Below are positions 1 through 64,000 of a DNA stretch of 64,000 nucleotides, one piece after another (position 1 is the stretch's first letter; every line of letters starts with the position of its first letter). A model generated the notes under the pieces. It did not search any database and had not been told where the DNA came from. It saw only the letters and a list, made by a program, of their open reading frames with translations. A program made the translations under genes and the position numbers. The stretch is from positions 186,001 to 250,000 of the forward strand of contig NZ_CP016768.2 in assembly GCF_002287885.2 (NCBI RefSeq), read 5' to 3'. Source of the stretch: Candidatus Nanopelagicus limnes. Lineage in GTDB: Bacteria > Actinomycetota > Actinomycetes > Nanopelagicales > Nanopelagicaceae.

Positions 1-106
1 TACGGGGGATGATCAACAGACAAAAATCTCTGGTCAACTTCCAGTTGGTCTACCTTGGTATTCAAGGTTGATTTCATCAATTACTAGCACCAATGTAAAT
101 AACTAA
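1..106 (+). CDS. C-terminal end of an FtsB/DivIC-like septum formation initiator (partial)
   Basis: Frame 2 is open from the window edge to a TAA at 104-106 and encodes about 34 residues ending in a Pro-Trp-Tyr segment (LPVGLPWYSRL) followed by a Ser/Thr/Asn-rich tail. Actinobacterial FtsB-like proteins often carry a PWY-type motif near their C terminus and commonly sit directly upstream of the DUF501 gene, which is what follows here one base after the stop. The identity rests on this short tail and on gene order, so it is tentative. FtsB-like proteins are bitopic membrane proteins of the divisome; the membrane and coiled-coil parts lie outside the window. Confidence 0.5.
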   Translation, partial: TGDDQQTKISGQLPVGLPWYSRLISSITSTNVNN

Positions 107-107
107 A

Positions 108-665
108 ATGGTTAAACCAGTCGATGCATTTGTGGCAGAAAAACCAACAGATAAAGATTTAGAAACTGTAGCTGCCCAACTTGGTAGGGCGCCAAGAGAT
201 GTTTCAGCAGTTGCACATCGCTGTCCATGTGGGCAAGTAGATGTTGTTCAAACTCCACCACGATTAGCTGATGGCACACCATTTCCAACTTTTTATTATG
301 CAACCTGTCCAAGACTTACAGGAGCGATTTCAACCTTAGAAAGCTCAGGATTGATGACGCAGATGAACGAGCGATTACAAAATGATCCACAGCTTGCTGG
401 TGAATATTTAGCAGCACATGTTGATTATGAAGCGGCAAGAAGTGCGCTAGCTAAACAAGAAAACCTTGAGGTGCCAGAAATTACTGGAGTTACCGCCGGT
501 GGCATGCCAGATCGAGTGAAATGTCTGCACTCACTAGTGGCTCATTCATTAGCAGCTGGAGTTGGTGTTAATCCACTGGGGGATGAAGCACTTAGCGCAC
601 TAGAACCTTGGTGGTTAAATAAACCTTGTTCTGAGATTAGTAATTTATTAGATGAGGTGGAGTAA
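108..665 (+). CDS. DUF501 domain-containing protein
   Basis: A 185-residue cytoplasmic protein without signal peptide or membrane segment. It has the DUF501 pattern: an N-terminal LGR-P-R segment (about residues 25-31), a CPCGQ cluster near 39-43, a TFYYATCP segment near 61-68, and a late VKCLHSLVAHSLA-G stretch near 137-150 that resembles a metal or nucleotide site. The function of the family is unknown; it is conserved in actinobacteria between ftsB and ppx, as here. The ATG at 108 lies one base after the upstream stop, so translation is probably coupled. The next gene starts directly after its stop codon. Confidence 0.85.
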   Translation: MVKPVDAFVAEKPTDKDLETVAAQLGRAPRDVSAVAHRCPCGQVDVVQTPPRLADGTPFPTFYYATCPRLTGAISTLESSGLMTQMNERLQNDPQLAGEYLAAHVDYEAARSALAKQENLEVPEITGVTAGGMPDRVKCLHSLVAHSLAAGVGVNPLGDEALSALEPWWLNKPCSEISNLLDEVE

Positions 666-1580
666 TTGAGTAGAGTTGCAGCAATTGATTGTGGCACTAA
701 CTCAATTCGCCTTTTAATTGCCGATATAACCAATGGCAATTTCAAAGAGGTTGTGCGCGAGATGGAGATTGTCAGACTTGGCCAGGGAGTTGACCAAAAT
801 AAATCTTTTCACCCAGATGCAATCGCTAGAACTCTTAACGCAGTTGAAAAATTCAGCGCACAAATAAGTAGTAAAGGTGTGGAGAAAGTTAGATTTTGTG
901 CAACTAGTGCAACAAGGGATGCTACGAATCGCAATATCTTTACCGATGGTGTTAAGGAAATCTTAGGCATTGAGGTTGAGGTAATTCCAGGTGAGGAAGA
1001 GGCAGAGTTATCTTTTATTGGCGCCACCAAAGAGTTATCGCAAAATGAAGGACCATTTCTAGTAGTTGATATTGGCGGAGGATCTACCGAGTTTGTTTAT
1101 GGTGGTGAAAAAGTAAGTGCGGCAAAGAGTGTAAATATCGGTTGCGTTCGAATGAGTGAGCGACATTTAAATACCCAGCCACCATCTATGGCGCAGATCG
1201 CTCAAGCAATTGTTGATATTGATATTGCAATTGCTGAGGCAGCTAAAGTTGTTCCAATCTCTGAGGCTAAAAGTTTGATTGCAGTTGCAGGAACTGCGAC
1301 CACAGTTGCAGCAGCTGCTCTAAATTTAGAAAGCTATGATCGATATTTAATTCACCTTGCAAGAGTTCCTGCGCAATCAGTTCACAAAGTGGCTGGCATG
1401 TTTCAATCAATGAGTAAGGAAGAAATTTCTGCCCTTGGTTATATGCACCCTGGCCGAGTGGATGTAATTACCGCAGGTGCCTTGGTTTTATCTAGAATCA
1501 TGGCGGCAACTGGGGCCAGTGAATTCATTGCATCTGAGTCAGATATTTTGGATGGAATTGCTTGGTCACTTACAAAGTAG
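666..1580 (+). CDS. ppx: Exopolyphosphatase / pppGpp phosphohydrolase (Ppx/GppA family)
   Basis: The 304-residue product belongs to the ASKHA-fold Ppx/GppA family, which hydrolyses polyphosphate or pppGpp. Visible motifs are the N-terminal phosphate-binding segment AAIDCGTNSIRLL (residues 5-17), the ATSATRDATN segment (79-88), the second phosphate loop VDIGGGSTEF (134-143) and a late GTATTVAA segment. The length fits the short actinobacterial Ppx form lacking the C-terminal HD domain. The start is TTG at 666, immediately after the DUF501 stop, with a good Shine-Dalgarno sequence (GAGGTGGAG) inside the end of DUF501; the two genes are therefore translationally coupled. Substrate preference cannot be read from sequence. 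Confidence 0.9.
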   Translation: MSRVAAIDCGTNSIRLLIADITNGNFKEVVREMEIVRLGQGVDQNKSFHPDAIARTLNAVEKFSAQISSKGVEKVRFCATSATRDATNRNIFTDGVKEILGIEVEVIPGEEEAELSFIGATKELSQNEGPFLVVDIGGGSTEFVYGGEKVSAAKSVNIGCVRMSERHLNTQPPSMAQIAQAIVDIDIAIAEAAKVVPISEAKSLIAVAGTATTVAAAALNLESYDRYLIHLARVPAQSVHKVAGMFQSMSKEEISALGYMHPGRVDVITAGALVLSRIMAATGASEFIASESDILDGIAWSLTK

Positions 1581-1632
1581 GCGAAGATTTGGCTGGATTT
1601 GGCGGTTAAAAAAGACGGGTAGATTTACCCTC

Positions 1633-1737
1633 TGAAGATTCGCCCCTGTAGCCCAATGGCAGAGGCATGCGACTTAAAATCGCACAAGTGTGGGTTCGAC
1701 CCCCACCGGGGGCACGCTCAATTACCGCGAATCTTCA
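1633..1737 (+). repeat. 11-bp inverted repeat flanking the tRNA gene
   Basis: TGAAGATTCGC at 1633-1643 is the exact reverse complement of GCGAATCTTCA at 1727-1737. The two arms bracket the tRNA-Leu(UAA) gene; the left arm overlaps its first two bases. In a precursor transcript they could extend the acceptor stem or compete with it. Confidence 0.75.
1642..1714 (+). tRNA. tRNA with anticodon UAA (tRNA-Leu), short variable arm
   Basis: The sequence folds as a full cloverleaf by eye. The acceptor stem is GCCCCTG with CGGGGGC (one G-U pair), the D arm is 1651-1666, and the anticodon stem TGCGA/TCGCA encloses loop CTTAAAA with anticodon TAA at 1675-1677. The T arm is GTGGG-TTCGACC-CCCAC and the discriminator is A1714. 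The variable region is only five bases (1685-1689). Standard bacterial tRNA-Leu species are class II with a long variable arm, so a class I geometry with a leucine anticodon is unusual. CCA is not encoded. A stem-forming GGGTA/TACCC sequence lies just upstream, around 1615-1630. Confidence 0.85.
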
Positions 1738-1860
1738 GCAAAGATTAAGGCAGATTCAGCCCAAAGCGATGGCTTAGGGAATTGCGAATCATTAATATTT
1801 GTTCACTACCTAAGTAGCTAATAAACATAACCCGTTAGTTACTTCTATAGAAGGAGAAGA

Positions 1861-2631
1861 ATGAAAAGCTCAAACCCTGTACTTGGAAAGGCATTTAATC
1901 AACCGACAACTATGCGCGTTGATCAACTAGAGCAAAGTTATAACGCTCCAGCCGCCTCATCAATGCGAACAGGTCGCATGACAATTGAAGATGTCGTTGC
2001 GAAAACTGGATTTCTATTTACGATATTAGTTGTTGTTGGTGCGCTCGCTTGGAGTGCAAACCTTGGAATGGGCGCAGTCTTAATCGGTTTCCTTGGCGGA
2101 TTTGTATTAGCGATGGTTATTAGCTTTAGTAAAAACATTAAGCCTGGACTTGTAGTCGCATATGCTGGCCTAGAAGGTTTAGCACTTGGAACTTTAAGCA
2201 GTTACTACGAATCTTTCTATCCAGGAATTGTTAGCCAAGCGGTAATTGGAACAGTCGCAGCATTTGCTGGTGTGTTAGTTATGTACCGAAATGGAACACT
2301 AAGAGCGACTCCACAATTTACTCGTGCGGTAATCGGCGCAGCAATTGGTTACTTCATTCTTGGACTTGTCTCACTTATTGCTTCATTCTTTGGCGTAGGT
2401 CAAGGTTATGGTTTTTACGGAGTATCTGGTCTTGGATTACTTCTAGCAGTTGCTGGAGTTGGACTTGCAAGCCTTTTCTTGGTTCTAGATTTTGATCAAA
2501 TTGAAAAGGGTGTTGCAGCTGGAGTTCCTGAGAAAGAATCATGGAGAGCATCTTTTGGCTTAATGGTCACCGTAGTGTGGCTATACCTTGAGGTTCTGCG
2601 TTTGATTTCAATTCTTCGAAACGACCGCTAA
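1861..2631 (+). CDS. Bax inhibitor-1 / YccA family membrane protein
   Basis: A 256-residue protein with a hydrophilic N terminus of about 45 residues followed by seven hydrophobic segments between about 50 and 250. This topology and the GLEGLALG, YGFYGVSGLGLLL and LDFDQIEKGV segments match the actinobacterial BI-1/YccA-like family (PF12811). The family resembles TMBIM-type pH-sensitive calcium channels, but a bacterial role is not established. The ATG at 1861 has a strong Shine-Dalgarno sequence (GAAGGAGAAG), so this transcript has a real leader, unlike many neighbours. It ends at a bidirectional terminator shared with the convergent MFS gene. Confidence 0.85.
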   Translation: MKSSNPVLGKAFNQPTTMRVDQLEQSYNAPAASSMRTGRMTIEDVVAKTGFLFTILVVVGALAWSANLGMGAVLIGFLGGFVLAMVISFSKNIKPGLVVAYAGLEGLALGTLSSYYESFYPGIVSQAVIGTVAAFAGVLVMYRNGTLRATPQFTRAVIGAAIGYFILGLVSLIASFFGVGQGYGFYGVSGLGLLLAVAGVGLASLFLVLDFDQIEKGVAAGVPEKESWRASFGLMVTVVWLYLEVLRLISILRNDR

Positions 2632-2647
2632 GGAAAAATAATTACCC

Positions 2648-2679
2648 AACAGGGGCTGTGAGAGATCACAGCTCCTGTT
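2648..2679. terminator. Bidirectional intrinsic terminator
   Basis: A 14-bp stem (AACAGGGGCTGTGA with TCACAGCTCCTGTT, one G-U) around a GAGA loop, followed on the + strand by TTATTTTTG. It lies between the Bax-inhibitor-like gene and the convergent MFS gene; the stop codon of the MFS gene falls within the right arm. Confidence 0.85.
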
Positions 2680-3811
2680 TATTTTTGTCTGGAATTAAAT
2701 CATTTTCTAAATGCGACAACCTAGTCTCAGGCAAAATAGTTGCAAGCAACATTGCAATCATCCAAATTCCAGCAGATACTAAGAAAGCTACTTGGTAACT
2801 AAAAATATCGGTTAACAAACCAACTATTACTGGACCGAAAATCATGCCAGCATCTCCTGCCATCTGCCAGGCTGCAATCACTTGCCCGCCACGGCCTTTA
2901 ATAATGTCGCCAACAACGCTGCCTGGCGCAGTTCCAACATAAGCCCCACCTAATCCAAATAACGCCATTGAAATGAAGTAAAGCGCAGTGTTAGTGGTAA
3001 ATGCCAACATCAATATGCCAAACAAAACAAATGCACTACCAAATAAGAAAGCAGCCTTTCTTCCTTTGGTGTCAGAGTATTTTCCAGCGCGCAACATAAA
3101 AACACCTTGCACTAGCGCTCCAATAGTTAAACCAAGACCTGCAATTGCAGCCGTTGAATTTAATTTTTCAGTAACAAATAAGGGCAAGATTGAAGATCTT
3201 AATCCAAACAATATCCAGTTGTTTATAAAGGCCAGCATTAATGCAACCTGGTATGGGCGTAATTTAAATGCCTCACCTAAGGTAGTTTGCCCAATCTGAG
3301 CTGTTGGAGCATCAACCTTTTTACCCAATCGCTTCTCGCTTAAGAAAACTAATGCAATCATTCCAGCAATTGCCAAAGTAGTTGAGTAAACAAAAAATGG
3401 TGCGCGAAGTGAAATAGCCGAAAGAACTCCACCAAAAGCTGGTCCGGTAATTCCACCTAGTAAAAAACCACCGTTATATAGTGATTGAGCTCGGGCTCTA
3501 ACATCATCATTGACTGAGCGCATAAGTAAGGAACCAGCGGAAACTGAAAACATTGATGAGCCAAGACCACCTAGAGATCTGAATGTAAGCAGTTGGCCAT
3601 AGCTTTGTGAGAGCGCAGTCAGTAATGTGAAAAATGAAACCATAAACAAACCAAAGCCAAGAACTGCTCGCTCACCAAATCGATCAACTAATTTGCCTGA
3701 GATCAAACCAGAGGAGAAGCGCATAATTGCAAAGCTTGAGATGATTAAACCAATTGCAGTCTTATTCACGCCAAAGGATGCAGCAAAGATTGGAATTGCT
3801 GGAATTATCAA
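2666..3811 (-). CDS. MFS transporter (DHA1-like), start codon problematic
   Basis: Encodes a major facilitator superfamily permease, probably a drug or metabolite exporter. From the first usable start (TTG at 3809-3811) the product is 381 residues, with loop motif A-like SGKLVDRFGER near residue 38, a central cytoplasmic loop near 160-180 and about 11 hydrophobic segments. The same frame continues upstream, without a stop, up to the TAA of the preceding MFS gene (3911-3913). That extension encodes a plausible first membrane helix (REVSILSAVSFFVAVGFG), but it contains no ATG, GTG or TTG. The candidates are ATA at 3908-3910, directly after the upstream stop, or ATC at 3902-3904. A GGTGAGG purine run lies about 11 bases before the ATA. 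The real protein is therefore probably longer than annotated here. Confidence 0.75.
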   Translation of the reverse strand: MIIPAIPIFAASFGVNKTAIGLIISSFAIMRFSSGLISGKLVDRFGERAVLGFGLFMVSFFTLLTALSQSYGQLLTFRSLGGLGSSMFSVSAGSLLMRSVNDDVRARAQSLYNGGFLLGGITGPAFGGVLSAISLRAPFFVYSTTLAIAGMIALVFLSEKRLGKKVDAPTAQIGQTTLGEAFKLRPYQVALMLAFINNWILFGLRSSILPLFVTEKLNSTAAIAGLGLTIGALVQGVFMLRAGKYSDTKGRKAAFLFGSAFVLFGILMLAFTTNTALYFISMALFGLGGAYVGTAPGSVVGDIIKGRGGQVIAAWQMAGDAGMIFGPVIVGLLTDIFSYQVAFLVSAGIWMIAMLLATILPETRLSHLENDLIPDKNKQEL

Positions 3812-3910
3812 TCCAAAGCCAACAGCGACAAAGAATGAAACTGCTGAAAGGATCGAAACCTCTCGCGGTAGTTGCGCGAAAGGGTTTCTACTTTGTTTAT
3901 TGATTTTTAT

Positions 3911-5545
3911 TTAACCTACCGCCTCACCTGCTGCTTCAGCCTTTGCTGCGTGGTGGTCTGAGCTACTTTGCAGAGGCTTTTCTTTCAAGAAGAATGCAAG
4001 TACAAATCCCAGGAAGGTAACTGGTGCTGCTGCCAAAAAGACCACCTGAAAAGTTTGAGCAAAACTATGAAGCACTGTGTCTTGAATTACTGGTGGCAAC
4101 GTAGTGATGATTGAGGTGTTAGTGGTGATCAAATCAAGGTTGGAAGAATCAAAGTCAGATAATGCCGCTGGATCACTGCTTTGTAATTTTGCAAAGTTAT
4201 CTTGCAAATAATAAGCAATACGGTTACTCAAAATAGTTCCAAATATCGCCGTTCCAAAGGCACCACCAAGAGATCTAAAGAAGGTATTGGATGAGGTTGC
4301 AATTCCCATATCTTGAAAATCAACTGCATTTTGTAGAGCGATCACAATTGTCTGCATTGATAAACCAAGACCAGCTCCGACTAAGACTGCATAGATAGAT
4401 AGAACAGCAAATGAAGTATCTTCATTTAAAGTAGACATGAGAATTAAGCCAATAGTCATAATCGCAGTTCCTACTATTGGGAAGATCTTGTATTTACCAG
4501 TAGCTGAGATCTTTTTACCACTAAATATTGACATTGAAACAATGCCGATCATAAGTGGAATTAACTTTAATCCCGCCTCAGTTGCTGAATTTCCTTTTAC
4601 AACTTGAAGATATAGCGGCAACATAACGATGGCGCCAAACATTCCAGCTCCAATGATAAAACCAAGTGCTGAGGTTAAAGAAAATGTGTGATTCTTAAAT
4701 AATCTAAGCGGCAAGATTGGCTCTACAGCTCTTTTTTCTTGCCATAAAAATGCCATGGTAAGAATTAATCCAGTAGAAATTACCATTAGCGTTCTTGAAT
4801 CAGTCCAACCATCCTCTGGCCCATAAACTGAAACTGCAAGCAATACAGAGCTAACTGCTAATACCAACAACAATGCACCAAGGTAATCAATCTTGTGTTC
4901 ACGCTTTACCTTCGGAATGTGTAATACAGCTGAAGTAATAATCAATGCCAATATTCCAAATGGTAGGTTGATGTAGAAAATCCAGCGCCAGCCAGCGATA
5001 CCTAAAATTGTGGCATGGTCGGAAAAGAATCCGCCAAGTAATGGACCAGCAACTGAAGAGAGACCCCAAACAGCGCCAAAATAACCTTGATACTTACCGC
5101 GCTCACGTGGTGAAACGATGTCGCCAATAATTACGAAAGTTAACGCCATTAAACCACCTGCGCCAACTCCCTGTAGAGCACGAGTAAAAATCAGCTGGGT
5201 CATATTTTGTGATGCCCCGGCTAAAAATGATCCGATTAGAAAGGTAATAATCGCAAATTGAAATACTGGCCGACGACCATAAAGATCTGAAATTTTTCCA
5301 TAAAGTGGGGTTGATGCGGTTGAAGTCAAAAGGTAAGCAGTGACCACCCAGGTGTAGTGATTAAGCCCGTTGAAATCTTCAACAATATTCTTTAAAGCTG
5401 TTGAAACAATTGTTTGATCCAAGGCTGCCAGCAACATGCCGGTCATTAATCCGCTTAATACAATCAAAATTTCCTTATGACTTAGCGGCCCATCTTTGGG
5501 GGTATTTGCTTTTCCAGATTTACTATTTTTTTTCGCCATAGCCAT
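3911..5545 (-). CDS. MFS transporter, DHA2 family (EmrB/QacA type)
   Basis: A 544-residue permease with about 14 hydrophobic segments, the length and topology of DHA2 proton-drug antiporters. The loop motif A-like [14 protein letters not shown] is near residues 82-95, the motif C-like VAGPLLGG region is near 160-167, and [11 protein letters not shown] (about 41-51) is a hallmark of the family. The N terminus is a Lys/Ser-rich cytoplasmic tail. The ATG at 5545 follows AAGGTGGAT on the minus strand. The stop codon is immediately followed, in the same frame, by the second MFS gene, so the two are co-transcribed and probably translationally coupled. Likely role: multidrug or metabolite export at the cytoplasmic membrane; the substrate is unknown. 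Confidence 0.88.
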
Positions 5546-5643
5546 CGTTGTATATCCACCTTAAGTTGTCGGATTAAGCATTATTTATCTGCAATTTGCC
5601 TGAGGGGAATAGTTTACTCCGATTCTTTGTTAAGATCTTACAT

Positions 5644-6639
5644 ATGAAAGCAGTGATAGCAGAAGATCTAGTTAAAACCTACAACAAAGGCTCAGTTCGA
5701 GCATTAGATGGTTTAAATCTTGATGTTGAAGAAGGAACTGTTCTTGGTGTGCTTGGACCAAATGGAGCTGGTAAAACTACAACTGTAAGAATTTTAGCAA
5801 CCTTACTTGCACCAGATTCTGGTCGTGCAACTGTAAGTGGAATCGATGTTTTAAAACATCCAGATGAGGTTCGAAAAATAATTGGTTTATCTGGTCAATA
5901 CGCAGCAGTTGATGAGACTTTAACTGGCTGGGATAACTTAATTATGTTTGGCCGGCTTTATCATTTATCGGCAAAGGAAACTAAAGTTCGTGCGATTGAA
6001 TTATTAGAACAGTTCTCACTCTCTGATGCAGCAAAGCGACCAATTAGAACTTACTCTGGCGGTATGCGCCGTAGATTAGATTTAGCAGCATCATTAATTA
6101 TCAGGCCAAAGGTTTTATTCCTAGATGAGCCAACTACTGGATTAGACCCAAGGGGCCGCCAGGATATGTGGGGCGTAATTGATGATTTAGTTAAGGGCGG
6201 AGTTACTTTGCTTTTAACTACACAGTACTTAGAAGAGGCTGATCATTTAGCAGATGAAATTGCAGTAATTGACCATGGAAAAGTTATTGCCCGCGGTACC
6301 TCTGATTCACTTAAGAAACAGGTAGGTGGTGAGCGGCTTGAGATTGTGGTTGAGAATGAAAATGTGCAAGCAACCAAAGAGATTGTGGCAAAGGTAAGTG
6401 GTAGCGCAGTAAATGTTGATGAGGGCTTGCGCCAAATTTCAGCACCGGTTACAACTGGCAGTAAAGCTTTAATTGAAGCCGCTAAGTTATTGGATGAAAA
6501 AGGTATTCACCCATTAGATATCGGCCTAAAGCGCCCGTCTCTTGATGATGTATTCCTATCTTTAACTGGCCATGTGGCTGAGGAAAAAATAGATGAAAAT
6601 CTAGAAACTGCAACCGGACGTAAGAAGGGCAAGAAATGA
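5644..6639 (+). CDS. ABC exporter ATP-binding protein (DrrA-like)
   Basis: The ATPase subunit of an ABC-2 type drug exporter, 331 residues from ATG 5644. It shows Walker A GPNGAGKTTT (about 37-46), a Q-loop segment GLSGQYAAVDETLTG, the signature YSGGMRRRLDLAASL, Walker B VLFLDEPTTGLDP and the H-loop region TTQYLEEADHLADE. The extra C-terminal domain is typical of DrrA-type daunorubicin-resistance ATPases. An in-frame opening extends to 5596, but the upstream residues are not family-like. A -10 box TAAGAT at 5632-5637 lies exactly six bases before ATG 5644, which favours this start and a leaderless mRNA. The stop overlaps the permease start by four bases. Confidence 0.92.
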   Translation: MKAVIAEDLVKTYNKGSVRALDGLNLDVEEGTVLGVLGPNGAGKTTTVRILATLLAPDSGRATVSGIDVLKHPDEVRKIIGLSGQYAAVDETLTGWDNLIMFGRLYHLSAKETKVRAIELLEQFSLSDAAKRPIRTYSGGMRRRLDLAASLIIRPKVLFLDEPTTGLDPRGRQDMWGVIDDLVKGGVTLLLTTQYLEEADHLADEIAVIDHGKVIARGTSDSLKKQVGGERLEIVVENENVQATKEIVAKVSGSAVNVDEGLRQISAPVTTGSKALIEAAKLLDEKGIHPLDIGLKRPSLDDVFLSLTGHVAEEKIDENLETATGRKKGKK

Positions 6640-7433
6640 TGAATGCAATCTCGGATGCTTTAATCATTACTAAGCGACAGCTACTGCAGTTGGCTCGAGT
6701 TCCTGAGGTTTTAATCTTTTCAACAATTCAGCCCGTAATGTTTGTGCTCTTATTTAGATATGTATTTGGTGGATCAATTGATACTGGCCAGCCTGGCGGT
6801 TATGTGCAACTTTTAATGCCTGGAATATTTGTGCAAACTGTTGCCTTTACATTAGCTGCCACTGCAGTTGGTTTATCAGCTGATATGCAAAAAGGTTTAA
6901 TTGATCGTTTTAGATCCTTACCAATTTCAAGATCTGCTGTGGTTTTCGGTAGAACTTTAGGTGATGGTGTTTTAAACATTGTCGTACTTGCAGTTATGGG
7001 CTTGACCGGTTATTTAGTGGGCTGGCGACCAACATCTGGGGCCTTTAAAGTATTTTTAGGTTTTGTTTTTCTCTTTGTATTTGGTTTTGCAATGTCATGG
7101 ATCGGGGTATTAATTGGTTTATCTGTGCGAGAAGAGCGTGTGGCTCAAAACGTTACCTTTATCGCAGTATTCCCACTAACATTTTTATCAAACGCCTTTG
7201 CGCCAACTACAGGAATGCCAAAAGCACTTCAGTATTTCGCTGAGTGGAATCCAGTTTCAACAATGGTGGCTGGCTGCCGAGAACTATTTGGACTTAAAAA
7301 TGAGTTTGGTGCAACCGCTGGATCATTTCCAAGTGAGAACCCATTGTTAATGTCAATTATTTATATGATTTTAATTATGGCAATCTTCGTTCCACTAAGC
7401 GTTCGTAAATACAACAACGCAGCTAAAAAGTAA
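6636..7433 (+). CDS. ABC-2 type permease (DrrB-like)
   Basis: A 265-residue membrane protein with six hydrophobic segments and the ABC-2 permease pattern: FSTIQPVMFVLLFRYVFGG near residues 28-46, then QKGLIDRFRSLPISRSAV (about 85-102), the coupling region typical of DrrB-type subunits. It pairs with the DrrA-like ATPase, whose gene overlaps its ATG by four bases, making an obligate two-gene export operon. It is likely to move a hydrophobic compound or lipid outward; the substrate is unknown. It ends one base before the end of the convergent greA gene, with no obvious terminator between them. Confidence 0.92.
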   Translation: MMNAISDALIITKRQLLQLARVPEVLIFSTIQPVMFVLLFRYVFGGSIDTGQPGGYVQLLMPGIFVQTVAFTLAATAVGLSADMQKGLIDRFRSLPISRSAVVFGRTLGDGVLNIVVLAVMGLTGYLVGWRPTSGAFKVFLGFVFLFVFGFAMSWIGVLIGLSVREERVAQNVTFIAVFPLTFLSNAFAPTTGMPKALQYFAEWNPVSTMVAGCRELFGLKNEFGATAGSFPSENPLLMSIIYMILIMAIFVPLSVRKYNNAAKK

Positions 7434-7434
7434 T

Positions 7435-7917
7435 TTAGTTGAAAGGTTGCGCCTCAAGGACGGCAACTTTAATTAACTTGCCATTAGGGGCTGTGTAGTT
7501 AACAGTTTCACCAACCTTGGCGCCAAGTACTGCCCCACCAAGCGGTGATTTTTCAGAGTAAACATCAACATCACCTGAGGAAATCTCTCTGGAGCCAAGT
7601 AAGAATTTAAGTTCATCTCCGCCAATATCAACTGTTACTAACATGCCAAGGCCAACCACACCTGATTCACTTGCAGGAGGTGTACCAATGTGTGCATGCT
7701 CGAGCATATGTTTTAGTTGGCGAATTCTGCCCTCAATTTTTCCTTGCTCTTCCCTTGCTGCGTGGTAGCCACCATTCTCTTTTAAATCACCTTCAGCTCT
7801 AGCAGTTTCAATTTTTTTAATAATCTCAGCACGAAGTGGACCCTCTAATGACGCCAGCTCAGCCTTCAGCCGATCTGCTGCCTCTTGGGTAAGCCAGGTT
7901 TGAGTTGGTTGGTTCAT
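7435..7917 (-). CDS. greA: Transcription elongation factor GreA
   Basis: GreA rescues backtracked RNA polymerase by stimulating transcript cleavage. From ATG 7915-7917 the product is 160 residues, the usual length. The N-terminal coiled-coil hairpin spans about residues 5-75. Its tip carries the acidic GDLKEN motif (Asp and Glu that coordinate the catalytic magnesium) within ARAEGDLKENGGYHAAREEQ. The C-terminal FKBP-like domain ends with SPLGGAVLGAKVGETV. The frame stays open to 7956, but that longer start would run into the DUF4307 gene and add residues foreign to the family, so 7917 is preferred. Confidence 0.95.
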   Translation of the reverse strand: MNQPTQTWLTQEAADRLKAELASLEGPLRAEIIKKIETARAEGDLKENGGYHAAREEQGKIEGRIRQLKHMLEHAHIGTPPASESGVVGLGMLVTVDIGGDELKFLLGSREISSGDVDVYSEKSPLGGAVLGAKVGETVNYTAPNGKLIKVAVLEAQPFN

Positions 7918-7930
7918 AAGAGAGTAAAGG

Positions 7931-8341
7931 TTACTGGCAACTGGTGATTCCCGCATTTACCGCAGGTAAACGGGTGGTTATCTCAACGGTTCGCAGGTTA
8001 TCGCCAGCAAGTAATGTGCCAGCTGGCATTAGATCAGATACTTGTCCAATAGTGTTCTTATCAATATCTCTTGCTACAACTGAGCAGCTGTGATCCTTAC
8101 TTAAATCTCTCACCGTTATTTTATAAGTAATAGAAATGCTTTGATCATCAAGAACTTTAAATGAAATTAATTCAGATCTAACATCTGGATTTGCAGCATT
8201 AAAACCACTCCAAACAAACCAAGCAGCAACAATGCTAAGTAAAATCCCAGCAAGAAGATAACGTGGATTTTTGGCAGCTTTAATGCCATAGCGTTCGCGC
8301 AAGATGGGGTCAGATAGAACTTTGGGATGCATCACACTCAT
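7931..8341 (-). CDS. DUF4307 domain-containing membrane protein
   Basis: A 136-residue protein from ATG 8339-8341: a cytoplasmic N terminus with a family-typical RYGIK segment, one transmembrane helix (about residues 28-46) and an extracytoplasmic domain ending with a Cys pair candidate (DHSCSV and the terminal TSCQ). This fits DUF4307, an actinobacterial family usually found next to greA. Function unknown. The frame is open seven codons further upstream (8362), but MSVMHPKVL is a more natural beginning. It precedes greA on the same strand and is probably co-transcribed with it. Confidence 0.8.
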   Translation of the reverse strand: MSVMHPKVLSDPILRERYGIKAAKNPRYLLAGILLSIVAAWFVWSGFNAANPDVRSELISFKVLDDQSISITYKITVRDLSKDHSCSVVARDIDKNTIGQVSDLMPAGTLLAGDNLRTVEITTRLPAVNAGITSCQ

Positions 8342-8404
8342 ATTGTAGAACCAATACCGCAATCAGAAAGTAGGCTTATCTCACCTAGTATGAGGGAGAG
8401 ATAA

Positions 8405-8542
8405 ATGGATGAGGGCAAAAGTTTTGATATGGGTGTTGCTGGCTCATTAACCATGATTTTTTTAACCTTAGCTATGGTGGTTTTGTTAACAAGTTTTTAC
8501 CGCAGATATAAGAGATTAGCCGATCGCAAAGATCAAGAGTAA
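8405..8542 (+). CDS. Small single-pass membrane protein (45 aa)
   Basis: A short ORF encodes 45 residues: an acidic start (MDEGKSFDMG), one hydrophobic helix (about residues 11-30) and a basic tail rich in Arg and Lys ending in Gln-Glu. A good Shine-Dalgarno sequence (GAGGGAGAG, 8391-8399) sits about five bases before the ATG, and the next gene begins ten bases after its stop, so it looks like the first gene of the SURF1 cluster. Small membrane proteins in this position occur in actinobacterial cytochrome oxidase assembly neighbourhoods. I do not recognise a named family. Confidence 0.6.
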   Translation: MDEGKSFDMGVAGSLTMIFLTLAMVVLLTSFYRRYKRLADRKDQE

Positions 8543-8552
8543 TTCTTTAACT

Positions 8553-9293
8553 ATGAAGCAGGTGCTAAAAAAGGCTGCAACAGTTTTAATCTGGCTCAGC
8601 CTCATCTATGCCTGCTATGAATTAGGTATCTGGCAATTACATAGAGCCCAAGAATTAAATAAAGTAACTGCGCCAAAGCCAGATCAACCTTTAATTGCCC
8701 TCGAGCAGGTTTCTTCCGCTGGCATGAATATGCCGATCAAAGCGGTTAATCGAATTGTTTCAGCATCTGGAAACTACACCACATCCTTTGTGGCTCGCGA
8801 TCAAAAGCTCTCAGAAGGTGTGCTTGCAAATCTTGATGTTAGATTATTAAAACTAAGCACCGGCCATGGCGTATTAGTGGTTAGGGAGGTGCTTGGGCAA
8901 ATACAGGATCAAATCAACACTGAAGTTTCTATTACCGGCCGGCTATACCCAAGGCAAAATGTTGATCGAGCCTTTGCAAAGCCAGGTGAGCTTTCTAGAA
9001 TTGATCCAGCATTAGTTGTAAGTAAGGTAAATCCATTTTTATATGATGGCTACATTATTTTAAAGTCAGAAAAAACTGGCGCCGATCAAAGTAGTGATTT
9101 AACCTTGGTGGCCTCAGAACAAATCTCTAATCGCCTGCCTGGCTTTTATTGGCAACATATCTCCTACGTTGTGGTCTGGTGGTTTATGGGGTTACTGCTT
9201 TTAATTGCACCAGCCTTTCCACAATTTAGAGCCAAGAGCGATAAGGTAAATAACAAGGCAGACAAGACTAAGAAAGTAGGATTAAAAAAATGA
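8553..9293 (+). CDS. SURF1 family cytochrome oxidase assembly protein
   Basis: A 246-residue protein with an N-terminal membrane helix (about 8-26), a large extracytoplasmic domain and a C-terminal helix (about 204-222), the classic SURF1 topology. Family features are the ELGIWQLHRAQELN segment (about 24-37), the SASGNYTT motif and a C-terminal NRLPGFYWQHISYVVVWW segment that matches the conserved pre-helix region. SURF1 helps insert haem a into cytochrome c oxidase subunit I, so an aa3-type oxidase is expected elsewhere in the genome. The stop overlaps the start of the DUF3817 gene by four bases. Confidence 0.88.
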   Translation: MKQVLKKAATVLIWLSLIYACYELGIWQLHRAQELNKVTAPKPDQPLIALEQVSSAGMNMPIKAVNRIVSASGNYTTSFVARDQKLSEGVLANLDVRLLKLSTGHGVLVVREVLGQIQDQINTEVSITGRLYPRQNVDRAFAKPGELSRIDPALVVSKVNPFLYDGYIILKSEKTGADQSSDLTLVASEQISNRLPGFYWQHISYVVVWWFMGLLLLIAPAFPQFRAKSDKVNNKADKTKKVGLKK

Positions 9294-9589
9294 GGCAAAT
9301 TACTCTCTTCTTCCGTTTTTGGGCGCTTTGGGCCGGGGTTATGTCACTGCTGCTTTGGTTTGTTTATATGCCAGCTAAGTACTTAGTTAGCGATAAGAGT
9401 TTTTATGAGCAATTTATCTGGATACCAATTGTGCATGGCTTTACCTATCCAGTTTATTTAGTTGCAGCCTTAGCCCTTTGTATGGTCAAGCGAAAGTCCC
9501 TACTTAGTACCGCCCTATTTCTTCTTGCTGGCACCTTGCCGGTGGCATCGATTTGGATTGAACGGCGCGTAAAAAGCGGCCGGTGGTAG
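9290..9589 (+). CDS. DUF3817 integral membrane protein
   Basis: A 99-residue protein with three hydrophobic segments and the features of DUF3817: an N-terminal FRFWALWAGVMSLLLWF helix, the MPAKYL motif (about 27-32) and an IPIVHGFTYPVYLVAALAL segment with a buried His. Families of this type occur next to SURF1 and other respiratory assembly genes in actinobacteria; the biochemical role is unknown. Translation is coupled to SURF1 by a four-base overlap. Confidence 0.85.
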   Translation: MRQITLFFRFWALWAGVMSLLLWFVYMPAKYLVSDKSFYEQFIWIPIVHGFTYPVYLVAALALCMVKRKSLLSTALFLLAGTLPVASIWIERRVKSGRW

Positions 9590-9718
9590 TTAAAGCCTTT
9601 ACCTAAACTTAATCTTTAAGCCTTGCGTGTTGCCACAGATTCTTCAGGTTGGTTATTTACCCTTTACCTATTCTTCCACAACCATCGGGCACAATTAAAG
9701 AGATTGCGACGACACTAA

Positions 9719-11071
9719 TTGGCTAGTGAATCTATTGTCTTAAAGTCAGTATCCCCACAAGCCCAACCTGCCCGCATCACTTATGTGCTAGATACCAGCG
9801 TTCTACTTGCAGATCCAATTGCCTTAAGCCGTTTTGCAGAGCATGAAGTAATCATTCCAATCACAGTAATTGGTGAGTTAGAGACCAAGCGAGATCACCC
9901 AGAGCTTGGCTACTTTGCAAGAGCTGCCCTTCGCACCCTTGATGACTTACGGGTAAAAAGTGGGCGATTAGATAAACCAATTGGAATCAATGAAGAGGGC
10001 GGCACATTATCAGTTGAGTTAAATCACGCCGATCCTTCAAAGTTGCCAGCCGGCTTTTTGCGGGATGGCTCAAATGATTCAAGAATTTTAGCAATCGCAA
10101 AAAACCTAATGTCAGATGGCCGCCAAGTGGTTTTAGTTACTAAGGATTTACCACTTCGAGTTAAAGCATCCTCAGTTGGAGTGGAGGCGCAGGAGTACCG
10201 CGCAGAGTTAGCCAGCACTAGTGGCTGGAGTGGCATGGTGGAGGAGAGTGTTGGCTCAACTGTTATTGACGCACTTTATGAAAATGAAAAAATCTCACAT
10301 GAGATTGCAAAAAAATATCCTTGCCATACCGGTGTGGTGCTCCACTCTGAAAAAGGAAGTGCGCTCGCAAGAGTTACCCCAGATAAACATCTGCATTTAG
10401 TAAGAGGAGATCGCAGTGCATTTGGTTTGCATGGGCGAAGTGCTGAACAAAGAGTTGCCTTAGATATTTTGTTAGATCCAGAGGTTGGCATTGTTTCCTT
10501 AGGTGGCAGAGCCGGAACTGGCAAAAGCGCCTTGGCATTATCAGCTGGCTTAGAAGCGGTCTTAGAGAAGCGATTACATAAAAAGGTAGTGATCTTTCGT
10601 CCTCTTTATGCAGTTGGTGGTCAAGAGCTTGGTTATCTGCCAGGAACTGAAAATGAAAAGATGTCACCTTGGGCCCAAGCAGTTTTTGACACCTTAGGGG
10701 CACTAGTTAGCCAACAGGTATTGGATGAGGTAGTGGAGCGAGGATTAATCGAGGTGCTGCCGCTTACTCATATCCGAGGCCGCTCCCTGCATGACTCCTT
10801 TGTAATTGTTGATGAAGCCCAATCCCTAGAGCGAGGTGTTTTACTAACGGTGCTCTCTCGTATTGGCCAAGGCTCCCGGGTCATCCTCACCCATGACATC
10901 GCCCAGCGAGATAACCTGCGGGTGGGCCGCCATGACGGGGTAGTTGCAGTGGTTGAATCCCTAAAGGGGCATCCGCTCTTTGCCCATATCACCTTGACTA
11001 GAAGTGAACGCAGCCAGATCGCAGCCCTTGTGACTGAGCTATTAGAGGAGCCAATTAACTTCACAAGTTGA
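9719..11071 (+). CDS. PhoH family protein with N-terminal PIN domain (PhoH2-like)
   Basis: A 450-residue fusion of a PIN ribonuclease domain (about 18-165) and a PhoH ATPase/helicase domain (about 240-445). PIN acidic residues are visible in YVLDTSVLL (Asp 25), [16 protein letters not shown] and VTKDLPLR. The PhoH part carries Walker [10 protein letters not shown] (263-271) and Walker B VIVDEAQ (362-368). PhoH2 proteins of mycobacteria are ATP-dependent RNA-unwinding ribonucleases, which is the likely activity. The start is TTG at 9719; there is no clear Shine-Dalgarno sequence, and no earlier start is available that fits. Confidence 0.9.
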
Positions 11072-11188
11072 TTTAAACCCCTCTTACGACATATGGGATA
11101 AATCGGACTTCACCCTATCTGACCTGCGGTTTTAATACTGAGAATACCTGTGAATATAAACATAATCGCGCCACGCGCCTCTATAAAG

Positions 11189-11273
11189 TTGCCCCCACCA
11201 CCCCTGGCTGACACCCTAATGAAGTTCCAGAGAGCCAATTGAGGTGATCTGGCAAGGAATGAAAGGGGGGCAA
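11189..11273 (+). promoter_or_regulatory. Possible long-range pairing that hides the ribosome binding site
   Basis: TTGCCCCC at 11189-11196 is exactly complementary to GGGGGCAA at 11266-11273, which contains the only strong Shine-Dalgarno sequence of the following gene (its ATG is at 11276). Folding would sequester the site with a loop of about 69 bases. The rest of the 204-base gap (11072-11275) shows no riboswitch class I recognise. Confidence 0.4.
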
Positions 11274-11275
11274 GG

Positions 11276-11878
11276 ATGAAAGTTAAAGCTTTAACTATCA
11301 CCACGCCACGGGTTCGGCGCATCTCAATGACCGCTGCCTGCCTAGCCTTCTTCCTGTTTATCTCAGAGCCGGCCTACGCCTCTAGCAACCTAACCTTTTC
11401 AGTAACCATCCCATCAGTTGCCAGCAATTTAGAGAGCACCACCCCACTACCTGGGGAGGAGGGCTTTGACCCAACCCCATCACTATTAGAGCTAGATGCG
11501 GTTAAGACCGTAGATGCCTCGGCGATGGCGCTGATCTCAGTTGCTGCCCGCAAGGTGGATCTTGCCCGCCAACCAGATGGCGCTCGCGAGATCGCTAAGA
11601 GTTTAATTGCAGCTAATTACAGCTGGTCGGAAAAACAGTTCACCTGCCTTGATCAACTTTGGACTAAAGAGAGTCATTGGAATTACAAAGCAAGAAATAA
11701 AGTTTCAGGTGCTCATGGAATTGCCCAAGCACTTCCTGCCACCAAGATGGAGATTGTCGGAACTGATTGGCGAACAAATCCGGTAACTCAAATTACCTGG
11801 GGACTTAAGTACATTCAAGAGCGTTATAACACTCCATGTGCTGCCTGGAGTAAATTCAAACGATCAAACTGGTACTAG
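11276..11878 (+). CDS. Secreted lytic transglycosylase-like protein
   Basis: A 200-residue protein with a basic N terminus and a hydrophobic signal segment (about residues 16-37, probable cleavage after AYA). After a low-complexity linker, the C-terminal 85 residues contain an SLT/lysozyme-like fold: LWTKESHWNYKARN with the presumed catalytic Glu, SGAHGIAQALPATKM, and WGLKYIQERYNTPCAAW. It likely cleaves peptidoglycan outside the membrane. Two cysteines, one in FTCLDQ and one in TPCAAW, could form a disulfide. Codon use appears more GC-rich in the first half than in neighbours. A short ACTAG/CTAGT stem with a T run overlaps its end and could serve as a weak terminator. Confidence 0.85.
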   Translation: MKVKALTITTPRVRRISMTAACLAFFLFISEPAYASSNLTFSVTIPSVASNLESTTPLPGEEGFDPTPSLLELDAVKTVDASAMALISVAARKVDLARQPDGAREIAKSLIAANYSWSEKQFTCLDQLWTKESHWNYKARNKVSGAHGIAQALPATKMEIVGTDWRTNPVTQITWGLKYIQERYNTPCAAWSKFKRSNWY

Positions 11879-11885
11879 TACTTTT

Positions 11886-13571
11886 CTAGTTAGGTTTTTT
11901 ACCAATACTTAATGGTTTTCTAGTTTGGGCATAAAAATCATTACCCTTATCATCAATAATAATAAAAGCTGGAAAGTTTTCTACCTCAATCTTCCAGACC
12001 GCTTCCATACCAAGCTCTTCATAATCTAAAACCTCAACCTTTTTTATACAATCCTGGGCAAGTCGGGCTGCCGGTCCACCAATTGAGCCTAGATAAAAAC
12101 CGCCATACTTTTTACAAGCGCTAGCCACCGCTTCAGATCTATTTCCTTTAGCCAACATAATCAGTGAACCACCTGCTGCTTGGAATTGTTCAACATAGGA
12201 ATCCATTCGCCCGGCAGTAGTTGGACCAAATGAGCCGGAAGGGTAACCTGCAGGTGTCTTTGCTGGGCCTGCGTAATAAACTGCATGATTTTTTAAGTAC
12301 TCAGGAAGTGCCTTACCACTATCTAGTAGCTCTTTAATTTTTGCATGGGCTAAATCTCTAGCAACTACTAATGTGCCAGTTAGAAGCACTCTAGTTTTAA
12401 CTGGGTGCTTTGATAATTGAGCCAAAATATCAGCCATTTTCGCAGTTAAATCAATCTTTATTTCCGGCCCATCTAGATCCTCATTTGTAGCAGCAGGTAA
12501 GTAGTGCGCAGGCTCTGTCTCTAGCTTTTCAATAAAGACGCCATCTTTATTGATCTTTGCCTTTACCTGTCGATCTGCCGAGCATGAAACTGCAATAGCA
12601 ATTGGCAGGGAAGCACCATGACGAGGCAATCTAACAACTCGAACATCATGACAAAAGTACTTGCCACCAAATTGGGCGCCAATTCCAATATTTTGAGTTA
12701 ACTTTAAAATCTCTTTTTCTAACTCTAAATCTCTAAAGCCATGACCAGTTTTGGCATCCCCTTTTGTGGGAAGTGAATCTAAATATTTAGTGCTGGCAAG
12801 TTTGGCAGTCTTAACTGTGTACTCCGCACTTGTGCCCCCAATTACCACAACAAGGTGATAAGGCGGGCAAGCTGATGTACCAAGGGAGCGAAGTTTTTCA
12901 TCCAACCAATTCATAAATGAGGTTGGGTTTAAAACTGCCTTAGTCTCTTGGTATAAAAATGATTTATTAGCACTGCCGCCACCTTTAGCAATAAATAAGA
13001 AGTTGTACTCATCTGGGTGATCTGTATCTGAGTAGATCTCAATTTGGGCCGGTAAATTATTTCCGGTGTTTTTCTCCTCCCAGGTAGTAACTGGTGCAAG
13101 TTGGGAGTAGCGCAGATTTAACTTTGTAAACGCGTCATAAACACCACGAGAAATTGAGATCTCATCTTTTTCTTCAGTTAAAACCTGCTGACCTTTTTTA
13201 CCCATCACAATTGCAGTGCCAGTGTCTTGGCACATCGGCAATATGCCACCTGCTGAAATATTGGCATTTTTTAATAGATCAGTTGCCACAAATCGATCAT
13301 TGGGAGAGGCTTCAGGATCCTTTAAAATATTGGCTAATTGCTCAAGGTGCTCACTGCGCAGGTAATGGGAAATATCATGCAAGGCAACTTGAGTTAAATT
13401 ACTTATCGCATCTTTTGATACCTTTAAAAATTGGCGGCCATCAGCGGTGAAGGTGCTCACGCCCTCATTTGAAATTAATCGATACTCGGTTTTATCTGGC
13501 CCAATCGGCAGTAGATCTTGGTATGAAAACTCAGGTGCCATAGGGCTAAATCTACTGTCTTGGATCATCAA
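11886..13571 (-). CDS. fum: Fumarate hydratase, class I (iron-sulfur type)
   Basis: A 561-residue enzyme of the homodimeric class I fumarases, which interconvert fumarate and malate in the TCA cycle using an oxygen-labile 4Fe-4S cluster. Conserved Cys candidates occur in [25 protein letters not shown] and AVSCSADRQ; the C-terminal domain carries [13 protein letters not shown] and KGNRS. The length is that of a fused alpha plus beta form. The start is at 13571 (MMIQDSR), with a second ATG immediately after. The divergent ispH start is only 13 bases away, so the two promoters overlap. Confidence 0.93.
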
Positions 13572-13584
13572 TTAGGATAAGCAC

Positions 13585-14550
13585 ATGAGCCTAGCCACTA
13601 AAAAGCGAGTATTACTTGCAGCACCTCGTGGCTACTGCGCTGGTGTTGATCGCGCAGTTATCACCGTTGAAAAAGCTTTAGATCTCTATGGCGCACCGGT
13701 ATATGTTCGAAAACAAATTGTTCACAACAAACATGTGGTCCAAACTTTAGAAGCCAGGGGTGCAATATTTGTTGATGAAACCGATGAGGTGCCAGAGGGA
13801 AAGATTGTGGTTTTCTCAGCCCACGGAGTTTCACCTGCAGTCCATCAAAGCGCTGCGAGTCGTAATCTAAAAACTATTGATGCCACCTGCCCGCTAGTAA
13901 CCAAGGTTCACCATGAAGCTAGAAGATTTGCCTCCGATGATTACGATATTTTGTTAATTGGTCATGAAGGACATGAAGAGGTGGATGGCACAGCTGGTGA
14001 AGCGCCAGAGCATGTGCAATTAGTTGATGGTATTGAAAGCATTAAAAATATTAAGGTTCGTGATGAAAATAAGGTGGCTTGGTTATCTCAAACAACCTTA
14101 AGTGTTGATGAAACCTTGGCAACTGTGGCAGAGCTTCGGAAGCGATTTCCAAATCTAATTGATCCACCAAGTGATGACATTTGTTATGCCACCCAAAACC
14201 GACAGGTGGCAATTAAAGAGATTGCCCCACAAGCAGATTTAGTTTTAGTTGTTGGCTCAACTAACTCATCAAACTCAGTACGACTAGTTGAGGTTTCCTT
14301 AGAGTATGGCGCTAAAGCTGCCTACCTAATTGATTACGCTGCTGAGGCAAAGGATGAGTGGCTGGCCGGAGTTACAACTATTGGAGTTTCAAGTGGAGCG
14401 TCTGTGCCAGAAATATTAGTTAAGGATTTACTTACCTGGCTTGCCGATCGTGGATTTTCTGACGTGGAAACAGTAACTGCAACTGAGGAACATTTGTTAT
14501 TTGCAATACCACCTGAGCTTCGTAAAGATTTAAAAGCTGCTGGTAGGTAA
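13585..14550 (+). CDS. ispH: 4-hydroxy-3-methylbut-2-enyl diphosphate reductase IspH
   Basis: The last enzyme of the MEP isoprenoid pathway, an iron-sulfur protein making IPP and DMAPP. The 321-residue product has the three cluster cysteines in [20 protein letters not shown] and ICYATQNRQ, plus the [12 protein letters not shown] substrate segment. A -10 box TAGGAT at 13573-13578 lies exactly six bases before the ATG, suggesting a leaderless mRNA. Isoprenoids from this pathway would feed quinones and the carotenoid/retinal needed by the rhodopsin encoded near 62 kb. The 3' end overlaps the convergent DUF6542 gene by 21 bases. Confidence 0.96.
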
Positions 14551-14952
14551 TTCAGTTTCCTTTTTTCGCTCTTTTCTAAACCAGATAAACCAAGCAATAG
14601 CAGCTCCAGATAATAAATAAAAGGAGACTGAAGCTAAACCTGCAACTAAATCAATTAACAACTTAGTTGGCGAAAAGGATGAGCTGCCTAAAGTTGGCAT
14701 CAAAATTATGGAAGCAATTAAAAGTGAAACGGGCGGTGCAACGGCTGTGACATATGCAGTTCCGCTTCTTCCCAAGTAAATTGCGCCAAAAAAGGCTATC
14801 CAGATAGCTAGGCAGGTAATTATCCCCAGTGAGTTTCGAAATAGTATTTCGATGCCTTCAAATAAAAATATTACTAAAAATTGCAGAATAACAACTCCAG
14901 GCTTAGTTAAACCAGGACCCTTAATTGGTGAGTTAATTGGCAGCGTGCTCAT
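14530..14952 (-). CDS. DUF6542-like four-helix membrane protein
   Basis: A 140-residue protein with four hydrophobic segments (about residues 22-36, 44-60, 70-85 and 108-128), a cytoplasmic N terminus and a Lys/Arg/Glu-rich tail. Size, topology and position between ispH and rmuC fit the actinobacterial DUF6542 family; the assignment relies partly on context. Function unknown. Its ATG (14950-14952) directly abuts the RmuC stop codon (TAA then ATG), so translation is coupled. Its last 21 bases overlap the end of ispH on the opposite strand. Confidence 0.6.
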
Positions 14953-16098
14953 TTACTTATCCGTCTCAATCTCTTCTACTTCAATAAAATCATCATCTGC
15001 TGAGATTGCCTTTAACTCTCTAACCTCACCAGGAGATTCTGGATACTCAATTGCTAATTTATCTTTATCTCCGCTAACTCCTAGATTATGAATTCTCCTA
15101 GCTGGACTTAACACCGTTCGTTCAGCAGTTGGAATTAAATCCTCATACGCTTTAGCAGTTGTAGAGATTGCTTTACCAACCGCCACAATTTTGCCATGCA
15201 GGAGCGTGATGTTTTTTAAGAAGGTGTTTGCAACCTTTTGAATCTCATCTGCGTTATCAGCTAACTTATTTCTGGTGAAGATATAACCAATGGTGCGAAG
15301 TAAGGCCATCATTGAGGTTGGGGTAGCAATTGTGACATTTACCTTAAATGCTTTTTCTAGTAATGCTGGATCAATTCGAAGTGCTTCAGCTAGCAGAGTT
15401 TCAAATGGCACAAATAAAACTACAAAATCAGGTGAGCCGACCGATTTGTGGTAACCGCGTTTGGCTAACGCCTCAACATGTTTAAGTAAATCTTTTGTGT
15501 GTTGGGCCAGATAATCATCTCGCTCACTTTGGACCTCTGTGCCAAAGGCATCTAAGAAGCGATCAAAAGGAAATTTAGAATCAACAAATATGGCGCTTCC
15601 GCCAGGCATCTTCACCGTAATATCTGGAATTCCAGATGAATCTGCATCGGTAGTGGATTTTTGTCTGGTGTATTCATGTCCTTCGCGCAGCCCTGCTGAT
15701 TGCAGTAGTAGCTCTAATTGCGCCTCACCAAATTTTCCACGGGCTTGAGAATTAGATAGGGCGCCGGCAATTTTTTTAGTTTCATCAAAGATTGATTCAC
15801 TAGCTCTTCGCATTTCATTAATTGTGGTTTCAAGTTTGGCTTCGGCCTCAGTGCGAATGCGGTTAGCCTCATTAGATTGTTGGGATAATTTCTCAACTGT
15901 TGATTTCATCGCATTTAACTCCGCCGTTAATTTGATGGAGTTTTCAGTCTTACCTCGCTCGGCCTCTAGCTGCTTTTTATAATCATCTAGCAGGGCTGAA
16001 TCTGAGGAATTATTTTTATTACGCAGGGCAGATATTAGATAGCCGATCGCAATTCCAGCCAGCAGTCCAATAATTAGGGTGATGATCGAGGCGGGCAT
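14953..16098 (-). CDS. rmuC: DNA recombination protein RmuC
   Basis: A 381-residue protein with an N-terminal membrane helix (about 3-22), a coiled-coil region (about 38-100) and the conserved RmuC nuclease-like domain (about 115-320). The domain carries RGKFGEAQLELLLQSAGL, DITVKMPGGSAIFVDSKFPFDRF and ATPTSMMALLRTIGY. RmuC limits recombination at inverted repeats and is thought to be a PD-(D/E)XK-type nuclease. It is transcribed toward the DUF6542 gene with coupled translation. Confidence 0.92.
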   Translation of the reverse strand: MPASIITLIIGLLAGIAIGYLISALRNKNNSSDSALLDDYKKQLEAERGKTENSIKLTAELNAMKSTVEKLSQQSNEANRIRTEAEAKLETTINEMRRASESIFDETKKIAGALSNSQARGKFGEAQLELLLQSAGLREGHEYTRQKSTTDADSSGIPDITVKMPGGSAIFVDSKFPFDRFLDAFGTEVQSERDDYLAQHTKDLLKHVEALAKRGYHKSVGSPDFVVLFVPFETLLAEALRIDPALLEKAFKVNVTIATPTSMMALLRTIGYIFTRNKLADNADEIQKVANTFLKNITLLHGKIVAVGKAISTTAKAYEDLIPTAERTVLSPARRIHNLGVSGDKDKLAIEYPESPGEVRELKAISADDDFIEVEEIETDK

Positions 16099-16149
16099 GG
16101 GGTTATAGTGGCATTAACTACTGACAATCTTGCGTAGGCTTAACCCCTT

Positions 16150-17223
16150 GTGAGCCTTTCAATCGGAATCGTCGGTCTGCCAAATGTGGGTAAATCCACC
16201 CTCTTTAATGCGCTGACTAAAAACAATGTCCTAGCTGCTAACTACCCCTTTGCCACCATTGAACCCAATGTTGGTGTGGTGGGAGTTCCAGATGATCGAT
16301 TAGCGGTCTTGGCAGAAATATTCACTTCTGAAAAAATTTTGCCAGCTGCTGTTTCCTTTGTTGATATTGCCGGCATTGTGAAAGGTGCCTCTGAAGGTGC
16401 AGGTCTTGGCAATAAGTTCTTAGCAAATATCAGAGAGTCAGATGCAATCTGCCAAGTTATTCGAGTTTTTAAAGATGGTGATGTGGTCCATGTTGATGGC
16501 AATGTTGATCCTAAAAAAGATATGGAAACAATTAACACCGAACTTTGTTTAGCAGACTTGCAAACCTTAGAAAAGGCGATCCCACGTCTTGAAAAAGAGG
16601 TTAGAACTGTTAAAGAAAAGGTGCCAGTTTTAGAGGCTGCAAAAGCTGCTGCGCAAATTTTAAATCAAGGTCAACTTTTGCGAGGCAGCAAGGTTGATAT
16701 CGCAGCCATTTCTGAGTTACAACTTTTAACTGCAAAACCATTTTTATATGTTTTTAATGTTGATGCCGCTGAATTAGCAGATAATAAATTACGGGAAGAG
16801 TTAGCAGCATTGGTCAAACCAGCAGAGGCGATTTTCTTAGATGCTAAGACAGAGGCAGAGCTTGCTGATTTAGATGCGCCAGATGCGCTGGAATTGCTCA
16901 AATCAATTGGATTAAGTGAGCCAGGATTAACCACATTAGCAAGAGTTGGTTTTAATACATTAGGATTACAGACATATCTGACCGCAGGTCCTAAAGAGGC
17001 CAGAGCGTGGACGATTCATAAAGGTGATACTGCCCCAGCTGCGGCTGGTGTGATTCACACTGATTTTCAAAAAGGATTTATCAAGGCAGAGGTTGTGGCC
17101 TTTGATGATTTAGTAGCTGCTGGATCAATGGTGCAAGCCCGCGCCAATGGCAAGGTGCGAATGGAAGGTAAGGATTACGTGATGGTCGATGGCGATGTAG
17201 TGGAGTTTAGGTTTAATGTCTAA
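16150..17223 (+). CDS. ychF: Ribosome-binding ATPase YchF (OLA1)
   Basis: A universally conserved Obg-like P-loop protein that prefers ATP and binds ribosomes. The 357-residue product has G1 GLPNVGKSTLFNALT (9-23), the NYPFATIEPNVG switch I segment, DIAGIVKGASEGAGLGNKF (switch II), a G4-like FNVDAAEL and a C-terminal TGS domain ending in GDVVEFRFNV. The start is GTG at 16150. The gene overlaps the typA start by eight bases. Confidence 0.95.
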   Translation: MSLSIGIVGLPNVGKSTLFNALTKNNVLAANYPFATIEPNVGVVGVPDDRLAVLAEIFTSEKILPAAVSFVDIAGIVKGASEGAGLGNKFLANIRESDAICQVIRVFKDGDVVHVDGNVDPKKDMETINTELCLADLQTLEKAIPRLEKEVRTVKEKVPVLEAAKAAAQILNQGQLLRGSKVDIAAISELQLLTAKPFLYVFNVDAAELADNKLREELAALVKPAEAIFLDAKTEAELADLDAPDALELLKSIGLSEPGLTTLARVGFNTLGLQTYLTAGPKEARAWTIHKGDTAPAAAGVIHTDFQKGFIKAEVVAFDDLVAAGSMVQARANGKVRMEGKDYVMVDGDVVEFRFNV

Positions 17224-19114
17224 AAAACAAGCACACTTAAAAGATTTGCCAATTAAAAAACGGGACAACCTTCGTAACGTGGCAATTATTGCCCACGTAG
17301 ATCATGGCAAGACAACTTTAGTTGATGCCATGCTTTGGCAATCTGGTGCGTTCGCAGCCCATAAGAAACAAGATGAAGGCCAAGATCGCATGATGGATTC
17401 CATGGATCTAGAGCGCGAAAAGGGAATTACCATTTTGGCAAAAAACACCGCGGTAAAGCGGGGAGAAACAATTGTAAATATCATCGATACGCCAGGCCAC
17501 GCAGATTTTGGTGGTGAGGTAGAGCGCGGCTTAGAGATGGTCGATGGCGTAATTTTATTAGTGGATGCCTCCGAAGGCCCACTGCCACAAACACGATTTG
17601 TACTTCGCAAAGCATTACAAAAAAATCTTCCAGTAATTTTAGTAATTAATAAAGTAGACCGACCAGATTCACGAATTGCTGAAGTTGTTGATGAGGCTTA
17701 CGCACTCTTCTTAGATTTAGATGCCAATGAAGACCAAATTGAGTTTCCAATTGTTTACGCATCAGCTAAGGCTGGCAAAGCTTCCCTTGATCGCCCAGCA
17801 GATGGTGGCATGCCAAATAAAGAAAACTTAGATGTTTTATTTGACACTATATTCTCATCCATTCCAGCTCCGGAATACCATGAGGGTGCACCACTACAAG
17901 CACATGTTACAAACTTAGATTCATCTCCATTCTTAGGCCGGCTAGCTCTTTGTCGAGTAAGAGAAGGAGTTATTAAGAAGGGTCAATCAGTTACTTGGAT
18001 TAAAACTGATGGCTCAACTGAGCGAGTTAAAGTTTCAGAGCTTTTAATTACTGAAGCATTAGAGCGTGTGCCAGCAATGGAGGCCCATCCAGGAGACATT
18101 ATTGCGGTAGCAGGAATTGAAACTATTACCTTAGGTGAAACTTTGGCTGATCTAGAAAATCCTCACGCACTGCCATTAATCACAGTTGATGAGCCAAGTA
18201 TTTCGATGACTATTGGTATTAATACCTCACCTCTTGCTGGCAAGAGTGGAAATAAGTTAACTGCACGCCAAGTTAAGGGTCGACTTGATGCTGAGTTGGT
18301 AGGAAATGTTTCACTTCGCGTTCTAAACACCGATCGCCCAGATACCTGGGAGGTGCAGGGACGTGGTGAATTACAACTTGCAGTATTAGTTGAAATTATG
18401 AAACGTGAAGGATTTGAATTAACAGTTGGCAAACCTCAAGTTGTTACCAAGATTGTTGATGGCAAAATACATGAGCCGATGGAGCGCTTATCTATTGACG
18501 CGCCAGAGGAGTACTTAGGTGTGATTACCCAGTTAATGGCCCTTCGCAAGGGTCGAATGGAGCAGATGGTTAACCATGGCACCAGTTGGATCAGACTTGA
18601 TTACCGAGTTCCATCCCGTGGCTTAATTGGTTTTAGAACTGAGTTCTTAACTGAGACTCGTGGAACTGGATTACTTCACCATGTATTTGATGGTTATGAA
18701 GCTTGGCATGGTGAACTTCGCACTCGCTCAACTGGTTCATTAGTTTCAGATCGAATGGGATCAGTTACTAGCTACGCACTTTATGGCACACAAGATCGTG
18801 GATCAATATTTGTTGAACCAGGCGATGAAGTTTATGAAGGAATGGTTATTGGTGAGAACTCACGAAGTGAAGATATGGATGTTAACTGCGTAAGAGAGAA
18901 AAAGTTAACAAATATGCGAGCATCTGGTACAGATGAATCAGAGCGATTAATTCCAGCAAAGAAATTAAATATGGAAGGTGCTCTTGAATTTTGTCGTGAG
19001 GATGAGTGCGTTGAGGTAACCCCAGCGGTAGTTCGAATTCGCAAGGTTATTTTGGATGGATCAACTCGGGCTCGAATTACTTCAAAAAATAAGCGAGCAA
19101 ACGAGAACTCTTAA
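17216..19114 (+). CDS. typA: Translational GTPase TypA/BipA
   Basis: A 632-residue elongation-factor-like GTPase that acts in ribosome assembly and stress adaptation. G1 is AHVDHGKTTLVDAML (about 26-40), G2 REKGITI, G3 DTPGHADFGGEVERGL and G4 INKVDRPD. Domain II, the EF-G-like domain and the BipA-specific C-terminal region (SRGLIGFRTEFLTETRGTG) are all present. It starts inside the end of ychF, so the two are co-translated. Confidence 0.96.
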   Translation: MSKKQAHLKDLPIKKRDNLRNVAIIAHVDHGKTTLVDAMLWQSGAFAAHKKQDEGQDRMMDSMDLEREKGITILAKNTAVKRGETIVNIIDTPGHADFGGEVERGLEMVDGVILLVDASEGPLPQTRFVLRKALQKNLPVILVINKVDRPDSRIAEVVDEAYALFLDLDANEDQIEFPIVYASAKAGKASLDRPADGGMPNKENLDVLFDTIFSSIPAPEYHEGAPLQAHVTNLDSSPFLGRLALCRVREGVIKKGQSVTWIKTDGSTERVKVSELLITEALERVPAMEAHPGDIIAVAGIETITLGETLADLENPHALPLITVDEPSISMTIGINTSPLAGKSGNKLTARQVKGRLDAELVGNVSLRVLNTDRPDTWEVQGRGELQLAVLVEIMKREGFELTVGKPQVVTKIVDGKIHEPMERLSIDAPEEYLGVITQLMALRKGRMEQMVNHGTSWIRLDYRVPSRGLIGFRTEFLTETRGTGLLHHVFDGYEAWHGELRTRSTGSLVSDRMGSVTSYALYGTQDRGSIFVEPGDEVYEGMVIGENSRSEDMDVNCVREKKLTNMRASGTDESERLIPAKKLNMEGALEFCREDECVEVTPAVVRIRKVILDGSTRARITSKNKRANENS

Positions 19115-19166
19115 CCATTATTGGGTAATAACCCTTAATGTCAGCGCTGGCTTGTTAAATTAAGCC

Positions 19167-22100
19167 GTGGCCAGCGCAAAAAATAGCATCGAGTTAAATC
19201 TAGTTAGAGCTGGTGCAAATCAGGCCAAGATTGCAAAGCATGAATTAACCAGTGAACAACTTCAAGTTATAAATCATCGCAGCTCACAGTTATTAGTTCT
19301 AGGTGCGGCAGGATCTGGTAAAACAAGCACATTAATTGCTGCGATTTCAAATCGAATTTCACAAGGTTTTGATCCAAACTCAATATTGGCTATTACTTAT
19401 GGCCGAGATGCTGCCAGTAAATTACGAGATCAAATCGCTTCCGCAAATCCGGCCTTACACACAGTGGCTGAGCCAATTGCAAGAACCTTTCACTCCTTGG
19501 CATTTATGATTTTAAATGATCCAATTAATTTGGAAGGTTCTAATGAGAAAAAATATGTTCTACTTTCAGGGGCCGAGCAAGATGCCCAGATCAGACAATT
19601 ATTAGCGCTGGACGCAGCTAATCCATCACAAACCTTATGGCCAGCTGATTTAAGTGCAGCCCTTACTACCAGAGGTTTTGCCAAAGAGCTTCGCGAATTT
19701 ATTAGCCGAGCTACCGAAAGAGGCAGCTCACCGCAGGAGTTAATTACATTTGCTAAAAAATATGAGCAAAAGTACTGGCCTGCGATCTGTCAGTTTTGGG
19801 AAAAGTATAAAAGCGCCATGGCCTTGCGCGATGGCACTACAACCCACTCATTTAACCGAGTTGACCCAAGTGAATTAATTATTTTAGCTGCAGAAAAACT
19901 TGAGAGTAATCAGAGATTACTTGATAAGTACCGAAAAATGTTTCAAGTTATATATGTCGATGAGTTTCAAGAGTCAGATCGGGCGCAGCGAAAGTTATTA
20001 AAACTTCTTAGTAATCAAGAGTTAGTGATCTTTGCTGATCCACAAAGTGCGGTGGGTAGATTTAGAGGAGCAGATCCAGAGAATTTACTGGCAGATTTAG
20101 AGCAATTTGGGATAAAGAACAAGATAACTCTGCAAAGTAAATTACGCAGTAATCCTGCCCAACAAACTGTGCTGCTAAGTAGTGTCAGTGAAGAGGCAAA
20201 CTTTATTGCTCATCAATTTAGATCTGCTCATTTAATTAATGGCACACCTTGGTCGCAGATGGCGGTAATTGTTAGATCCCCGGGAGCGCAAATAGCTGCA
20301 TTACAACGAGCATTTGCCATGAACTCAATTCCAGTTGAAATCGATGCCAGCGCACTTTCCCTAGCTGATAACCCAGCAATTCGGCCAATAATCACCATCG
20401 CACAAATTGCACTAGGCCAACTAAAACTCACCACAAGCAACTGGGATCAAATTGAAGAGTTATTAAAGAGTGAGTTTGCCGGCGCAGATGCAATATCAAT
20501 TAGGCAGATGCGAATTGCATTAACAAGAGCACAAAGTGGTGATCAAGTGAAAAGCTCAACTGAATTAATTTTAGATTGCTTGACCTCACCGAGTGCTGAT
20601 CTGCCCTGGGAGCAACTGACTAGCCTTAAGCGAATTAATGATTTGATTAAAGTAGCAAAAAAGAGTTTGAGCACTTCATCTGATATTTCAGATTTATTGT
20701 GGAGTATTTGGAGTAATAGCAAAAATTATGAAGGTGAAGTGATTTCACAAATCTGGCAGCAAACAGCGCTGGTAGGTGGCGTTCGAGGTGGGATTGCTGA
20801 TCAAAATCTAGATGCGGTAATTACTTTATTTGAAGTTGCAAGGCGTTTTAGTGAGCGCCTACCTGGTGCTAAACCTTCTCTTTTTATTGATCAACTTCTT
20901 GGAGAAAAAATTCTCTCTGACAGCATTACCGCCACCGCACAGCGCGGTGAGGTTGTGCAGGTAATGACAGTGCATTCAGCAAAAGGTTTAGAGTGGCAAT
21001 ATGTGGTCCTTGCTGGAATGCAAGAGGGCAGTTGGCCAAATTTAAAGCAACGCGGATCATTACTTGGCTCTGAGCGATTAGTTGAAATATTTAGACATGG
21101 CATCAGCAACGCTGAACAATTAGATGCGATCTCAGCTGCTGGGTTAGCAGAGGATGAGAAAAGATTATTAAATGTTGCATTAACTAGAGCTAGCAAGCAG
21201 GTATTTATCACTGCAGTTGCTCATGAAGATAATCAACCATCAAGATACTTTGAAAAGTTAGCACCGGATGATATTCAAGTAAGCCAAACTCAAAGATCTA
21301 TTACTCAACCTGCATTAGTTGCAGCGCTGCGCCGGATGGCAAGTTTTGCCAGTGATGAAGATTCAAAGTTTGCAGCAAAAGCTCTTAAAACACTGGCCAA
21401 TAATGGGGTTAGAGCAGCGGATCCGAAAAATTGGGTTGGCATTACACCGCCATCAACAGAGCTGCCAGTTATTGGCGAAAATGAACAATTAAGAATTTCA
21501 CCAAGCTCACTTGAATCATTTACTGAGTGTGGGCTTAAGTGGATGTTAGAACAAAGTGGTGGCAAAGATGCAGATTCAACTGCTCAAGTACTTGGCTCTG
21601 CGATCCATGTAATTGCTGCGCAATTAAAGGATCAACCATCTCTTACCTTAGATCAGCTAGAAGCGAAGTTAAAAGGTGCTTGGTCGTTAATTGATATGAA
21701 CAAGGGCTGGATAAAAGATTATGAATACCGCAGAGCAGCGCTGATGTTGCAAAAATTCTATGGTTGGCATTTGAGTAATAAAAATGAGTTAATCGGTGTT
21801 GAGGAAAAGTTTGAGTTTAAGTTAGGAAATGCAGTTGTCTCTGGCTCAATTGATCGAGTGGAGTTAACAAGTGAAGGACAGTATTACATTGTTGATTTAA
21901 AAACTGGGGCTACGCCAATTTCCTTTGAAGACGCCCAAAGTAACAAGCAATTACAAAGCTACCAATTAGCGGTGGTCAATGACGGCTTTAAGAATAAGTT
22001 AGAGCATCAAGAGGTGGCTGGCGCGCAACTAATTTTCGTAGGAGATCATAAAGGCAAGGAAGCAAAGCCACGCCCGCAAGATCAAGTTGATGTTAAAGCG

Positions 22101-22241
22101 GTAACTGCGGAGATTTCAGAAATTGCTACCGGGATGAGTGATAAGAGTTTTGTTGCAATTATTAATGATCGCTGCCGAAGCTGCGCAGTTAAATCATCTT
22201 GTCCGATACAGCAAGCAGGTAAGTCGGTGATTGATTTATGA
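19167..22241 (+). CDS. adnA: Helicase-nuclease AdnA-like subunit
   Basis: A 1024-residue UvrD-like helicase fused to a RecB-type nuclease. It is the first gene of an adnA-adnB pair that resects double-strand breaks in actinobacteria in place of RecBCD. Walker A is GAAGSGKTST (46-55); motif II reads VDEFQESD rather than the usual DEYQD; a SAKGLEWQYV motif V and a LNVALTRASKQVF motif VI follow. The C-terminal nuclease has SGSIDRVEL and VDLKTG; cysteines in TECGLKW and CRSCAVKSSCP fit a 4Fe-4S cluster. The GTG start at 19167 is preceded at six bases by TTAAAT. The stop overlaps the adnB start by four bases. Confidence 0.9.
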   Translation: MASAKNSIELNLVRAGANQAKIAKHELTSEQLQVINHRSSQLLVLGAAGSGKTSTLIAAISNRISQGFDPNSILAITYGRDAASKLRDQIASANPALHTVAEPIARTFHSLAFMILNDPINLEGSNEKKYVLLSGAEQDAQIRQLLALDAANPSQTLWPADLSAALTTRGFAKELREFISRATERGSSPQELITFAKKYEQKYWPAICQFWEKYKSAMALRDGTTTHSFNRVDPSELIILAAEKLESNQRLLDKYRKMFQVIYVDEFQESDRAQRKLLKLLSNQELVIFADPQSAVGRFRGADPENLLADLEQFGIKNKITLQSKLRSNPAQQTVLLSSVSEEANFIAHQFRSAHLINGTPWSQMAVIVRSPGAQIAALQRAFAMNSIPVEIDASALSLADNPAIRPIITIAQIALGQLKLTTSNWDQIEELLKSEFAGADAISIRQMRIALTRAQSGDQVKSSTELILDCLTSPSADLPWEQLTSLKRINDLIKVAKKSLSTSSDISDLLWSIWSNSKNYEGEVISQIWQQTALVGGVRGGIADQNLDAVITLFEVARRFSERLPGAKPSLFIDQLLGEKILSDSITATAQRGEVVQVMTVHSAKGLEWQYVVLAGMQEGSWPNLKQRGSLLGSERLVEIFRHGISNAEQLDAISAAGLAEDEKRLLNVALTRASKQVFITAVAHEDNQPSRYFEKLAPDDIQVSQTQRSITQPALVAALRRMASFASDEDSKFAAKALKTLANNGVRAADPKNWVGITPPSTELPVIGENEQLRISPSSLESFTECGLKWMLEQSGGKDADSTAQVLGSAIHVIAAQLKDQPSLTLDQLEAKLKGAWSLIDMNKGWIKDYEYRRAALMLQKFYGWHLSNKNELIGVEEKFEFKLGNAVVSGSIDRVELTSEGQYYIVDLKTGATPISFEDAQSNKQLQSYQLAVVNDGFKNKLEHQEVAGAQLIFVGDHKGKEAKPRPQDQVDVKAVTAEISEIATGMSDKSFVAIINDRCRSCAVKSSCPIQQAGKSVIDL

Positions 22242-25200
22242 GCATCAAATACTCAGCGTTAGATATCGCAAAGAAAATTACTGCAGTAGATCCTTCATTT
22301 AGAGTACCAACGCAAGAGCAAATTCCAATTATTGAGTCCCCCCTTGCACCAGCTGTAGTTATTGCAGGCGCTGGTTCTGGCAAAACTGAAACTATGAGCC
22401 AGCGAGTTTTATTCTTAGTAGCAAACTCAATCATTACCCCAAACCAATTACTGGGTTTAACTTTCACAAGAAAAGCAGCTGGTGAGCTATCTAAGCGAAT
22501 TAAATATCGCCTTCGCCAACTAAAAAAGGCTGGTCTTTTGCCAGATCACTTAGATGAGTCGGAGTTAACTGTTTCTACCTATCACTCATACGCCGGCAAA
22601 GTATTAGCCGATCATGCAATTCGAATTGGCATAGATGCAGATGCTGATCCAATTGGTGAGGCAGCAGCTTGGCAGATTGCATTTGAAGAGGTCACTAGAT
22701 TTTCTGGAAATGATTTACCAATCAATGGCTCAACTGCATCAGTTGTGCAAGAGGTTATGGATTTATCCACCCAATTGGCAGAAAATGATCGAAGCGCGGA
22801 TGAAATTATTGATTACACCGAGAAATTGCTTTCCAATCTCTCACAATTTAGTGACCGCCAAACTGTTCCAGTAATTGAGTTCAAAGAGGAGTTACAGCAG
22901 CGGTTGGCAATTCTGCCGATTGTCGATGCCTTTGATCGCCGACGGAAAGAAAATGGCCTGTTAACTTTTAATGATCACATGTCTATTGCTGCCAGATTGG
23001 TCAGTGAAAGTAAGTTAAACCATAGTGATGATATTGGCTTGATTGAGCGCAGCAAATATAAAGTTGTTTTACTTGATGAGTATCAAGATACATCTTTTAA
23101 TCAAATAAAGTTTCTATCAAATCTTTATGGAAATAATCATCCAGTAACAGCTGTTGGCGACCCTAACCAGGCTATCTACGGCTGGCGCAGCGCAAGCTCT
23201 GAAACTTTGGATACTTTCTCACAATCCTTTAGTAGTAAAGCATTGCGATTTAATCTGCTAACAACTTGGCGAAATGATCATGCGATATTGGATCTGGCAA
23301 ATGTTGTAATTGATCAGATTTCAACTGAAAAACAAGTTGCAAAGTTAGCCGCTAGACCAAATGCGAAAACTGGTGAGGTTATTTGCGCCATTTATGATAC
23401 GCAAGTTCAAGAAGGTCAGGAGATTGCTTCTTACTTTGCCAAGCACTGGTTTGATAAAGAACGAGAGAGATTACCGGCTGATAAGAAGACAACCTTTGCA
23501 GTGTTGGTTAGAAGCAGGTCACAAATTGACCTAATTCAATCGGCCTTTGGTGAGTTAAATATCCCAACCGATGTTGTTGGAGTTGGCGGCTTGATTAACA
23601 CTCCTGAGGTAGCAGACATTATTGCTCTTCTTCGCACACTGACTATGCCTGAATCTGGAACTGCATTAATGCGATTACTTACTGGACCTCATCTAAATCT
23701 TGGTGCTAGAGATTTAATGGCACTTGGCAGCTTTACTAAATCATTTGCCAGAGCGAATGATTACTCACGTGGTGCTCAATTAAAGCAAGCACTTGAGGAG
23801 AACATAGAGGTCACAACTACTGCCGATGAGTTTGCTGCTGGTTCAATCATTGAGTCATTAGAGCAATTACTGATTTTAACGCCCGCTGAATTAAAGAAAT
23901 ATCAAAAAACGCCAGAGTTTACTGATGAAGGTTTAGCAAGATTAAGAAAATTTGCACTCTCGCTGCGCACCCTTAGGCGTAATTTAAATGGCTCAATCAC
24001 TGAGTCAATTTCAGAGGTATCTGAGTTTTTATCACTTGATACTGAAGTATTAGTAAGAGATGGCTGGCAAAATGGCCGCAGGAATATTGATCGCTTCTTA
24101 GATGAAGCAGCTAGATTTCAAAAAAATGGCGGCAGCTTGTTCAACTTTTTGCAGTGGCTAAAAATTGCTCAAGATGCAGAGGGTGGATTAAAGCCAGCAG
24201 AGGTTGATGTTAGAAGTGATGCGGTTCAGATATTAACCATTCACGCGGCAAAGGGTGCTGAATGGGATTATGTTGCAATTCCTGGTTTGGCTGAGAAGAA
24301 TTTTCCAAATATTGGCAAAAAGTCAGACAACTGGATCACTAATGCGGGCAGCATTCCAGTCAGCATGCGTGGTGATTATCAACAACTGCCATCAATTAGT
24401 TTTGAGAATTTTTCAACAAATAAAAATTTAAAAGATGGAATAGAAAGTTTTGGTGACCAGTGGAAATCTCGCAAAGCCATGGAGGAGATGCGTCTGGCAT
24501 ATGTGGCAATCACTCGGGCAAAGCAAGGCTTAATTTGCACAACTTCACATTTTAGAACTGGTGAAAATGCAGTCGCGCCAAGCAGGCTATTTCAATTATT
24601 TGCTAATGCCGCAATCAATATTGCTGGTGCAAGTGTTATCGCAGATTCAGAGATTCCTGACGGAATAAACCCAATGAAGGAAAATCCAATTACCGCCTCT
24701 TGGCCCAAGACAAATCCGGCCATTTTTAAGCTACAAGAGGTAGCTAAATTAGTTGATTCATCTCAGCCATATACCAAAGTAGAAGTTGAACAACTTGTTG
24801 CAAAATCAACTGATGATGAGAAGTTAAGTTTGCTTACAGATTTACAAATGATAATCAATGAGATTAAATCAAAAAGTAGTAAGCAAGATGTAATTTTACC
24901 AACCAGATTGTCAGTTTCAACCTTGCTTTATCTTGCTAATGATCCACAAGAGCTTGCCCTTAGATTAAGAAGACCAATGCCAAATCACATTGATAAATAT
25001 GCAAGAAGAGGAACAGAGTTTCACCTATGGCTTGAAAATCATTTTAAGCATCCGGCATTGATCTCAATGGATGAGTTGTTTAATCAAAATTCATCTGCCG
25101 GCTCTGATCAAGATGCACCACTAGATAAGTTGCAAGAGGCTTGGCTTTCAAGTGATTGGGCAAAGAAAGCACCTATTGATGTTGAAGTTGGTTTTGAAAC

Positions 25201-25498
25201 CATGATTGATACCACCTTGATTAGAGGGAGAATTGATGCAGTTTATAAGGTGGATGCTGATCATTATGAGGTCGTGGATTGGAAAACTGGCAAGGTTAAA
25301 TCCGGTGATGATCTTCAATCAGCCTCGATACAACTTGCGATGTATCGACTTGCCTATGCAAAACTAAAGAATGTTCCAATTGAAAATATCTCAGCTGCTT
25401 TTCACTACGTTATAGATAATCAAACTGTTAGACCAGCTGATATTTTAGATGAGCAGGGGTTAATAGATTTAGTAAGTAAGGTCCCGCTTCAGGTCTGA
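22238..25498 (+). CDS. adnB: Helicase-nuclease AdnB-like subunit
   Basis: A 1086-residue partner of AdnA, with canonical UvrD motifs: Walker A GAGSGKTETM (44-53), FTRKAAGELSKR (motif Ia), VVLLDEYQDTS (motif II), GDPNQAIYGWR (motif III), IHAAKGAEWDYV (motif V) and AYVAITRAKQ (motif VI). The C-terminal RecB-type nuclease carries GTEFHLWLE, RGRIDAVYK and EVVDWKTGK. In mycobacteria AdnB is the leading motor and both subunits cut one strand each; the intact motifs here agree. The 3' end overlaps the convergent EEP gene by ten bases. Confidence 0.92.
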   Translation: MSIKYSALDIAKKITAVDPSFRVPTQEQIPIIESPLAPAVVIAGAGSGKTETMSQRVLFLVANSIITPNQLLGLTFTRKAAGELSKRIKYRLRQLKKAGLLPDHLDESELTVSTYHSYAGKVLADHAIRIGIDADADPIGEAAAWQIAFEEVTRFSGNDLPINGSTASVVQEVMDLSTQLAENDRSADEIIDYTEKLLSNLSQFSDRQTVPVIEFKEELQQRLAILPIVDAFDRRRKENGLLTFNDHMSIAARLVSESKLNHSDDIGLIERSKYKVVLLDEYQDTSFNQIKFLSNLYGNNHPVTAVGDPNQAIYGWRSASSETLDTFSQSFSSKALRFNLLTTWRNDHAILDLANVVIDQISTEKQVAKLAARPNAKTGEVICAIYDTQVQEGQEIASYFAKHWFDKERERLPADKKTTFAVLVRSRSQIDLIQSAFGELNIPTDVVGVGGLINTPEVADIIALLRTLTMPESGTALMRLLTGPHLNLGARDLMALGSFTKSFARANDYSRGAQLKQALEENIEVTTTADEFAAGSIIESLEQLLILTPAELKKYQKTPEFTDEGLARLRKFALSLRTLRRNLNGSITESISEVSEFLSLDTEVLVRDGWQNGRRNIDRFLDEAARFQKNGGSLFNFLQWLKIAQDAEGGLKPAEVDVRSDAVQILTIHAAKGAEWDYVAIPGLAEKNFPNIGKKSDNWITNAGSIPVSMRGDYQQLPSISFENFSTNKNLKDGIESFGDQWKSRKAMEEMRLAYVAITRAKQGLICTTSHFRTGENAVAPSRLFQLFANAAINIAGASVIADSEIPDGINPMKENPITASWPKTNPAIFKLQEVAKLVDSSQPYTKVEVEQLVAKSTDDEKLSLLTDLQMIINEIKSKSSKQDVILPTRLSVSTLLYLANDPQELALRLRRPMPNHIDKYARRGTEFHLWLENHFKHPALISMDELFNQNSSAGSDQDAPLDKLQEAWLSSDWAKKAPIDVEVGFETMIDTTLIRGRIDAVYKVDADHYEVVDWKTGKVKSGDDLQSASIQLAMYRLAYAKLKNVPIENISAAFHYVIDNQTVRPADILDEQGLIDLVSKVPLQV

Positions 25499-26343
25499 AG
25501 TGTTACCCCAATTGGAATGTGATCAGATATTCCAGGATTTGTTGTTTTAATCGCTTGATGAGTTATTCCTGCAGTTTTTAACAAACTCTTCCTTGCCATG
25601 ATGTAATCAAATTGAATCTTTGGACCCCAACTTGGATAGGTTGATTGAGATGAAACTGATCTAAACCCACTTAATCTGCTTGGTAAATTTGCAGGCAAAT
25701 TAAGATCACCGGCAAGTACTGGTATCCCAGTCAGTTTTTTAAGGAAATAAGAAAGTTTATTCAACTGGAAGATGTTTACACCGGGCACAAAAGATAAGTG
25801 GGTGGTGGCTATCGTGAAACCATTTTCTAGCTCGGCAATGAGTGCAACCCTTGGTTCATCTTTTACATAGATGAATCGCACCCCTTTGCCATTATCTTTT
25901 GGAATAAGCAGTGGCATTCCAATAAGAGATCTACCTAGCTTTTTAACATAAAGTTTTTTAATAGTCTCATTTGTTGCCAGAGCTATTCCATAACTTGCCA
26001 CATCACTACTTTGATAATTTTCTGAAGTAATAATGGCTTTGTTTAAATCCTTAACCTTGCGCCATTTTTCACCTGGTGTACCAATTAAGGTTGGTAGGTA
26101 TGCCCAGTACTTAAGCTGCATACTTTCGGCAATTAATTTACTTTGATTAATGCCACCAGATCTTGTTTGATAATTATCAACCTCTTGAAGTGCTAAAAAA
26201 TCTGGTTGCATTTTATCTGCCACATTTTTAGCGGCGCTTTCTAACTCCACCTGCCAGTTTTGAGTGGCAGTAGGTGGGATTTTCTGACCATGCAAAAGAT
26301 TCCATGAGATCACTCTCATCTTTTGAACGGGGGCGACAACCAT
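25489..26343 (-). CDS. Endonuclease/exonuclease/phosphatase (EEP) family protein
   Basis: A 284-residue protein of the DNase I-like EEP superfamily. Motifs in order are RVISWNLLHG (Asn near 14), FLALQEVDNYQTR (metal-binding Glu), TTHLSFVPG, AGDLNLPA (Asp and Asn) and the terminal SDHIPIGV (catalytic His). The substrate could be nucleic acid, a phosphoinositide or another phosphodiester; the sequence does not decide. No signal peptide is evident. On the minus strand, TAGCCT (26350-26355) lies six bases before the ATG, another leaderless arrangement. It is inserted between adnB and nudC on the opposite strand. Confidence 0.85.
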   Translation of the reverse strand: MVVAPVQKMRVISWNLLHGQKIPPTATQNWQVELESAAKNVADKMQPDFLALQEVDNYQTRSGGINQSKLIAESMQLKYWAYLPTLIGTPGEKWRKVKDLNKAIITSENYQSSDVASYGIALATNETIKKLYVKKLGRSLIGMPLLIPKDNGKGVRFIYVKDEPRVALIAELENGFTIATTHLSFVPGVNIFQLNKLSYFLKKLTGIPVLAGDLNLPANLPSRLSGFRSVSSQSTYPSWGPKIQFDYIMARKSLLKTAGITHQAIKTTNPGISDHIPIGVTLQT

Positions 26344-26368
26344 GATGACAGGCTAGTAGGGTCGGGCG

Positions 26369-27289
26369 GTGATGGCGCCTAATAAACCACTAAAACTCCC
26401 GTTGGCAGCAGCTGAGGTGGATCGCTCTGCCCACTTGCGAAGTGATGCTACCTATTTAGATTCAGCCTGGCCCGATGCAGCAGTGCTCCTATTTTGCGAT
26501 GAAAAATTTGCGACCAACAATGATCAATTACTTTTCACAACAGGTACAGAACTTGGTAAGTATCAAGATCAAAGCGATTACTTCTTAGGAGTTAAGGATG
26601 CAAAACCATTCTTTGTTCGCCACTTAGAAAGCAATCAGATAGAGGGAGTTGAGTTTAAGACGCTTCGGGAGGTTGGCTCATTTTTATCTGCAAGAGATAT
26701 TGGTTTAGCAGTTCATGCCCAAGGACTAGCAAATTGGCATAAGAAGCATCCAAGGTGCGCCGTTTGCGGTGAAAAAACATTAGTAGTTTTAGCAGGTTCA
26801 GTTCGAAGATGCCCAGCAGATCAGAGTGAACATTATCCGCGAACAGATAGCGCGATTATTGTTTTAGTAAAGGATGAAGCGGATCGAATTTTACTAGGCA
26901 GGCAAAAAGTTTGGCCAAAGCATAGATTTTCAACCTTTGCTGGATTTGTTGAACCAGGTGAATCATTTGAAAATTGCGTAACTAGAGAGGTAATGGAGGA
27001 AGCGGGAGTTGAGCTAAGTCAGATCAATTACCTAGGTTCCCAACCTTGGCCATTTCCAGCATCATTAATGATTGCATTTGAGGCAATAACTCATACTCCG
27101 CAATTAGCCAGACCAGATGGTGAGGAGATTGAAGAGATTCGTTGGTTTACTCGTTCTGACATGAAAAATGCGATTGCAGATAAATCTTTGATACTTCCCC
27201 TTGAGATAAGTGTGGCTCGGCAAATGATTAAAGCTTGGTATGGAGATAACGCGGATAAGGATTTGGTTGGCAATGAATCATGGCGGTAG
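26369..27289 (+). CDS. nudC: NAD(+)/NADH diphosphatase NudC
   Basis: A 306-residue Nudix hydrolase cleaving NADH to NMNH and AMP and possibly removing NAD caps from RNA. A zinc-ribbon remnant has Cys 130, 133 and 148; the fourth Cys is replaced in CPADQSEHYPRTD, a pattern also typical of actinobacterial NudC. The Nudix box lies at 192-213 with the REVMEEAG core, followed by the diagnostic SQPWPFPAS motif. The start is GTG 26369, with ATG 26372 next to it; a -10 box TAGGGT (26357-26362) ends exactly six bases before the GTG. It overlaps uvrD2 by ten bases. Confidence 0.93.
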   Translation: MMAPNKPLKLPLAAAEVDRSAHLRSDATYLDSAWPDAAVLLFCDEKFATNNDQLLFTTGTELGKYQDQSDYFLGVKDAKPFFVRHLESNQIEGVEFKTLREVGSFLSARDIGLAVHAQGLANWHKKHPRCAVCGEKTLVVLAGSVRRCPADQSEHYPRTDSAIIVLVKDEADRILLGRQKVWPKHRFSTFAGFVEPGESFENCVTREVMEEAGVELSQINYLGSQPWPFPASLMIAFEAITHTPQLARPDGEEIEEIRWFTRSDMKNAIADKSLILPLEISVARQMIKAWYGDNADKDLVGNESWR

Positions 27290-28923
27290 ATAATTCTGCA
27301 ATTTTGGCAGAGCTTGATTCAGATCAACTAGCAGTTGTAAAAGCAATAACTGGTCCTGTATGCGTGATAGCAGGTGCTGGTACTGGTAAAACTCGAGTAA
27401 TCACTAATCGAATTGCATATGCAATTAATGCAGGAGTTACCGATCCAACAAAAGTATTAGCTCTTACCTTTACTGCTAAAGCAGCTGGTGAGATGCGGGC
27501 AAGATTGCGCGCCCTTGGTATTTCAAATGCCAGCGCTAGAACATTCCACTCAGCGGCGCTAAAGCAGCTTCTCTATTTTTGGCCATACGCCTTTGGTGGG
27601 CAATTTCCATCGCTGCTAACTACTAAATCTGGCTTTATTAGCCAGGCAATTACTAGAGCTGAGGTTGCAATTCCGGCCCAGGTAAATGCACTTCGAGAAA
27701 TTGCAAGTGAAATTGAATGGGCAAAAGTTTTAGAGATTTCACCTGAAAATTATCAACAAGAAGCAATTGCCAATAACCGGCTAGTTAGATTGCCAAATAG
27801 CAAAGGCGAGTCTGAAAATCTCTCAATGATTGCCCAAGTTTATGAAGCTTATGAATCATTAAAGAAACAGGAGCGCACCCTAGATTTTGAAGATGTACTA
27901 CTCCTGACTGTTGGCATGTTGGAGGAGGATCGTGGGGTGCGAGAGAGGGTGCAGGATCAGTATCGATACTTCACCGTGGATGAGTACCAGGATGTTTCAC
28001 CTTTGCAGCAGCGGTTGTTAAATCTTTGGCTAGGAAGTCGTCAAGAAATTTGTGTTGTGGGGGATGCGGCTCAAACTATTTACTCATTTGCTGGGGCCAC
28101 CTCAAACTTCTTACTTAACTTTCAAAATAGATTTCCAAATGCCCAAGTTTTCCGACTCTCCCGCGGTTATCGATCTACCCCTGAAATTATCAATACCGCA
28201 AATGCAATCTTGCGAGCCGCTAATTTAGTTTCAGATCATGGCAGTGAGTTGCAATCAGCGAATGCCCATGGTGAAAAGCCTGCGGTTAATGGATTTAACT
28301 CCACACAAGATGAGATCTCTTATGTGGTTGGTGAGGTAGTGAAGAGTATTTCTCTTGGCGTGGACTCATCGCAAATCGCAGTATTGGCCAGAACCAATGC
28401 CCAGTTAGATCAGGTTAAGTCAGCTTTGAATAATGCCAGGATTCCAAGTCAGATTAGATCAGGTGAGAGATTTTTTGATCGAACCGATGTGCGAGATGTA
28501 ATGCGCATTATTCGAAGTGCCTCCGTACTACCTTCTGAAGGTGGTGATTGGTATGCCGATTTAGTTGCAGTTCTTCGACCATTTGGTGATGCTGATTATG
28601 TTGTGGCTTTTTTAAGGTTGGCTAAAAGTATTCAAGAAAACGGTGGCAAAAATATGCGCGCCTTTTTGCGTGAGATCGAGGATCGATCTGAGCAAAACAA
28701 TCCACCAACCTTGCCTGGGGTAACACTGGCAACTTTGCATGCAGCCAAAGGTTTGGAATGGAATCACCTGTTTTTAATTGGGGTTTCTGAGGGCGTACTA
28801 CCAATGGGTAATGATTTAAATGAAGAACGACGACTATTTTATGTTGGCATTACCCGTGCAAAGGAGCGGATTCAAATCACCTATGCCGGCAAGCCCAGCG
28901 TATTTCTAGCCCAATTTAATTAA
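27280..28923 (+). CDS. uvrD2: UvrD2-like ATP-dependent DNA helicase, short form
   Basis: A 547-residue superfamily 1A helicase with Walker A GAGTGKTRV (32-40), FTAKAAGEMRARL, FTVDEYQDVSPLQQ, GDAAQTIYSFAG, LHAAKGLEWNHLF and FYVGITRAKERI. Gene order (adnAB, nudC, uvrD2, whiB7) and the FAGATSNFLLNF segment match mycobacterial UvrD2, which is a 3'-5' helicase. Mycobacterial UvrD2 is about 700 residues with a C-terminal HRDC domain and a tetracysteine region; this protein stops soon after motif VI, so those parts are missing. The start lies inside nudC. Confidence 0.88.
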   Translation: MAVDNSAILAELDSDQLAVVKAITGPVCVIAGAGTGKTRVITNRIAYAINAGVTDPTKVLALTFTAKAAGEMRARLRALGISNASARTFHSAALKQLLYFWPYAFGGQFPSLLTTKSGFISQAITRAEVAIPAQVNALREIASEIEWAKVLEISPENYQQEAIANNRLVRLPNSKGESENLSMIAQVYEAYESLKKQERTLDFEDVLLLTVGMLEEDRGVRERVQDQYRYFTVDEYQDVSPLQQRLLNLWLGSRQEICVVGDAAQTIYSFAGATSNFLLNFQNRFPNAQVFRLSRGYRSTPEIINTANAILRAANLVSDHGSELQSANAHGEKPAVNGFNSTQDEISYVVGEVVKSISLGVDSSQIAVLARTNAQLDQVKSALNNARIPSQIRSGERFFDRTDVRDVMRIIRSASVLPSEGGDWYADLVAVLRPFGDADYVVAFLRLAKSIQENGGKNMRAFLREIEDRSEQNNPPTLPGVTLATLHAAKGLEWNHLFLIGVSEGVLPMGNDLNEERRLFYVGITRAKERIQITYAGKPSVFLAQFN

Positions 28924-28924
28924 G

Positions 28925-28954
28925 TTGCATCAAAGATAGGTCATGCTTTACTCT
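28925..28954 (+). promoter_or_regulatory. Promoter of the whiB7 leader
   Basis: A -35-like TTGCAT (28925-28930), an 18-base spacer and a -10 box TACTCT (28949-28954). The -10 box ends six bases before ATG 28961, so the transcript should begin at or next to that start codon. Confidence 0.6.
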
Positions 28955-28960
28955 TGCCGA

Positions 28961-29140
28961 ATGGCAAAACTAGTTAATTCACACACAGCAGTTGCACCAA
29001 TTGCAGCTACTGCTAATTGGTATGCCATCAATCCAGTCACAGCGAAATCTTCATATCGCTCAGATTGGACAAATAAGCGCTCTAATAAGGGTTTTTATAC
29101 CTTTACATCAGATCGCACCCCTGGGAGCTATATCGGCTAA
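28961..29140 (+). CDS. Leaderless upstream ORF (59 aa) of the whiB7 attenuator
   Basis: The ORF encodes 59 residues (MAKLVNSHTAVAPIAATANW and onward, ending DRTPGSYIG). It is polar, rich in Ser, Thr, Asn, Ala and aromatic residues, and matches no family I know. Its ATG lies six bases after a TACTCT -10 box, so it is probably translated from a leaderless mRNA. It ends 20 bases before a strong intrinsic terminator that precedes whiB7. Its last codons can pair with the base of that terminator, which suggests a sensor ORF for ribosome stalling, as known for actinobacterial whiB7/wblC leaders. The peptide itself may have no function. Confidence 0.7.
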   Translation: MAKLVNSHTAVAPIAATANWYAINPVTAKSSYRSDWTNKRSNKGFYTFTSDRTPGSYIG

Positions 29141-29198
29141 AGTCGAAATAGAAGCCAAGGGGCCCGCGAATCTAATGATTCGGGGCCCTTTTTCTTTT
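29118..29198 (+). terminator. Attenuator: intrinsic terminator with alternative antiterminator pairing
   Basis: The terminator stem is GGGCCC (29160-29165) with GGGCCC (29183-29188) plus CGAATC with GATTCG, one bulged G at 29166 and a TAAT loop; a TTTTTCTTTT tract ends at 29198. A competing helix is possible: CCCCTGG at 29118-29124, within the last uORF codons, with CCAAGGGG at 29155-29162, using one bulge and invading the left arm of the terminator. Confidence 0.8.
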
Positions 29199-29287
29199 AT
29201 CTAATAACTTCCAATAAGAGCCAAGTAATTGGCATAACAAATCGAACCAAACTAAATGAAAGATAACCGAAAGGAAAGGTGAGAACG

Positions 29288-29755
29288 ATGACCGTTCTCT
29301 TCAGCGAACTACTTGTACCAGGTTGGGCACAAGGCCCAACTGCCAAGATTGGATTAGGTGATGTCACCTGGGCTTACGAGGATGCCCCAGTGATCTCCTA
29401 TACCGATTACACCGCCAACTCAACAGCAACTATTGCTAATAAGAGTTATCAGACAAAGGTGGAGTACAAGCGCGCTGATAATCCTTTTTCCCCTGAAATT
29501 GATCAGGCTCAAAAGATTCTGAGCCTGCCTTGCCACTCATCTGATCCAGAGCTCTTCTTCAGTGAACAGCCACTGGTGATTGCCCAGGCTAAGGCGCTCT
29601 GCGGTGGCTGCCCCATGAAGGCAAAATGTTTGCAAGGCGCTCTCTCTAGAGCTGAGCCATGCGGTGTCTGGGGAGGTGAGTTATTTGATGAAGGTCAGGT
29701 AATTCAAAGTAAGCGAACACCAGGAAGGCCGGCAAAGGTGGCACAAGCTAGTTAA
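29288..29755 (+). CDS. whiB7: WhiB7-type iron-sulfur transcription regulator
   Basis: A 155-residue Wbl protein from ATG 29288. Cluster cysteines are Cys 82 (LPCHSSDPELFF), Cys 105 and 108 (CGGC) and Cys 114 (KAKC). The beta-turn motif is GVWGGE (126-131), and an AT-hook-like KRTPGRPAK (143-150) points to WhiB7, the activator of intrinsic antibiotic resistance that binds the housekeeping sigma factor. About 75 residues precede the Wbl domain, longer than usual. The frame also has a GTG at 29279, but the Shine-Dalgarno GGAAAGG at 29273-29279 fits ATG 29288. Control is likely by the upstream attenuator. Gene order matches mycobacteria. Confidence 0.9.
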   Translation: MTVLFSELLVPGWAQGPTAKIGLGDVTWAYEDAPVISYTDYTANSTATIANKSYQTKVEYKRADNPFSPEIDQAQKILSLPCHSSDPELFFSEQPLVIAQAKALCGGCPMKAKCLQGALSRAEPCGVWGGELFDEGQVIQSKRTPGRPAKVAQAS

Positions 29756-29802
29756 GTTTAAAGAAAGTTAATAACAACTGTTAACTAGGAAGGGTTAACA
29801 AA

Positions 29803-29843
29803 AAAGCGGTGAGGTTGGAATTAATCCAATCTCACCGCTTTTA
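29803..29843. terminator. Bidirectional intrinsic terminator
   Basis: AAAAGCGGTGAGGTTGGA pairs with TCCAATCTCACCGCTTTT around an ATTAA loop (one G-U). It lies between whiB7 and the convergent DUF5679 gene and has A/T runs on both sides. Confidence 0.9.
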
Positions 29844-29865
29844 CTTTTGGTTACTTGCTTAGTTA

Positions 29866-30024
29866 TTAAGCCTTACCAAGAATACGATTTACCTTTGTGC
29901 CACAAACTGGGCAGATTCCTTGTGCCATACGGCGACCAGAATCAGAGACCTTTACATGTCCTTCAAAGGAACGCTTCTCTTTGCACTTAACGCAGTAAGC
30001 CTCACCCTTGTACTCTTCAGCCAT
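29866..30024 (-). CDS. DUF5679 zinc-ribbon protein (52 aa)
   Basis: A 52-residue basic protein with two CxxC pairs, CVKC near residue 11 and CPVC near residue 38, separated by KEKRSFEGHVKVSDSGRRM. This is a small zinc ribbon of the DUF5679 type, widespread in actinobacteria; its role is unknown, and a ribosome or nucleic-acid partner is plausible. A longer in-frame opening reaches 30099, but ATG 30022-30024 is preceded by an excellent Shine-Dalgarno (GGAGGAAG), and upstream residues look random. Confidence 0.85.
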   Translation of the reverse strand: MAEEYKGEAYCVKCKEKRSFEGHVKVSDSGRRMAQGICPVCGTKVNRILGKA

Positions 30025-30181
30025 TTTCTTCCTCCATCCGCCGCACTCTTGGGAGCATGCCGGCAAGTTCCTGCATGTGAGTACGAATAGCAACACCATA
30101 CCCCTACTAACACGCTCAACTGGGGTTTTCCACGCTTAAAATCCCAAATATTAAGTCAAAAAGTGCAAATAAGGGGTAAAA

Positions 30182-30814
30182 CTAGATATTTACGGCAGGA
30201 ACAACGCCTGATCCACCGCTTTGGCTACCAAGTTCAAAACCTTCCAAAAATGCCTCGCACTTTTGCTGATCGGTAAAACGATTTAAATAATTATAAAAAT
30301 CTTGATCATGGCCTGGAATCCTTAGATGTATTAGCTCATGAAAAATTATGTAATTCAAAACATAATTTGGTGCACCAATTAATCGATCAGAAATTCGAAT
30401 TGTTCGATCAACGGTGGTGCAGGAGCCCCATCGCTCACTCATATTGCGCCAATTGATACTTGCTGGCGCCACATCAAAATCTGGCAGATACTTTGCTAGC
30501 AATTCCATGCCAATCTCTAGTAGCTGCAGGTCAGTTTTTCGAGATCGACCCTCCCGACGCAACACCATTGCGATCATCTCTGGAATTATTTCCAACTCCT
30601 GCCGTTTGCTCATCTTGGCTGGGATATGAATCTCAATCACACCACCCTGGCGAAAGGCACTAATGCTGCGCCGGCGTCGTTCTTTGCGCACAACACGATA
30701 TTGCGGAAGATCAGATGGCAGGGTAGGAAGGCCTTGGCTTCTGCGCTTGGATATTTGGGCCACAGAGGGCATTAAATCTGCAAAGAGGATTTCCTGCTCA
30801 AAGTTATCCACCAT
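30182..30814 (-). CDS. YgjP/SprT-like zinc metallopeptidase
   Basis: A 210-residue protein of the YgjP family (DUF45, gluzincin-like). The active-site helix reads FHELIHLRIPGHDQDFY, giving HELIH plus a downstream His as zinc ligands, preceded by the family motif SERWGSCT. There is no signal peptide or membrane segment, so it is cytoplasmic. Its substrates are unknown; relatives are associated with restriction loci or protein quality control. The start at 30814 has AGAGG upstream. Two DnaA-box-like sequences overlap or closely precede the start codon. Confidence 0.85.
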   Translation of the reverse strand: MVDNFEQEILFADLMPSVAQISKRRSQGLPTLPSDLPQYRVVRKERRRRSISAFRQGGVIEIHIPAKMSKRQELEIIPEMIAMVLRREGRSRKTDLQLLEIGMELLAKYLPDFDVAPASINWRNMSERWGSCTTVDRTIRISDRLIGAPNYVLNYIIFHELIHLRIPGHDQDFYNYLNRFTDQQKCEAFLEGFELGSQSGGSGVVPAVNI

Positions 30815-30864
30815 TACCTCTTCTTATCCACCATAATTGTGTGTGTCTCCACAGGTTAATCCAC
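30804..30864. promoter_or_regulatory. Cluster of DnaA-box-like sequences
   Basis: TTATCCACC occurs at 30804-30812 and again at 30824-30832, each one base from the consensus TTATCCACA. TCTCCACAG and TTAATCCACAG follow by 30865. The group overlaps the start of the YgjP-like gene. No dnaA, dnaN or other origin gene is in the window, so a regulatory or titration site is more likely than oriC. Confidence 0.35.
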
Positions 30865-31010
30865 AGCAGGTGATGCAATTTTACGCAATGATTGTCGCAG
30901 TATCGGTTTTGCCATACCGCATCAGTAATGGCTTTTTATTTTATGCATAAATGCTTCATACGGCAGGGAAAAAAATAATTGAAAAATACTTTTTAAAACA
31001 CCATTCTAAG

Positions 31011-31039
31011 TTGATTCTCACCTTTGATTCCCATATGTT
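31011..31039 (+). promoter_or_regulatory. Candidate promoter of the small RNA
   Basis: TTGATT (31011-31016), a 17-base spacer and TATGTT (31034-31039). The expected start point near 31046 coincides with the 5' edge of a closed RNA structure. Confidence 0.45.
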
Positions 31040-31045
31040 TGCGCC

Positions 31046-31124
31046 ACGAAGTCCCCGGATAACCGTTTCATATCTGCAAGGGGAAGGCAGATAAGAAATT
31101 GTGCGCCCGGGGATTTCGCTTTTT
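31046..31124 (+). ncRNA. Possible small structured RNA with its own promoter and terminator
   Basis: The 320-base gap 30815-31135 holds no plausible gene but contains a self-contained structure. A 12-bp outer stem (CGAAGTCCCCGG at 31047-31058 with CCGGGGATTTCG at 31107-31118, one G-U) encloses a 7-bp hairpin (TATCTGC at 31071-31077 with GCAGATA at 31087-31093, loop AAGGGGAAG). A T run follows directly at 31120-31124, so the outer stem doubles as an intrinsic terminator. A promoter-like TTGATT-17-TATGTT sits just upstream. No + strand gene follows nearby, so it is not an obvious leader. I do not recognise it as 4.5S, 6S, 6C, tmRNA or a known riboswitch. Confidence 0.5.
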
Positions 31125-31135
31125 AATTTAAAGAT

Positions 31136-32455
31136 TTAAATCAGACCAGATAGATCATCCGGCACAGTCACGCTATCTAAAAAGGCCTTCACATCAGATA
31201 GATCATCCGGCATTGGTAAAAAGGCAGCATCTTCCCAACACTTATCTCGTCCATCTGCGCCCTTTAAGTTTTTAACCTCACTCCAAAATGTGGATGCCTC
31301 TCGCATTTTTCGAGGCGAGACTTCAAGTCCAAGTAAGTTTGCAAATAATTGTTGCATTGGTGCATTAGTAGCACGCCGGCGACGAGAGTTTTCAATCAAA
31401 GCGTTAAAGGCTGGCATACGTTCTGCGGCAACTTGTGAAATAACATGATCAATCCAACCTTCAATCAAAGCCAAGGTCATCTCTAATCTAGTTAAAGCTA
31501 ACTCTTGAGCTGGTGTTTGTTGTGGTGTGAATAAGCCAGCATTTAATGCCAGGTTTATTGCTTGCGGATTATTCATATCAATCTCACCACTGGCCATTGC
31601 CTCTTCAGCTTGGCGGGTAATTGATTCCACATCAATACTTATCCCTTTTCCGTAAGCGGTGATTAAATCCTTAATATAGTTTTGTAGCCAAGGTGAGTTT
31701 GCAAATAATCTGGCCGCTGCCGCCTCCCGAAGTGATAAATAGATAGAAACCTGCTCCTGATCAATGCCTAGGCCTTCGGCCCATTCATTGATGTTTTGCG
31801 GAATTAAATGTGAGCCACTGTCAGTTTTTAGTAATGGAATTGCCACATCATTTGCGCCAGTAATTGAGTTAGCCAACATGCCAATTCCTTGGCCTAATTG
31901 GGTGGCAATTAAAGTGCCCATAAAGCCGCGCAGGATTCGAGAGAGCATTAATTTCATTGCCTCTTGTTGAGCAGGTGATTGCTCTGCTGAACCCATAAAT
32001 TCAATTGGTAGGGAGGTGCTGGAATTAGCAATCACATTGCCCAACGCATCTGCCATTCCCAGGGCGAGAGGTTCAATTAATTGCTGCCAGCCGGTGACTG
32101 ACTCATCTAACCAATCTCGCTTTGACCAGGCACTCTGGCTTGGCATCACTGCAGCAGGAAAAAGGATTTCAGTATCTAGCCAAGTATTGGCAAGGAGTAA
32201 GGATTGATTTAATTTTTCTTGATCTAAATTTCCTATTGGTAGATCACCTTTGGCGGTAATTATTTTTTTAGCTATCTCACGTAAATTTGCTACCTTAATT
32301 AAACTTTGATCACTTGCAGTTTCTCCAGATTGCATGCTTTCAAAAAAAGACTTCGCACCAGCTAGAGCGCCAGAATCAATTCCCATTTCTGAGAATTTCT
32401 TTAGTAGCGCATCAAAGTCAGGCTGACCCTCATTTGGTAAAAAGCCAAAACCCAT
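31136..32455 (-). CDS. DUF2342 / zincin-like protein
   Basis: A 439-residue protein matching the actinobacterial DUF2342 family (Zincin_2) by its N-terminal MGFGFLPNEGQPDFDALL, its long helical body, the ALIEGWIDHVISQVA segment (about 338-352) where a metal site would be expected, and its place next to the PDZ protease and UPF0182 genes. A canonical HExxH is not visible, so activity as a protease is uncertain. It is cytoplasmic by prediction. GAGGGTGAG upstream of ATG 32455 serves as a ribosome binding site. Confidence 0.8.
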   Translation of the reverse strand: MGFGFLPNEGQPDFDALLKKFSEMGIDSGALAGAKSFFESMQSGETASDQSLIKVANLREIAKKIITAKGDLPIGNLDQEKLNQSLLLANTWLDTEILFPAAVMPSQSAWSKRDWLDESVTGWQQLIEPLALGMADALGNVIANSSTSLPIEFMGSAEQSPAQQEAMKLMLSRILRGFMGTLIATQLGQGIGMLANSITGANDVAIPLLKTDSGSHLIPQNINEWAEGLGIDQEQVSIYLSLREAAAARLFANSPWLQNYIKDLITAYGKGISIDVESITRQAEEAMASGEIDMNNPQAINLALNAGLFTPQQTPAQELALTRLEMTLALIEGWIDHVISQVAAERMPAFNALIENSRRRRATNAPMQQLFANLLGLEVSPRKMREASTFWSEVKNLKGADGRDKCWEDAAFLPMPDDLSDVKAFLDSVTVPDDLSGLI

Positions 32456-32552
32456 TTTGATTAACTCACCCTCTGCTTAAGATCAAAAGATAACTGATAT
32501 TGATAGAACAATAATGCCACCGATTTTCTTCCCCGCTGATTAGGATGGGGTT

Positions 32553-32729
32553 ATGAGTTCAAGTGCGGCATCGGCCCTGGTTTGGTGGCTGATCCCAATC
32601 GTGGCGGTCTCAGGGGCGATTGTTTATGGCGTATGGATCTCAAAATATAAATCTAAATTTGATAATCAAACCAATCGGTCGGTAAATAACTTTAAGAAAT
32701 TTCAAAGCACATTTAGACCCAAAAAATAA
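32553..32729 (+). CDS. Small single-pass membrane protein (58 aa)
   Basis: A 58-residue ORF has one hydrophobic helix (about residues 8-30, with a Trp-Trp pair) and a basic Asn/Lys/Phe-rich cytoplasmic tail. A -10 box TAGGAT (32541-32546) ends exactly six bases before its ATG, the same leaderless arrangement as many larger genes here, which supports expression. It lies 18 bases before the PDZ protease gene and probably shares its transcript. I do not recognise a family. Confidence 0.6.
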   Translation: MSSSAASALVWWLIPIVAVSGAIVYGVWISKYKSKFDNQTNRSVNNFKKFQSTFRPKK

Positions 32730-32747
32730 TTTAAACTACTAAATTAA

Positions 32748-33809
32748 ATGAGATCCTTACTTCCTACTCGCGGGCAAATTCCCACGCCAACCAGGCTTTT
32801 GCTCACATTATTAATTTTGGTTGCCCTTTTTATTCCATCCCCATTTGTGATTCTCGCCCCGGGCACACCGCAAAACGTTTTAGGTTCGGCGATAAAAATA
32901 TCTGGTACTAAAACCTATCCAACCAGTGGAAAATTATCTGTTACCTCAGTGATGGTGACTGATCCAGACTCTTATATAACTGGCTTTGATATTTTTTACG
33001 GCTGGATTGATAACAAGCGGGCAGTTCTTCCTAGGCAAGAGGTTTATCCAGATGGTGAAACCGCAGCTGAGGCGGTAAAACAAGGCGCAGTTGAAATGAA
33101 TGGATCCCAAATTAATGCCACAGCCGCAGCTCTTTCATACCTTGGTTATACGAGCGCTTCAAAATTAGCAGTTGTTGATGTTAATAAAGATAGTAAGGCG
33201 CAAGATGTGATTCTTGTAGATGATCAAGTTTTAACTATTAATGATCGTAAATTTGAAAACACCACTGATTTATTGCAATTTTTAGATAGCAAAAAGCCAG
33301 GTGAGTTTGTGAGCGTGAAAGTTAACCGTCAAGGCGTTGGTGAATTAACTAAAAAGATCGCCTTATCTGCTAGAGATGATGGGTCAGCCTTTATCGGCAT
33401 AAATATTCAAGAGCAGTTTGTTTTTCCATTTGATGTAAAAATTAAGTTAGAAGAAACTGGTGGGCCAAGCGGTGGTTTGATCTTTGCTATTGGCGTGGTT
33501 GAGAAATTAACTGCTGAAGATTTAATTCGATCACGAAATATTGCTGGCACTGGCACAATTACAACAAGTGGAAATGTGGGACCAATTGGCGGGATTGCTG
33601 AAAAAATCATTGGTGCTAGAGATTTTGGGGTTGATATTTTCTTCACCCCTGTAGAAAACTGTCAAGATATAAGTAACATTGAAGAGTTAGGTAAGGGTAA
33701 AGGCGCTAAGGCAATGAAAATTGTGCCGGTCGCCACACTCACTGAGGCTATTTCAGTATTAAAACTACCTGAGAATTCCAAGTTTCCGACCTGTAAAAGC
33801 TATGCCTAG
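32748..33809 (+). CDS. PDZ domain Lon-type serine protease (YlbL-like)
   Basis: A 353-residue membrane-anchored protease. An N-terminal helix (about 17-35) is followed by an extracytoplasmic region, a PDZ domain (about 145-205) and a Lon (S16) catalytic domain. The catalytic dyad is Ser 241 in TGGPSGGL and Lys 286 in GGIAEKIIGA. Proteins of this type take part in envelope quality control. In actinobacteria it precedes UPF0182, as here. Confidence 0.92.
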   Translation: MRSLLPTRGQIPTPTRLLLTLLILVALFIPSPFVILAPGTPQNVLGSAIKISGTKTYPTSGKLSVTSVMVTDPDSYITGFDIFYGWIDNKRAVLPRQEVYPDGETAAEAVKQGAVEMNGSQINATAAALSYLGYTSASKLAVVDVNKDSKAQDVILVDDQVLTINDRKFENTTDLLQFLDSKKPGEFVSVKVNRQGVGELTKKIALSARDDGSAFIGINIQEQFVFPFDVKIKLEETGGPSGGLIFAIGVVEKLTAEDLIRSRNIAGTGTITTSGNVGPIGGIAEKIIGARDFGVDIFFTPVENCQDISNIEELGKGKGAKAMKIVPVATLTEAISVLKLPENSKFPTCKSYA

Positions 33810-33828
33810 GAGTAGATAAGATCTGCGC

Positions 33829-36750
33829 ATGAGTAACTCAGGCTTTAGTGGCGGCGGCTTTAACCGCAATAACAATCCATTTGGTGGCAGCGGTTTTGGC
33901 GGTGGGTTTCCAAATCCATTTGCAAGTCGCGGAAATGGTAAGCGTCGAGTTAGTCCATTAACAATTACTTTTATTGTTTTATTTGTTTTATCAAGCGTTT
34001 TAGTTTCCTTAAGTGGCTTTTACGCAGATTTACTCTGGTTTCGCTCAGTAGGTTTTGTTGATGTTTGGCAAACATCTTTATTTACTAAAATTTATTTATT
34101 CTTTGGCTTTGGACTAATAACTTCAGCAATTATTACTTTAAATATTTATCTTGCTTTCAGGAAACGGCCAATCTATGTTCCAGTTACGGTAGAGGCAGAT
34201 AATTTAGAAAGATATCGCGCTCAACTTGAGCCAATTCGTCGCCTTGCTGGTATTGGTATCTTCTTAGTAATTTTTTATTTTGCTGGCACTGCTGGATCAA
34301 GATTCTGGCAACAATGGCTACTTTTCCAGAATTCAACTGAATTTGGACAGGTTGATCCACAATTTGGCTTAGATATCTCATTCTTTGCATTTAAGTTGCC
34401 GATGTATCAAGCACTTATTGGCTGGGGCATTTCAACTATTGTGTTGGCAATTATTGCTGCTGCAGCTGTTCATTACATCTACGGTGGCATTAGAACTCAG
34501 GTTAAAGAGGACCGAACCACAGTTGCCGCAAGAGTTCAGCTTTCAATTCTGCTTGGTTTGCTAGTTTTACTAAAGGCCGTTGCCTATTGGTTTGATCGTT
34601 ATGCGTTAACTTTAAAAGAAGGCAGATTAATCACCGGCCTCACATACAGTGATGTAAATGCACTTTTGCCAGCTAAATCAATTTTGGCGGCAATTGCTGT
34701 GATCTGCTCACTTCTATTTTTTGCAAATATCGTTCGCAAATCCTGGCTATTGCCAACAGCTGGTGTGGCACTGATGGTTATTGCATCAGTATTAATCGCA
34801 GGTGTTTACCCGGCTGCAATCCAACAGTTTCAAGTAAAGCCATCTGAGTCCACAAAAGAGGCACCTTTTATTCAAAGAAATATTGATGCCACCCGCGATG
34901 CCTACGGCTTAACAAATGTAGAGGTAAAGGATTACCAAGCAACTGTTACAACATCAGCTGGTCAATTAGCTAATGATGCTGCCACTATTGCAAATATCCG
35001 ATTGATGGATCCAAATGTTTTATCTGCAACCTTTAGACAACTTCAACAGATCAAGCCATATTATGCTTTTGCTGATTCACTAGATATTGATCGATACAAA
35101 ATTGATGGCAAAGAGCGCGATGTGGTTGTGGCAGTTCGTGAGTTAAATATTGATGGAAATCCATCTAGAAACTGGATTAATGATCACTTGGTTTATACCC
35201 ATGGTTTTGGAATGGTTGGCGCTTTTGGAAACACTGTTGATGCAGATGGCAAGCCAACATTTACAGTTGGCGATATCCCACCAACTAAGGGATTAGGAGA
35301 GTTTGAACCTCGAATTTACTTTGGTGAGAATGTTCCAGATTATTCAATTATTGGTGGACCGGCAGCAAGTAATCCAGTTGAACTTGATTACCCAGATGAC
35401 AATTCAACTAATGGTCAGAAAAACTACACCTATACCGGTAAAGGTGGCGTGCCAATGGGCTCCCTATTTACCAGATTGTTGTTTGCGATTAAGTATCAAG
35501 AGCAAAGAATTGTGCTTTCTAATTTAATTAATTCAGAATCAAAGATTTTGTTTAATAGAAATCCACGTGAGCGAATTGCAAAGGTTGCGCCATGGCTTAC
35601 TTTGGATGGAGATCCATATCCTGCAATTATCGATGGCAAAATTCTTTGGATTATTGATGGCTATACAACTAGTGCAGGTTATCCAAACTCAAGAGTTGTA
35701 AACCTTGCCAATACCGGGGACGCCTTAACCAGTAGATCAAATGCAGTTTCATCACTAGATGATCGAAATGTTAATTACATAAGAAACTCAGTTAAAGCCA
35801 CAGTGGATGCCTACGATGGAACAGTTTCACTTTACCAATGGGATGAAAAAGATCCAGTGCTGGCAACTTGGAGTAAGGCATTTCCAGGAACTGTTAAGCC
35901 AAGAAGTGAGATCTCAGCTGAGTTACTTGCCCATGTTAGATATCCAGAGGATATGTTCCGCGTACAAAGAGATATTTTAAGTGCTTATCACGTAACAATG
36001 GCTGATGCTTTTTATGGCGGACAGGATTTCTGGCGCGTACCTCTTGATCCATCTAGTTTTGGATCAAACTCTGGTAACCAACCTCCTTATTACTTAACGA
36101 TGCAAATACCTGGTCAGAGCAAGCCAACATTCTCGCTCTACACACCATTTGTGCCTAGAGGAGGCCGTGAGAATTTAACTGCATTAGCTGTTGTTAACTC
36201 AGATGCTGGTGATGAGTATGGAAAGATCACAGTTCTACAATTACCGCGCTCAACAAATATTGCAGGTCCTTCACAAGTATCTTCAAACTTTGAAGCAAAG
36301 CCAGAGGTTGCAACCTCACTTTCACTATTGCGCCAAGGCGGATCAGATGTAGTACTTGGTAATTTGCTCACCTTGCCAGTTGGTAAAGGTTTGCTTTATG
36401 TGCAACCAGTTTATGTAAGAGCTACTGGTAACACTGCGGCTTATCCGTTACTACAAAAAGTCTTGGTGTCATTTGGTGATCAAATTGGATTTAGTGAAAC
36501 GTTACAAGGTGCGTTAGATCAAGTATTTGGTGGTAACTCTGGAACAACAGTTTCAGATAATCAGCAATCAACAGCAACTCCAGGTGGAGTTGGTACTAGC
36601 CAAGCAATTAGAGCAGCAATTTCATCATTACAAGCTGCATATGCAGACCTTGAATCGGCACAAAAGCGTTTAGATGGTGCTGCTGAAGATAAAGCTAGAG
36701 CAAGAGTTAAAGCAGCAATTGCAGCATTAATTTCTGCACAAAATAGATAG
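33829..36750 (+). CDS. UPF0182 family large membrane protein
   Basis: A 973-residue protein with a Gly/Asn/Phe-rich N terminus, about seven membrane helices in the first 350 residues and a long extracytoplasmic domain (about 350-880). It ends in a low-complexity linker and an Ala-rich coiled coil (ISSLQAAYADLESAQKRL). This architecture is diagnostic of UPF0182 (Rv3193c-like); function unknown. The -10 box TAAGAT at 33817-33822 lies six bases before the ATG, suggesting a leaderless mRNA distinct from that of the protease gene upstream. Confidence 0.93.
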   Translation: MSNSGFSGGGFNRNNNPFGGSGFGGGFPNPFASRGNGKRRVSPLTITFIVLFVLSSVLVSLSGFYADLLWFRSVGFVDVWQTSLFTKIYLFFGFGLITSAIITLNIYLAFRKRPIYVPVTVEADNLERYRAQLEPIRRLAGIGIFLVIFYFAGTAGSRFWQQWLLFQNSTEFGQVDPQFGLDISFFAFKLPMYQALIGWGISTIVLAIIAAAAVHYIYGGIRTQVKEDRTTVAARVQLSILLGLLVLLKAVAYWFDRYALTLKEGRLITGLTYSDVNALLPAKSILAAIAVICSLLFFANIVRKSWLLPTAGVALMVIASVLIAGVYPAAIQQFQVKPSESTKEAPFIQRNIDATRDAYGLTNVEVKDYQATVTTSAGQLANDAATIANIRLMDPNVLSATFRQLQQIKPYYAFADSLDIDRYKIDGKERDVVVAVRELNIDGNPSRNWINDHLVYTHGFGMVGAFGNTVDADGKPTFTVGDIPPTKGLGEFEPRIYFGENVPDYSIIGGPAASNPVELDYPDDNSTNGQKNYTYTGKGGVPMGSLFTRLLFAIKYQEQRIVLSNLINSESKILFNRNPRERIAKVAPWLTLDGDPYPAIIDGKILWIIDGYTTSAGYPNSRVVNLANTGDALTSRSNAVSSLDDRNVNYIRNSVKATVDAYDGTVSLYQWDEKDPVLATWSKAFPGTVKPRSEISAELLAHVRYPEDMFRVQRDILSAYHVTMADAFYGGQDFWRVPLDPSSFGSNSGNQPPYYLTMQIPGQSKPTFSLYTPFVPRGGRENLTALAVVNSDAGDEYGKITVLQLPRSTNIAGPSQVSSNFEAKPEVATSLSLLRQGGSDVVLGNLLTLPVGKGLLYVQPVYVRATGNTAAYPLLQKVLVSFGDQIGFSETLQGALDQVFGGNSGTTVSDNQQSTATPGGVGTSQAIRAAISSLQAAYADLESAQKRLDGAAEDKARARVKAAIAALISAQNR

Positions 36751-36803
36751 TAAATTCATTTATTTGGGTTAAATGCCCAACTGCTCTAAGATTTAATCAC
36801 CGA

Positions 36804-36880
<77 letters not shown>

Positions 36881-36884
36881 ATCT

Positions 36885-39188
36885 TTATCTAATACGTAAG
36901 CTGTTTAAAACTACAAATAATGATGAAAGAGACATCGCTCCTGCTGCATACATAGGCGATAGATTTCCACTTGCAGCTACTGGAATAAAAGCTACGTTAT
37001 AGAAAAACGCCCAACCTAAGTTTGATCTAATAATTCTTACACTCTTTTGTGAAATTGCTAGCGCATCTAATACTGCTATCAAAGATGGTCTAATTAAGGT
37101 GATATCCGCTGCAGCAATGGCTGTATCAGTTCCAGAGCCCATGGCCATACTTAAATCTGATTTAGCAATGGCAGCAGCATCATTTATGCCATCACCGATC
37201 ATTAACACCTTGCCCTTTTGTTGCAGGTTTTCAACAAAAATTAATTTATCTTCTGGAGTTGCGGTGGCAAATATGTGGTCAATTGGTATTCCAACTGATG
37301 CCCCCATCGATATTCCAGCGCTCTCACTATCACCTGTGACTAGCCAAGTATTGATACCAGCCTTATGTAATCTTTCTATTGCTAACTTACTCTCGGGCTT
37401 AATCTGATCTCCTATTTCAAAAACGCCATATGCCAAACCATCAATAGCAAGTACTGCCACAGAGTTTGCTCTTTGCGTTGCCGAGTTAATTGCATCAGTA
37501 AGTTTTGGTGAGAATTCAGTGGTTGCTCGGGCAATTGAAAGTGGTGATCCGATTAAAACCGCCTTTGAGGTGGCTGAGCTCTTTGATTTAACGCGGGCAG
37601 CAACTCCTACGCCAGTTGAATGCTCAAAATCTGAAACTTCAAATTTAGTAACACCTTGTTTTTGAAGAGCTGCAGCTAATGCCACTGCGATTGGATGTGA
37701 ATCCATGCTTTCAATCGATAGAGCATAAGAGAGTAATTCTGAGGTAGAAATGGCTGTGCTGCTGCTGGTTAGAGGATTGTTAATCAAAGTCATCTCAAGC
37801 AGGACCATTTGCCCTGTTGTGATAGTTCCAGTTTTATCAAATACAGCATCTGTTATACCAACTGCTTTTTCGATGGATCTAGGAGACCTAATTACGATGC
37901 CAGATTTTGCTGCTTTGCCAGAGGCAACCAGTAAAGCAATGGGTGTTGCTAAGCCAAGTGCGCAAGGGCAAGCAATCACTAACACTGCAACCGCAGTAGT
38001 AATTGATTTTGCTAGATCTGCTTGAGTTAAATACCACGCTGTGAAAGTAGCTATTGAAAGCAGTAATACAACTGGCACAAATACTCGACTAATTTTATCT
38101 GCTAACTGCTGAGCAGGTGCTTTCTCAGATTGAGCAGCCAATATCATTCTGGTAATTCTGGCTAACTCAGTATCAGAACCAATTCGGGTTGCCTTAACCA
38201 AAATATTGCCATTGTTATTAATTGATCCTGCATAAACTAAGTCATTAACGTTAATTTCTATTGGGGTAACTTCTCCAGTTAAAAACGCATTATTAATACT
38301 TGTATAACCAGAAATAACTTGGCCATCAGTGGCGATTCGATCTCCAGGCTTAACTACAAAAACATCTCCAACTTGTAGTTGATCGATTGGAATTGTGATA
38401 TTTCCACCCGCTGCTTGTACCTCTACTTCACTGGCAGATAACTTGAATAACTCTGCTAAGGCTGAGCCAGCCTTTCGTTTAGCCCGGTGCTCTAAATATC
38501 GACCAAGCATTACAAAGAATATAACTGATGCTGAAACTTCGGTATAAACATTTAGCATGCCATCTTTTGCTTCGTATGTAGCAAGTGAGTAAATGCTCCA
38601 ACCAAGTGCGATCAAAGAGCCGAGTGAGACCAAGGTATCCATTGTGGGATTCAATAGATTCTTAATTGCAGCGCGGTGAATTGGCCAAGCTAGAACTATT
38701 ACAACCAAAACTGACATGGCTACTACTAGCCAGATTGAAATAGGTGCAATTGGATAATTGAATGTCAGATTGTAATTTCTCTCAGCAAAAAACTGATTGG
38801 TACTATCAATAATTGGCAATAACAATTTATCTAAATATTGATGCCAACTTTCGATCATTGAAATTGAAAGTATTGGAAGTGTTAAGGCAAATGTAAGTAA
38901 TAGCCTAATTCCCAAGCGATTGGATTTCTCAAAGGATTCTCGCTCACCTTTAAATGCTGATGCTTTGTAGCCAGCTGATTCGACTGCAGCAATTAAGTCT
39001 TTTTCAGAAACTTTAAGTGGGGCAATTATGTGGGCAGATTCCATTGCTAGATTTACAGCGGCCTGAACTCCAGTGATTTTATTGAGTGATTTTTCAATTG
39101 TGCTCACACATGAGGAGCAGGTCATGCCAATCAGCGATAAATTTACTTGTCTGGTTTTTAGATCACTTTTTCCAAGACTTTCTGCCAT
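36885..39188 (-). CDS. Heavy-metal translocating P-type ATPase (copper type)
   Basis: A 767-residue P1B-ATPase from ATG 39186-39188. An N-terminal HMA domain carries GMTCSSC (Cys 24 and 27). Eight membrane helices follow; the sixth contains CPCALG, typical of Cu(I) or Ag(I) pumps, with TGE (FLTGEVTP), phosphorylation site DKTGT and hinge GDGINDAAA. It likely exports monovalent copper. The frame is open to 39248, but that would overlap rsgA and adds residues outside the HMA fold. No copper-responsive regulator or chaperone is adjacent. Upstream rsgA is on the same strand, 26 bases away. Confidence 0.9.
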   Translation of the reverse strand: MAESLGKSDLKTRQVNLSLIGMTCSSCVSTIEKSLNKITGVQAAVNLAMESAHIIAPLKVSEKDLIAAVESAGYKASAFKGERESFEKSNRLGIRLLLTFALTLPILSISMIESWHQYLDKLLLPIIDSTNQFFAERNYNLTFNYPIAPISIWLVVAMSVLVVIVLAWPIHRAAIKNLLNPTMDTLVSLGSLIALGWSIYSLATYEAKDGMLNVYTEVSASVIFFVMLGRYLEHRAKRKAGSALAELFKLSASEVEVQAAGGNITIPIDQLQVGDVFVVKPGDRIATDGQVISGYTSINNAFLTGEVTPIEINVNDLVYAGSINNNGNILVKATRIGSDTELARITRMILAAQSEKAPAQQLADKISRVFVPVVLLLSIATFTAWYLTQADLAKSITTAVAVLVIACPCALGLATPIALLVASGKAAKSGIVIRSPRSIEKAVGITDAVFDKTGTITTGQMVLLEMTLINNPLTSSSTAISTSELLSYALSIESMDSHPIAVALAAALQKQGVTKFEVSDFEHSTGVGVAARVKSKSSATSKAVLIGSPLSIARATTEFSPKLTDAINSATQRANSVAVLAIDGLAYGVFEIGDQIKPESKLAIERLHKAGINTWLVTGDSESAGISMGASVGIPIDHIFATATPEDKLIFVENLQQKGKVLMIGDGINDAAAIAKSDLSMAMGSGTDTAIAAADITLIRPSLIAVLDALAISQKSVRIIRSNLGWAFFYNVAFIPVAASGNLSPMYAAGAMSLSSLFVVLNSLRIR

Positions 39189-39213
39189 AGGGAACAGATT
39201 ACTCGCACTTTTA

Positions 39214-40266
39214 CTAGCCAATTGATAAAACTCTTCGAAGGCTTGCAAGTCTTGCTAAATGTTGGTCAGTCAGCGTTGGCCAATTATTTAAAGCACATCC
39301 TGGTTCATTATGGGTGCAATTTTTTTGGCAATTAGCTATAGCTTCACTGAATTCGGGGAAGGAAGAGATAACTCTTGCAGCTTGGATATGTGCGATTCCA
39401 AATGAGCGAACACCTGGTGTATCAATAATCCAACCAAAATCAGCCCCATCAAATGATGATGAAAGTGGTAGCGCAATGGCACTTGATGTGGTGTGGCGTC
39501 CGCGACCAGTAACCTCATTTACATCCCCAGTTACTCGCTCGCCATTTTCAATTCCAAATTCTGTAACTTTGTTCACTGAACTTGCTAGCAAGTTATTAAC
39601 GAGTGTCGATTTTCCAACGCCAGAGTGTCCGAGTAGCACAGTAATTTTGCCAGCTAATTCATTTTGCAAAGTAGATAAATCTGAAGATTTTTCAGTCTTG
39701 AAAACTGGAATATCTAAATCCTTATAAATCTGAAGAAAATCATCACCACTTGCCAGGTCCTTCTTGGTCATAATGATTATTGGTTTTATGCCTTGGTCAT
39801 ATGCAACCACCAGAGCTCGATCTACCAGACCAACTTTTGGCTCTGGATTAGCGGCTGCAATCACAATCGCCATTTGATCAATATTAGCCACGATTACTCG
39901 TTCATCATTTGCATGATCTTCGATGCTTCTTGTAAGGGAATTCTTTCTAGGCAAAACTGTGACCACACGTGCTAGAGATCCTTCATCTCCTGAAATGTCC
40001 CCAACTATTGATACAAGATCTCCAACCACTACTGATTTCTTACCTAACTCTCTGGCTTTCATTGCCGTAATAATTTTTTTACCAGCTGGCGCTTGAATTA
40101 AACACTGAACTCGTCCTCGATCTACTTCAATAATGGTTGCAGTTTGTGCAGATGAATAATCTGGTCGATCTTTAGTTCTAGGGCGTGTTTTGTTACTGGC
40201 ACCGAATTGGCGTGATTTATTAATCCGGACATCATCTTCATCCCAACTACTTTTTGATCTAACCAT
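39214..40266 (-). CDS. rsgA: Ribosome small subunit GTPase RsgA
   Basis: A 350-residue circularly permuted GTPase that matures 30S subunits. A basic N-terminal extension and an OB fold precede G4 (MTKKDLASGD); G1 GHSGVGKSTLVNNLL comes after it, then the DTPGVRSFG G3. The C-terminal zinc knuckle shows CQKNCTHNEPGC. Its start overlaps the aroA stop by eight bases; the aroA-rsgA order also occurs in mycobacteria. Confidence 0.95.
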   Translation of the reverse strand: MVRSKSSWDEDDVRINKSRQFGASNKTRPRTKDRPDYSSAQTATIIEVDRGRVQCLIQAPAGKKIITAMKARELGKKSVVVGDLVSIVGDISGDEGSLARVVTVLPRKNSLTRSIEDHANDERVIVANIDQMAIVIAAANPEPKVGLVDRALVVAYDQGIKPIIIMTKKDLASGDDFLQIYKDLDIPVFKTEKSSDLSTLQNELAGKITVLLGHSGVGKSTLVNNLLASSVNKVTEFGIENGERVTGDVNEVTGRGRHTTSSAIALPLSSSFDGADFGWIIDTPGVRSFGIAHIQAARVISSFPEFSEAIANCQKNCTHNEPGCALNNWPTLTDQHLARLASLRRVLSIG

Positions 40267-41554
40267 TAAGCATTGCCTGCCACATGCCTGGAAAATCAGG
40301 CAAGGTTTTTCGCGTAGTTTCTATGTTTTCAACAGTAATTCCCTCAACAGCTAAACCAATGATTGCCCCTGCCGTAGCCATTCGATGGTCTTCATAACTA
40401 TTAAAGATTTGAGTTGCGCTCATCTTGGTTGGCTTAATCAGTAATTCACCTGGACCTTCCGTGACAGATCCGCCAAGATTATTTATTTCATTGGCTAATG
40501 CAGCAAGTCGATCAGTCTCATGCATACGAAGATGAGCAATACCGCGCAGAGTAGATTGTGTTGTTGCAAGGGATGCAACAGCTGCAATACTTGGAGTTAA
40601 TTCTCCGACATTACCTAAATCAATATCTATGCCAGTAATTTGTCCAGTACCTGAAATAGTTAATTCTTTTTCACTTAACTCGATTTTTGCTCCCATGCTG
40701 GTAAAAATCTCACGAAGTTGATCACCGGGCTGAGCTGTTTTTGTTGGCCAGTCATTTATTGAAACACTGCCACCACATATCATGGCTGCAGCCATAAATG
40801 GTGCGGCATTGGACAGATCTGGTTCAATTACTAAATTTTGACCTCTCAGTTCACAAGGCTTAATGCTCCAACTATTTGAAGTGACTTCCACTTTAGCTCC
40901 AAATTTTTCTAGCATCTGAATTGTCATCTCAATATGTGGTAGTGAAGGCAATGAGGCACCAATATTTTTAATAGTGATTCCCTCTTGAGTTGCCGGAGCT
41001 AATAACATTAAAGCGGAGACGAATTGGCTTGATGCACTTGCATCAATTTCAACATGGCCACCTTTTACTTTGCCGGCTCCATTAATAGTAATTGGCATCT
41101 TGTATTTGCCATTATGTTCTATGGAGATTCCTAACTGCTCTAAGGCTTTAATGACTGGAGCAATTGGTCGCTCATGAGATCTAGCATCACCATCAAAATG
41201 AATTAATCCAGTTGCTAGGGCTGCAATTGGTGGTAAAAATCGCATCACAGTTCCAGCGTTACCAACTTCAATTTGGGTTGGTCCCATTAATTTTTTTGGT
41301 GTTACTAAATAATCAAAGCCATCATCAGTTTTAATCTGATCAATTACGCAGCCTAAACTTTGTAATCCTTTAACCATTAAATCGGTATCACGAGAGGAGA
41401 GAGGTTTTCGAATGGTTGAAGGAGTTGCGGCAATTGCAGCCAATATCAAGGCTCGGTTTGTCGCTGATTTTGACCCTGGAATATTGATAGTTGCTTTGAT
41501 TGGTTTGCTGGCAGCAGTTAATCCACCGCGAAAAGGTGCATCCCAATTAGTCAT
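40259..41554 (-). CDS. aroA: 3-phosphoshikimate 1-carboxyvinyltransferase (EPSP synthase)
   Basis: The sixth step of the shikimate pathway. The 431-residue product has the substrate loop PGSKSATNRALIL (26-38), GNAGTVMRFLPPIAAL, DASASSQFVSALML and a HETDRLAAL segment near the C terminus. A TAGACT box lies seven bases upstream of the ATG on the minus strand. It is divergent from the SigR-like gene; the 104-base intergenic region holds the sigma promoter. Confidence 0.95.
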   Translation of the reverse strand: MTNWDAPFRGGLTAASKPIKATINIPGSKSATNRALILAAIAATPSTIRKPLSSRDTDLMVKGLQSLGCVIDQIKTDDGFDYLVTPKKLMGPTQIEVGNAGTVMRFLPPIAALATGLIHFDGDARSHERPIAPVIKALEQLGISIEHNGKYKMPITINGAGKVKGGHVEIDASASSQFVSALMLLAPATQEGITIKNIGASLPSLPHIEMTIQMLEKFGAKVEVTSNSWSIKPCELRGQNLVIEPDLSNAAPFMAAAMICGGSVSINDWPTKTAQPGDQLREIFTSMGAKIELSEKELTISGTGQITGIDIDLGNVGELTPSIAAVASLATTQSTLRGIAHLRMHETDRLAALANEINNLGGSVTEGPGELLIKPTKMSATQIFNSYEDHRMATAGAIIGLAVEGITVENIETTRKTLPDFPGMWQAMLNG

Positions 41555-41623
41555 ATGTCCCAGTCTACCTTCCAGCGTTTTAGGTAGTTTTAGGTTTGTT
41601 CGCGCTCAGCGCCTATTACTGCG

Positions 41624-41650
41624 GGGAATAAACCAAAGGAAACCTAGGTT
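41624..41650 (+). promoter_or_regulatory. SigR/SigH-type promoter
   Basis: GGGAAT (41624-41629) and GTT (41648-41650) are separated by 18 bases, matching the GGAAT-N18-GTT consensus of the redox ECF sigma family encoded by the next gene. The predicted start point falls within a few bases of ATG 41659. Confidence 0.75.
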
Positions 41651-41658
41651 CTACCTTT

Positions 41659-42369
41659 ATGAATGCTGTGCGAGATCAACTTGGTAAGAGCCAGAAATAT
41701 TCTGAGGTTCTGAAAACTCCCTTCGAGGTAGCCTTATCCCAAATGAGTAACGAAGATTTACTGCCAGCGGTTATAGATCGCAATAAAGAAACACTGGCAC
41801 AGCGCAAAGCCAGATTCGAAAAAGATGCACTGGTGTTTACCTCTCAACTTTATGGCGCAGCTCTTCGCTATACAAAAAACACACATGATGCGCAAGATTT
41901 AGTGCAAGACACATATGCAAAAGCTTTTACTAGTTTTCATCAGTTTGAACCGGGCACAAATTTAAAAGCTTGGTTGTATCGAATTTTAACAACTACTTTT
42001 ATAAACAATTATCGAAAAGATCAACGTCGCCCGCAAATATCTGCAGGTGAAATAGAAGATTGGCAAATTGCAGATGCCTCATCCCATACAAGTGACCAAG
42101 GTAAATCTGCTGAGGATGAAGTTCTAGAAAATATTGCAGATAAAGACATTAAGGAAGCACTTGCTGCTATGCCAGATGAATTTCGAATGGCAGTTTATCT
42201 CTCAGATGTTGAAGGATTTTCCTACAAAGAGATTGCAGAAATTACTGAAGTTCCTACCGGTACAGTGATGTCAAGGCTGCACCGGGGCAGAAAACTACTA
42301 AGAAGCTCATTGGCCTCATATGCAAAAGAGCGTGGCTTTAAAGATAAAAAAGCCGGTGATGACAAATGA
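41659..42369 (+). CDS. sigR: ECF sigma factor, SigR/SigH type (thiol-oxidative stress)
   Basis: A 236-residue group 4 sigma factor. Region 2 includes [20 protein letters not shown] and [20 protein letters not shown]; region 4 includes [25 protein letters not shown] and [15 protein letters not shown]. The close similarity to Streptomyces SigR and the RsrA-like gene overlapping its end identify the type. It would direct thiol-redox genes such as thioredoxin. A promoter of its own class precedes it, implying positive autoregulation. ATG 41659 lies almost at the predicted transcript start; a second in-frame ATG at 41743 would give a protein 28 residues shorter, so two forms are possible. Confidence 0.9.
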
Positions 42370-42764
42370 GTAATTTAAATAATTTTATTTCCTGCGAGCA
42401 GGTAATTCCAAACATAGTTCTTTATATAGATCATGAGATTTTTGATGATCAAGAGTTAAGCGCAGTTGAAATCCATTTCGGTAGTTGTCCAAATTGTCGT
42501 ACTCAAATGGAACAGGAAAATGCCGCATTAGTAATGATGCGAAATCTTTTGTGCAATGCACTGACCGAAGAGGCGCCAGAGGAGTTATGTGGTCGCATAA
42601 ATCAACAAACTGAGGATTTATATGATCAAATGATGCAAGGTGTAACTTCTCAAAGCGTTACTGAGATTACCTATACCCAAACAACTTATACGGAAATAAC
42701 CTCAGAAGGTGCGACACAAATTGAAATAACTAGCGAAATTCGCAGGGAGTTCCCGCAAGAGTAA
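42366..42764 (+). CDS. rsrA: Zinc-binding anti-sigma factor, RsrA type
   Basis: A 132-residue protein with the ZAS motif: Cys 10, His 37, Cys 41 and Cys 44 ([11 protein letters not shown]). These positions closely match those of Streptomyces RsrA, where thiol oxidation releases zinc and frees SigR. The C-terminal third is a Thr/Glu-rich low-complexity tail ([16 protein letters not shown]) not expected in the family core. The ATG overlaps the sigma stop codon (four bases), giving tightly coupled synthesis. Confidence 0.88.
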
Positions 42765-42789
42765 TTACTTAATCACTAATGTTGTGATT

Positions 42790-43242
42790 ATGAAACCTGA
42801 GCAAGTTATCGGCGCCGTAGGTATGTCGAGTATGGCCATTCGCCCAGGAGACACATCTGTTGCGCAAGGAGTTAATGATCTACCGGTTGTTGGCTCTAAT
42901 CAAATACTTTCACTAATGGAAAGTGCCTGCAGCGCTGCAATTATTGAGTTTTTAGATTTCGGTGAAACCAGCGTCACATTTAATACACAACTAGATGTAA
43001 TGGGAGCAGCAGGAGTGGGTACTGAAATTCACGCAACTGCAAGATGCTTGGGATTAGTTGAAAACATTTTAAAATTTGAGGTAGAAGTTCACCAAAGCGC
43101 GAGATTAATCGCAAGTGGCATTATTTCTCGAAAGTTTGTTGAAAGAGTTTCTTTTATGGCCAGAGTCGCAGCCGAGACGATGGTTGCTGAAAAAGAGAGT
43201 AATTCAAGGGATGAAAAAATCGCTAGCAGCTTAAGAATCTAA
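42790..43242 (+). CDS. Hot-dog fold thioesterase-like protein
   Basis: A 150-residue protein resembling the FlK-like or acyl-CoA thioesterase branch of the hot-dog superfamily. SLMESACSAAIIEFLDFGETSV aligns with the central hot-dog helix region; GTEIHATARCL and IASGIISRKFVER form the expected strands. The substrate is unknown, and loss of a typical catalytic acid cannot be judged by eye. A GTG at 42784 is an alternative start. It follows rsrA by about 25 bases and may share the SigR-driven transcript. A terminator overlaps its stop codon. Confidence 0.65.
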   Translation: MKPEQVIGAVGMSSMAIRPGDTSVAQGVNDLPVVGSNQILSLMESACSAAIIEFLDFGETSVTFNTQLDVMGAAGVGTEIHATARCLGLVENILKFEVEVHQSARLIASGIISRKFVERVSFMARVAAETMVAEKESNSRDEKIASSLRI

Positions 43243-43255
43243 GCCACTAGCGATT
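43218..43255. terminator. Intrinsic terminator between convergent genes
   Basis: AATCGCTAG (43218-43226) pairs with CTAGCGATT (43247-43255), with an inner GCTTA/TAAGC stem. A-rich and T-rich flanks occur on both sides, so it could act in both directions, for the thioesterase-like gene and for sodN. Confidence 0.75.
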
Positions 43256-43266
43256 TGATTAACTTA

Positions 43267-43674
43267 TTATTTTTTAGTTGCCCAAAAAATATCTGCAATT
43301 TCGTCAATTTTGCCAATTAACTTCTCAGCAACTGCAACATCATTGCTACCTTTGCTGCCACCAGCACCAGCTAATTTAGTAGCTTCATTAAATAGTGTGT
43401 GAAGTTGTGGGTAAGCCTCAAAGTGATTTGGCTTGAAATAATCTGTCCACAGCACCCATAGGTGATGCTTAACTAGTTCAGAACGTTCCTCTTTGATTGC
43501 AACCGCACGTGATTTAAAGTCTGGATCACTGCTTGCAGCATATTTTTCCATACATGCTTTCACAGACTGCGCTTCAATTTTGGCTTGTGCTGGATCATAA
43601 ACACCGCAAGGCAGATCACAGTGAGCAAAGACAGTTTGCTTTGGCTTGATTACTTCAATTAAAGATTTAAGCAT
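43267..43674 (-). CDS. sodN: Nickel superoxide dismutase
   Basis: A 135-residue precursor of Ni-SOD. The nickel hook HCDLPCGVYDP begins at His 18, so a 17-residue propeptide (ending QTVFA) must be removed to expose the His amine ligand; Cys 19 and Cys 23 are the thiolate ligands. A four-helix bundle follows. The mature enzyme is a cytoplasmic hexamer in known relatives. The Shine-Dalgarno AGGAGAG precedes the ATG. The divergent neighbour encodes the maturation protease. Use of nickel instead of iron or manganese is common in pelagic bacteria. Confidence 0.95.
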   Translation of the reverse strand: MLKSLIEVIKPKQTVFAHCDLPCGVYDPAQAKIEAQSVKACMEKYAASSDPDFKSRAVAIKEERSELVKHHLWVLWTDYFKPNHFEAYPQLHTLFNEATKLAGAGGSKGSNDVAVAEKLIGKIDEIADIFWATKK

Positions 43675-43709
43675 TTCTCTCCTTGGTTTATTTAAAACTT
43701 TTTACTTAG

Positions 43710-43725
43710 TGGGAGAATACTCCCA
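43710..43725. promoter_or_regulatory. Perfect 16-bp palindrome in the sodN-sodX promoter region
   Basis: TGGGAG-AATA-CTCCCA occupies 43710-43725. It covers the -10-like GAGAAT of sodX and ends on the A of the sodX start codon, so a bound repressor or an RNA hairpin would directly affect sodX. Confidence 0.55.
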
Positions 43726-44042
43726 TGTTTGGATTGAGCCGGGTAGTAGTAGAAGGAAATTCAATGGCCCCTGCCTATAACCAGGGTGATTGGTTAATAG
43801 TCCGCAGATTAAGTGGCCAGGAACACAGATTAAAAATTGGAAAGCTCTACCTAATATCCGATCCAATTAGACCCGGAGTTAAGTTGTTAAAGCGATTGAC
43901 TCAAACCCGAATTGAGCACGGAGTGATTAGGTTTTGGGTTGAAGGCGATAACCCAGAAAGTACTGATTCTAGAAGTTGGGGTTGGCTTGAATCTTCACAA
44001 ATTTTAGGAAAAGTATTGCTGCGTTATAAAAAAGGTAATTAA
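43725..44042 (+). CDS. sodX: Ni-SOD maturation protease SodX (S26-like)
   Basis: A 105-residue soluble relative of signal peptidase. The catalytic Ser lies in VEGNSMAPAYNQGDW (Ser 18) and the general-base Lys in VKLLKRL, followed by the WVEGDNPESTDSRSWG box typical of S26 peptidases. It has no membrane anchor, fitting a cytoplasmic enzyme that trims the SodN propeptide. It is divergent from sodN with 50 bases between starts. GAGAAT lies six bases before the ATG, so the mRNA is probably leaderless. Its last four bases overlap the end of kgd on the other strand. Confidence 0.92.
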   Translation: MFGLSRVVVEGNSMAPAYNQGDWLIVRRLSGQEHRLKIGKLYLISDPIRPGVKLLKRLTQTRIEHGVIRFWVEGDNPESTDSRSWGWLESSQILGKVLLRYKKGN

Positions 44043-47000
44043 CGCGTAAAGGCTTCAGTCATTAAAGCCTTCTCTTCCTCTTCATGCAGGTGATGGTTTC
44101 CAGTAGCAGGGCTTGCAGTTGCTCTTCTAGAAACTCTTCGCAAACTTCGGCCGGCTAACTCATCATGAGCAACAAAAGCTTCAGCCACAGCTAGGGCAAC
44201 GAATGGCCAAGGACCTTGGTTGGCCGGTTCATCTTGTACCCATAGCAAAGTTGCATTTGGATGTAGTTTTACTTGGGCAATCATTTCATCAACTGGCAGT
44301 GGATATAACTGTTCAATTCTGACAATTGCAGTTGAGAACTCATTTAATTTTTCCCGCTCGGCAATTAGATCGTAGTAAACCTTTCCAGATGTGAAAATTA
44401 AACGAGTTGCATTTTGTACTTTTGGATCTGCAATTAACGGTTTAAATGTGCCAGTTGTAAAATCAGTTAATTCACTTGCAGCAGCTTTTAAGCGCAGCAT
44501 TGATTTTGGTTCAAAAACAATTAGCGGCCTTCGTGCTGGATTTTTCATATGCCATCTAAGTAGATGAAAATATGAAGCAGGAGTTGATGGCTGAGCTACT
44601 GTCATGTTTTGTTCAGCACATAAGGTTAAAAATCTTTCAATTCGACCAGATGAGTGATCAGGTCCTTGACCTTCATAGCCATGTGGCAACAAGAGCACCA
44701 CAGAGGTTCGCTCACCCCATTTTTGAAGAGCGGACGAGATAAATTCATCAACAATAGTTTGAGCACCATTTGCGAAATCTCCAAATTGCGCTTCCCAAAT
44801 AACTAAGGCGTTATCGCGCTCAACGGAGTAGCCATACTCAAATCCCATCACTGCATACTCAGATAGGAAGGAGTCATAGATATGGAATTGATTTGGATCT
44901 TTAACCAATGACCTAAGTGGGAAAAGATCTGCGCCAGTTTCCTTATCAACTACTACTGCGTGGCGATTACTAAATGTTCCACGTCTAACATCTTGACCAC
45001 TCATTCTGATTGGATGACCTTCAAGAAGTAATGAACCGAATGCAAACATTTCACCTGCTGCCCAATCAACTGTGCCATCGGCAAGCATTTCAGTGCGCTT
45101 TAATAGTTGAGGCAGTAATTTTGGATGTACTGTGAAATCTTTTGGAAAATCACCTTGAGTAGCGGCAATCTTCTTTAAATCAGCTTCACTCACGGCAGTT
45201 TTCACTGCCTCTGGTGCTGGCACAACTGGAGCTTTCCAATTTGGATCACTTGCTGGCTCAGTATTGTGAACTGAACTAAATACACCCTCTAGTTGTTGCT
45301 GGTAATCACGCAACACCTCTTCAGCCTCTTCAACAGTTATGTCACCGCGGCCAATTAACGCTTCGGTGTAAAGCTTTCTGGTGGATCGCTTGGCATCCAC
45401 TAATTTATACATCAATGGTTGAGTAAAGCTTGGCTCATCACCTTCATTGTGACCACGTCTGCGGTAGCAGATCAGATCAATGACAACATCTTTATTAAAC
45501 TCTTGGCGATATTCAAAAGCCAACCTTGCAACTCGAACACATGCTTCAGGATCATCACCATTAACATGAAAGACCGGAGCCTGAATCATCTTGGCGATAT
45601 CAGTTGAATAAGTTGATGATCTTGCAGCATGTGGTGAGGTTGTAAATCCAACCTGATTATTAACCACGATATGAATGGTGCCACCTGTGCGATAACCCTT
45701 TAATAGTGAAAGTGAGAGGGTTTCAGAGACCACGCCTTGACCTGCAAATGCAGCATCACCATGTAAAAGTATTGGTAGAACTGGGTAAGAAGTTTGTTCA
45801 TCAACTGAAAAATCACCAGCAGCTGCTCTTAATTTATCTTGCTTTGCTCGAACAATTCCTTCTAGCACTGGATTTACCGCTTCAAGGTGAGATGGATTAG
45901 CAGCTAAGTAAATCTTGGTTGTAGCTCCACTTTCTGCAGTGAATACTCCTTTAGTTCCAAGGTGGTACTTAACATCACCTGAACCATGCACTTCATTTTC
46001 ATGATAATTGCCTTCAAACTCTTGAAATATCTGGCCATAAGATTTACCTGCAATATTTGCTAAAACATTTAAACGACCACGGTGGGGCATACCAATGCAG
46101 ACCTCATCTAATTTACTCTCAGCCGCAGATGAAATCATTGCATCTAGAAGTGGGATTACTGATTCACCACCTTCTAGTGAGAATCGCTTTTGGCCAACAT
46201 ATTTAGTTTGTAAAAATGATTCAAAAGCCTCTGCTGAATTTAACTTTCTTAAAATTCGAAGTTGTTCCTCGCGGGCAGTTCTAGGGGCGCCAACTTCAAT
46301 CCGCTCTTGAATCCACTTTCGCTCTAATGGATTAGCGATATACATATATTCAACGCCAATGGTTCGACAGTATGAATCACGAAGAATTCCTAAGATTCTA
46401 CGAAGCTTCATTGTTGGCTTGCCACCAAAACCATCAGTTGCAAACTCGCGATCAAGATCCCAGAGCGAGAGACCGTGAGTTACTACATCTAAATCTGGGT
46501 GTGATCTTTGAACGTAAGCTAATGGCTCAACATCTGCCATTAAATGACCAGTTGTTCGATATGCATCGATTAATTTTTGAACTTTAGCGGTTTTGCTTGC
46601 CTCATCAGCCTTTGCATCTTGCATATCAACAACCCAGCGAATTGGTACATAAGGAATTCGCAGTGCTTCAAAAATTTCATCATAGAAGTTTTCTTCACCA
46701 AGTAATATCTGATTAATTCGACGTAAAAAGTCGCCAGATTGTGCACCTTGAATAATTCGATGATCGTATGTACTAGTTAATGTAACAACTTTGCTGATTC
46801 CTAGATCTGCCAAAGTTTGTTCATTTGCGCCATGAAACTCTGCCGGGTAATCCAGCGCACCAACTCCAAGAATTGTGCCTTGTCCTTGCACTAAGCGCGG
46901 CACAGAATGAACTGTGCCAATTGTTCCTGGATTAGTTAGTGAAATTGTTGTGCCGGCAAAATCCTCAACTGTTAAGGAGCCACCACGTGCTTTTCTAACA

Positions 47001-47794
47001 GTTTCTTCATAGGCAGACCAGAATTGCGCAAAATCTAAATCTTCACAGCCTTTTATTGATGGTACAAGTAATTGGCGAGATCCATCCGGCTTGGCTAAAT
47101 CAATTGCAATACCTAAATTAATATGTTCAGGGTGTCCAATTGCTGGTTTGCCCTCTAACTCTGTAAAAAATGCATTCATCTCAGGCATTGCTCGGATTGC
47201 CTTGATCATGGCATAACCAATTAGGTGGGTAAATGAAACTTTGCCGCCACGGCCTCGCTTTAAATGATTATTAATTACAGTGCGATTATCAATCATAAGT
47301 TTTGCCGCAACTGCGCGAACACTAGTTGCCGTTGGAACTGTTAATGAGCCTTCCATCGATTGCACAACTCTGGCTGCCACACCGCGTAGTGGCTCAACAG
47401 AGGATGCTCCTGGTGTAACCAAGGTTGGAATTGGTTTAACAATTGGATCGGCTGGCTTAAATGTTGTACTTGCAACTACAGCTGGCTCAACTTTTTCAAC
47501 AACAACTGGGGCAACTACAACTGGCGGTGTAACAACTGCTGCAGCTGGTGCTGGTTTAGCTAATTGTGATTTTGGAATAGGAGGTGTGCCAGGTTTAGTT
47601 GCTGGCGTAGATGAAATTACTGCGCCATTTAATGATGAATTACCTTTGAAATCTGCAAAGAAATCCCACCAGGCTTTATCAACTGAAGATGGATCACTTT
47701 GGTAGCGTTCATACATTTCTTGCACTAACCACTCATTAGGTCCAAAAGAGCCACCAAAGTGATTAGCGGGCGTATTAGCTCCTACTTCACTCAC
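44039..47794 (-). CDS. kgd: Multifunctional 2-oxoglutarate metabolism enzyme (KgD)
   Basis: The 1251-residue actinobacterial fusion of an E2-type succinyltransferase domain and an E1 2-oxoglutarate decarboxylase/dehydrogenase. After an E1-like N-terminal segment (NEWLVQEMYERY) and a Pro/Ala/Val-rich linker (about 55-110) comes the E2 catalytic domain with TSTYDHRIIQGAQSGDFL. The thiamine-dependent E1 part follows, with MPHRGRLNVLANI, HGDAAFAGQGVVSE and VVNNQVGFTTS. No lipoyl domain is present, as in KgD proteins. It closes the TCA cycle at 2-oxoglutarate. The start is GTG 47794 behind GGGAG. Confidence 0.95.
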   Translation of the reverse strand: MSEVGANTPANHFGGSFGPNEWLVQEMYERYQSDPSSVDKAWWDFFADFKGNSSLNGAVISSTPATKPGTPPIPKSQLAKPAPAAAVVTPPVVVAPVVVEKVEPAVVASTTFKPADPIVKPIPTLVTPGASSVEPLRGVAARVVQSMEGSLTVPTATSVRAVAAKLMIDNRTVINNHLKRGRGGKVSFTHLIGYAMIKAIRAMPEMNAFFTELEGKPAIGHPEHINLGIAIDLAKPDGSRQLLVPSIKGCEDLDFAQFWSAYEETVRKARGGSLTVEDFAGTTISLTNPGTIGTVHSVPRLVQGQGTILGVGALDYPAEFHGANEQTLADLGISKVVTLTSTYDHRIIQGAQSGDFLRRINQILLGEENFYDEIFEALRIPYVPIRWVVDMQDAKADEASKTAKVQKLIDAYRTTGHLMADVEPLAYVQRSHPDLDVVTHGLSLWDLDREFATDGFGGKPTMKLRRILGILRDSYCRTIGVEYMYIANPLERKWIQERIEVGAPRTAREEQLRILRKLNSAEAFESFLQTKYVGQKRFSLEGGESVIPLLDAMISSAAESKLDEVCIGMPHRGRLNVLANIAGKSYGQIFQEFEGNYHENEVHGSGDVKYHLGTKGVFTAESGATTKIYLAANPSHLEAVNPVLEGIVRAKQDKLRAAAGDFSVDEQTSYPVLPILLHGDAAFAGQGVVSETLSLSLLKGYRTGGTIHIVVNNQVGFTTSPHAARSSTYSTDIAKMIQAPVFHVNGDDPEACVRVARLAFEYRQEFNKDVVIDLICYRRRGHNEGDEPSFTQPLMYKLVDAKRSTRKLYTEALIGRGDITVEEAEEVLRDYQQQLEGVFSSVHNTEPASDPNWKAPVVPAPEAVKTAVSEADLKKIAATQGDFPKDFTVHPKLLPQLLKRTEMLADGTVDWAAGEMFAFGSLLLEGHPIRMSGQDVRRGTFSNRHAVVVDKETGADLFPLRSLVKDPNQFHIYDSFLSEYAVMGFEYGYSVERDNALVIWEAQFGDFANGAQTIVDEFISSALQKWGERTSVVLLLPHGYEGQGPDHSSGRIERFLTLCAEQNMTVAQPSTPASYFHLLRWHMKNPARRPLIVFEPKSMLRLKAAASELTDFTTGTFKPLIADPKVQNATRLIFTSGKVYYDLIAEREKLNEFSTAIVRIEQLYPLPVDEMIAQVKLHPNATLLWVQDEPANQGPWPFVALAVAEAFVAHDELAGRSLRRVSRRATASPATGNHHLHEEEEKALMTEAFTR

Positions 47795-47963
47795 CTATGC
47801 ACTCCCTATATTTCACCAGATTGAGATTGCTCACCTTATGGACAATCTTAACTGCAAGCCAGCACTGACTAAACCCGCTGGCCCCTAATAAATTAAGTGA
47901 AAGTGGCCATCAGCACATGATTAAGGGTGGCGAGTAGGTGTAAATAACGGCAAGGTTGCACCC

Positions 47964-48692
47964 ATGAGTAATCAAGGCAAATGGGCAATAGTTACAGGTG
48001 GCTCACGTGGGCTTGGCTTTGAAACTGCCAAAGGTTTAATTGCTGCCGGCATCTTTGTTTACATAATTGGCAAAGATGAAAATCGGGTGAAAGAAAGTGG
48101 CGCCAAACTAGGTTGCCAATACCGCGCAGTTGATGTCGCAGATAGTGAGAAATTTCGTAAAACTTTAATTGAGATAACAGAGGATGCAAGTAGTCGTGGC
48201 TTTGAAGTTTTAGATGTGTTAGTACTTGCGCACGGTGTGATGAGTGAGAAAATGTCAAAAACTTTAAAAACAACAGATGAAGAGTGGCGCAGAGTTTTGG
48301 CTATAAATCTTGACGCGGTGTTTACTGCGATTAATCAATTAGCACCTGCAATGGCTGATGCTCGTAAGGGAAGAGTTGTTGTTTACTCAGCCTGCTTAGG
48401 CAGAATGTCAGGCCCTGGAACTCATGGCGGGTTAGCACCATATCGAATCAGCAAAGCTGGAGTTAACGCCTTAGTTAAGAATCTTTCATATGAAACTTTA
48501 TTGGGCGCTCGCGGATTTTTAGTAGATGCAATCTGTCCAAATCATTCACGCACAGATATGGGTGGACCAGATGCCCCACGAAGTGCGCAAGAAGGTGCTG
48601 AAACTGCTATCTGGTTAGCTACGCGAGATTTTGACCCAACAAAAGATAAAACTGGATTACTTTGGGAGGATCGCCAAGTAGTTGATTGGTGA
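47964..48692 (+). CDS. Short-chain dehydrogenase/reductase
   Basis: A 242-residue classical SDR. The cofactor loop is TGGSRGLGFETA (about 11-22), with LVLAHGVMSE in the NNAG position (the Asn is replaced by His), a catalytic Ser region YSACLGR and the YxxxK motif YRISKAG. The substrate cannot be inferred. The C-terminal WEDRQVVDW is unusual but short. AAGGTT lies six bases upstream of the ATG. The stop abuts the convergent membrane protein gene with no terminator visible. Confidence 0.88.
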   Translation: MSNQGKWAIVTGGSRGLGFETAKGLIAAGIFVYIIGKDENRVKESGAKLGCQYRAVDVADSEKFRKTLIEITEDASSRGFEVLDVLVLAHGVMSEKMSKTLKTTDEEWRRVLAINLDAVFTAINQLAPAMADARKGRVVVYSACLGRMSGPGTHGGLAPYRISKAGVNALVKNLSYETLLGARGFLVDAICPNHSRTDMGGPDAPRSAQEGAETAIWLATRDFDPTKDKTGLLWEDRQVVDW

Positions 48693-49067
48693 TTACTCTG
48701 AATAGCCAAGCGCGGCTGAAATCAAAGTAATTACTGCTAACAAAGCTAACGGAATTCCAATTAACAAAAAATTTCCAGAGATCATGTAGTAGGAAACACC
48801 TAGCGCGATTAAATTTGCTAAAACCGCAGGGGCTCGGCCGAATGAGCGCTTTTTCTCAAAACCCACTGCTGAAAACCAAAGTCCTACACTTGCCACAATT
48901 GCAAAAATAATCTCGGCTGACAAAGCAGCTGGGGCGCTAACATCGGAAACAAAGGGTGCGATCAAAAGATAAAGCACAATGGCAAAAATGATCAGCGATT
49001 CAAATTTGAGCAGAAGAATCGCCCGGATTCGAGATTTCTCCGTTGATAAGACTCTTCTCATATCCAT
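48693..49067 (-). CDS. Hypothetical four-helix membrane protein
   Basis: A 124-residue protein with a basic N terminus and four hydrophobic segments (about 22-40, 46-66, 78-98 and 100-118). An FEKKRSFGRAPAVLANLIALG segment links helices two and three. Similar small integral membrane proteins occur near kgd in actinobacteria, but I cannot assign a named family. A TAGTAT box lies exactly six bases before its ATG on the minus strand, which supports expression from this start. Confidence 0.65.
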   Translation of the reverse strand: MDMRRVLSTEKSRIRAILLLKFESLIIFAIVLYLLIAPFVSDVSAPAALSAEIIFAIVASVGLWFSAVGFEKKRSFGRAPAVLANLIALGVSYYMISGNFLLIGIPLALLAVITLISAALGYSE

Positions 49068-49094
49068 CTTTAAATACTACCCTTTATAACGATC

Positions 49095-49583
49095 ATGAAA
49101 AAGTATGAGAGCGTTATTGATTCTATTTTTCTCTCCAATAATGGTGAGATTGATCTATTAACTGGCGCAATTTCACCAGACCGTTTTGACCAAATTGTTA
49201 AACGTGATCTTGCAATTGCCCAACGTAATCCTGCAGATATCAGCATAATTTCTACTGCAATTAACCTGACGCACTTCTTTGCAGATAATCAAACCCTAGA
49301 TTCAATCGAACAACAGAGCATAATTGAGAACGAATTAGTTAATTTACACTTTAAATTAAAGAGTACTTTTCGCCAGTCCGATTGTATTTGTCGGGTTTCA
49401 AAGTTAGGTTTTTGGATACTGTTAAATAGCGCTGACAAAAAGACTACAGAGCAACTAGTGGATCGGTTAGTTAAAGAATTACCTAAATTCATAACCATTG
49501 GTATGTGTTTATGGCAACAGAGTGAATCAATTCTTGATTGGTATAAAAGAGTTGATCAGATACATTTTAATAACAATCAGTGA
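49095..49583 (+). CDS. Degenerate GGDEF-like domain protein
   Basis: A 162-residue soluble protein whose order of segments resembles a diguanylate cyclase. DLLTGAISPDRFDQIVKRDL matches the start of a GGDEF domain (usually D-LTGL-N-R). HFKLKSTFRQSDCICRVSKLGFWILL aligns with the segment around the catalytic GGDEF motif, which here reads SKLGFW. Without Gly-Gly-Asp-Glu-Phe it should not make c-di-GMP and may be a regulatory or vestigial domain. It lies 74 bases before tadA on the same strand, so a link to the Tad machinery is possible. Assigned by eye. Confidence 0.5.
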   Translation: MKKYESVIDSIFLSNNGEIDLLTGAISPDRFDQIVKRDLAIAQRNPADISIISTAINLTHFFADNQTLDSIEQQSIIENELVNLHFKLKSTFRQSDCICRVSKLGFWILLNSADKKTTEQLVDRLVKELPKFITIGMCLWQQSESILDWYKRVDQIHFNNNQ

Positions 49584-49657
49584 GCTTGGATATCCACACA
49601 GTATTAATCTGTTCACAGGGGTGAATTCAGTCATCAACTATTGTCAATAATTGGCTA

Positions 49658-50674
49658 ATGAATGAACTTAGCAATCAGTTAGATAGTTTTGGTCCGCTTA
49701 AAGATCTTGTGCTGGATGAGAGCGTTGAGGAAATTTGGATAAACACCCCCAGTAGAGTCTTTATTGCGCGTTCGGGGTGTAGTGAGCTTACAAATTTAGT
49801 CCTATCAAAAGAAGCAGTTCATGATCTAATTGAAAGATTATTAATTTGGGGTGGCCGCCGATTAGATGTTAGTAACCCATTTGTTGACGCACGCTTACCT
49901 GATGGCAGCAGACTACATGTAGCAATTCCTGAAGTTACAGCTACTCACTGGGCAGTAAACATTAGAAAACATATCAATCGTGGTAATTCACTTGAAGACT
50001 TAGTAAGAATTGGTTCAATCAATACTGAGATCCTAGAAACTTTAAATCAAGCAGTCACTAGTGGTTTAAATCTATTAGTTAGTGGCGGCACGCAAGCTGG
50101 TAAAACTACATTTCTAAGCGCTTTAATAAGTCAGATACCAGTTAGTGAAAGAGTAATTACAGTTGAAGAAGTATTTGAATTAAAGCCAAAGTTACCTGAT
50201 TGGATTGCTTTGCAAACTCGAACAGCAAATTTAGAGGGTGATGGCGAGATATCACTTAGAAGGTTAATTAAAGAATCACTTCGAATGAGGCCAAACAGAA
50301 TTATCGTCGGCGAGGTTAGAGAGGCAGAAGCACTTGATCTTTTAATTGCACTTAATTCAGGACTGCCTGGCATGGCTACTTTGCATGCAAATTCAGCTAA
50401 AGGAGCTATTTCCAAATTACAACTACTGCCATTACTCGCCGGTGAAAATATCGTTCAAAGTTTTATCACTCCCACAATTGCAGCAAGTATTGATTTGGTT
50501 ATTCAGTGCTCGATAGATGCCAGCGGAAACAGGAGAGTTGTTGAAATCGCTGCCGTTACTGGCAGATGTGAGGGTGGAAATATCGAAATAGAAAATCTCT
50601 TTAAGTGGAATGGCAACAAGTATGAAAAAGGCTTAGCTAGTCTTTCCAGCTTATTAAGTAAAAGAAATCAATAA
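49658..50674 (+). CDS. tadA: Tad/Flp secretion ATPase (TadA/CpaF)
   Basis: A 338-residue type II/IV secretion ATPase of the CpaF class. An N-terminal domain carries VEEIWINTPSRVFI and DARLPDGSRLHVAI; Walker A is SGGTQAGKTTF (142-152), the Asp box is VITVEEVFEL, Walker B is NRIIVGEVREAEALDLL and the His box is MATLHANSAKGAI. All motor motifs are intact. AATAAT sits six bases before the ATG. It is followed within nine bases by the tadB-like gene. Tad systems assemble Flp pili or secrete pseudopilins, yet no pilin gene is nearby. Confidence 0.9.
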   Translation: MNELSNQLDSFGPLKDLVLDESVEEIWINTPSRVFIARSGCSELTNLVLSKEAVHDLIERLLIWGGRRLDVSNPFVDARLPDGSRLHVAIPEVTATHWAVNIRKHINRGNSLEDLVRIGSINTEILETLNQAVTSGLNLLVSGGTQAGKTTFLSALISQIPVSERVITVEEVFELKPKLPDWIALQTRTANLEGDGEISLRRLIKESLRMRPNRIIVGEVREAEALDLLIALNSGLPGMATLHANSAKGAISKLQLLPLLAGENIVQSFITPTIAASIDLVIQCSIDASGNRRVVEIAAVTGRCEGGNIEIENLFKWNGNKYEKGLASLSSLLSKRNQ

Positions 50675-50682
50675 CAGTACTG

Positions 50683-51342
50683 ATGAGAGACTTACTTGTA
50701 TGGATGTTTCTCTCATTCTTAACAGCAGTAATTTATTTTATTGTTAAGAAAAATAGAGAAAAGAAGGCAGCCCAAAATCGAGCAAATGCCTGGCCAGAAG
50801 CTTTGGATCTGGTCATTTCCTCATTGCAATCAGGGGCATCGATTACTGAGAGCCTGTCTAACTTGGCAAATGTTGGCCCAAATTCACTTCGATTAGATTT
50901 TGCAGATTTTTCAACAAATATGGCAAGCGGTGTTAAATTTGAAATGGCTCTTAATAAATTAAAGGTTAAATTTGCAGACCCAATATCTGATCAGTTGTGT
51001 GAGGCGCTTTACTTTGCCGCCAAGTTTGGCAGCAGAAATACGATCAAAGTGCTTCGTGAACTATCAGAGTATGTATCAGCAGATTTATCAGTTCGCGCTG
51101 AGATTAATACTAGATTTGGTTGGATTAAGAATTCGGCCAATTTGGCTGCCCTTGCCCCTTGGCTACTGTTTCTAATCCTTCGCACCCAAATAAATGCAAG
51201 AGTTGCATATCAGCAACCATTTGGACAATTTTTAATGGCTATCGGAGTCTTGGCGACTTTAATTGCATATTATTGGATGAATAGAATTGCGAACTTACCT
51301 AAAGCTAAACGAATATTTACTCTTGCATTGAGCGACAAATGA
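50683..51342 (+). CDS. tadB: TadB-like type II secretion system F protein
   Basis: A 219-residue membrane platform protein. An N-terminal helix (about 4-20) precedes a cytoplasmic T2SSF domain with WPEALDLVISSLQSGASITESL (first 20 residues typical of the family) and SEYVSADLSVRAEINTRFG, and two further helices occur near 150-165 and 183-205. It would form the inner-membrane platform with TadC. The shorter length compared with many TadB proteins reflects a missing extra N-terminal helix. It overlaps the tadC-like gene by four bases. Confidence 0.82.
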   Translation: MRDLLVWMFLSFLTAVIYFIVKKNREKKAAQNRANAWPEALDLVISSLQSGASITESLSNLANVGPNSLRLDFADFSTNMASGVKFEMALNKLKVKFADPISDQLCEALYFAAKFGSRNTIKVLRELSEYVSADLSVRAEINTRFGWIKNSANLAALAPWLLFLILRTQINARVAYQQPFGQFLMAIGVLATLIAYYWMNRIANLPKAKRIFTLALSDK

Positions 51343-51956
51343 AAAGTATTAATCTTTACATATTTATCCTCATAGCCCCAGCCCTGTTGCTTTCAATGCG
51401 AATAATCTTGGTTGAGGCAGCAGCTTTAGTATCAGTTTCTAATTATGCTAAAGAGCTATTTTGGATAAAAAGCTTAATTGGGAAAGTAACTGGAAGTGAA
51501 ATCAAACAAAGTGAGATTAATGAAGAGCTAGTCAGTATTTTGCAGATGATCTCAATCATGATTTCAGCTGGTGAAAGTCCCATGATGGCGCTTAAGCATG
51601 TTTCTACTAGATCAGAAGGTCATTTACCAAAGTTAATTAGTAAGAGTTTTGAGAAATACTCAAGTGGCATAAATCTAACTCAGACCTTAAATTTTATTGC
51701 TGTGGCTACGGGTTCAACCCAGGTTAGAAGACTCACCAATTCAATTCAAATCGCAATCCAACGTGGCACACCAATTTTGGATGTACTAAACAACCAAGTA
51801 GTGGCACTGAATAAGCAGATAAATCTTGAGCTATTGAAAAAATCGGGCAAGAGTGAAATTGCCTTGCTTATCCCAGTGGTCTTTTTAATCCTGCCCGTTT
51901 CAATAAGTTTTGCTATTTGGCCCTCGATCTATGGCTTAAACCAAGCGGGGTTTTAA
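51339..51956 (+). CDS. tadC: TadC-like type II secretion system F protein
   Basis: A 205-residue membrane protein with an N-terminal helix (about 5-30), a T2SSF domain (ILQMISIMISAGESPMMALK, SSGINLTQTLNFIAVATG, AIQRGTPILDVL) and a C-terminal helix pair with LLIPVVFLILPVSISFAIW. It is the second platform protein of the Tad cluster. The cluster ends here: no TadE/F pseudopilin, Flp pilin or prepilin peptidase follows before argG. Confidence 0.8.
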   Translation: MKSINLYIFILIAPALLLSMRIILVEAAALVSVSNYAKELFWIKSLIGKVTGSEIKQSEINEELVSILQMISIMISAGESPMMALKHVSTRSEGHLPKLISKSFEKYSSGINLTQTLNFIAVATGSTQVRRLTNSIQIAIQRGTPILDVLNNQVVALNKQINLELLKKSGKSEIALLIPVVFLILPVSISFAIWPSIYGLNQAGF

Positions 51957-51969
51957 GACGAAAGGTTAG

Positions 51970-53316
<1,347 letters not shown>

Positions 53317-53342
53317 TTGATTCATAAAGTAGTATCGGTCTT

Positions 53343-53465
53343 GATGTTTCCGGGGGTCGGTGTAATTCCGAACCGGCGGTCAAAGTCCGCGACCCAAATG
53401 AAATTCATTTGGTTGACTTGGTGAAACTCCAAGACCGACAGTTAAAGTCTGGATAAAGGAACATC
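53343..53465 (+). promoter_or_regulatory. FMN riboswitch (RFN element)
   Basis: All hallmark segments are present in order: GGGGGTCGGTG, AATTCCGAACCGGCGG, AAAGTCCGCGACCC, a variable stem (AAATGAAATTCATTT), GACTTGGTGAAACTCCAAGACCGACAG and AAAGTCTGGATAAAGGA. The P1 stem is GATGTTTCC with GGAACATC. The Shine-Dalgarno AGGAGA begins directly after P1 and the pnuX ATG follows. No terminator lies between aptamer and gene, so control is probably translational, by occlusion of the ribosome site when FMN is bound. Confidence 0.96.
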
Positions 53466-53478
53466 TAGGAGATAATGC

Positions 53479-54153
53479 ATGTCTATTTTGGAATGGCTGT
53501 TTGAAGCTCAAATCCAATTTGGTAGTAAATCAATTACTTACCGAGAGATCATTGGTGGACTTTTAGGTCTTACTAGTGCTGTCTTTGGATTAAAAAGAAA
53601 AGTATTTGCATGGCCAATTGGAATTACTGGTGACGCACTTTTATTCACCGTGTTTCTAGGCGCAGTATTTTCATTTGGTGCAGATGGTGATGAAAAGACT
53701 TTTTACGGCCAAGCTGGTCGAAATCTTCTTTTAATCTTTGTCAGCATTTATGGCTGGATTCGTTGGAATCAGCACCGTAAATCAGGTGCACCAGGAACTC
53801 CTGCGGTTGTTCCACGTTGGACAACAACCAAAGAGAAGATGGTTTTAGTACCGGCCATCATAATTTTCTACACACTTGCATATCAGTTGTTTAAATCGTT
53901 AGGTCAAACCGGAACCTGGTTAGCAGTTGATACCTGGATATTTACTGGAACAGCTTTGGCGACCTTTGGTATGAGCCGTGGCTATGTTGAATTCTGGTTG
54001 GTCTGGGTTGCAGTTGATCTAGTTGGAGTGCCATTTGCATTCAGCAACGGTTACTACCCAACTGGAACTTTGTATGCAATCTACTTACCATTTGTTATCT
54101 GGGGCTTTATTTCTTGGCTGAAGATCTCAAAGAAAGAAAAAGTAAGTTCCTAA
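53479..54153 (+). CDS. pnuX: PnuC-family riboflavin transporter (PnuX)
   Basis: A 224-residue membrane protein with seven to eight hydrophobic segments and the PnuC-family pattern (WPIGITGDALLFTVF, NLLLIFVSIYGWIRWNQ, and LVWVAVDLVGVPFAF near the end). PnuC members carry nicotinamide riboside; those under FMN riboswitch control in actinobacteria are riboflavin facilitators (PnuX). The riboswitch directly upstream therefore decides the assignment. It suggests uptake of vitamin B2. A strong terminator follows. Confidence 0.9.
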   Translation: MSILEWLFEAQIQFGSKSITYREIIGGLLGLTSAVFGLKRKVFAWPIGITGDALLFTVFLGAVFSFGADGDEKTFYGQAGRNLLLIFVSIYGWIRWNQHRKSGAPGTPAVVPRWTTTKEKMVLVPAIIIFYTLAYQLFKSLGQTGTWLAVDTWIFTGTALATFGMSRGYVEFWLVWVAVDLVGVPFAFSNGYYPTGTLYAIYLPFVIWGFISWLKISKKEKVSS

Positions 54154-54164
54154 TTAAGAGTAAT

Positions 54165-54198
54165 AAAAAAGGACCGAGATAATTCTCGGTCCTTTTTT
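54165..54198. terminator. Bidirectional intrinsic terminator
   Basis: AAAAAA-GGACCGAGA, loop TAAT, TCTCGGTCC-TTTTTT: a perfect stem with A and T runs on both sides, shared by pnuX and the convergent pirin gene, whose stop codon lies at its right edge. Confidence 0.93.
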
Positions 54199-55246
54199 AA
54201 CGCTCCTGCAGCTCTTCGGGGGTTCCGTGAACACCCTTTAAGTCACCGCTTAATTTATATCCAATACCATCTCGTTGCATCGGTCTTTTTGCTTTACTCC
54301 AGTCAGGTGGCACAACTCCAAGCACTCCTTTTTGGAAATCATCAAAAGCTTTCAAAACTTCAGTTTTAGTGTTCATAACAAATGGACCCATCCAGGCCAC
54401 AGGTTCTTTGATTGGTAGTCCACCAAGTATTAAAACATCCATAGTTGGTGAACGAGATTCTTGATTTAGATCAGCAGTGATAACTATTTGATCACCATCT
54501 CGATAGGTAACAAGTTGCCCAGTTTTAATTGCACTCTTTTCATCGCCAACAGTTCCAAATCCATTTAATACATAAGCTAAAGCGTTATAAGAAGGGTTCC
54601 AAGGAATTCTTAATTCAGCACCTGGTTGTAAAGTTGCATGCACTAAAGTAATTGGAGTTTGTGTTGAACCAGGACCTTTATGTCCTGCAACTTCACCAGC
54701 AATTACACGCATGAGCGCGCCACCATCACTTGAAGATAGCAATGCAACATCAGATGCTCTTAAATCTTGATAGGCAGGTGGTGACCATTTTTTAGCTGCA
54801 GGTAGATTTACCCAAAGCTGAAAGCCATGAAATAAACCACCACTCATAACTAAATGCTCTGGTGGAGTTTCAATATGCAAAATTCCTGCACCAGCGGTCA
54901 TCCACTGGGTATCACCATTGGAAATCGTTCCACCACCACCATGATTGTCATAATGATCAAAGATGCCATCAATAATGTAAGTAACTGTTTCAAATCCTCG
55001 GTGCGGATGCCACGGAGTTCCTTTTGGTTCACCTGGTGCGTACTCAACCTCACCCATTTGATCTAGATGAATAAATGGATCTAAATCTGCTAAGTCAACA
55101 CCTGCAAATGCTCTTCTAACTGGAAATCCTTCACCTTCATGTCCCTGAGGTGCAGTAGTAATACTTTTTACTCGTCTAGATGGAGCTGAAGGATCGCCAA
55201 CTACTCTAGGAAGAAGGGTTATATCTTTAACAGTTACTGCTGGCAA
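54197..55246 (-). CDS. Pirin family cupin protein
   Basis: A 349-residue bicupin. The N-terminal cupin carries the metal ligands in WHPHRGFETVTY (two His) and GAGILHIETP (His and Glu). An insertion HYDNHGGGGTISNGDTQWM is typical of pirins. The C-terminal domain has the WMGPFVMNTK motif. Pirins act as quercetinases or redox-linked regulators; the role here is not defined. The start is TTG at 55246, with TTGGAG upstream; it is the only start that keeps the conserved N terminus. Confidence 0.9.
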   Translation of the reverse strand: MPAVTVKDITLLPRVVGDPSAPSRRVKSITTAPQGHEGEGFPVRRAFAGVDLADLDPFIHLDQMGEVEYAPGEPKGTPWHPHRGFETVTYIIDGIFDHYDNHGGGGTISNGDTQWMTAGAGILHIETPPEHLVMSGGLFHGFQLWVNLPAAKKWSPPAYQDLRASDVALLSSSDGGALMRVIAGEVAGHKGPGSTQTPITLVHATLQPGAELRIPWNPSYNALAYVLNGFGTVGDEKSAIKTGQLVTYRDGDQIVITADLNQESRSPTMDVLILGGLPIKEPVAWMGPFVMNTKTEVLKAFDDFQKGVLGVVPPDWSKAKRPMQRDGIGYKLSGDLKGVHGTPEELQER

Positions 55247-55309
55247 AGTGTCTCCAATGATTTTTAATGGTGGTAAATACTACAACTAATTTATTACTGT
55301 AAATATTCC

Positions 55310-56695
55310 CTATAACGCCTTTAGCGCGCTAACTACTTTTGTTAGCGAATCCTTCGCATCTCCAAAAAGTAAGGTAGTTTTTGGTTCATATAACAATTCA
55401 TTCTCAATACCAGCAAAGCCTGGACGCATAGACCTCTTCAGGAAAATCACATTTCCAGCTAAAGCCACATCTAATATTGGCATGCCATAGATAGGACAGC
55501 CTGGGGTGGTTTTAGCAGCAGGGTTAACCACATCATTTGCGCCAACAACTAAGACAACATCTGTTTGTGGAAATGTTGGATTGATCTCTTCCATCTCAAC
55601 TAATTGTTCATACGGAACATTTGCCTCAGCAAGTAACACATTCATATGTCCTGGCATTCGACCAGCAACTGGATGTATGCCGTAGGCAACCTCAACACCT
55701 TTTGCAGCTAGTAAATCAGCTAACTCTCGAACTGTGTGTTGAGCCTGGGCAACAGCTAACCCAAAACCAGGAACGATGACAACACGTTGGGCGTAGTTGA
55801 GCAAGATTGCAACGTCATCAGCAGATCCTGATTTAACTGGACGAGCATCTGCTTCACCTGTAGCAGTACTTGCCTTTGCCGTGAATGCACCAAATAAAGT
55901 TCCAAATAAAGATCTACCCATGGCATCTGCCATTAAGCGGGTCAGAATAGTTCCAGAAGCGCCAACTAATGTTCCAGCCACGATTAACAAAGTAGTTTCT
56001 AGTACATAACCAGATGCTGCAACAGTTAATCCAGTAAATGCATTCAAAAGTGAAATAACAATTGGAACATCCGCGCCGCCAACTGGTAGTACAAACAAAA
56101 TTCCAAATAACAATGAAAGTAGACCATTGATAAGAAGTGGAGTAGTGCCACCACTTGAAATTACCCAACCACCACTTGCTAACACTCCAATTAAGGTCAA
56201 AGCAATAATCTGTCGACCAAATGGGAAAATTACCGGCCTAGTTGTCATTAACTCTTGTAATTTAAGGAAGGTAATGATCGAACCTGAAAATGATACGCAG
56301 CCAACGATTACGGTGAAAACTGTTGCAACAACGACTGGAGTTGTAGCGTCACTTCCAAGCTTTAAGTACTCAACGATCGCAACTAATGCTGCAGCGCCAC
56401 CACCAACACCATTAAATAGTGCAACAAGTTGTGGCATTTGTGTCATTTGAACCTTACGGGCAGATGGCACTCCAACTACTACACCAAAGGCAATAGCTGC
56501 CAGAATTAAAGTTTGATTGTTTAGTGCCTTTCCACCATTTGCATAAAAGAAAACTATGACGGTTGCAACTGTGGCGCCTAGTGCGCCAATCAAGTTACCC
56601 CTACGAGCAGATTTTGGAGAGGACAAACCTTTTAGGGCCAATATGAAACATATGCCTGCTGCTAAACCAATAAGATCATAAAGGTTACGACTCAT
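55310..56695 (-). CDS. pntB: NAD(P) transhydrogenase beta subunit PntB
   Basis: A 461-residue subunit of the proton-translocating transhydrogenase. The first 270 residues form about nine membrane helices, with PVGGADVPIVISLLNAFTG in the centre; the C-terminal NADP-binding domain carries VPGFGLAVAQAQHTVREL, YGIHPVAGRMPGHMNVLLAE and the VVGANDVVNPAA loop. Together with PntAA and PntAB it drives NADPH formation with proton motive force. Its start overlaps the pntAB stop by four bases. Confidence 0.95.
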   Translation of the reverse strand: MSRNLYDLIGLAAGICFILALKGLSSPKSARRGNLIGALGATVATVIVFFYANGGKALNNQTLILAAIAFGVVVGVPSARKVQMTQMPQLVALFNGVGGGAAALVAIVEYLKLGSDATTPVVVATVFTVIVGCVSFSGSIITFLKLQELMTTRPVIFPFGRQIIALTLIGVLASGGWVISSGGTTPLLINGLLSLLFGILFVLPVGGADVPIVISLLNAFTGLTVAASGYVLETTLLIVAGTLVGASGTILTRLMADAMGRSLFGTLFGAFTAKASTATGEADARPVKSGSADDVAILLNYAQRVVIVPGFGLAVAQAQHTVRELADLLAAKGVEVAYGIHPVAGRMPGHMNVLLAEANVPYEQLVEMEEINPTFPQTDVVLVVGANDVVNPAAKTTPGCPIYGMPILDVALAGNVIFLKRSMRPGFAGIENELLYEPKTTLLFGDAKDSLTKVVSALKAL

Positions 56696-57018
56696 TTGTC
56701 TTCACCCTTATCTTTCTTTGGTTTGTTTTTGCCTTTAAACATCTGCAACATTCGATCAGTTACTACAAAACCACCAACCATATTTATGGTTGCCAAAATA
56801 ACAGCGGCAAGTGCCAGCGATATCTCAAGAGTAGTTTTTGCGTGATCTGCTACAACAATTGCGCCAACTAAAATCACGCCATGAATTGCATTTGCACCAC
56901 TCATTAAAGGTGTGTGTAAAGTTGTTGAAACCTTTGAAACTACTTCAAAGCCAACAAATACTGAAAGAATAAAGATTGCAAGTAATGCGATCTCATTGCT
57001 CATTAGTTCAGATGCCAT
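56692..57018 (-). CDS. pntAB: NAD(P) transhydrogenase alpha subunit, membrane part (PntAB)
   Basis: A 108-residue protein with three membrane helices: VGFEVVSKVSTTLHTPLMSG is the conserved first-helix region, and NMVGGFVVTDRMLQMF the last. It corresponds to the C-terminal membrane half of E. coli PntA, here a separate gene as in most actinobacteria. The Lys/Asp-rich tail is cytoplasmic. Its start overlaps the last base of pntAA, so the three pnt genes form one operon. Confidence 0.94.
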   Translation of the reverse strand: MASELMSNEIALLAIFILSVFVGFEVVSKVSTTLHTPLMSGANAIHGVILVGAIVVADHAKTTLEISLALAAVILATINMVGGFVVTDRMLQMFKGKNKPKKDKGEDK

Positions 57019-58142
57019 TACTTACCTTTCTCTCGTCTAGCTCCGTTATGGGTAAGGGTGGCTGAATCAATAATCTCATCGCTAAAGTCTGGCTCGATAT
57101 CTCCCGTGGGTTTGCCATCAATAGTTTTTGTCATAAGTAAAAGTAGGTTCACAACATTTCTTGAGAAGAGCATGGATGCGTGAAATGCTAATTGGCTTGG
57201 AACATCTTTGCCACCCCAGATTTTAACTCCGCCACTTGTTGTAATAACTTCACCAGCAACAGAGCCTTCAACATTTCCGCCGGTTTCAGATGCTAAATCC
57301 ACTACTACTGAGCCTGGTATCATTTGTGAAACCATCTGCGCAGTTACCAACCTTGGAGCTGTGCGTCCAGGAACTGCAGCGGTAGTAATTAGAACATCAG
57401 CTGATGCAATATACGGCGTGAGCAATTCACGTTGCTTATTTGCTCGCTCCTCCGTCATCTCCCTTGCGTAACCACCGGCGCCTTCAAGTGCTTCAAGTTC
57501 TAAGTTAATAAATTTTGCGCCCATGGATTTAACTTCATCAGCAGATGCTGGTCGAACATCATAGGCAGAGACCACAGCGCCTAATCTTTTTGCAGTTGCA
57601 ATTGCTTGTAATCCCGCAACACCAGCGCCTAGTACTACAACTTTTGCTGGAGTTACTGTGCCAGCTGCAGTCATAAGTAGTGGGAAAAATTTAGGGGATA
57701 GCTCAGCTGCAACTAAGGATGCTTTATAACCGGCACAAAGTGCTTGAGAGGTAAGTGCGTCCATTGATTGCGCTCTAGAGATTCTTGGCACCATTTCAAG
57801 TGAAATGGCTGTAACGCCAGCACTGACTGCTGCATCAATTGAATCTTGCGAAGTTGATGGAGATAGGAATGAGATAGTTATTGAACCTTTTTTCAATGTT
57901 TTCATTTGATTAGCAGTAAGTGGCTGCACTGATAAGACCACATCACTTGCGGCTAATACATCACCGCTTTTCACTTCAGCTCCGGCATCGCTAAATTGCT
58001 TATCTGAATACTCAGCAGCAAGGCCGGCATTTGATTCAATAACTACTTCTAAGCCTGCTTTGGTTAATTTAGAAATAATATCTGGCACTAAGGCAACGCG
58101 TAGTTCCCCAGCTTTTGTTTCCTTAGGCACGCCAATTCGCAT
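57018..58142 (-). CDS. pntAA: NAD(P) transhydrogenase alpha subunit, NAD-binding part (PntAA)
   Basis: A 374-residue soluble subunit binding NAD(H), related to alanine dehydrogenase. Features are MRIGVPKETKAGELRVALVP at the N terminus, VPRISRAQSMDALTSQ, the nucleotide loop VLGAGVAGLQAIATAKRLGA and the mobile loop KQRELLTPYIASADVLITTA. A TAAAGT box at 58149-58154 lies exactly six bases before the ATG on the minus strand, marking this as the operon head. Confidence 0.95.
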   Translation of the reverse strand: MRIGVPKETKAGELRVALVPDIISKLTKAGLEVVIESNAGLAAEYSDKQFSDAGAEVKSGDVLAASDVVLSVQPLTANQMKTLKKGSITISFLSPSTSQDSIDAAVSAGVTAISLEMVPRISRAQSMDALTSQALCAGYKASLVAAELSPKFFPLLMTAAGTVTPAKVVVLGAGVAGLQAIATAKRLGAVVSAYDVRPASADEVKSMGAKFINLELEALEGAGGYAREMTEERANKQRELLTPYIASADVLITTAAVPGRTAPRLVTAQMVSQMIPGSVVVDLASETGGNVEGSVAGEVITTSGGVKIWGGKDVPSQLAFHASMLFSRNVVNLLLLMTKTIDGKPTGDIEPDFSDEIIDSATLTHNGARREKGK

Positions 58143-58167
58143 CTGCTTACTTTACCCAACCCTAACT

Positions 58168-59121
58168 TTACTTATTGCCCATTAAATCACCTTTAGTCAG
58201 GTGATATAGCAAGGCTTGAATTGTAGTTCTACGATGAAATGCCTGGCGCCAGACAACAGATTTTTCGCCATCGATTACTTCAGCTGAAACCTCTTCACCG
58301 CGGTGGGCAGGCAAGCAGTGCATAAATATGGAGTCCTTAGCAGTTAACTTCATCAATTCTTGCGTAACTGCAAATGGCGTCAAGGCAGATATTTTTTCTG
58401 CTCGATCAGATTCAGAATCTCCCATAGACATCCAAACATCGGTGTAGATAGCGCTCGCACCGGTGGCAGCAGCTTTAGCATCGGAGGTAACTTCAATTTG
58501 TGCGCCAGATCGTTTAGCAATTTCAAGTGCTTGATTAACAACACTGGCCTTTGGCGCCCACTTACCACCTGGTGTTGCAACAACAACATGTTCTCCCATG
58601 GTTGCGCCCATGATTAACCAAGCAGAGGCAACATTATTGCCATCGCCAATATAAGAAAACTTACGACCCTTTAAATCTTTACCAAATCTTTCATTAATAG
58701 TTAACCAATCAGCAAGTAATTGTGTCGGGTGATCATCATCAGTTAAGGCATTGATGACTGGAATCGATGCGTGTTTTCCTAATTCATCTACATCTGACTG
58801 AGCAAAAGTTCTAACAATAAGTGCGCTACAAAATCCAGAAATTATCTTTGCAGTATCAGAGATAGTTTCACCACGACCTATTTGTAGATCATCAGCTCGT
58901 AAGAAGATTGGTGAGCCGCCTAAATGAGCGACTGCAGTTTCAGATGCCAACCTTGTCCGGGTTGAAGACTTGGTCATATATATTGCAACCGTCTTTTTCG
59001 CCAAAGCTTTCTTTGCGCGTAGTGGTTTTTTGGCAAATTTACTCGCCGTATCCAAAAGCAATTCAATATCTGCTTTGGACAGATCAGAGGTGCGCAGGAG
59101 ATCTTTAAGTGGCCGGCTCAT
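58168..59121 (-). CDS. argF: Ornithine carbamoyltransferase
   Basis: Converts ornithine and carbamoyl phosphate to citrulline. The 317-residue product has the phosphate loop SSTRTRLASETA (about 52-63), the HPTQLLADWLT segment and the ornithine/catalytic HCLPAHRG motif near 268. It supplies the substrate for ArgG encoded at 52 kb. It precedes the pnt operon on the same strand by 26 bases. TACCAT lies seven bases before the ATG. Confidence 0.95.
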   Translation of the reverse strand: MSRPLKDLLRTSDLSKADIELLLDTASKFAKKPLRAKKALAKKTVAIYMTKSSTRTRLASETAVAHLGGSPIFLRADDLQIGRGETISDTAKIISGFCSALIVRTFAQSDVDELGKHASIPVINALTDDDHPTQLLADWLTINERFGKDLKGRKFSYIGDGNNVASAWLIMGATMGEHVVVATPGGKWAPKASVVNQALEIAKRSGAQIEVTSDAKAAATGASAIYTDVWMSMGDSESDRAEKISALTPFAVTQELMKLTAKDSIFMHCLPAHRGEEVSAEVIDGEKSVVWRQAFHRRTTIQALLYHLTKGDLMGNK

Positions 59122-59161
59122 TGGTAAATGGTAGGCGATAAATTTGGATTAAGATTTGGGT

Positions 59162-59413
59162 ATGGGATTTCTCGATGATTTACGCATTAAATCAGGCAAG
59201 ACTGACTTATTAGAGAAGGAAGATTTATCGCCAACTGATGAGGGCGACCATGAACGCTTCTCCCACTACGTTGATAAAAATAAGATCACAGAATCAGCTG
59301 TAACAGGTAAACCTGTGCGAGCTTTATGTGGCAAGAAGTGGATACCGAATCGTGATCCACAAAAATTCCCAGTATGTCCAACATGTAAAGAGATTCACGC
59401 CCGCCTAAAGTAA
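59162..59413 (+). CDS. DUF3039 domain-containing protein
   Basis: An 83-residue soluble protein with the DUF3039 features: an acidic N-terminal half (SPTDEGDHERFSHYVDKNK), VTGKPVRALCGKKWIP and a C-terminal CPTCKEI; the three Cys could bind zinc. Function unknown. A TTG at 59156 is in frame, but the -10 box TAAGAT (59150-59155) lies exactly six bases before ATG 59162, so the ATG is preferred and the mRNA is probably leaderless. Confidence 0.85.
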   Translation: MGFLDDLRIKSGKTDLLEKEDLSPTDEGDHERFSHYVDKNKITESAVTGKPVRALCGKKWIPNRDPQKFPVCPTCKEIHARLK

Positions 59414-59444
59414 ATTCTCAGTTAAAACCGATACTCTAAAATTC

Positions 59445-61163
59445 ATGAGATCGCGTAAATTATTAATACTTGCAGTTGCTTTCTCATTTGCACTCTCAAC
59501 ATTAACGCCGGCCAATGCCGATAACCCACCGCGAAGAATTTTATCTGGCTGGTTACCAGATTATTCACTTGCTCGTAATCTGCCAACAGTTGAAGGTAAT
59601 TTAGATTTGATCAAAGATATCTCACCATTTTGGTATGGCTTAACTGGTGAAACAAATATCAAAGATAAATATGCCTTAGGTAAATACACAACTTCCAAAG
59701 AGGCAGTAATTGCTAGATTAAAAGCCAATGGATTGCTATTACTTCCCACCATTACAGATGACACAAAAAAATTAGTCCTAGCTAACTTACTCGCTAATCC
59801 AACATCACGAACCAATATTGTTCAAACAATTAAGTCACTAGTACTTAGATATAACTATGATGGTATTGACTTAGATTTTGAAGTCTTTTACACCCAAGAT
59901 GGCAGATCATCTTGGCCAACAACAAAACCAAATTGGATTGCTTTTATAAAAGAGTTATCTACTGCCTTGCATGAGCAAGGAAAATTATTATCGGTAACAA
60001 CCCCACCAGATTTTGCTCCAGAAACTAAAAGAGCTGGTAATTGGGTTTTTTCTTGGGCAGAAATTGGACCGCACATAGATCGTCTTCGGATTATGGCTTA
60101 TGACTTTTCAACGGTGAATCCTGGCCCAATTGGTCCACTTCCTTGGAGTGAAGATGCTGTTAAGTATGCGTCAACACAGATGCCAGCTTCAAAAGTATTT
60201 CTTGGAATACCAGGATATGGCAGAGATTGGATTACAAAGGTTGAAGGCTTTTGTCCAAAAGATTTTGCCACCTCAGTTGTAGTGGGCGCAAAAGCTGCAG
60301 TTGTAATGCGCGAAGCGGTGACACTTGCAACAACTAATAATGCAGCGATTACTTATAACCCAACTCACGCAGAATCAACTTTTACCTACAAGAAGTCATA
60401 TGTGGACCCAACAAACTCTGCCAGCTTTTGTACTGCAACTAGGACAGTTTGGTTTCCAGATGAGAAAAGTTATGCAGCAAGAACCAATTTAGTTGGCAAA
60501 TACCGATTAGGTGGAATTGCGGTTTGGACCTTTGGTATGGAAAACACTGCAGCAATTACTGCAGTTAGAGATATTGCAAAATCGATTGCACCAGATCAAG
60601 TTATTGGCACAATGTCAACAGATTTAGAGCAGATCGCCTACGGCTCCACCTTTAACTTAACTGGCACTTTCAAACTACCTGATAAAACTCCAATTCCATC
60701 CCTAAATGTTAGATTTGAAATCAAAAACAGTTCAGATAATAGTTGGAGAACTTTAGCTGCCGGGGTAACCGATGCTGCCGGGGTAATAGCAGTACCAGTT
60801 ATTGTGGGGCAAAAAAGTGAGATCAGATTAGTTTCTGAAGGTAGTTGGGAAAGATCAGAGGGAAAGACTTTAGAAAAAACTATTTCAGTTATTCCAAAAG
60901 TTAGGTTAGATCTACCGGCTTCGCTAAAAGTTAACACAACTTATGCAGTCACTGGACAGGTGTCGCCAAAAAGCGCTGATATCAAGTTAACTGTTAAGCA
61001 AGGTGGTAAGTCGATCGGTGAATTCGCAACTGATGCCAATGGCTTATTTACCTTTAATACCAAAATCACAGAGCCTGGTCTTGCTACCTACCAGGTAGTT
61101 ATTACAGCTGGTAGCAAAAATACCGCCGGTATGAGTGATGAGATAACTGTTTTAGTTAGATAA
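59445..61163 (+). CDS. Secreted glycoside hydrolase family 18 protein with Ig-like tail
   Basis: A 572-residue exported protein. The signal peptide spans residues 1-25 (cleavage near ANA-D). The GH18 barrel (about 30-385) carries the catalytic DGIDLDFE motif (139-146), with Glu 146 as the acid, and a YaaH-like LRIMAYDFSTVNPGP segment. Two beta-sandwich, Ig-like regions follow (about 395-480 and 485-572). Such proteins cleave chitin or peptidoglycan glycans; the exact substrate is not evident. A TACTCT box lies seven bases before the ATG. Confidence 0.85.
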   Translation: MRSRKLLILAVAFSFALSTLTPANADNPPRRILSGWLPDYSLARNLPTVEGNLDLIKDISPFWYGLTGETNIKDKYALGKYTTSKEAVIARLKANGLLLLPTITDDTKKLVLANLLANPTSRTNIVQTIKSLVLRYNYDGIDLDFEVFYTQDGRSSWPTTKPNWIAFIKELSTALHEQGKLLSVTTPPDFAPETKRAGNWVFSWAEIGPHIDRLRIMAYDFSTVNPGPIGPLPWSEDAVKYASTQMPASKVFLGIPGYGRDWITKVEGFCPKDFATSVVVGAKAAVVMREAVTLATTNNAAITYNPTHAESTFTYKKSYVDPTNSASFCTATRTVWFPDEKSYAARTNLVGKYRLGGIAVWTFGMENTAAITAVRDIAKSIAPDQVIGTMSTDLEQIAYGSTFNLTGTFKLPDKTPIPSLNVRFEIKNSSDNSWRTLAAGVTDAAGVIAVPVIVGQKSEIRLVSEGSWERSEGKTLEKTISVIPKVRLDLPASLKVNTTYAVTGQVSPKSADIKLTVKQGGKSIGEFATDANGLFTFNTKITEPGLATYQVVITAGSKNTAGMSDEITVLVR

Positions 61164-61170
61164 TTAGGCC

Positions 61171-61467
61171 ATGAGTTCTCAAACCCAAGTTGAAGAGACT
61201 TTAGATTTAAGTAAGTTTTTCGACAATCTTTGGGTGGCTATTGTTTGGGATGACCCGGTTAATTTGATGAATTATGTAACTTATGTATTTATAAAGCTTT
61301 TCGGCTTTTCAAAAGAGAAAGCACACAAATTGATGATGCAGGTTCACACTGAAGGAAAAGCGGTAGTGGCATCTGGTACACGTGAAGAAATGGAACGAGC
61401 TGTTCAGCAATTACATGAACATGGCTTATGGGCAACATTACAAAGAGATGATCATGGGCGAGTTTAA
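61171..61467 (+). CDS. clpS: ATP-dependent Clp protease adaptor ClpS
   Basis: A 98-residue N-end-rule adaptor for ClpC/ClpA. The substrate-pocket region [19 protein letters not shown] is conserved, followed by [20 protein letters not shown] and [17 protein letters not shown] lies six bases before the ATG. It overlaps the DUF2017 gene by 14 bases. Confidence 0.95.
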
Positions 61468-62026
61468 AGGATCTGCCGCCGCTAATGATTTATCAGTTGC
61501 ATTAAGCAATGATGAGTTACACATTCTTATTAATTTAGTTGAGCAATTATTAGAACTACTAGGTGAGCGTAATTTCACCCACCACTATCAATCAGATGAT
61601 CCTTTTGCTCAACTTATGGCAGCAACTTTTGGAAATATTGAATCACCAATTGATCAGCCAGAGGATCCAGTTTTAAAAAGGTTATTGCCCAATGGATACG
61701 CCGATCCAGAGAGCGCCGCTGAGTTTCGCAAATACACTGAAGGCTCACTTCGTATGGTTAAGCAAAAGCACCTGCTTTATCTGCGCGAACAACTAGTTTT
61801 TCCAGTAGATCATGAATTACCTAAGGCAGATATTGCAGTAACTGATCCAACTCAGTGGCTGATTGCGATTAATGATCTGCGCATAGCACTTGCAGTTAGG
61901 TTGGATATTGGTCAAGATGGATTTGAAAAGTATGAATTGATGAAGGATTCTGATCCACAAAAGCATCTACATGCGGTTTATTACTGGCTGGGTGGGATTC
62001 AAGAGAGCCTGATTAGCCACCTTTAG
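61454..62026 (+). CDS. DUF2017 domain-containing protein
   Basis: A 190-residue acidic protein without membrane segments. DUF2017 features include the [17 protein letters not shown] helix, the [26 protein letters not shown] segment (LPPAY-type) and a C-terminal [12 protein letters not shown]. The family always follows clpS in actinobacteria, as here; its role is unknown, though a link to Clp proteolysis is plausible. ATG 61454 was chosen; ATG 61448 is nearly as good. The frame is open further upstream inside clpS, but that region is clpS coding sequence. Confidence 0.85.
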
Positions 62027-62033
62027 ACGAAAA

Positions 62034-62063
62034 AAAGTGGGGCCAATTTCTTGGCCCCACTTT
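62034..62063. terminator. Bidirectional intrinsic terminator
   Basis: AAAGTGGGGCCAA, loop TTTC, TTGGCCCCACTTT: a 13-bp perfect stem between DUF2017 and the convergent actinorhodopsin gene, with A and T runs on the two sides. Confidence 0.92.
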
Positions 62064-62081
62064 CTAATTCAGATCAAGTAA

Positions 62082-62852
62082 TTAGTGATCGTCCTTCATT
62101 CCCTCTGCTACGGATTTCATCTTTGCAATCTTTAGGATTGTTAGACCAAATACGCACTTCGCCAAAACGTCAGCAATCGTGTAACCGATTTGACGATTAA
62201 CAAATGCAGCTGGGTCCAATGCGTCTTGTCCCAAGATTGGAAGCAAGTAAGCGATTGGATAAACGCCCCAAGTTGCGATCAAAAGCAAGCGCAAGCGACC
62301 AACGGTTGCTGCAACTCCTGCTGGTTGACGATCTAGAGACTTTGAAAGCTCTACGAACAATACGTACAAGATGTATAGGAAAGGTATTGTTGAAAGAACA
62401 CCCCAAAGAACTTTGGTGTTGTTGTCAGTTGAAATCTCACCTGGGTAACCAAGTGCGATCATCGCTGCTGATGCTGGAACTAAGCGGTTGATTAATGAAG
62501 AAGCCGCTGCCTTAGCAAGAGCAAGAACTGCTACTACCTCAACAAGTAGTAGAGGTACTGTCAGGATCCAGTCAACATATCGGTAACCTTCGTTGAATGC
62601 TCCGGCACCTGTTCCAACCTTTACAGCGCCATCAGCAAATGAATCTTCAAATGAATTGAAAATTCTCATGTAGTGGTATGCCGCAATGAATGTAACCATT
62701 GATGACATAACTAGAGCTGTGCGGTATTTAGGCAGTACACGTGATTGTGAAACTAGTGTGTAGATAGTGCAGGCAAGCATTGATACAAGTCCAAATGAAA
62801 GGATGTTGTATACAATCCCGAACTGATCTGCAGATAGTGAGATTGAGTTCAT
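62082..62852 (-). CDS. actR: Actinorhodopsin (light-driven proton pump)
   Basis: A 256-residue seven-helix microbial rhodopsin of the xanthorhodopsin/actinorhodopsin branch. Retinal should bind Lys 232 (ADVLAKCVFG). The pump triad is Asp 94 (RYVDW), Thr 98 and Glu 105, the DTE pattern of outward proton pumps. His 60 (AAYHYMR) can pair with Asp 94, as in proteorhodopsin. Leu 102, at the position equivalent to proteorhodopsin 105, predicts green absorption. Gly 151 (LWGVLSTIPF) keeps open the fenestration that lets a carotenoid antenna bind in xanthorhodopsin. A GGAGG Shine-Dalgarno precedes the ATG. No retinal biosynthesis gene is in the window. Confidence 0.97.
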   Translation of the reverse strand: MNSISLSADQFGIVYNILSFGLVSMLACTIYTLVSQSRVLPKYRTALVMSSMVTFIAAYHYMRIFNSFEDSFADGAVKVGTGAGAFNEGYRYVDWILTVPLLLVEVVAVLALAKAAASSLINRLVPASAAMIALGYPGEISTDNNTKVLWGVLSTIPFLYILYVLFVELSKSLDRQPAGVAATVGRLRLLLIATWGVYPIAYLLPILGQDALDPAAFVNRQIGYTIADVLAKCVFGLTILKIAKMKSVAEGMKDDH

Positions 62853-62879
62853 CTAAATAAGCCTCCATAGGCATTTAGG

Positions 62880-62916
62880 TTGCTCACACCCTTTTGGGTA
62901 TAAGCGAGCAATTTTT
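62880..62916. promoter_or_regulatory. Hairpin in the actinorhodopsin leader region
   Basis: TTGCTC (62880-62885) pairs with GAGCAA (62906-62911), with an inner CACCC/GGGTA-type stem around TTTT. On the minus strand it lies in the 5' untranslated region of actR, upstream of the Shine-Dalgarno. On the + strand it is followed by TTTTT and could act as a terminator that shields murI. Confidence 0.6.
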
Positions 62917-63112
62917 CGTAACCCCATATGTAAGCTACGAACAACTGCCTAGGTAAAGAGTGGCTGTTACTAGCCAGTCCAGCAAGGAGATCCACCCTCA
63001 TTTCACCCGAATTTTTAAGAAATTTTTATGCCAAAAATGGGCAAATCGGACATTTATGCGGGGTAAAGCAAGTGCAAAGGGATATCAAGGCTCGCCATTT
63101 ACACTTACACAA

Positions 63113-63925
63113 ATGGCCACCTCTGAAATACCAAAGAAGAGCGCCCCTATCGGAATCTTTGACTCAGGCGTCGGTGGGTTAACGGTAGCTAGGGCAATCA
63201 TTGATCAACTGCCAGGTGAGTCAATTCTTTATTTAGGCGATACCGCCCGCGGTCCTTATGGAGTTCGACCATTAGCCCAAGTTAGAACCTACGCACTTGA
63301 GATTATGGATCAATTAGTTGCAGCTGGTGTGAAAGCAATTGTGATTGCTTGCAACACAGCAAGTGCTGCAATGTTGCGAGATGCCAGAGAGAGATATCAG
63401 ATTCCAGTAATTGAAGTAATTCAGCCAGCTGTAAGGCGAGCAGTATCTGCAACAAGGAGTGGCAAGGTTGGTGTGATTGGCACAAATGCCACGATTGAAT
63501 CAAAGGCGTACTTGGATGCATTCGCTGCCGCACCACAATTAAGTATTACCTCAAAGGCTTGTCCATTATTTGTTGAATTTGTTGAAAATGGCAAAACCAC
63601 CGGGGATGAGATTACAAAAATTGCGCAAGATTACTTAGCCCAGATGAAAACTGCTCAGATTGATACCTTGGTTTTAGGTTGCACCCACTATCCATTACTA
63701 ACTGGCGTCATCTCCTATGTAATGGGAAATGAAGTTACTTTAGTTTCAAGTGCGGAGGAGACAGCAAAGGATCTATATCGCACCCTAGTTGAGACAAATT
63801 TGTTAAATGATCAGGGCGGTCAGGTGAGTCATAGGTTTGTTGCAACTGGAGATCCAGATAAGTTTGCCACCTTGGCTAAGAGGTTTTTAGGCCCTGAGGT
63901 TGTAACTGTTACAAATAAGATCTAG
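63113..63925 (+). CDS. murI: Glutamate racemase MurI
   Basis: Makes D-glutamate for peptidoglycan. The 270-residue product has [16 protein letters not shown] with the first active-site region, [11 protein letters not shown] (first catalytic Cys) and [10 protein letters not shown] (second catalytic Cys). The frame is open back to 62960, but the upstream residues are basic and unlike the family; ATG 63113 gives the normal length and sits seven bases after TACACT. The next gene is rph, the usual actinobacterial order. Confidence 0.95.
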
Positions 63926-63958
63926 TTTTAATTATTTTCAATTAAAGGGGAGTTGATT

Positions 63959-64000
63959 ATGAGTAGAGCAGATGGACGAAGAGATGATGAGCTGCGCGCA
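63959..64000 (+). CDS. rph: Ribonuclease PH (5' end only)
   Basis: Fourteen codons (MSRADGRRDDELRA) run to the window edge. The opening SR-DGR--DELR is characteristic of RNase PH, which trims tRNA 3' ends by phosphorolysis. A good Shine-Dalgarno (AAAGGGGAG) precedes the ATG, and the position after murI agrees with the mycobacterial order. Confidence 0.85.
   Translation, partial: MSRADGRRDDELRA

Follow-up and report, generated by a model that had tools for sequence, protein, structure and literature searches.

The whiB7 locus

The window analyzed here is a 64-kb stretch (bases 186001 to 250000) of the closed 1,238,108-base genome of Candidatus Nanopelagicus limnes, family Nanopelagicaceae (acI); positions are counted from the first base of this window. 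The genes around whiB7 encode an NAD(+) diphosphatase, a UvrD-like helicase, and a TIGR03624 hydrolase, and whiB7 of Mycobacterium tuberculosis presumably also adjoins a gene of this kind, uvrD2. The features of the locus are as follows.

28916-28954, plus strand: promoter, with TTAATT, 3 bases, a -35 element TTGCAT, a spacer of 18, and a -10 element TACTCT
28961-29140, plus strand: leaderless upstream open reading frame (uORF) of 59 codons, MAKLVNSHTAVAPIAATANWYAINPVTAKSSYRSDWTNKRSNKGFYTFTSDRTPGSYIG and stop (start position in the genus, indels, closed frames)
29057-29107, plus strand: conserved codon block RSDWTNKRSNKGFYTFT, uORF codons 33 to 49 (pN/pS 0.07, pS 0.19)
29086-29105, plus strand: small hairpin predicted within the uORF, TAAGGGT-TTTTAT-ACCTTTA (folding)
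29110-29173, plus strand: antiterminator, a three-part hairpin of -28.2 kcal/mol (folding, swap test, folds of relatives)
29158-29199, plus strand: intrinsic terminator (folding, shuffles, match to covariance model R2)
Upstream of whiB7, plus strand: Shine-Dalgarno sequence GGAAAGG
29288-29755, plus strand: whiB7, 155 amino acids (Pfam Whib, 55 bits; match to 7KIF)
29866-30099, minus strand: DUF5679 gene, convergent with whiB7

The solved protein closest to the window WhiB7 is 7KIF, WhiB7 of M. tuberculosis (E = 1e-24, compared with 1.6e-9 for WhiB1), and the match spans both the cysteine domain and the AT-hook region. As judged from its sequence, the gene at 29288-29755 is a true whiB7 orthologue. 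Its ATG lies at 29288, a small correction to an earlier note on this DNA, which had let the leader run to 29290. Among 108 near-complete, little-contaminated genomes of Nanopelagicaceae, 103 contain whiB7. The window protein carries ∼70 additional N-terminal residues, and WhiB7 proteins of the order mostly read EPCGVWGG where that of M. tuberculosis reads EPWGVWGG, which adds one cysteine close to the Fe-S domain (C in 51 of 73; the others have A, W, V, or I). Nanopelagicales-type whiB7 loci were also present in six metagenome-assembled genome records (L032, L050, L075, L090, L092, and L096) whose titles name Bifidobacterium breve, Streptomyces griseus, or Fonsibacter lacus and which look mislabelled. 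Downstream, a long and nearly perfect inverted repeat flanked on either side by T-runs (29802-29842) separates whiB7 from the DUF5679 gene and is probably a bidirectional terminator.

A conserved promoter and a leaderless uORF

The earlier note had placed a promoter, TTGCAT (28925-28930) and TACTCT (28949-28954) with a spacer of 18, six bases before a 59-codon uORF, and all of these coordinates were confirmed. The -35 element follows directly on the stop codon of the upstream helicase gene. The layout, the TTGC, and the 18-base spacer are common to all 50 Nanopelagicales leaders scanned. An AT-rich TTAATT occupies the position of the WhiB7 box, three bases 5' of the -35 element, here and in most leaders of the order; it differs from GAAAWY, the word of Streptomyces WhiB7 promoters (PMC7157823). 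The position of this TTAATT suggests that WhiB7 probably activates its own promoter. The pattern TTAATT-N3-TTGC-N20-TANNNT has a single exact match in the whole genome, at the whiB7 promoter; when a WhiB7 regulon was sought genome-wide with this pattern, no further exact match appeared, and matches with one mismatch stayed at the control level.

The uORF runs from the ATG at 28961, six bases past the -10 element, to a TAA at 29138-29140. In the genus, the uORF starts 6 to 7 bases past the -10 element in 16 of 16 leaders scanned; other genera have 5' leaders of ∼40 to 60 bases, several of them with a Shine-Dalgarno site, and a few of their uORFs are leaderless. Among 50 long ORFs from the window, 11 have a TANNNT 6 to 7 bases ahead of their first start, whereas each other distance accounts for about one; leaderless mRNAs therefore seem to be common in this genome. 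A leaderless start gained once, cleanly, was considered and set aside: the WhiB7 tree needs ∼4 changes of state, although this tree is weak and compatible with a single origin.

Every length difference of the uORF within the genus is a multiple of 3, and the remaining forward frames across it are interrupted by stops. The uORF thus bears the marks of a coding sequence conserved in frame, a property whose absence the earlier note would have counted against its reading.

Terminator and antiterminator

The strong terminator noted earlier upstream of whiB7 proved to be a stem of 29158-29172 and 29177-29190 (loop 29173-29176, bulged G at 29166) with a T-rich tail to 29199; its energy of -24.3 kcal/mol is low for its composition, with z = -5.3 relative to shuffles that keep dinucleotide content. 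One and the same terminator search applied across leaders found a terminator in 80 of 83. Both of these elements of the whiB7 leader escaped the consensus scanners run on the window, the promoter because near-consensus hexamers were demanded and the -35 element is TTGCAT, the terminator because unbulged stems were demanded and this stem has a bulge. Conservation, rather than a consensus score, carries the case for both.

For the antiterminator, the earlier note had proposed pairing between CCCCTGG (29118-29124) and CCAAGGGG (29155-29162). This pairing was recovered as part of a larger structure: when the RNA was folded in the state that precedes emergence of the terminator 3' arm, it formed three helices stacked on one another, and the proposed pairing is the middle one. 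The outer helix joins AGATCGC (29110-29116) to GCG-A-ATCT (29166-29173), and the inner helix joins CTAT-A-TCGGC (29128-29137) to GTCGA-A-ATAG (29142-29151), with the uORF stop codon held in the apical loop TAAA. The antiterminator occupies most of the terminator 5' arm, including, through the outer helix, its loop-proximal stem; the switch would therefore be sharper than two clashing short helices. The duplex between the last 36 uORF bases and the terminator side has an energy of -27.1 kcal/mol; when the 5' arm was shuffled, 7 of 2000 versions paired equally well, so that the real duplex surpasses 99.6% of them.

In the full leader, folding favors the terminator (-32.8 versus -28.2 kcal/mol for the antiterminator), whereas during transcription no fold is more stable than the antiterminator up to ∼29186, when the terminator 3' arm is out. 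The outcome would thus depend on kinetics, with the antiterminator forming first. Leaders of other Nanopelagicales and of distant Actinomycetes fold alike: their stop codon is located at the apical loop or beside it, and they show pairings such as CCTTTGAG:CTCAAAGG in L120 and CCTCGAGG:CCTCGAGG in L124. In L131 (genome G028), from another genus of the family, the whiB7 uORF has 27 codons, the terminator is kept, and the antiterminator fold is weaker (-19.9 kcal/mol).

The two arms coevolve

Alignment with MAFFT and RNAalifold was tried on the 3' module and recovered only the terminator, plus a small hairpin at the stop codon in one set; it misses the antiterminator because the two structures compete and the arms misalign. 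It was replaced by an arm-swap test, in which each uORF 3' end was paired with its own terminator arm or with those of other leaders (20,000 permutations). In 22 distinct Nanopelagicales leaders (no more than 85% alike), own arms paired at -27.9 kcal/mol and swapped arms at -21.3 kcal/mol (z = -8.1; 0 of 20,000). In the other Actinomycetes, z was -6.7 (n = 17) and -6.5 in a repeat (n = 16). Both sets retained the effect when the inner hairpin was left out (z = -5.2 in each), and the inner hairpin by itself showed it as well (z = -5.7 and -4.0). As a control, the 24 uORF bases just upstream gave no effect in the same test in either set (z = -0.4 and 0.2), so shared base composition does not explain the fit of the arms. 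The test is blind within the genus of the window, where the arms hardly vary, and the signal comes from other genera and families. Covariation of the alternative helices, without which the earlier note would have given up its reading, is thus present, with 0 of 20,000 permutations matching it and a negative control.

These results leave little room for the idea that the terminator merely ends the uvrD-like transcript and that the uORF encodes an ordinary small protein, with no switch at all: a -35 element directly behind the helicase stop codon and a RSDWTNKRSNKGFYTFT block kept at the protein level would fit it, but a plain terminator needs no coevolution with a uORF 3' end, which was found in two large leader sets, and the architecture accompanies whiB7 where the upstream gene differs (L020), making this reading highly improbable.

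The 3' module is inherited

Two covariance models were built, R2 from Nanopelagicales leaders without the genus of the window and R1 from other Actinomycetes only. R2 matches the window at 29106-29195 (E = 3.8e-14). Searched directly on the window, R1 gave no match; it does match many other Nanopelagicales at the corresponding place (best E = 1.8e-5), as well as Nonomuraea gerenzanensis (5.9e-12) and Nocardia farcinica (0.0015). This chain through intermediates argues that the element was inherited from a common actinobacterial whiB7 leader. None of the Rfam covariance models scored above its gathering threshold on the window leader or on eight related leaders.

The earlier note had suggested that the same logic might have evolved here with a new sensor peptide. 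The sequence comparisons divide this idea in two. The 3' module, that is, the last ∼10 codons, the stop codon, the antiterminator, and the terminator, is inherited rather than evolved anew, and only the body of the uORF is lineage-specific. Since the uORF body is variable in all Actinomycetes examined, its being unlike known sequences does not point to an independent origin.

A probable ribosome-monitored attenuator of whiB7

With the anatomy of an attenuator, a uORF conserved in frame, coevolving alternative helices, and homology to the whiB7/wblC attenuator, the leader is very probably a ribosome-monitored transcription attenuator of whiB7, and the uORF-controlled attenuation put forward in the earlier note is upheld. 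In our model, the transcript would start at the uORF ATG or immediately beside it, so that its leaderless end would be loaded directly by a ribosome. A ribosome that reaches the stop codon in time would cover ∼29123-29152, opening the inner hairpin and blocking the uORF side of the antiterminator; the terminator (29158-29190) would then form, and transcription would end near 29199. If the ribosome stalled before ∼codon 45, or if none had loaded, the antiterminator would be free: the uORF 3' end would pair with the terminator 5' arm as it emerged, allowing read-through into whiB7, and WhiB7 would then probably activate its own promoter. We infer that ribosome-targeting drugs and amino acid shortage are the stalling signals, and the effect size and the autoregulation have the same footing.

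What the uORF may sense

A narrower possibility is that the uORF mainly senses a shortage of aminoacyl-tRNAs (Ala, Trp, His, Thr, Ser, and Tyr) and not general stalling. With the window's long ORFs as the reference, W (2.6-fold), H (2.2-fold), T (2.1-fold), Y (1.9-fold), A (1.7-fold), and S (1.7-fold) are overrepresented in uORFs of the order, and L, D, and E are scarce, figures that include RNA constraints and shared descent among the leaders; Trp is above background in 20 of 20 representative uORFs. A work cited in PMC10727445 is described there as reporting that WhiB7 is needed under alanine starvation in mycobacteria, which would suit such a sensor. However, the uORF lacks the single-codon run typical of classical biosynthetic leaders, several residues are enriched together, and the W signal is in part the TGG of the antiterminator itself. 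We therefore consider an amino-acid-specific attenuator unlikely.

The RSDWTNKRSNKGFYTFT block raises the question of an arrest peptide, that is, of a genus-specific sequence that stalls the ribosome upon one signal. pN/pS is 0.07 in the block and 0.72 in the N-terminal part of the uORF, and the block adjoins the antiterminator on its 5' side. With the ribosome footprint assumed to extend ∼11 bases past the A-site codon, an A-site at or before ∼codon 45 would leave the whole antiterminator free; under this assumption, no position beyond the block would let a stalled ribosome spare the antiterminator, and the end of the block falls where such a ribosome would only just keep clear of it. On the other hand, synonymous sites in the block are slow as well (pS 0.19, compared with 0.50 in whiB7), so that RNA or codon constraint must also be acting and may explain part of the conservation, and other genera carry blocks unlike RSDWTNKRSNKGFYTFT. 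A single-signal arrest peptide is, on balance, quite unlikely. That the genus gained in RSDWTNKRSNKGFYTFT a dedicated leaderless arrest peptide, stalling at the last antiterminator-permissive position, strikes us as unlikely too; if true, a general ribosome monitor would have become a sensor and acquired a specificity of its own, and starting leaderless would alter which initiation inhibitors are sensed. Within the block, the predicted hairpin at 29086-29105 could possibly act as a polymerase pause hairpin; its sequence is nearly invariant in the genus and so offers no covariation test.

We retain the general attenuator as the preferred reading. In lakes, few microbes are as abundant as the freshwater acI bacteria, whose genomes are highly reduced; that whiB7 is kept in 103 of 108 genomes, and the switch in the leaders examined, points to everyday translation stress or amino acid shortage, beyond antibiotic warfare. 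The comparative set also provides a structural definition missing from Rfam, namely three helices and a stop codon located at the apical loop or beside it, which could serve to find the whiB7 element across Actinomycetes.

Comparison with known systems

In actinobacteria, an intrinsic terminator and, before it, a uORF precede whiB7/wblC genes, and when ribosomes stall, parts of both can pair as an antiterminator (PMC10727445, PMC11550727, PMC9618640); early evidence for leader control of whiB7 was given in PMC4128351. The attenuator of Streptomyces coelicolor and Mycobacterium, as related in PMC11550727, PMC9618640, and PMC10727445 (Lee, Lee and Roe 2022), shares with the leader studied here the gene, the order of the parts, the terminator, and a uORF 3' end that overlaps the antiterminator, and covariance models connect the two through intermediates. 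They differ in three respects. The Nanopelagicus uORF is leaderless, whereas the mycobacterial uORF is reportedly led by a Shine-Dalgarno site ∼10 nt upstream (PMC4128351); the body of the uORF is unrelated in sequence; and the word upstream of the -35 element is TTAATT here and GAAAWY there.

The leader-peptide attenuators of the ilvBNC and trp type (PMC10272879, PMC13236596) likewise let ribosome position pick terminator or antiterminator, but they sense the end-product amino acid through codon runs, and the window uORF has no such run. Mycobacterial leaderless polycysteine sORFs (Canestrari et al., as cited in PMC13236596) are also leaderless regulatory uORFs of actinobacteria; according to the citing passage, they answer cysteine through poly-Cys codons and serve other operons, unlike the uORF of the window. 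A search of the open-access literature found no description of a Nanopelagicales whiB7 leader, which is weak evidence of absence. The leader is an ordinary but well-supported case of the whiB7 attenuator known from actinobacteria, in a lineage that matters ecologically, has received little study, and apparently lacks a description of this element; two of its features are worth attention, a leaderless uORF and a strongly conserved block next to the antiterminator.
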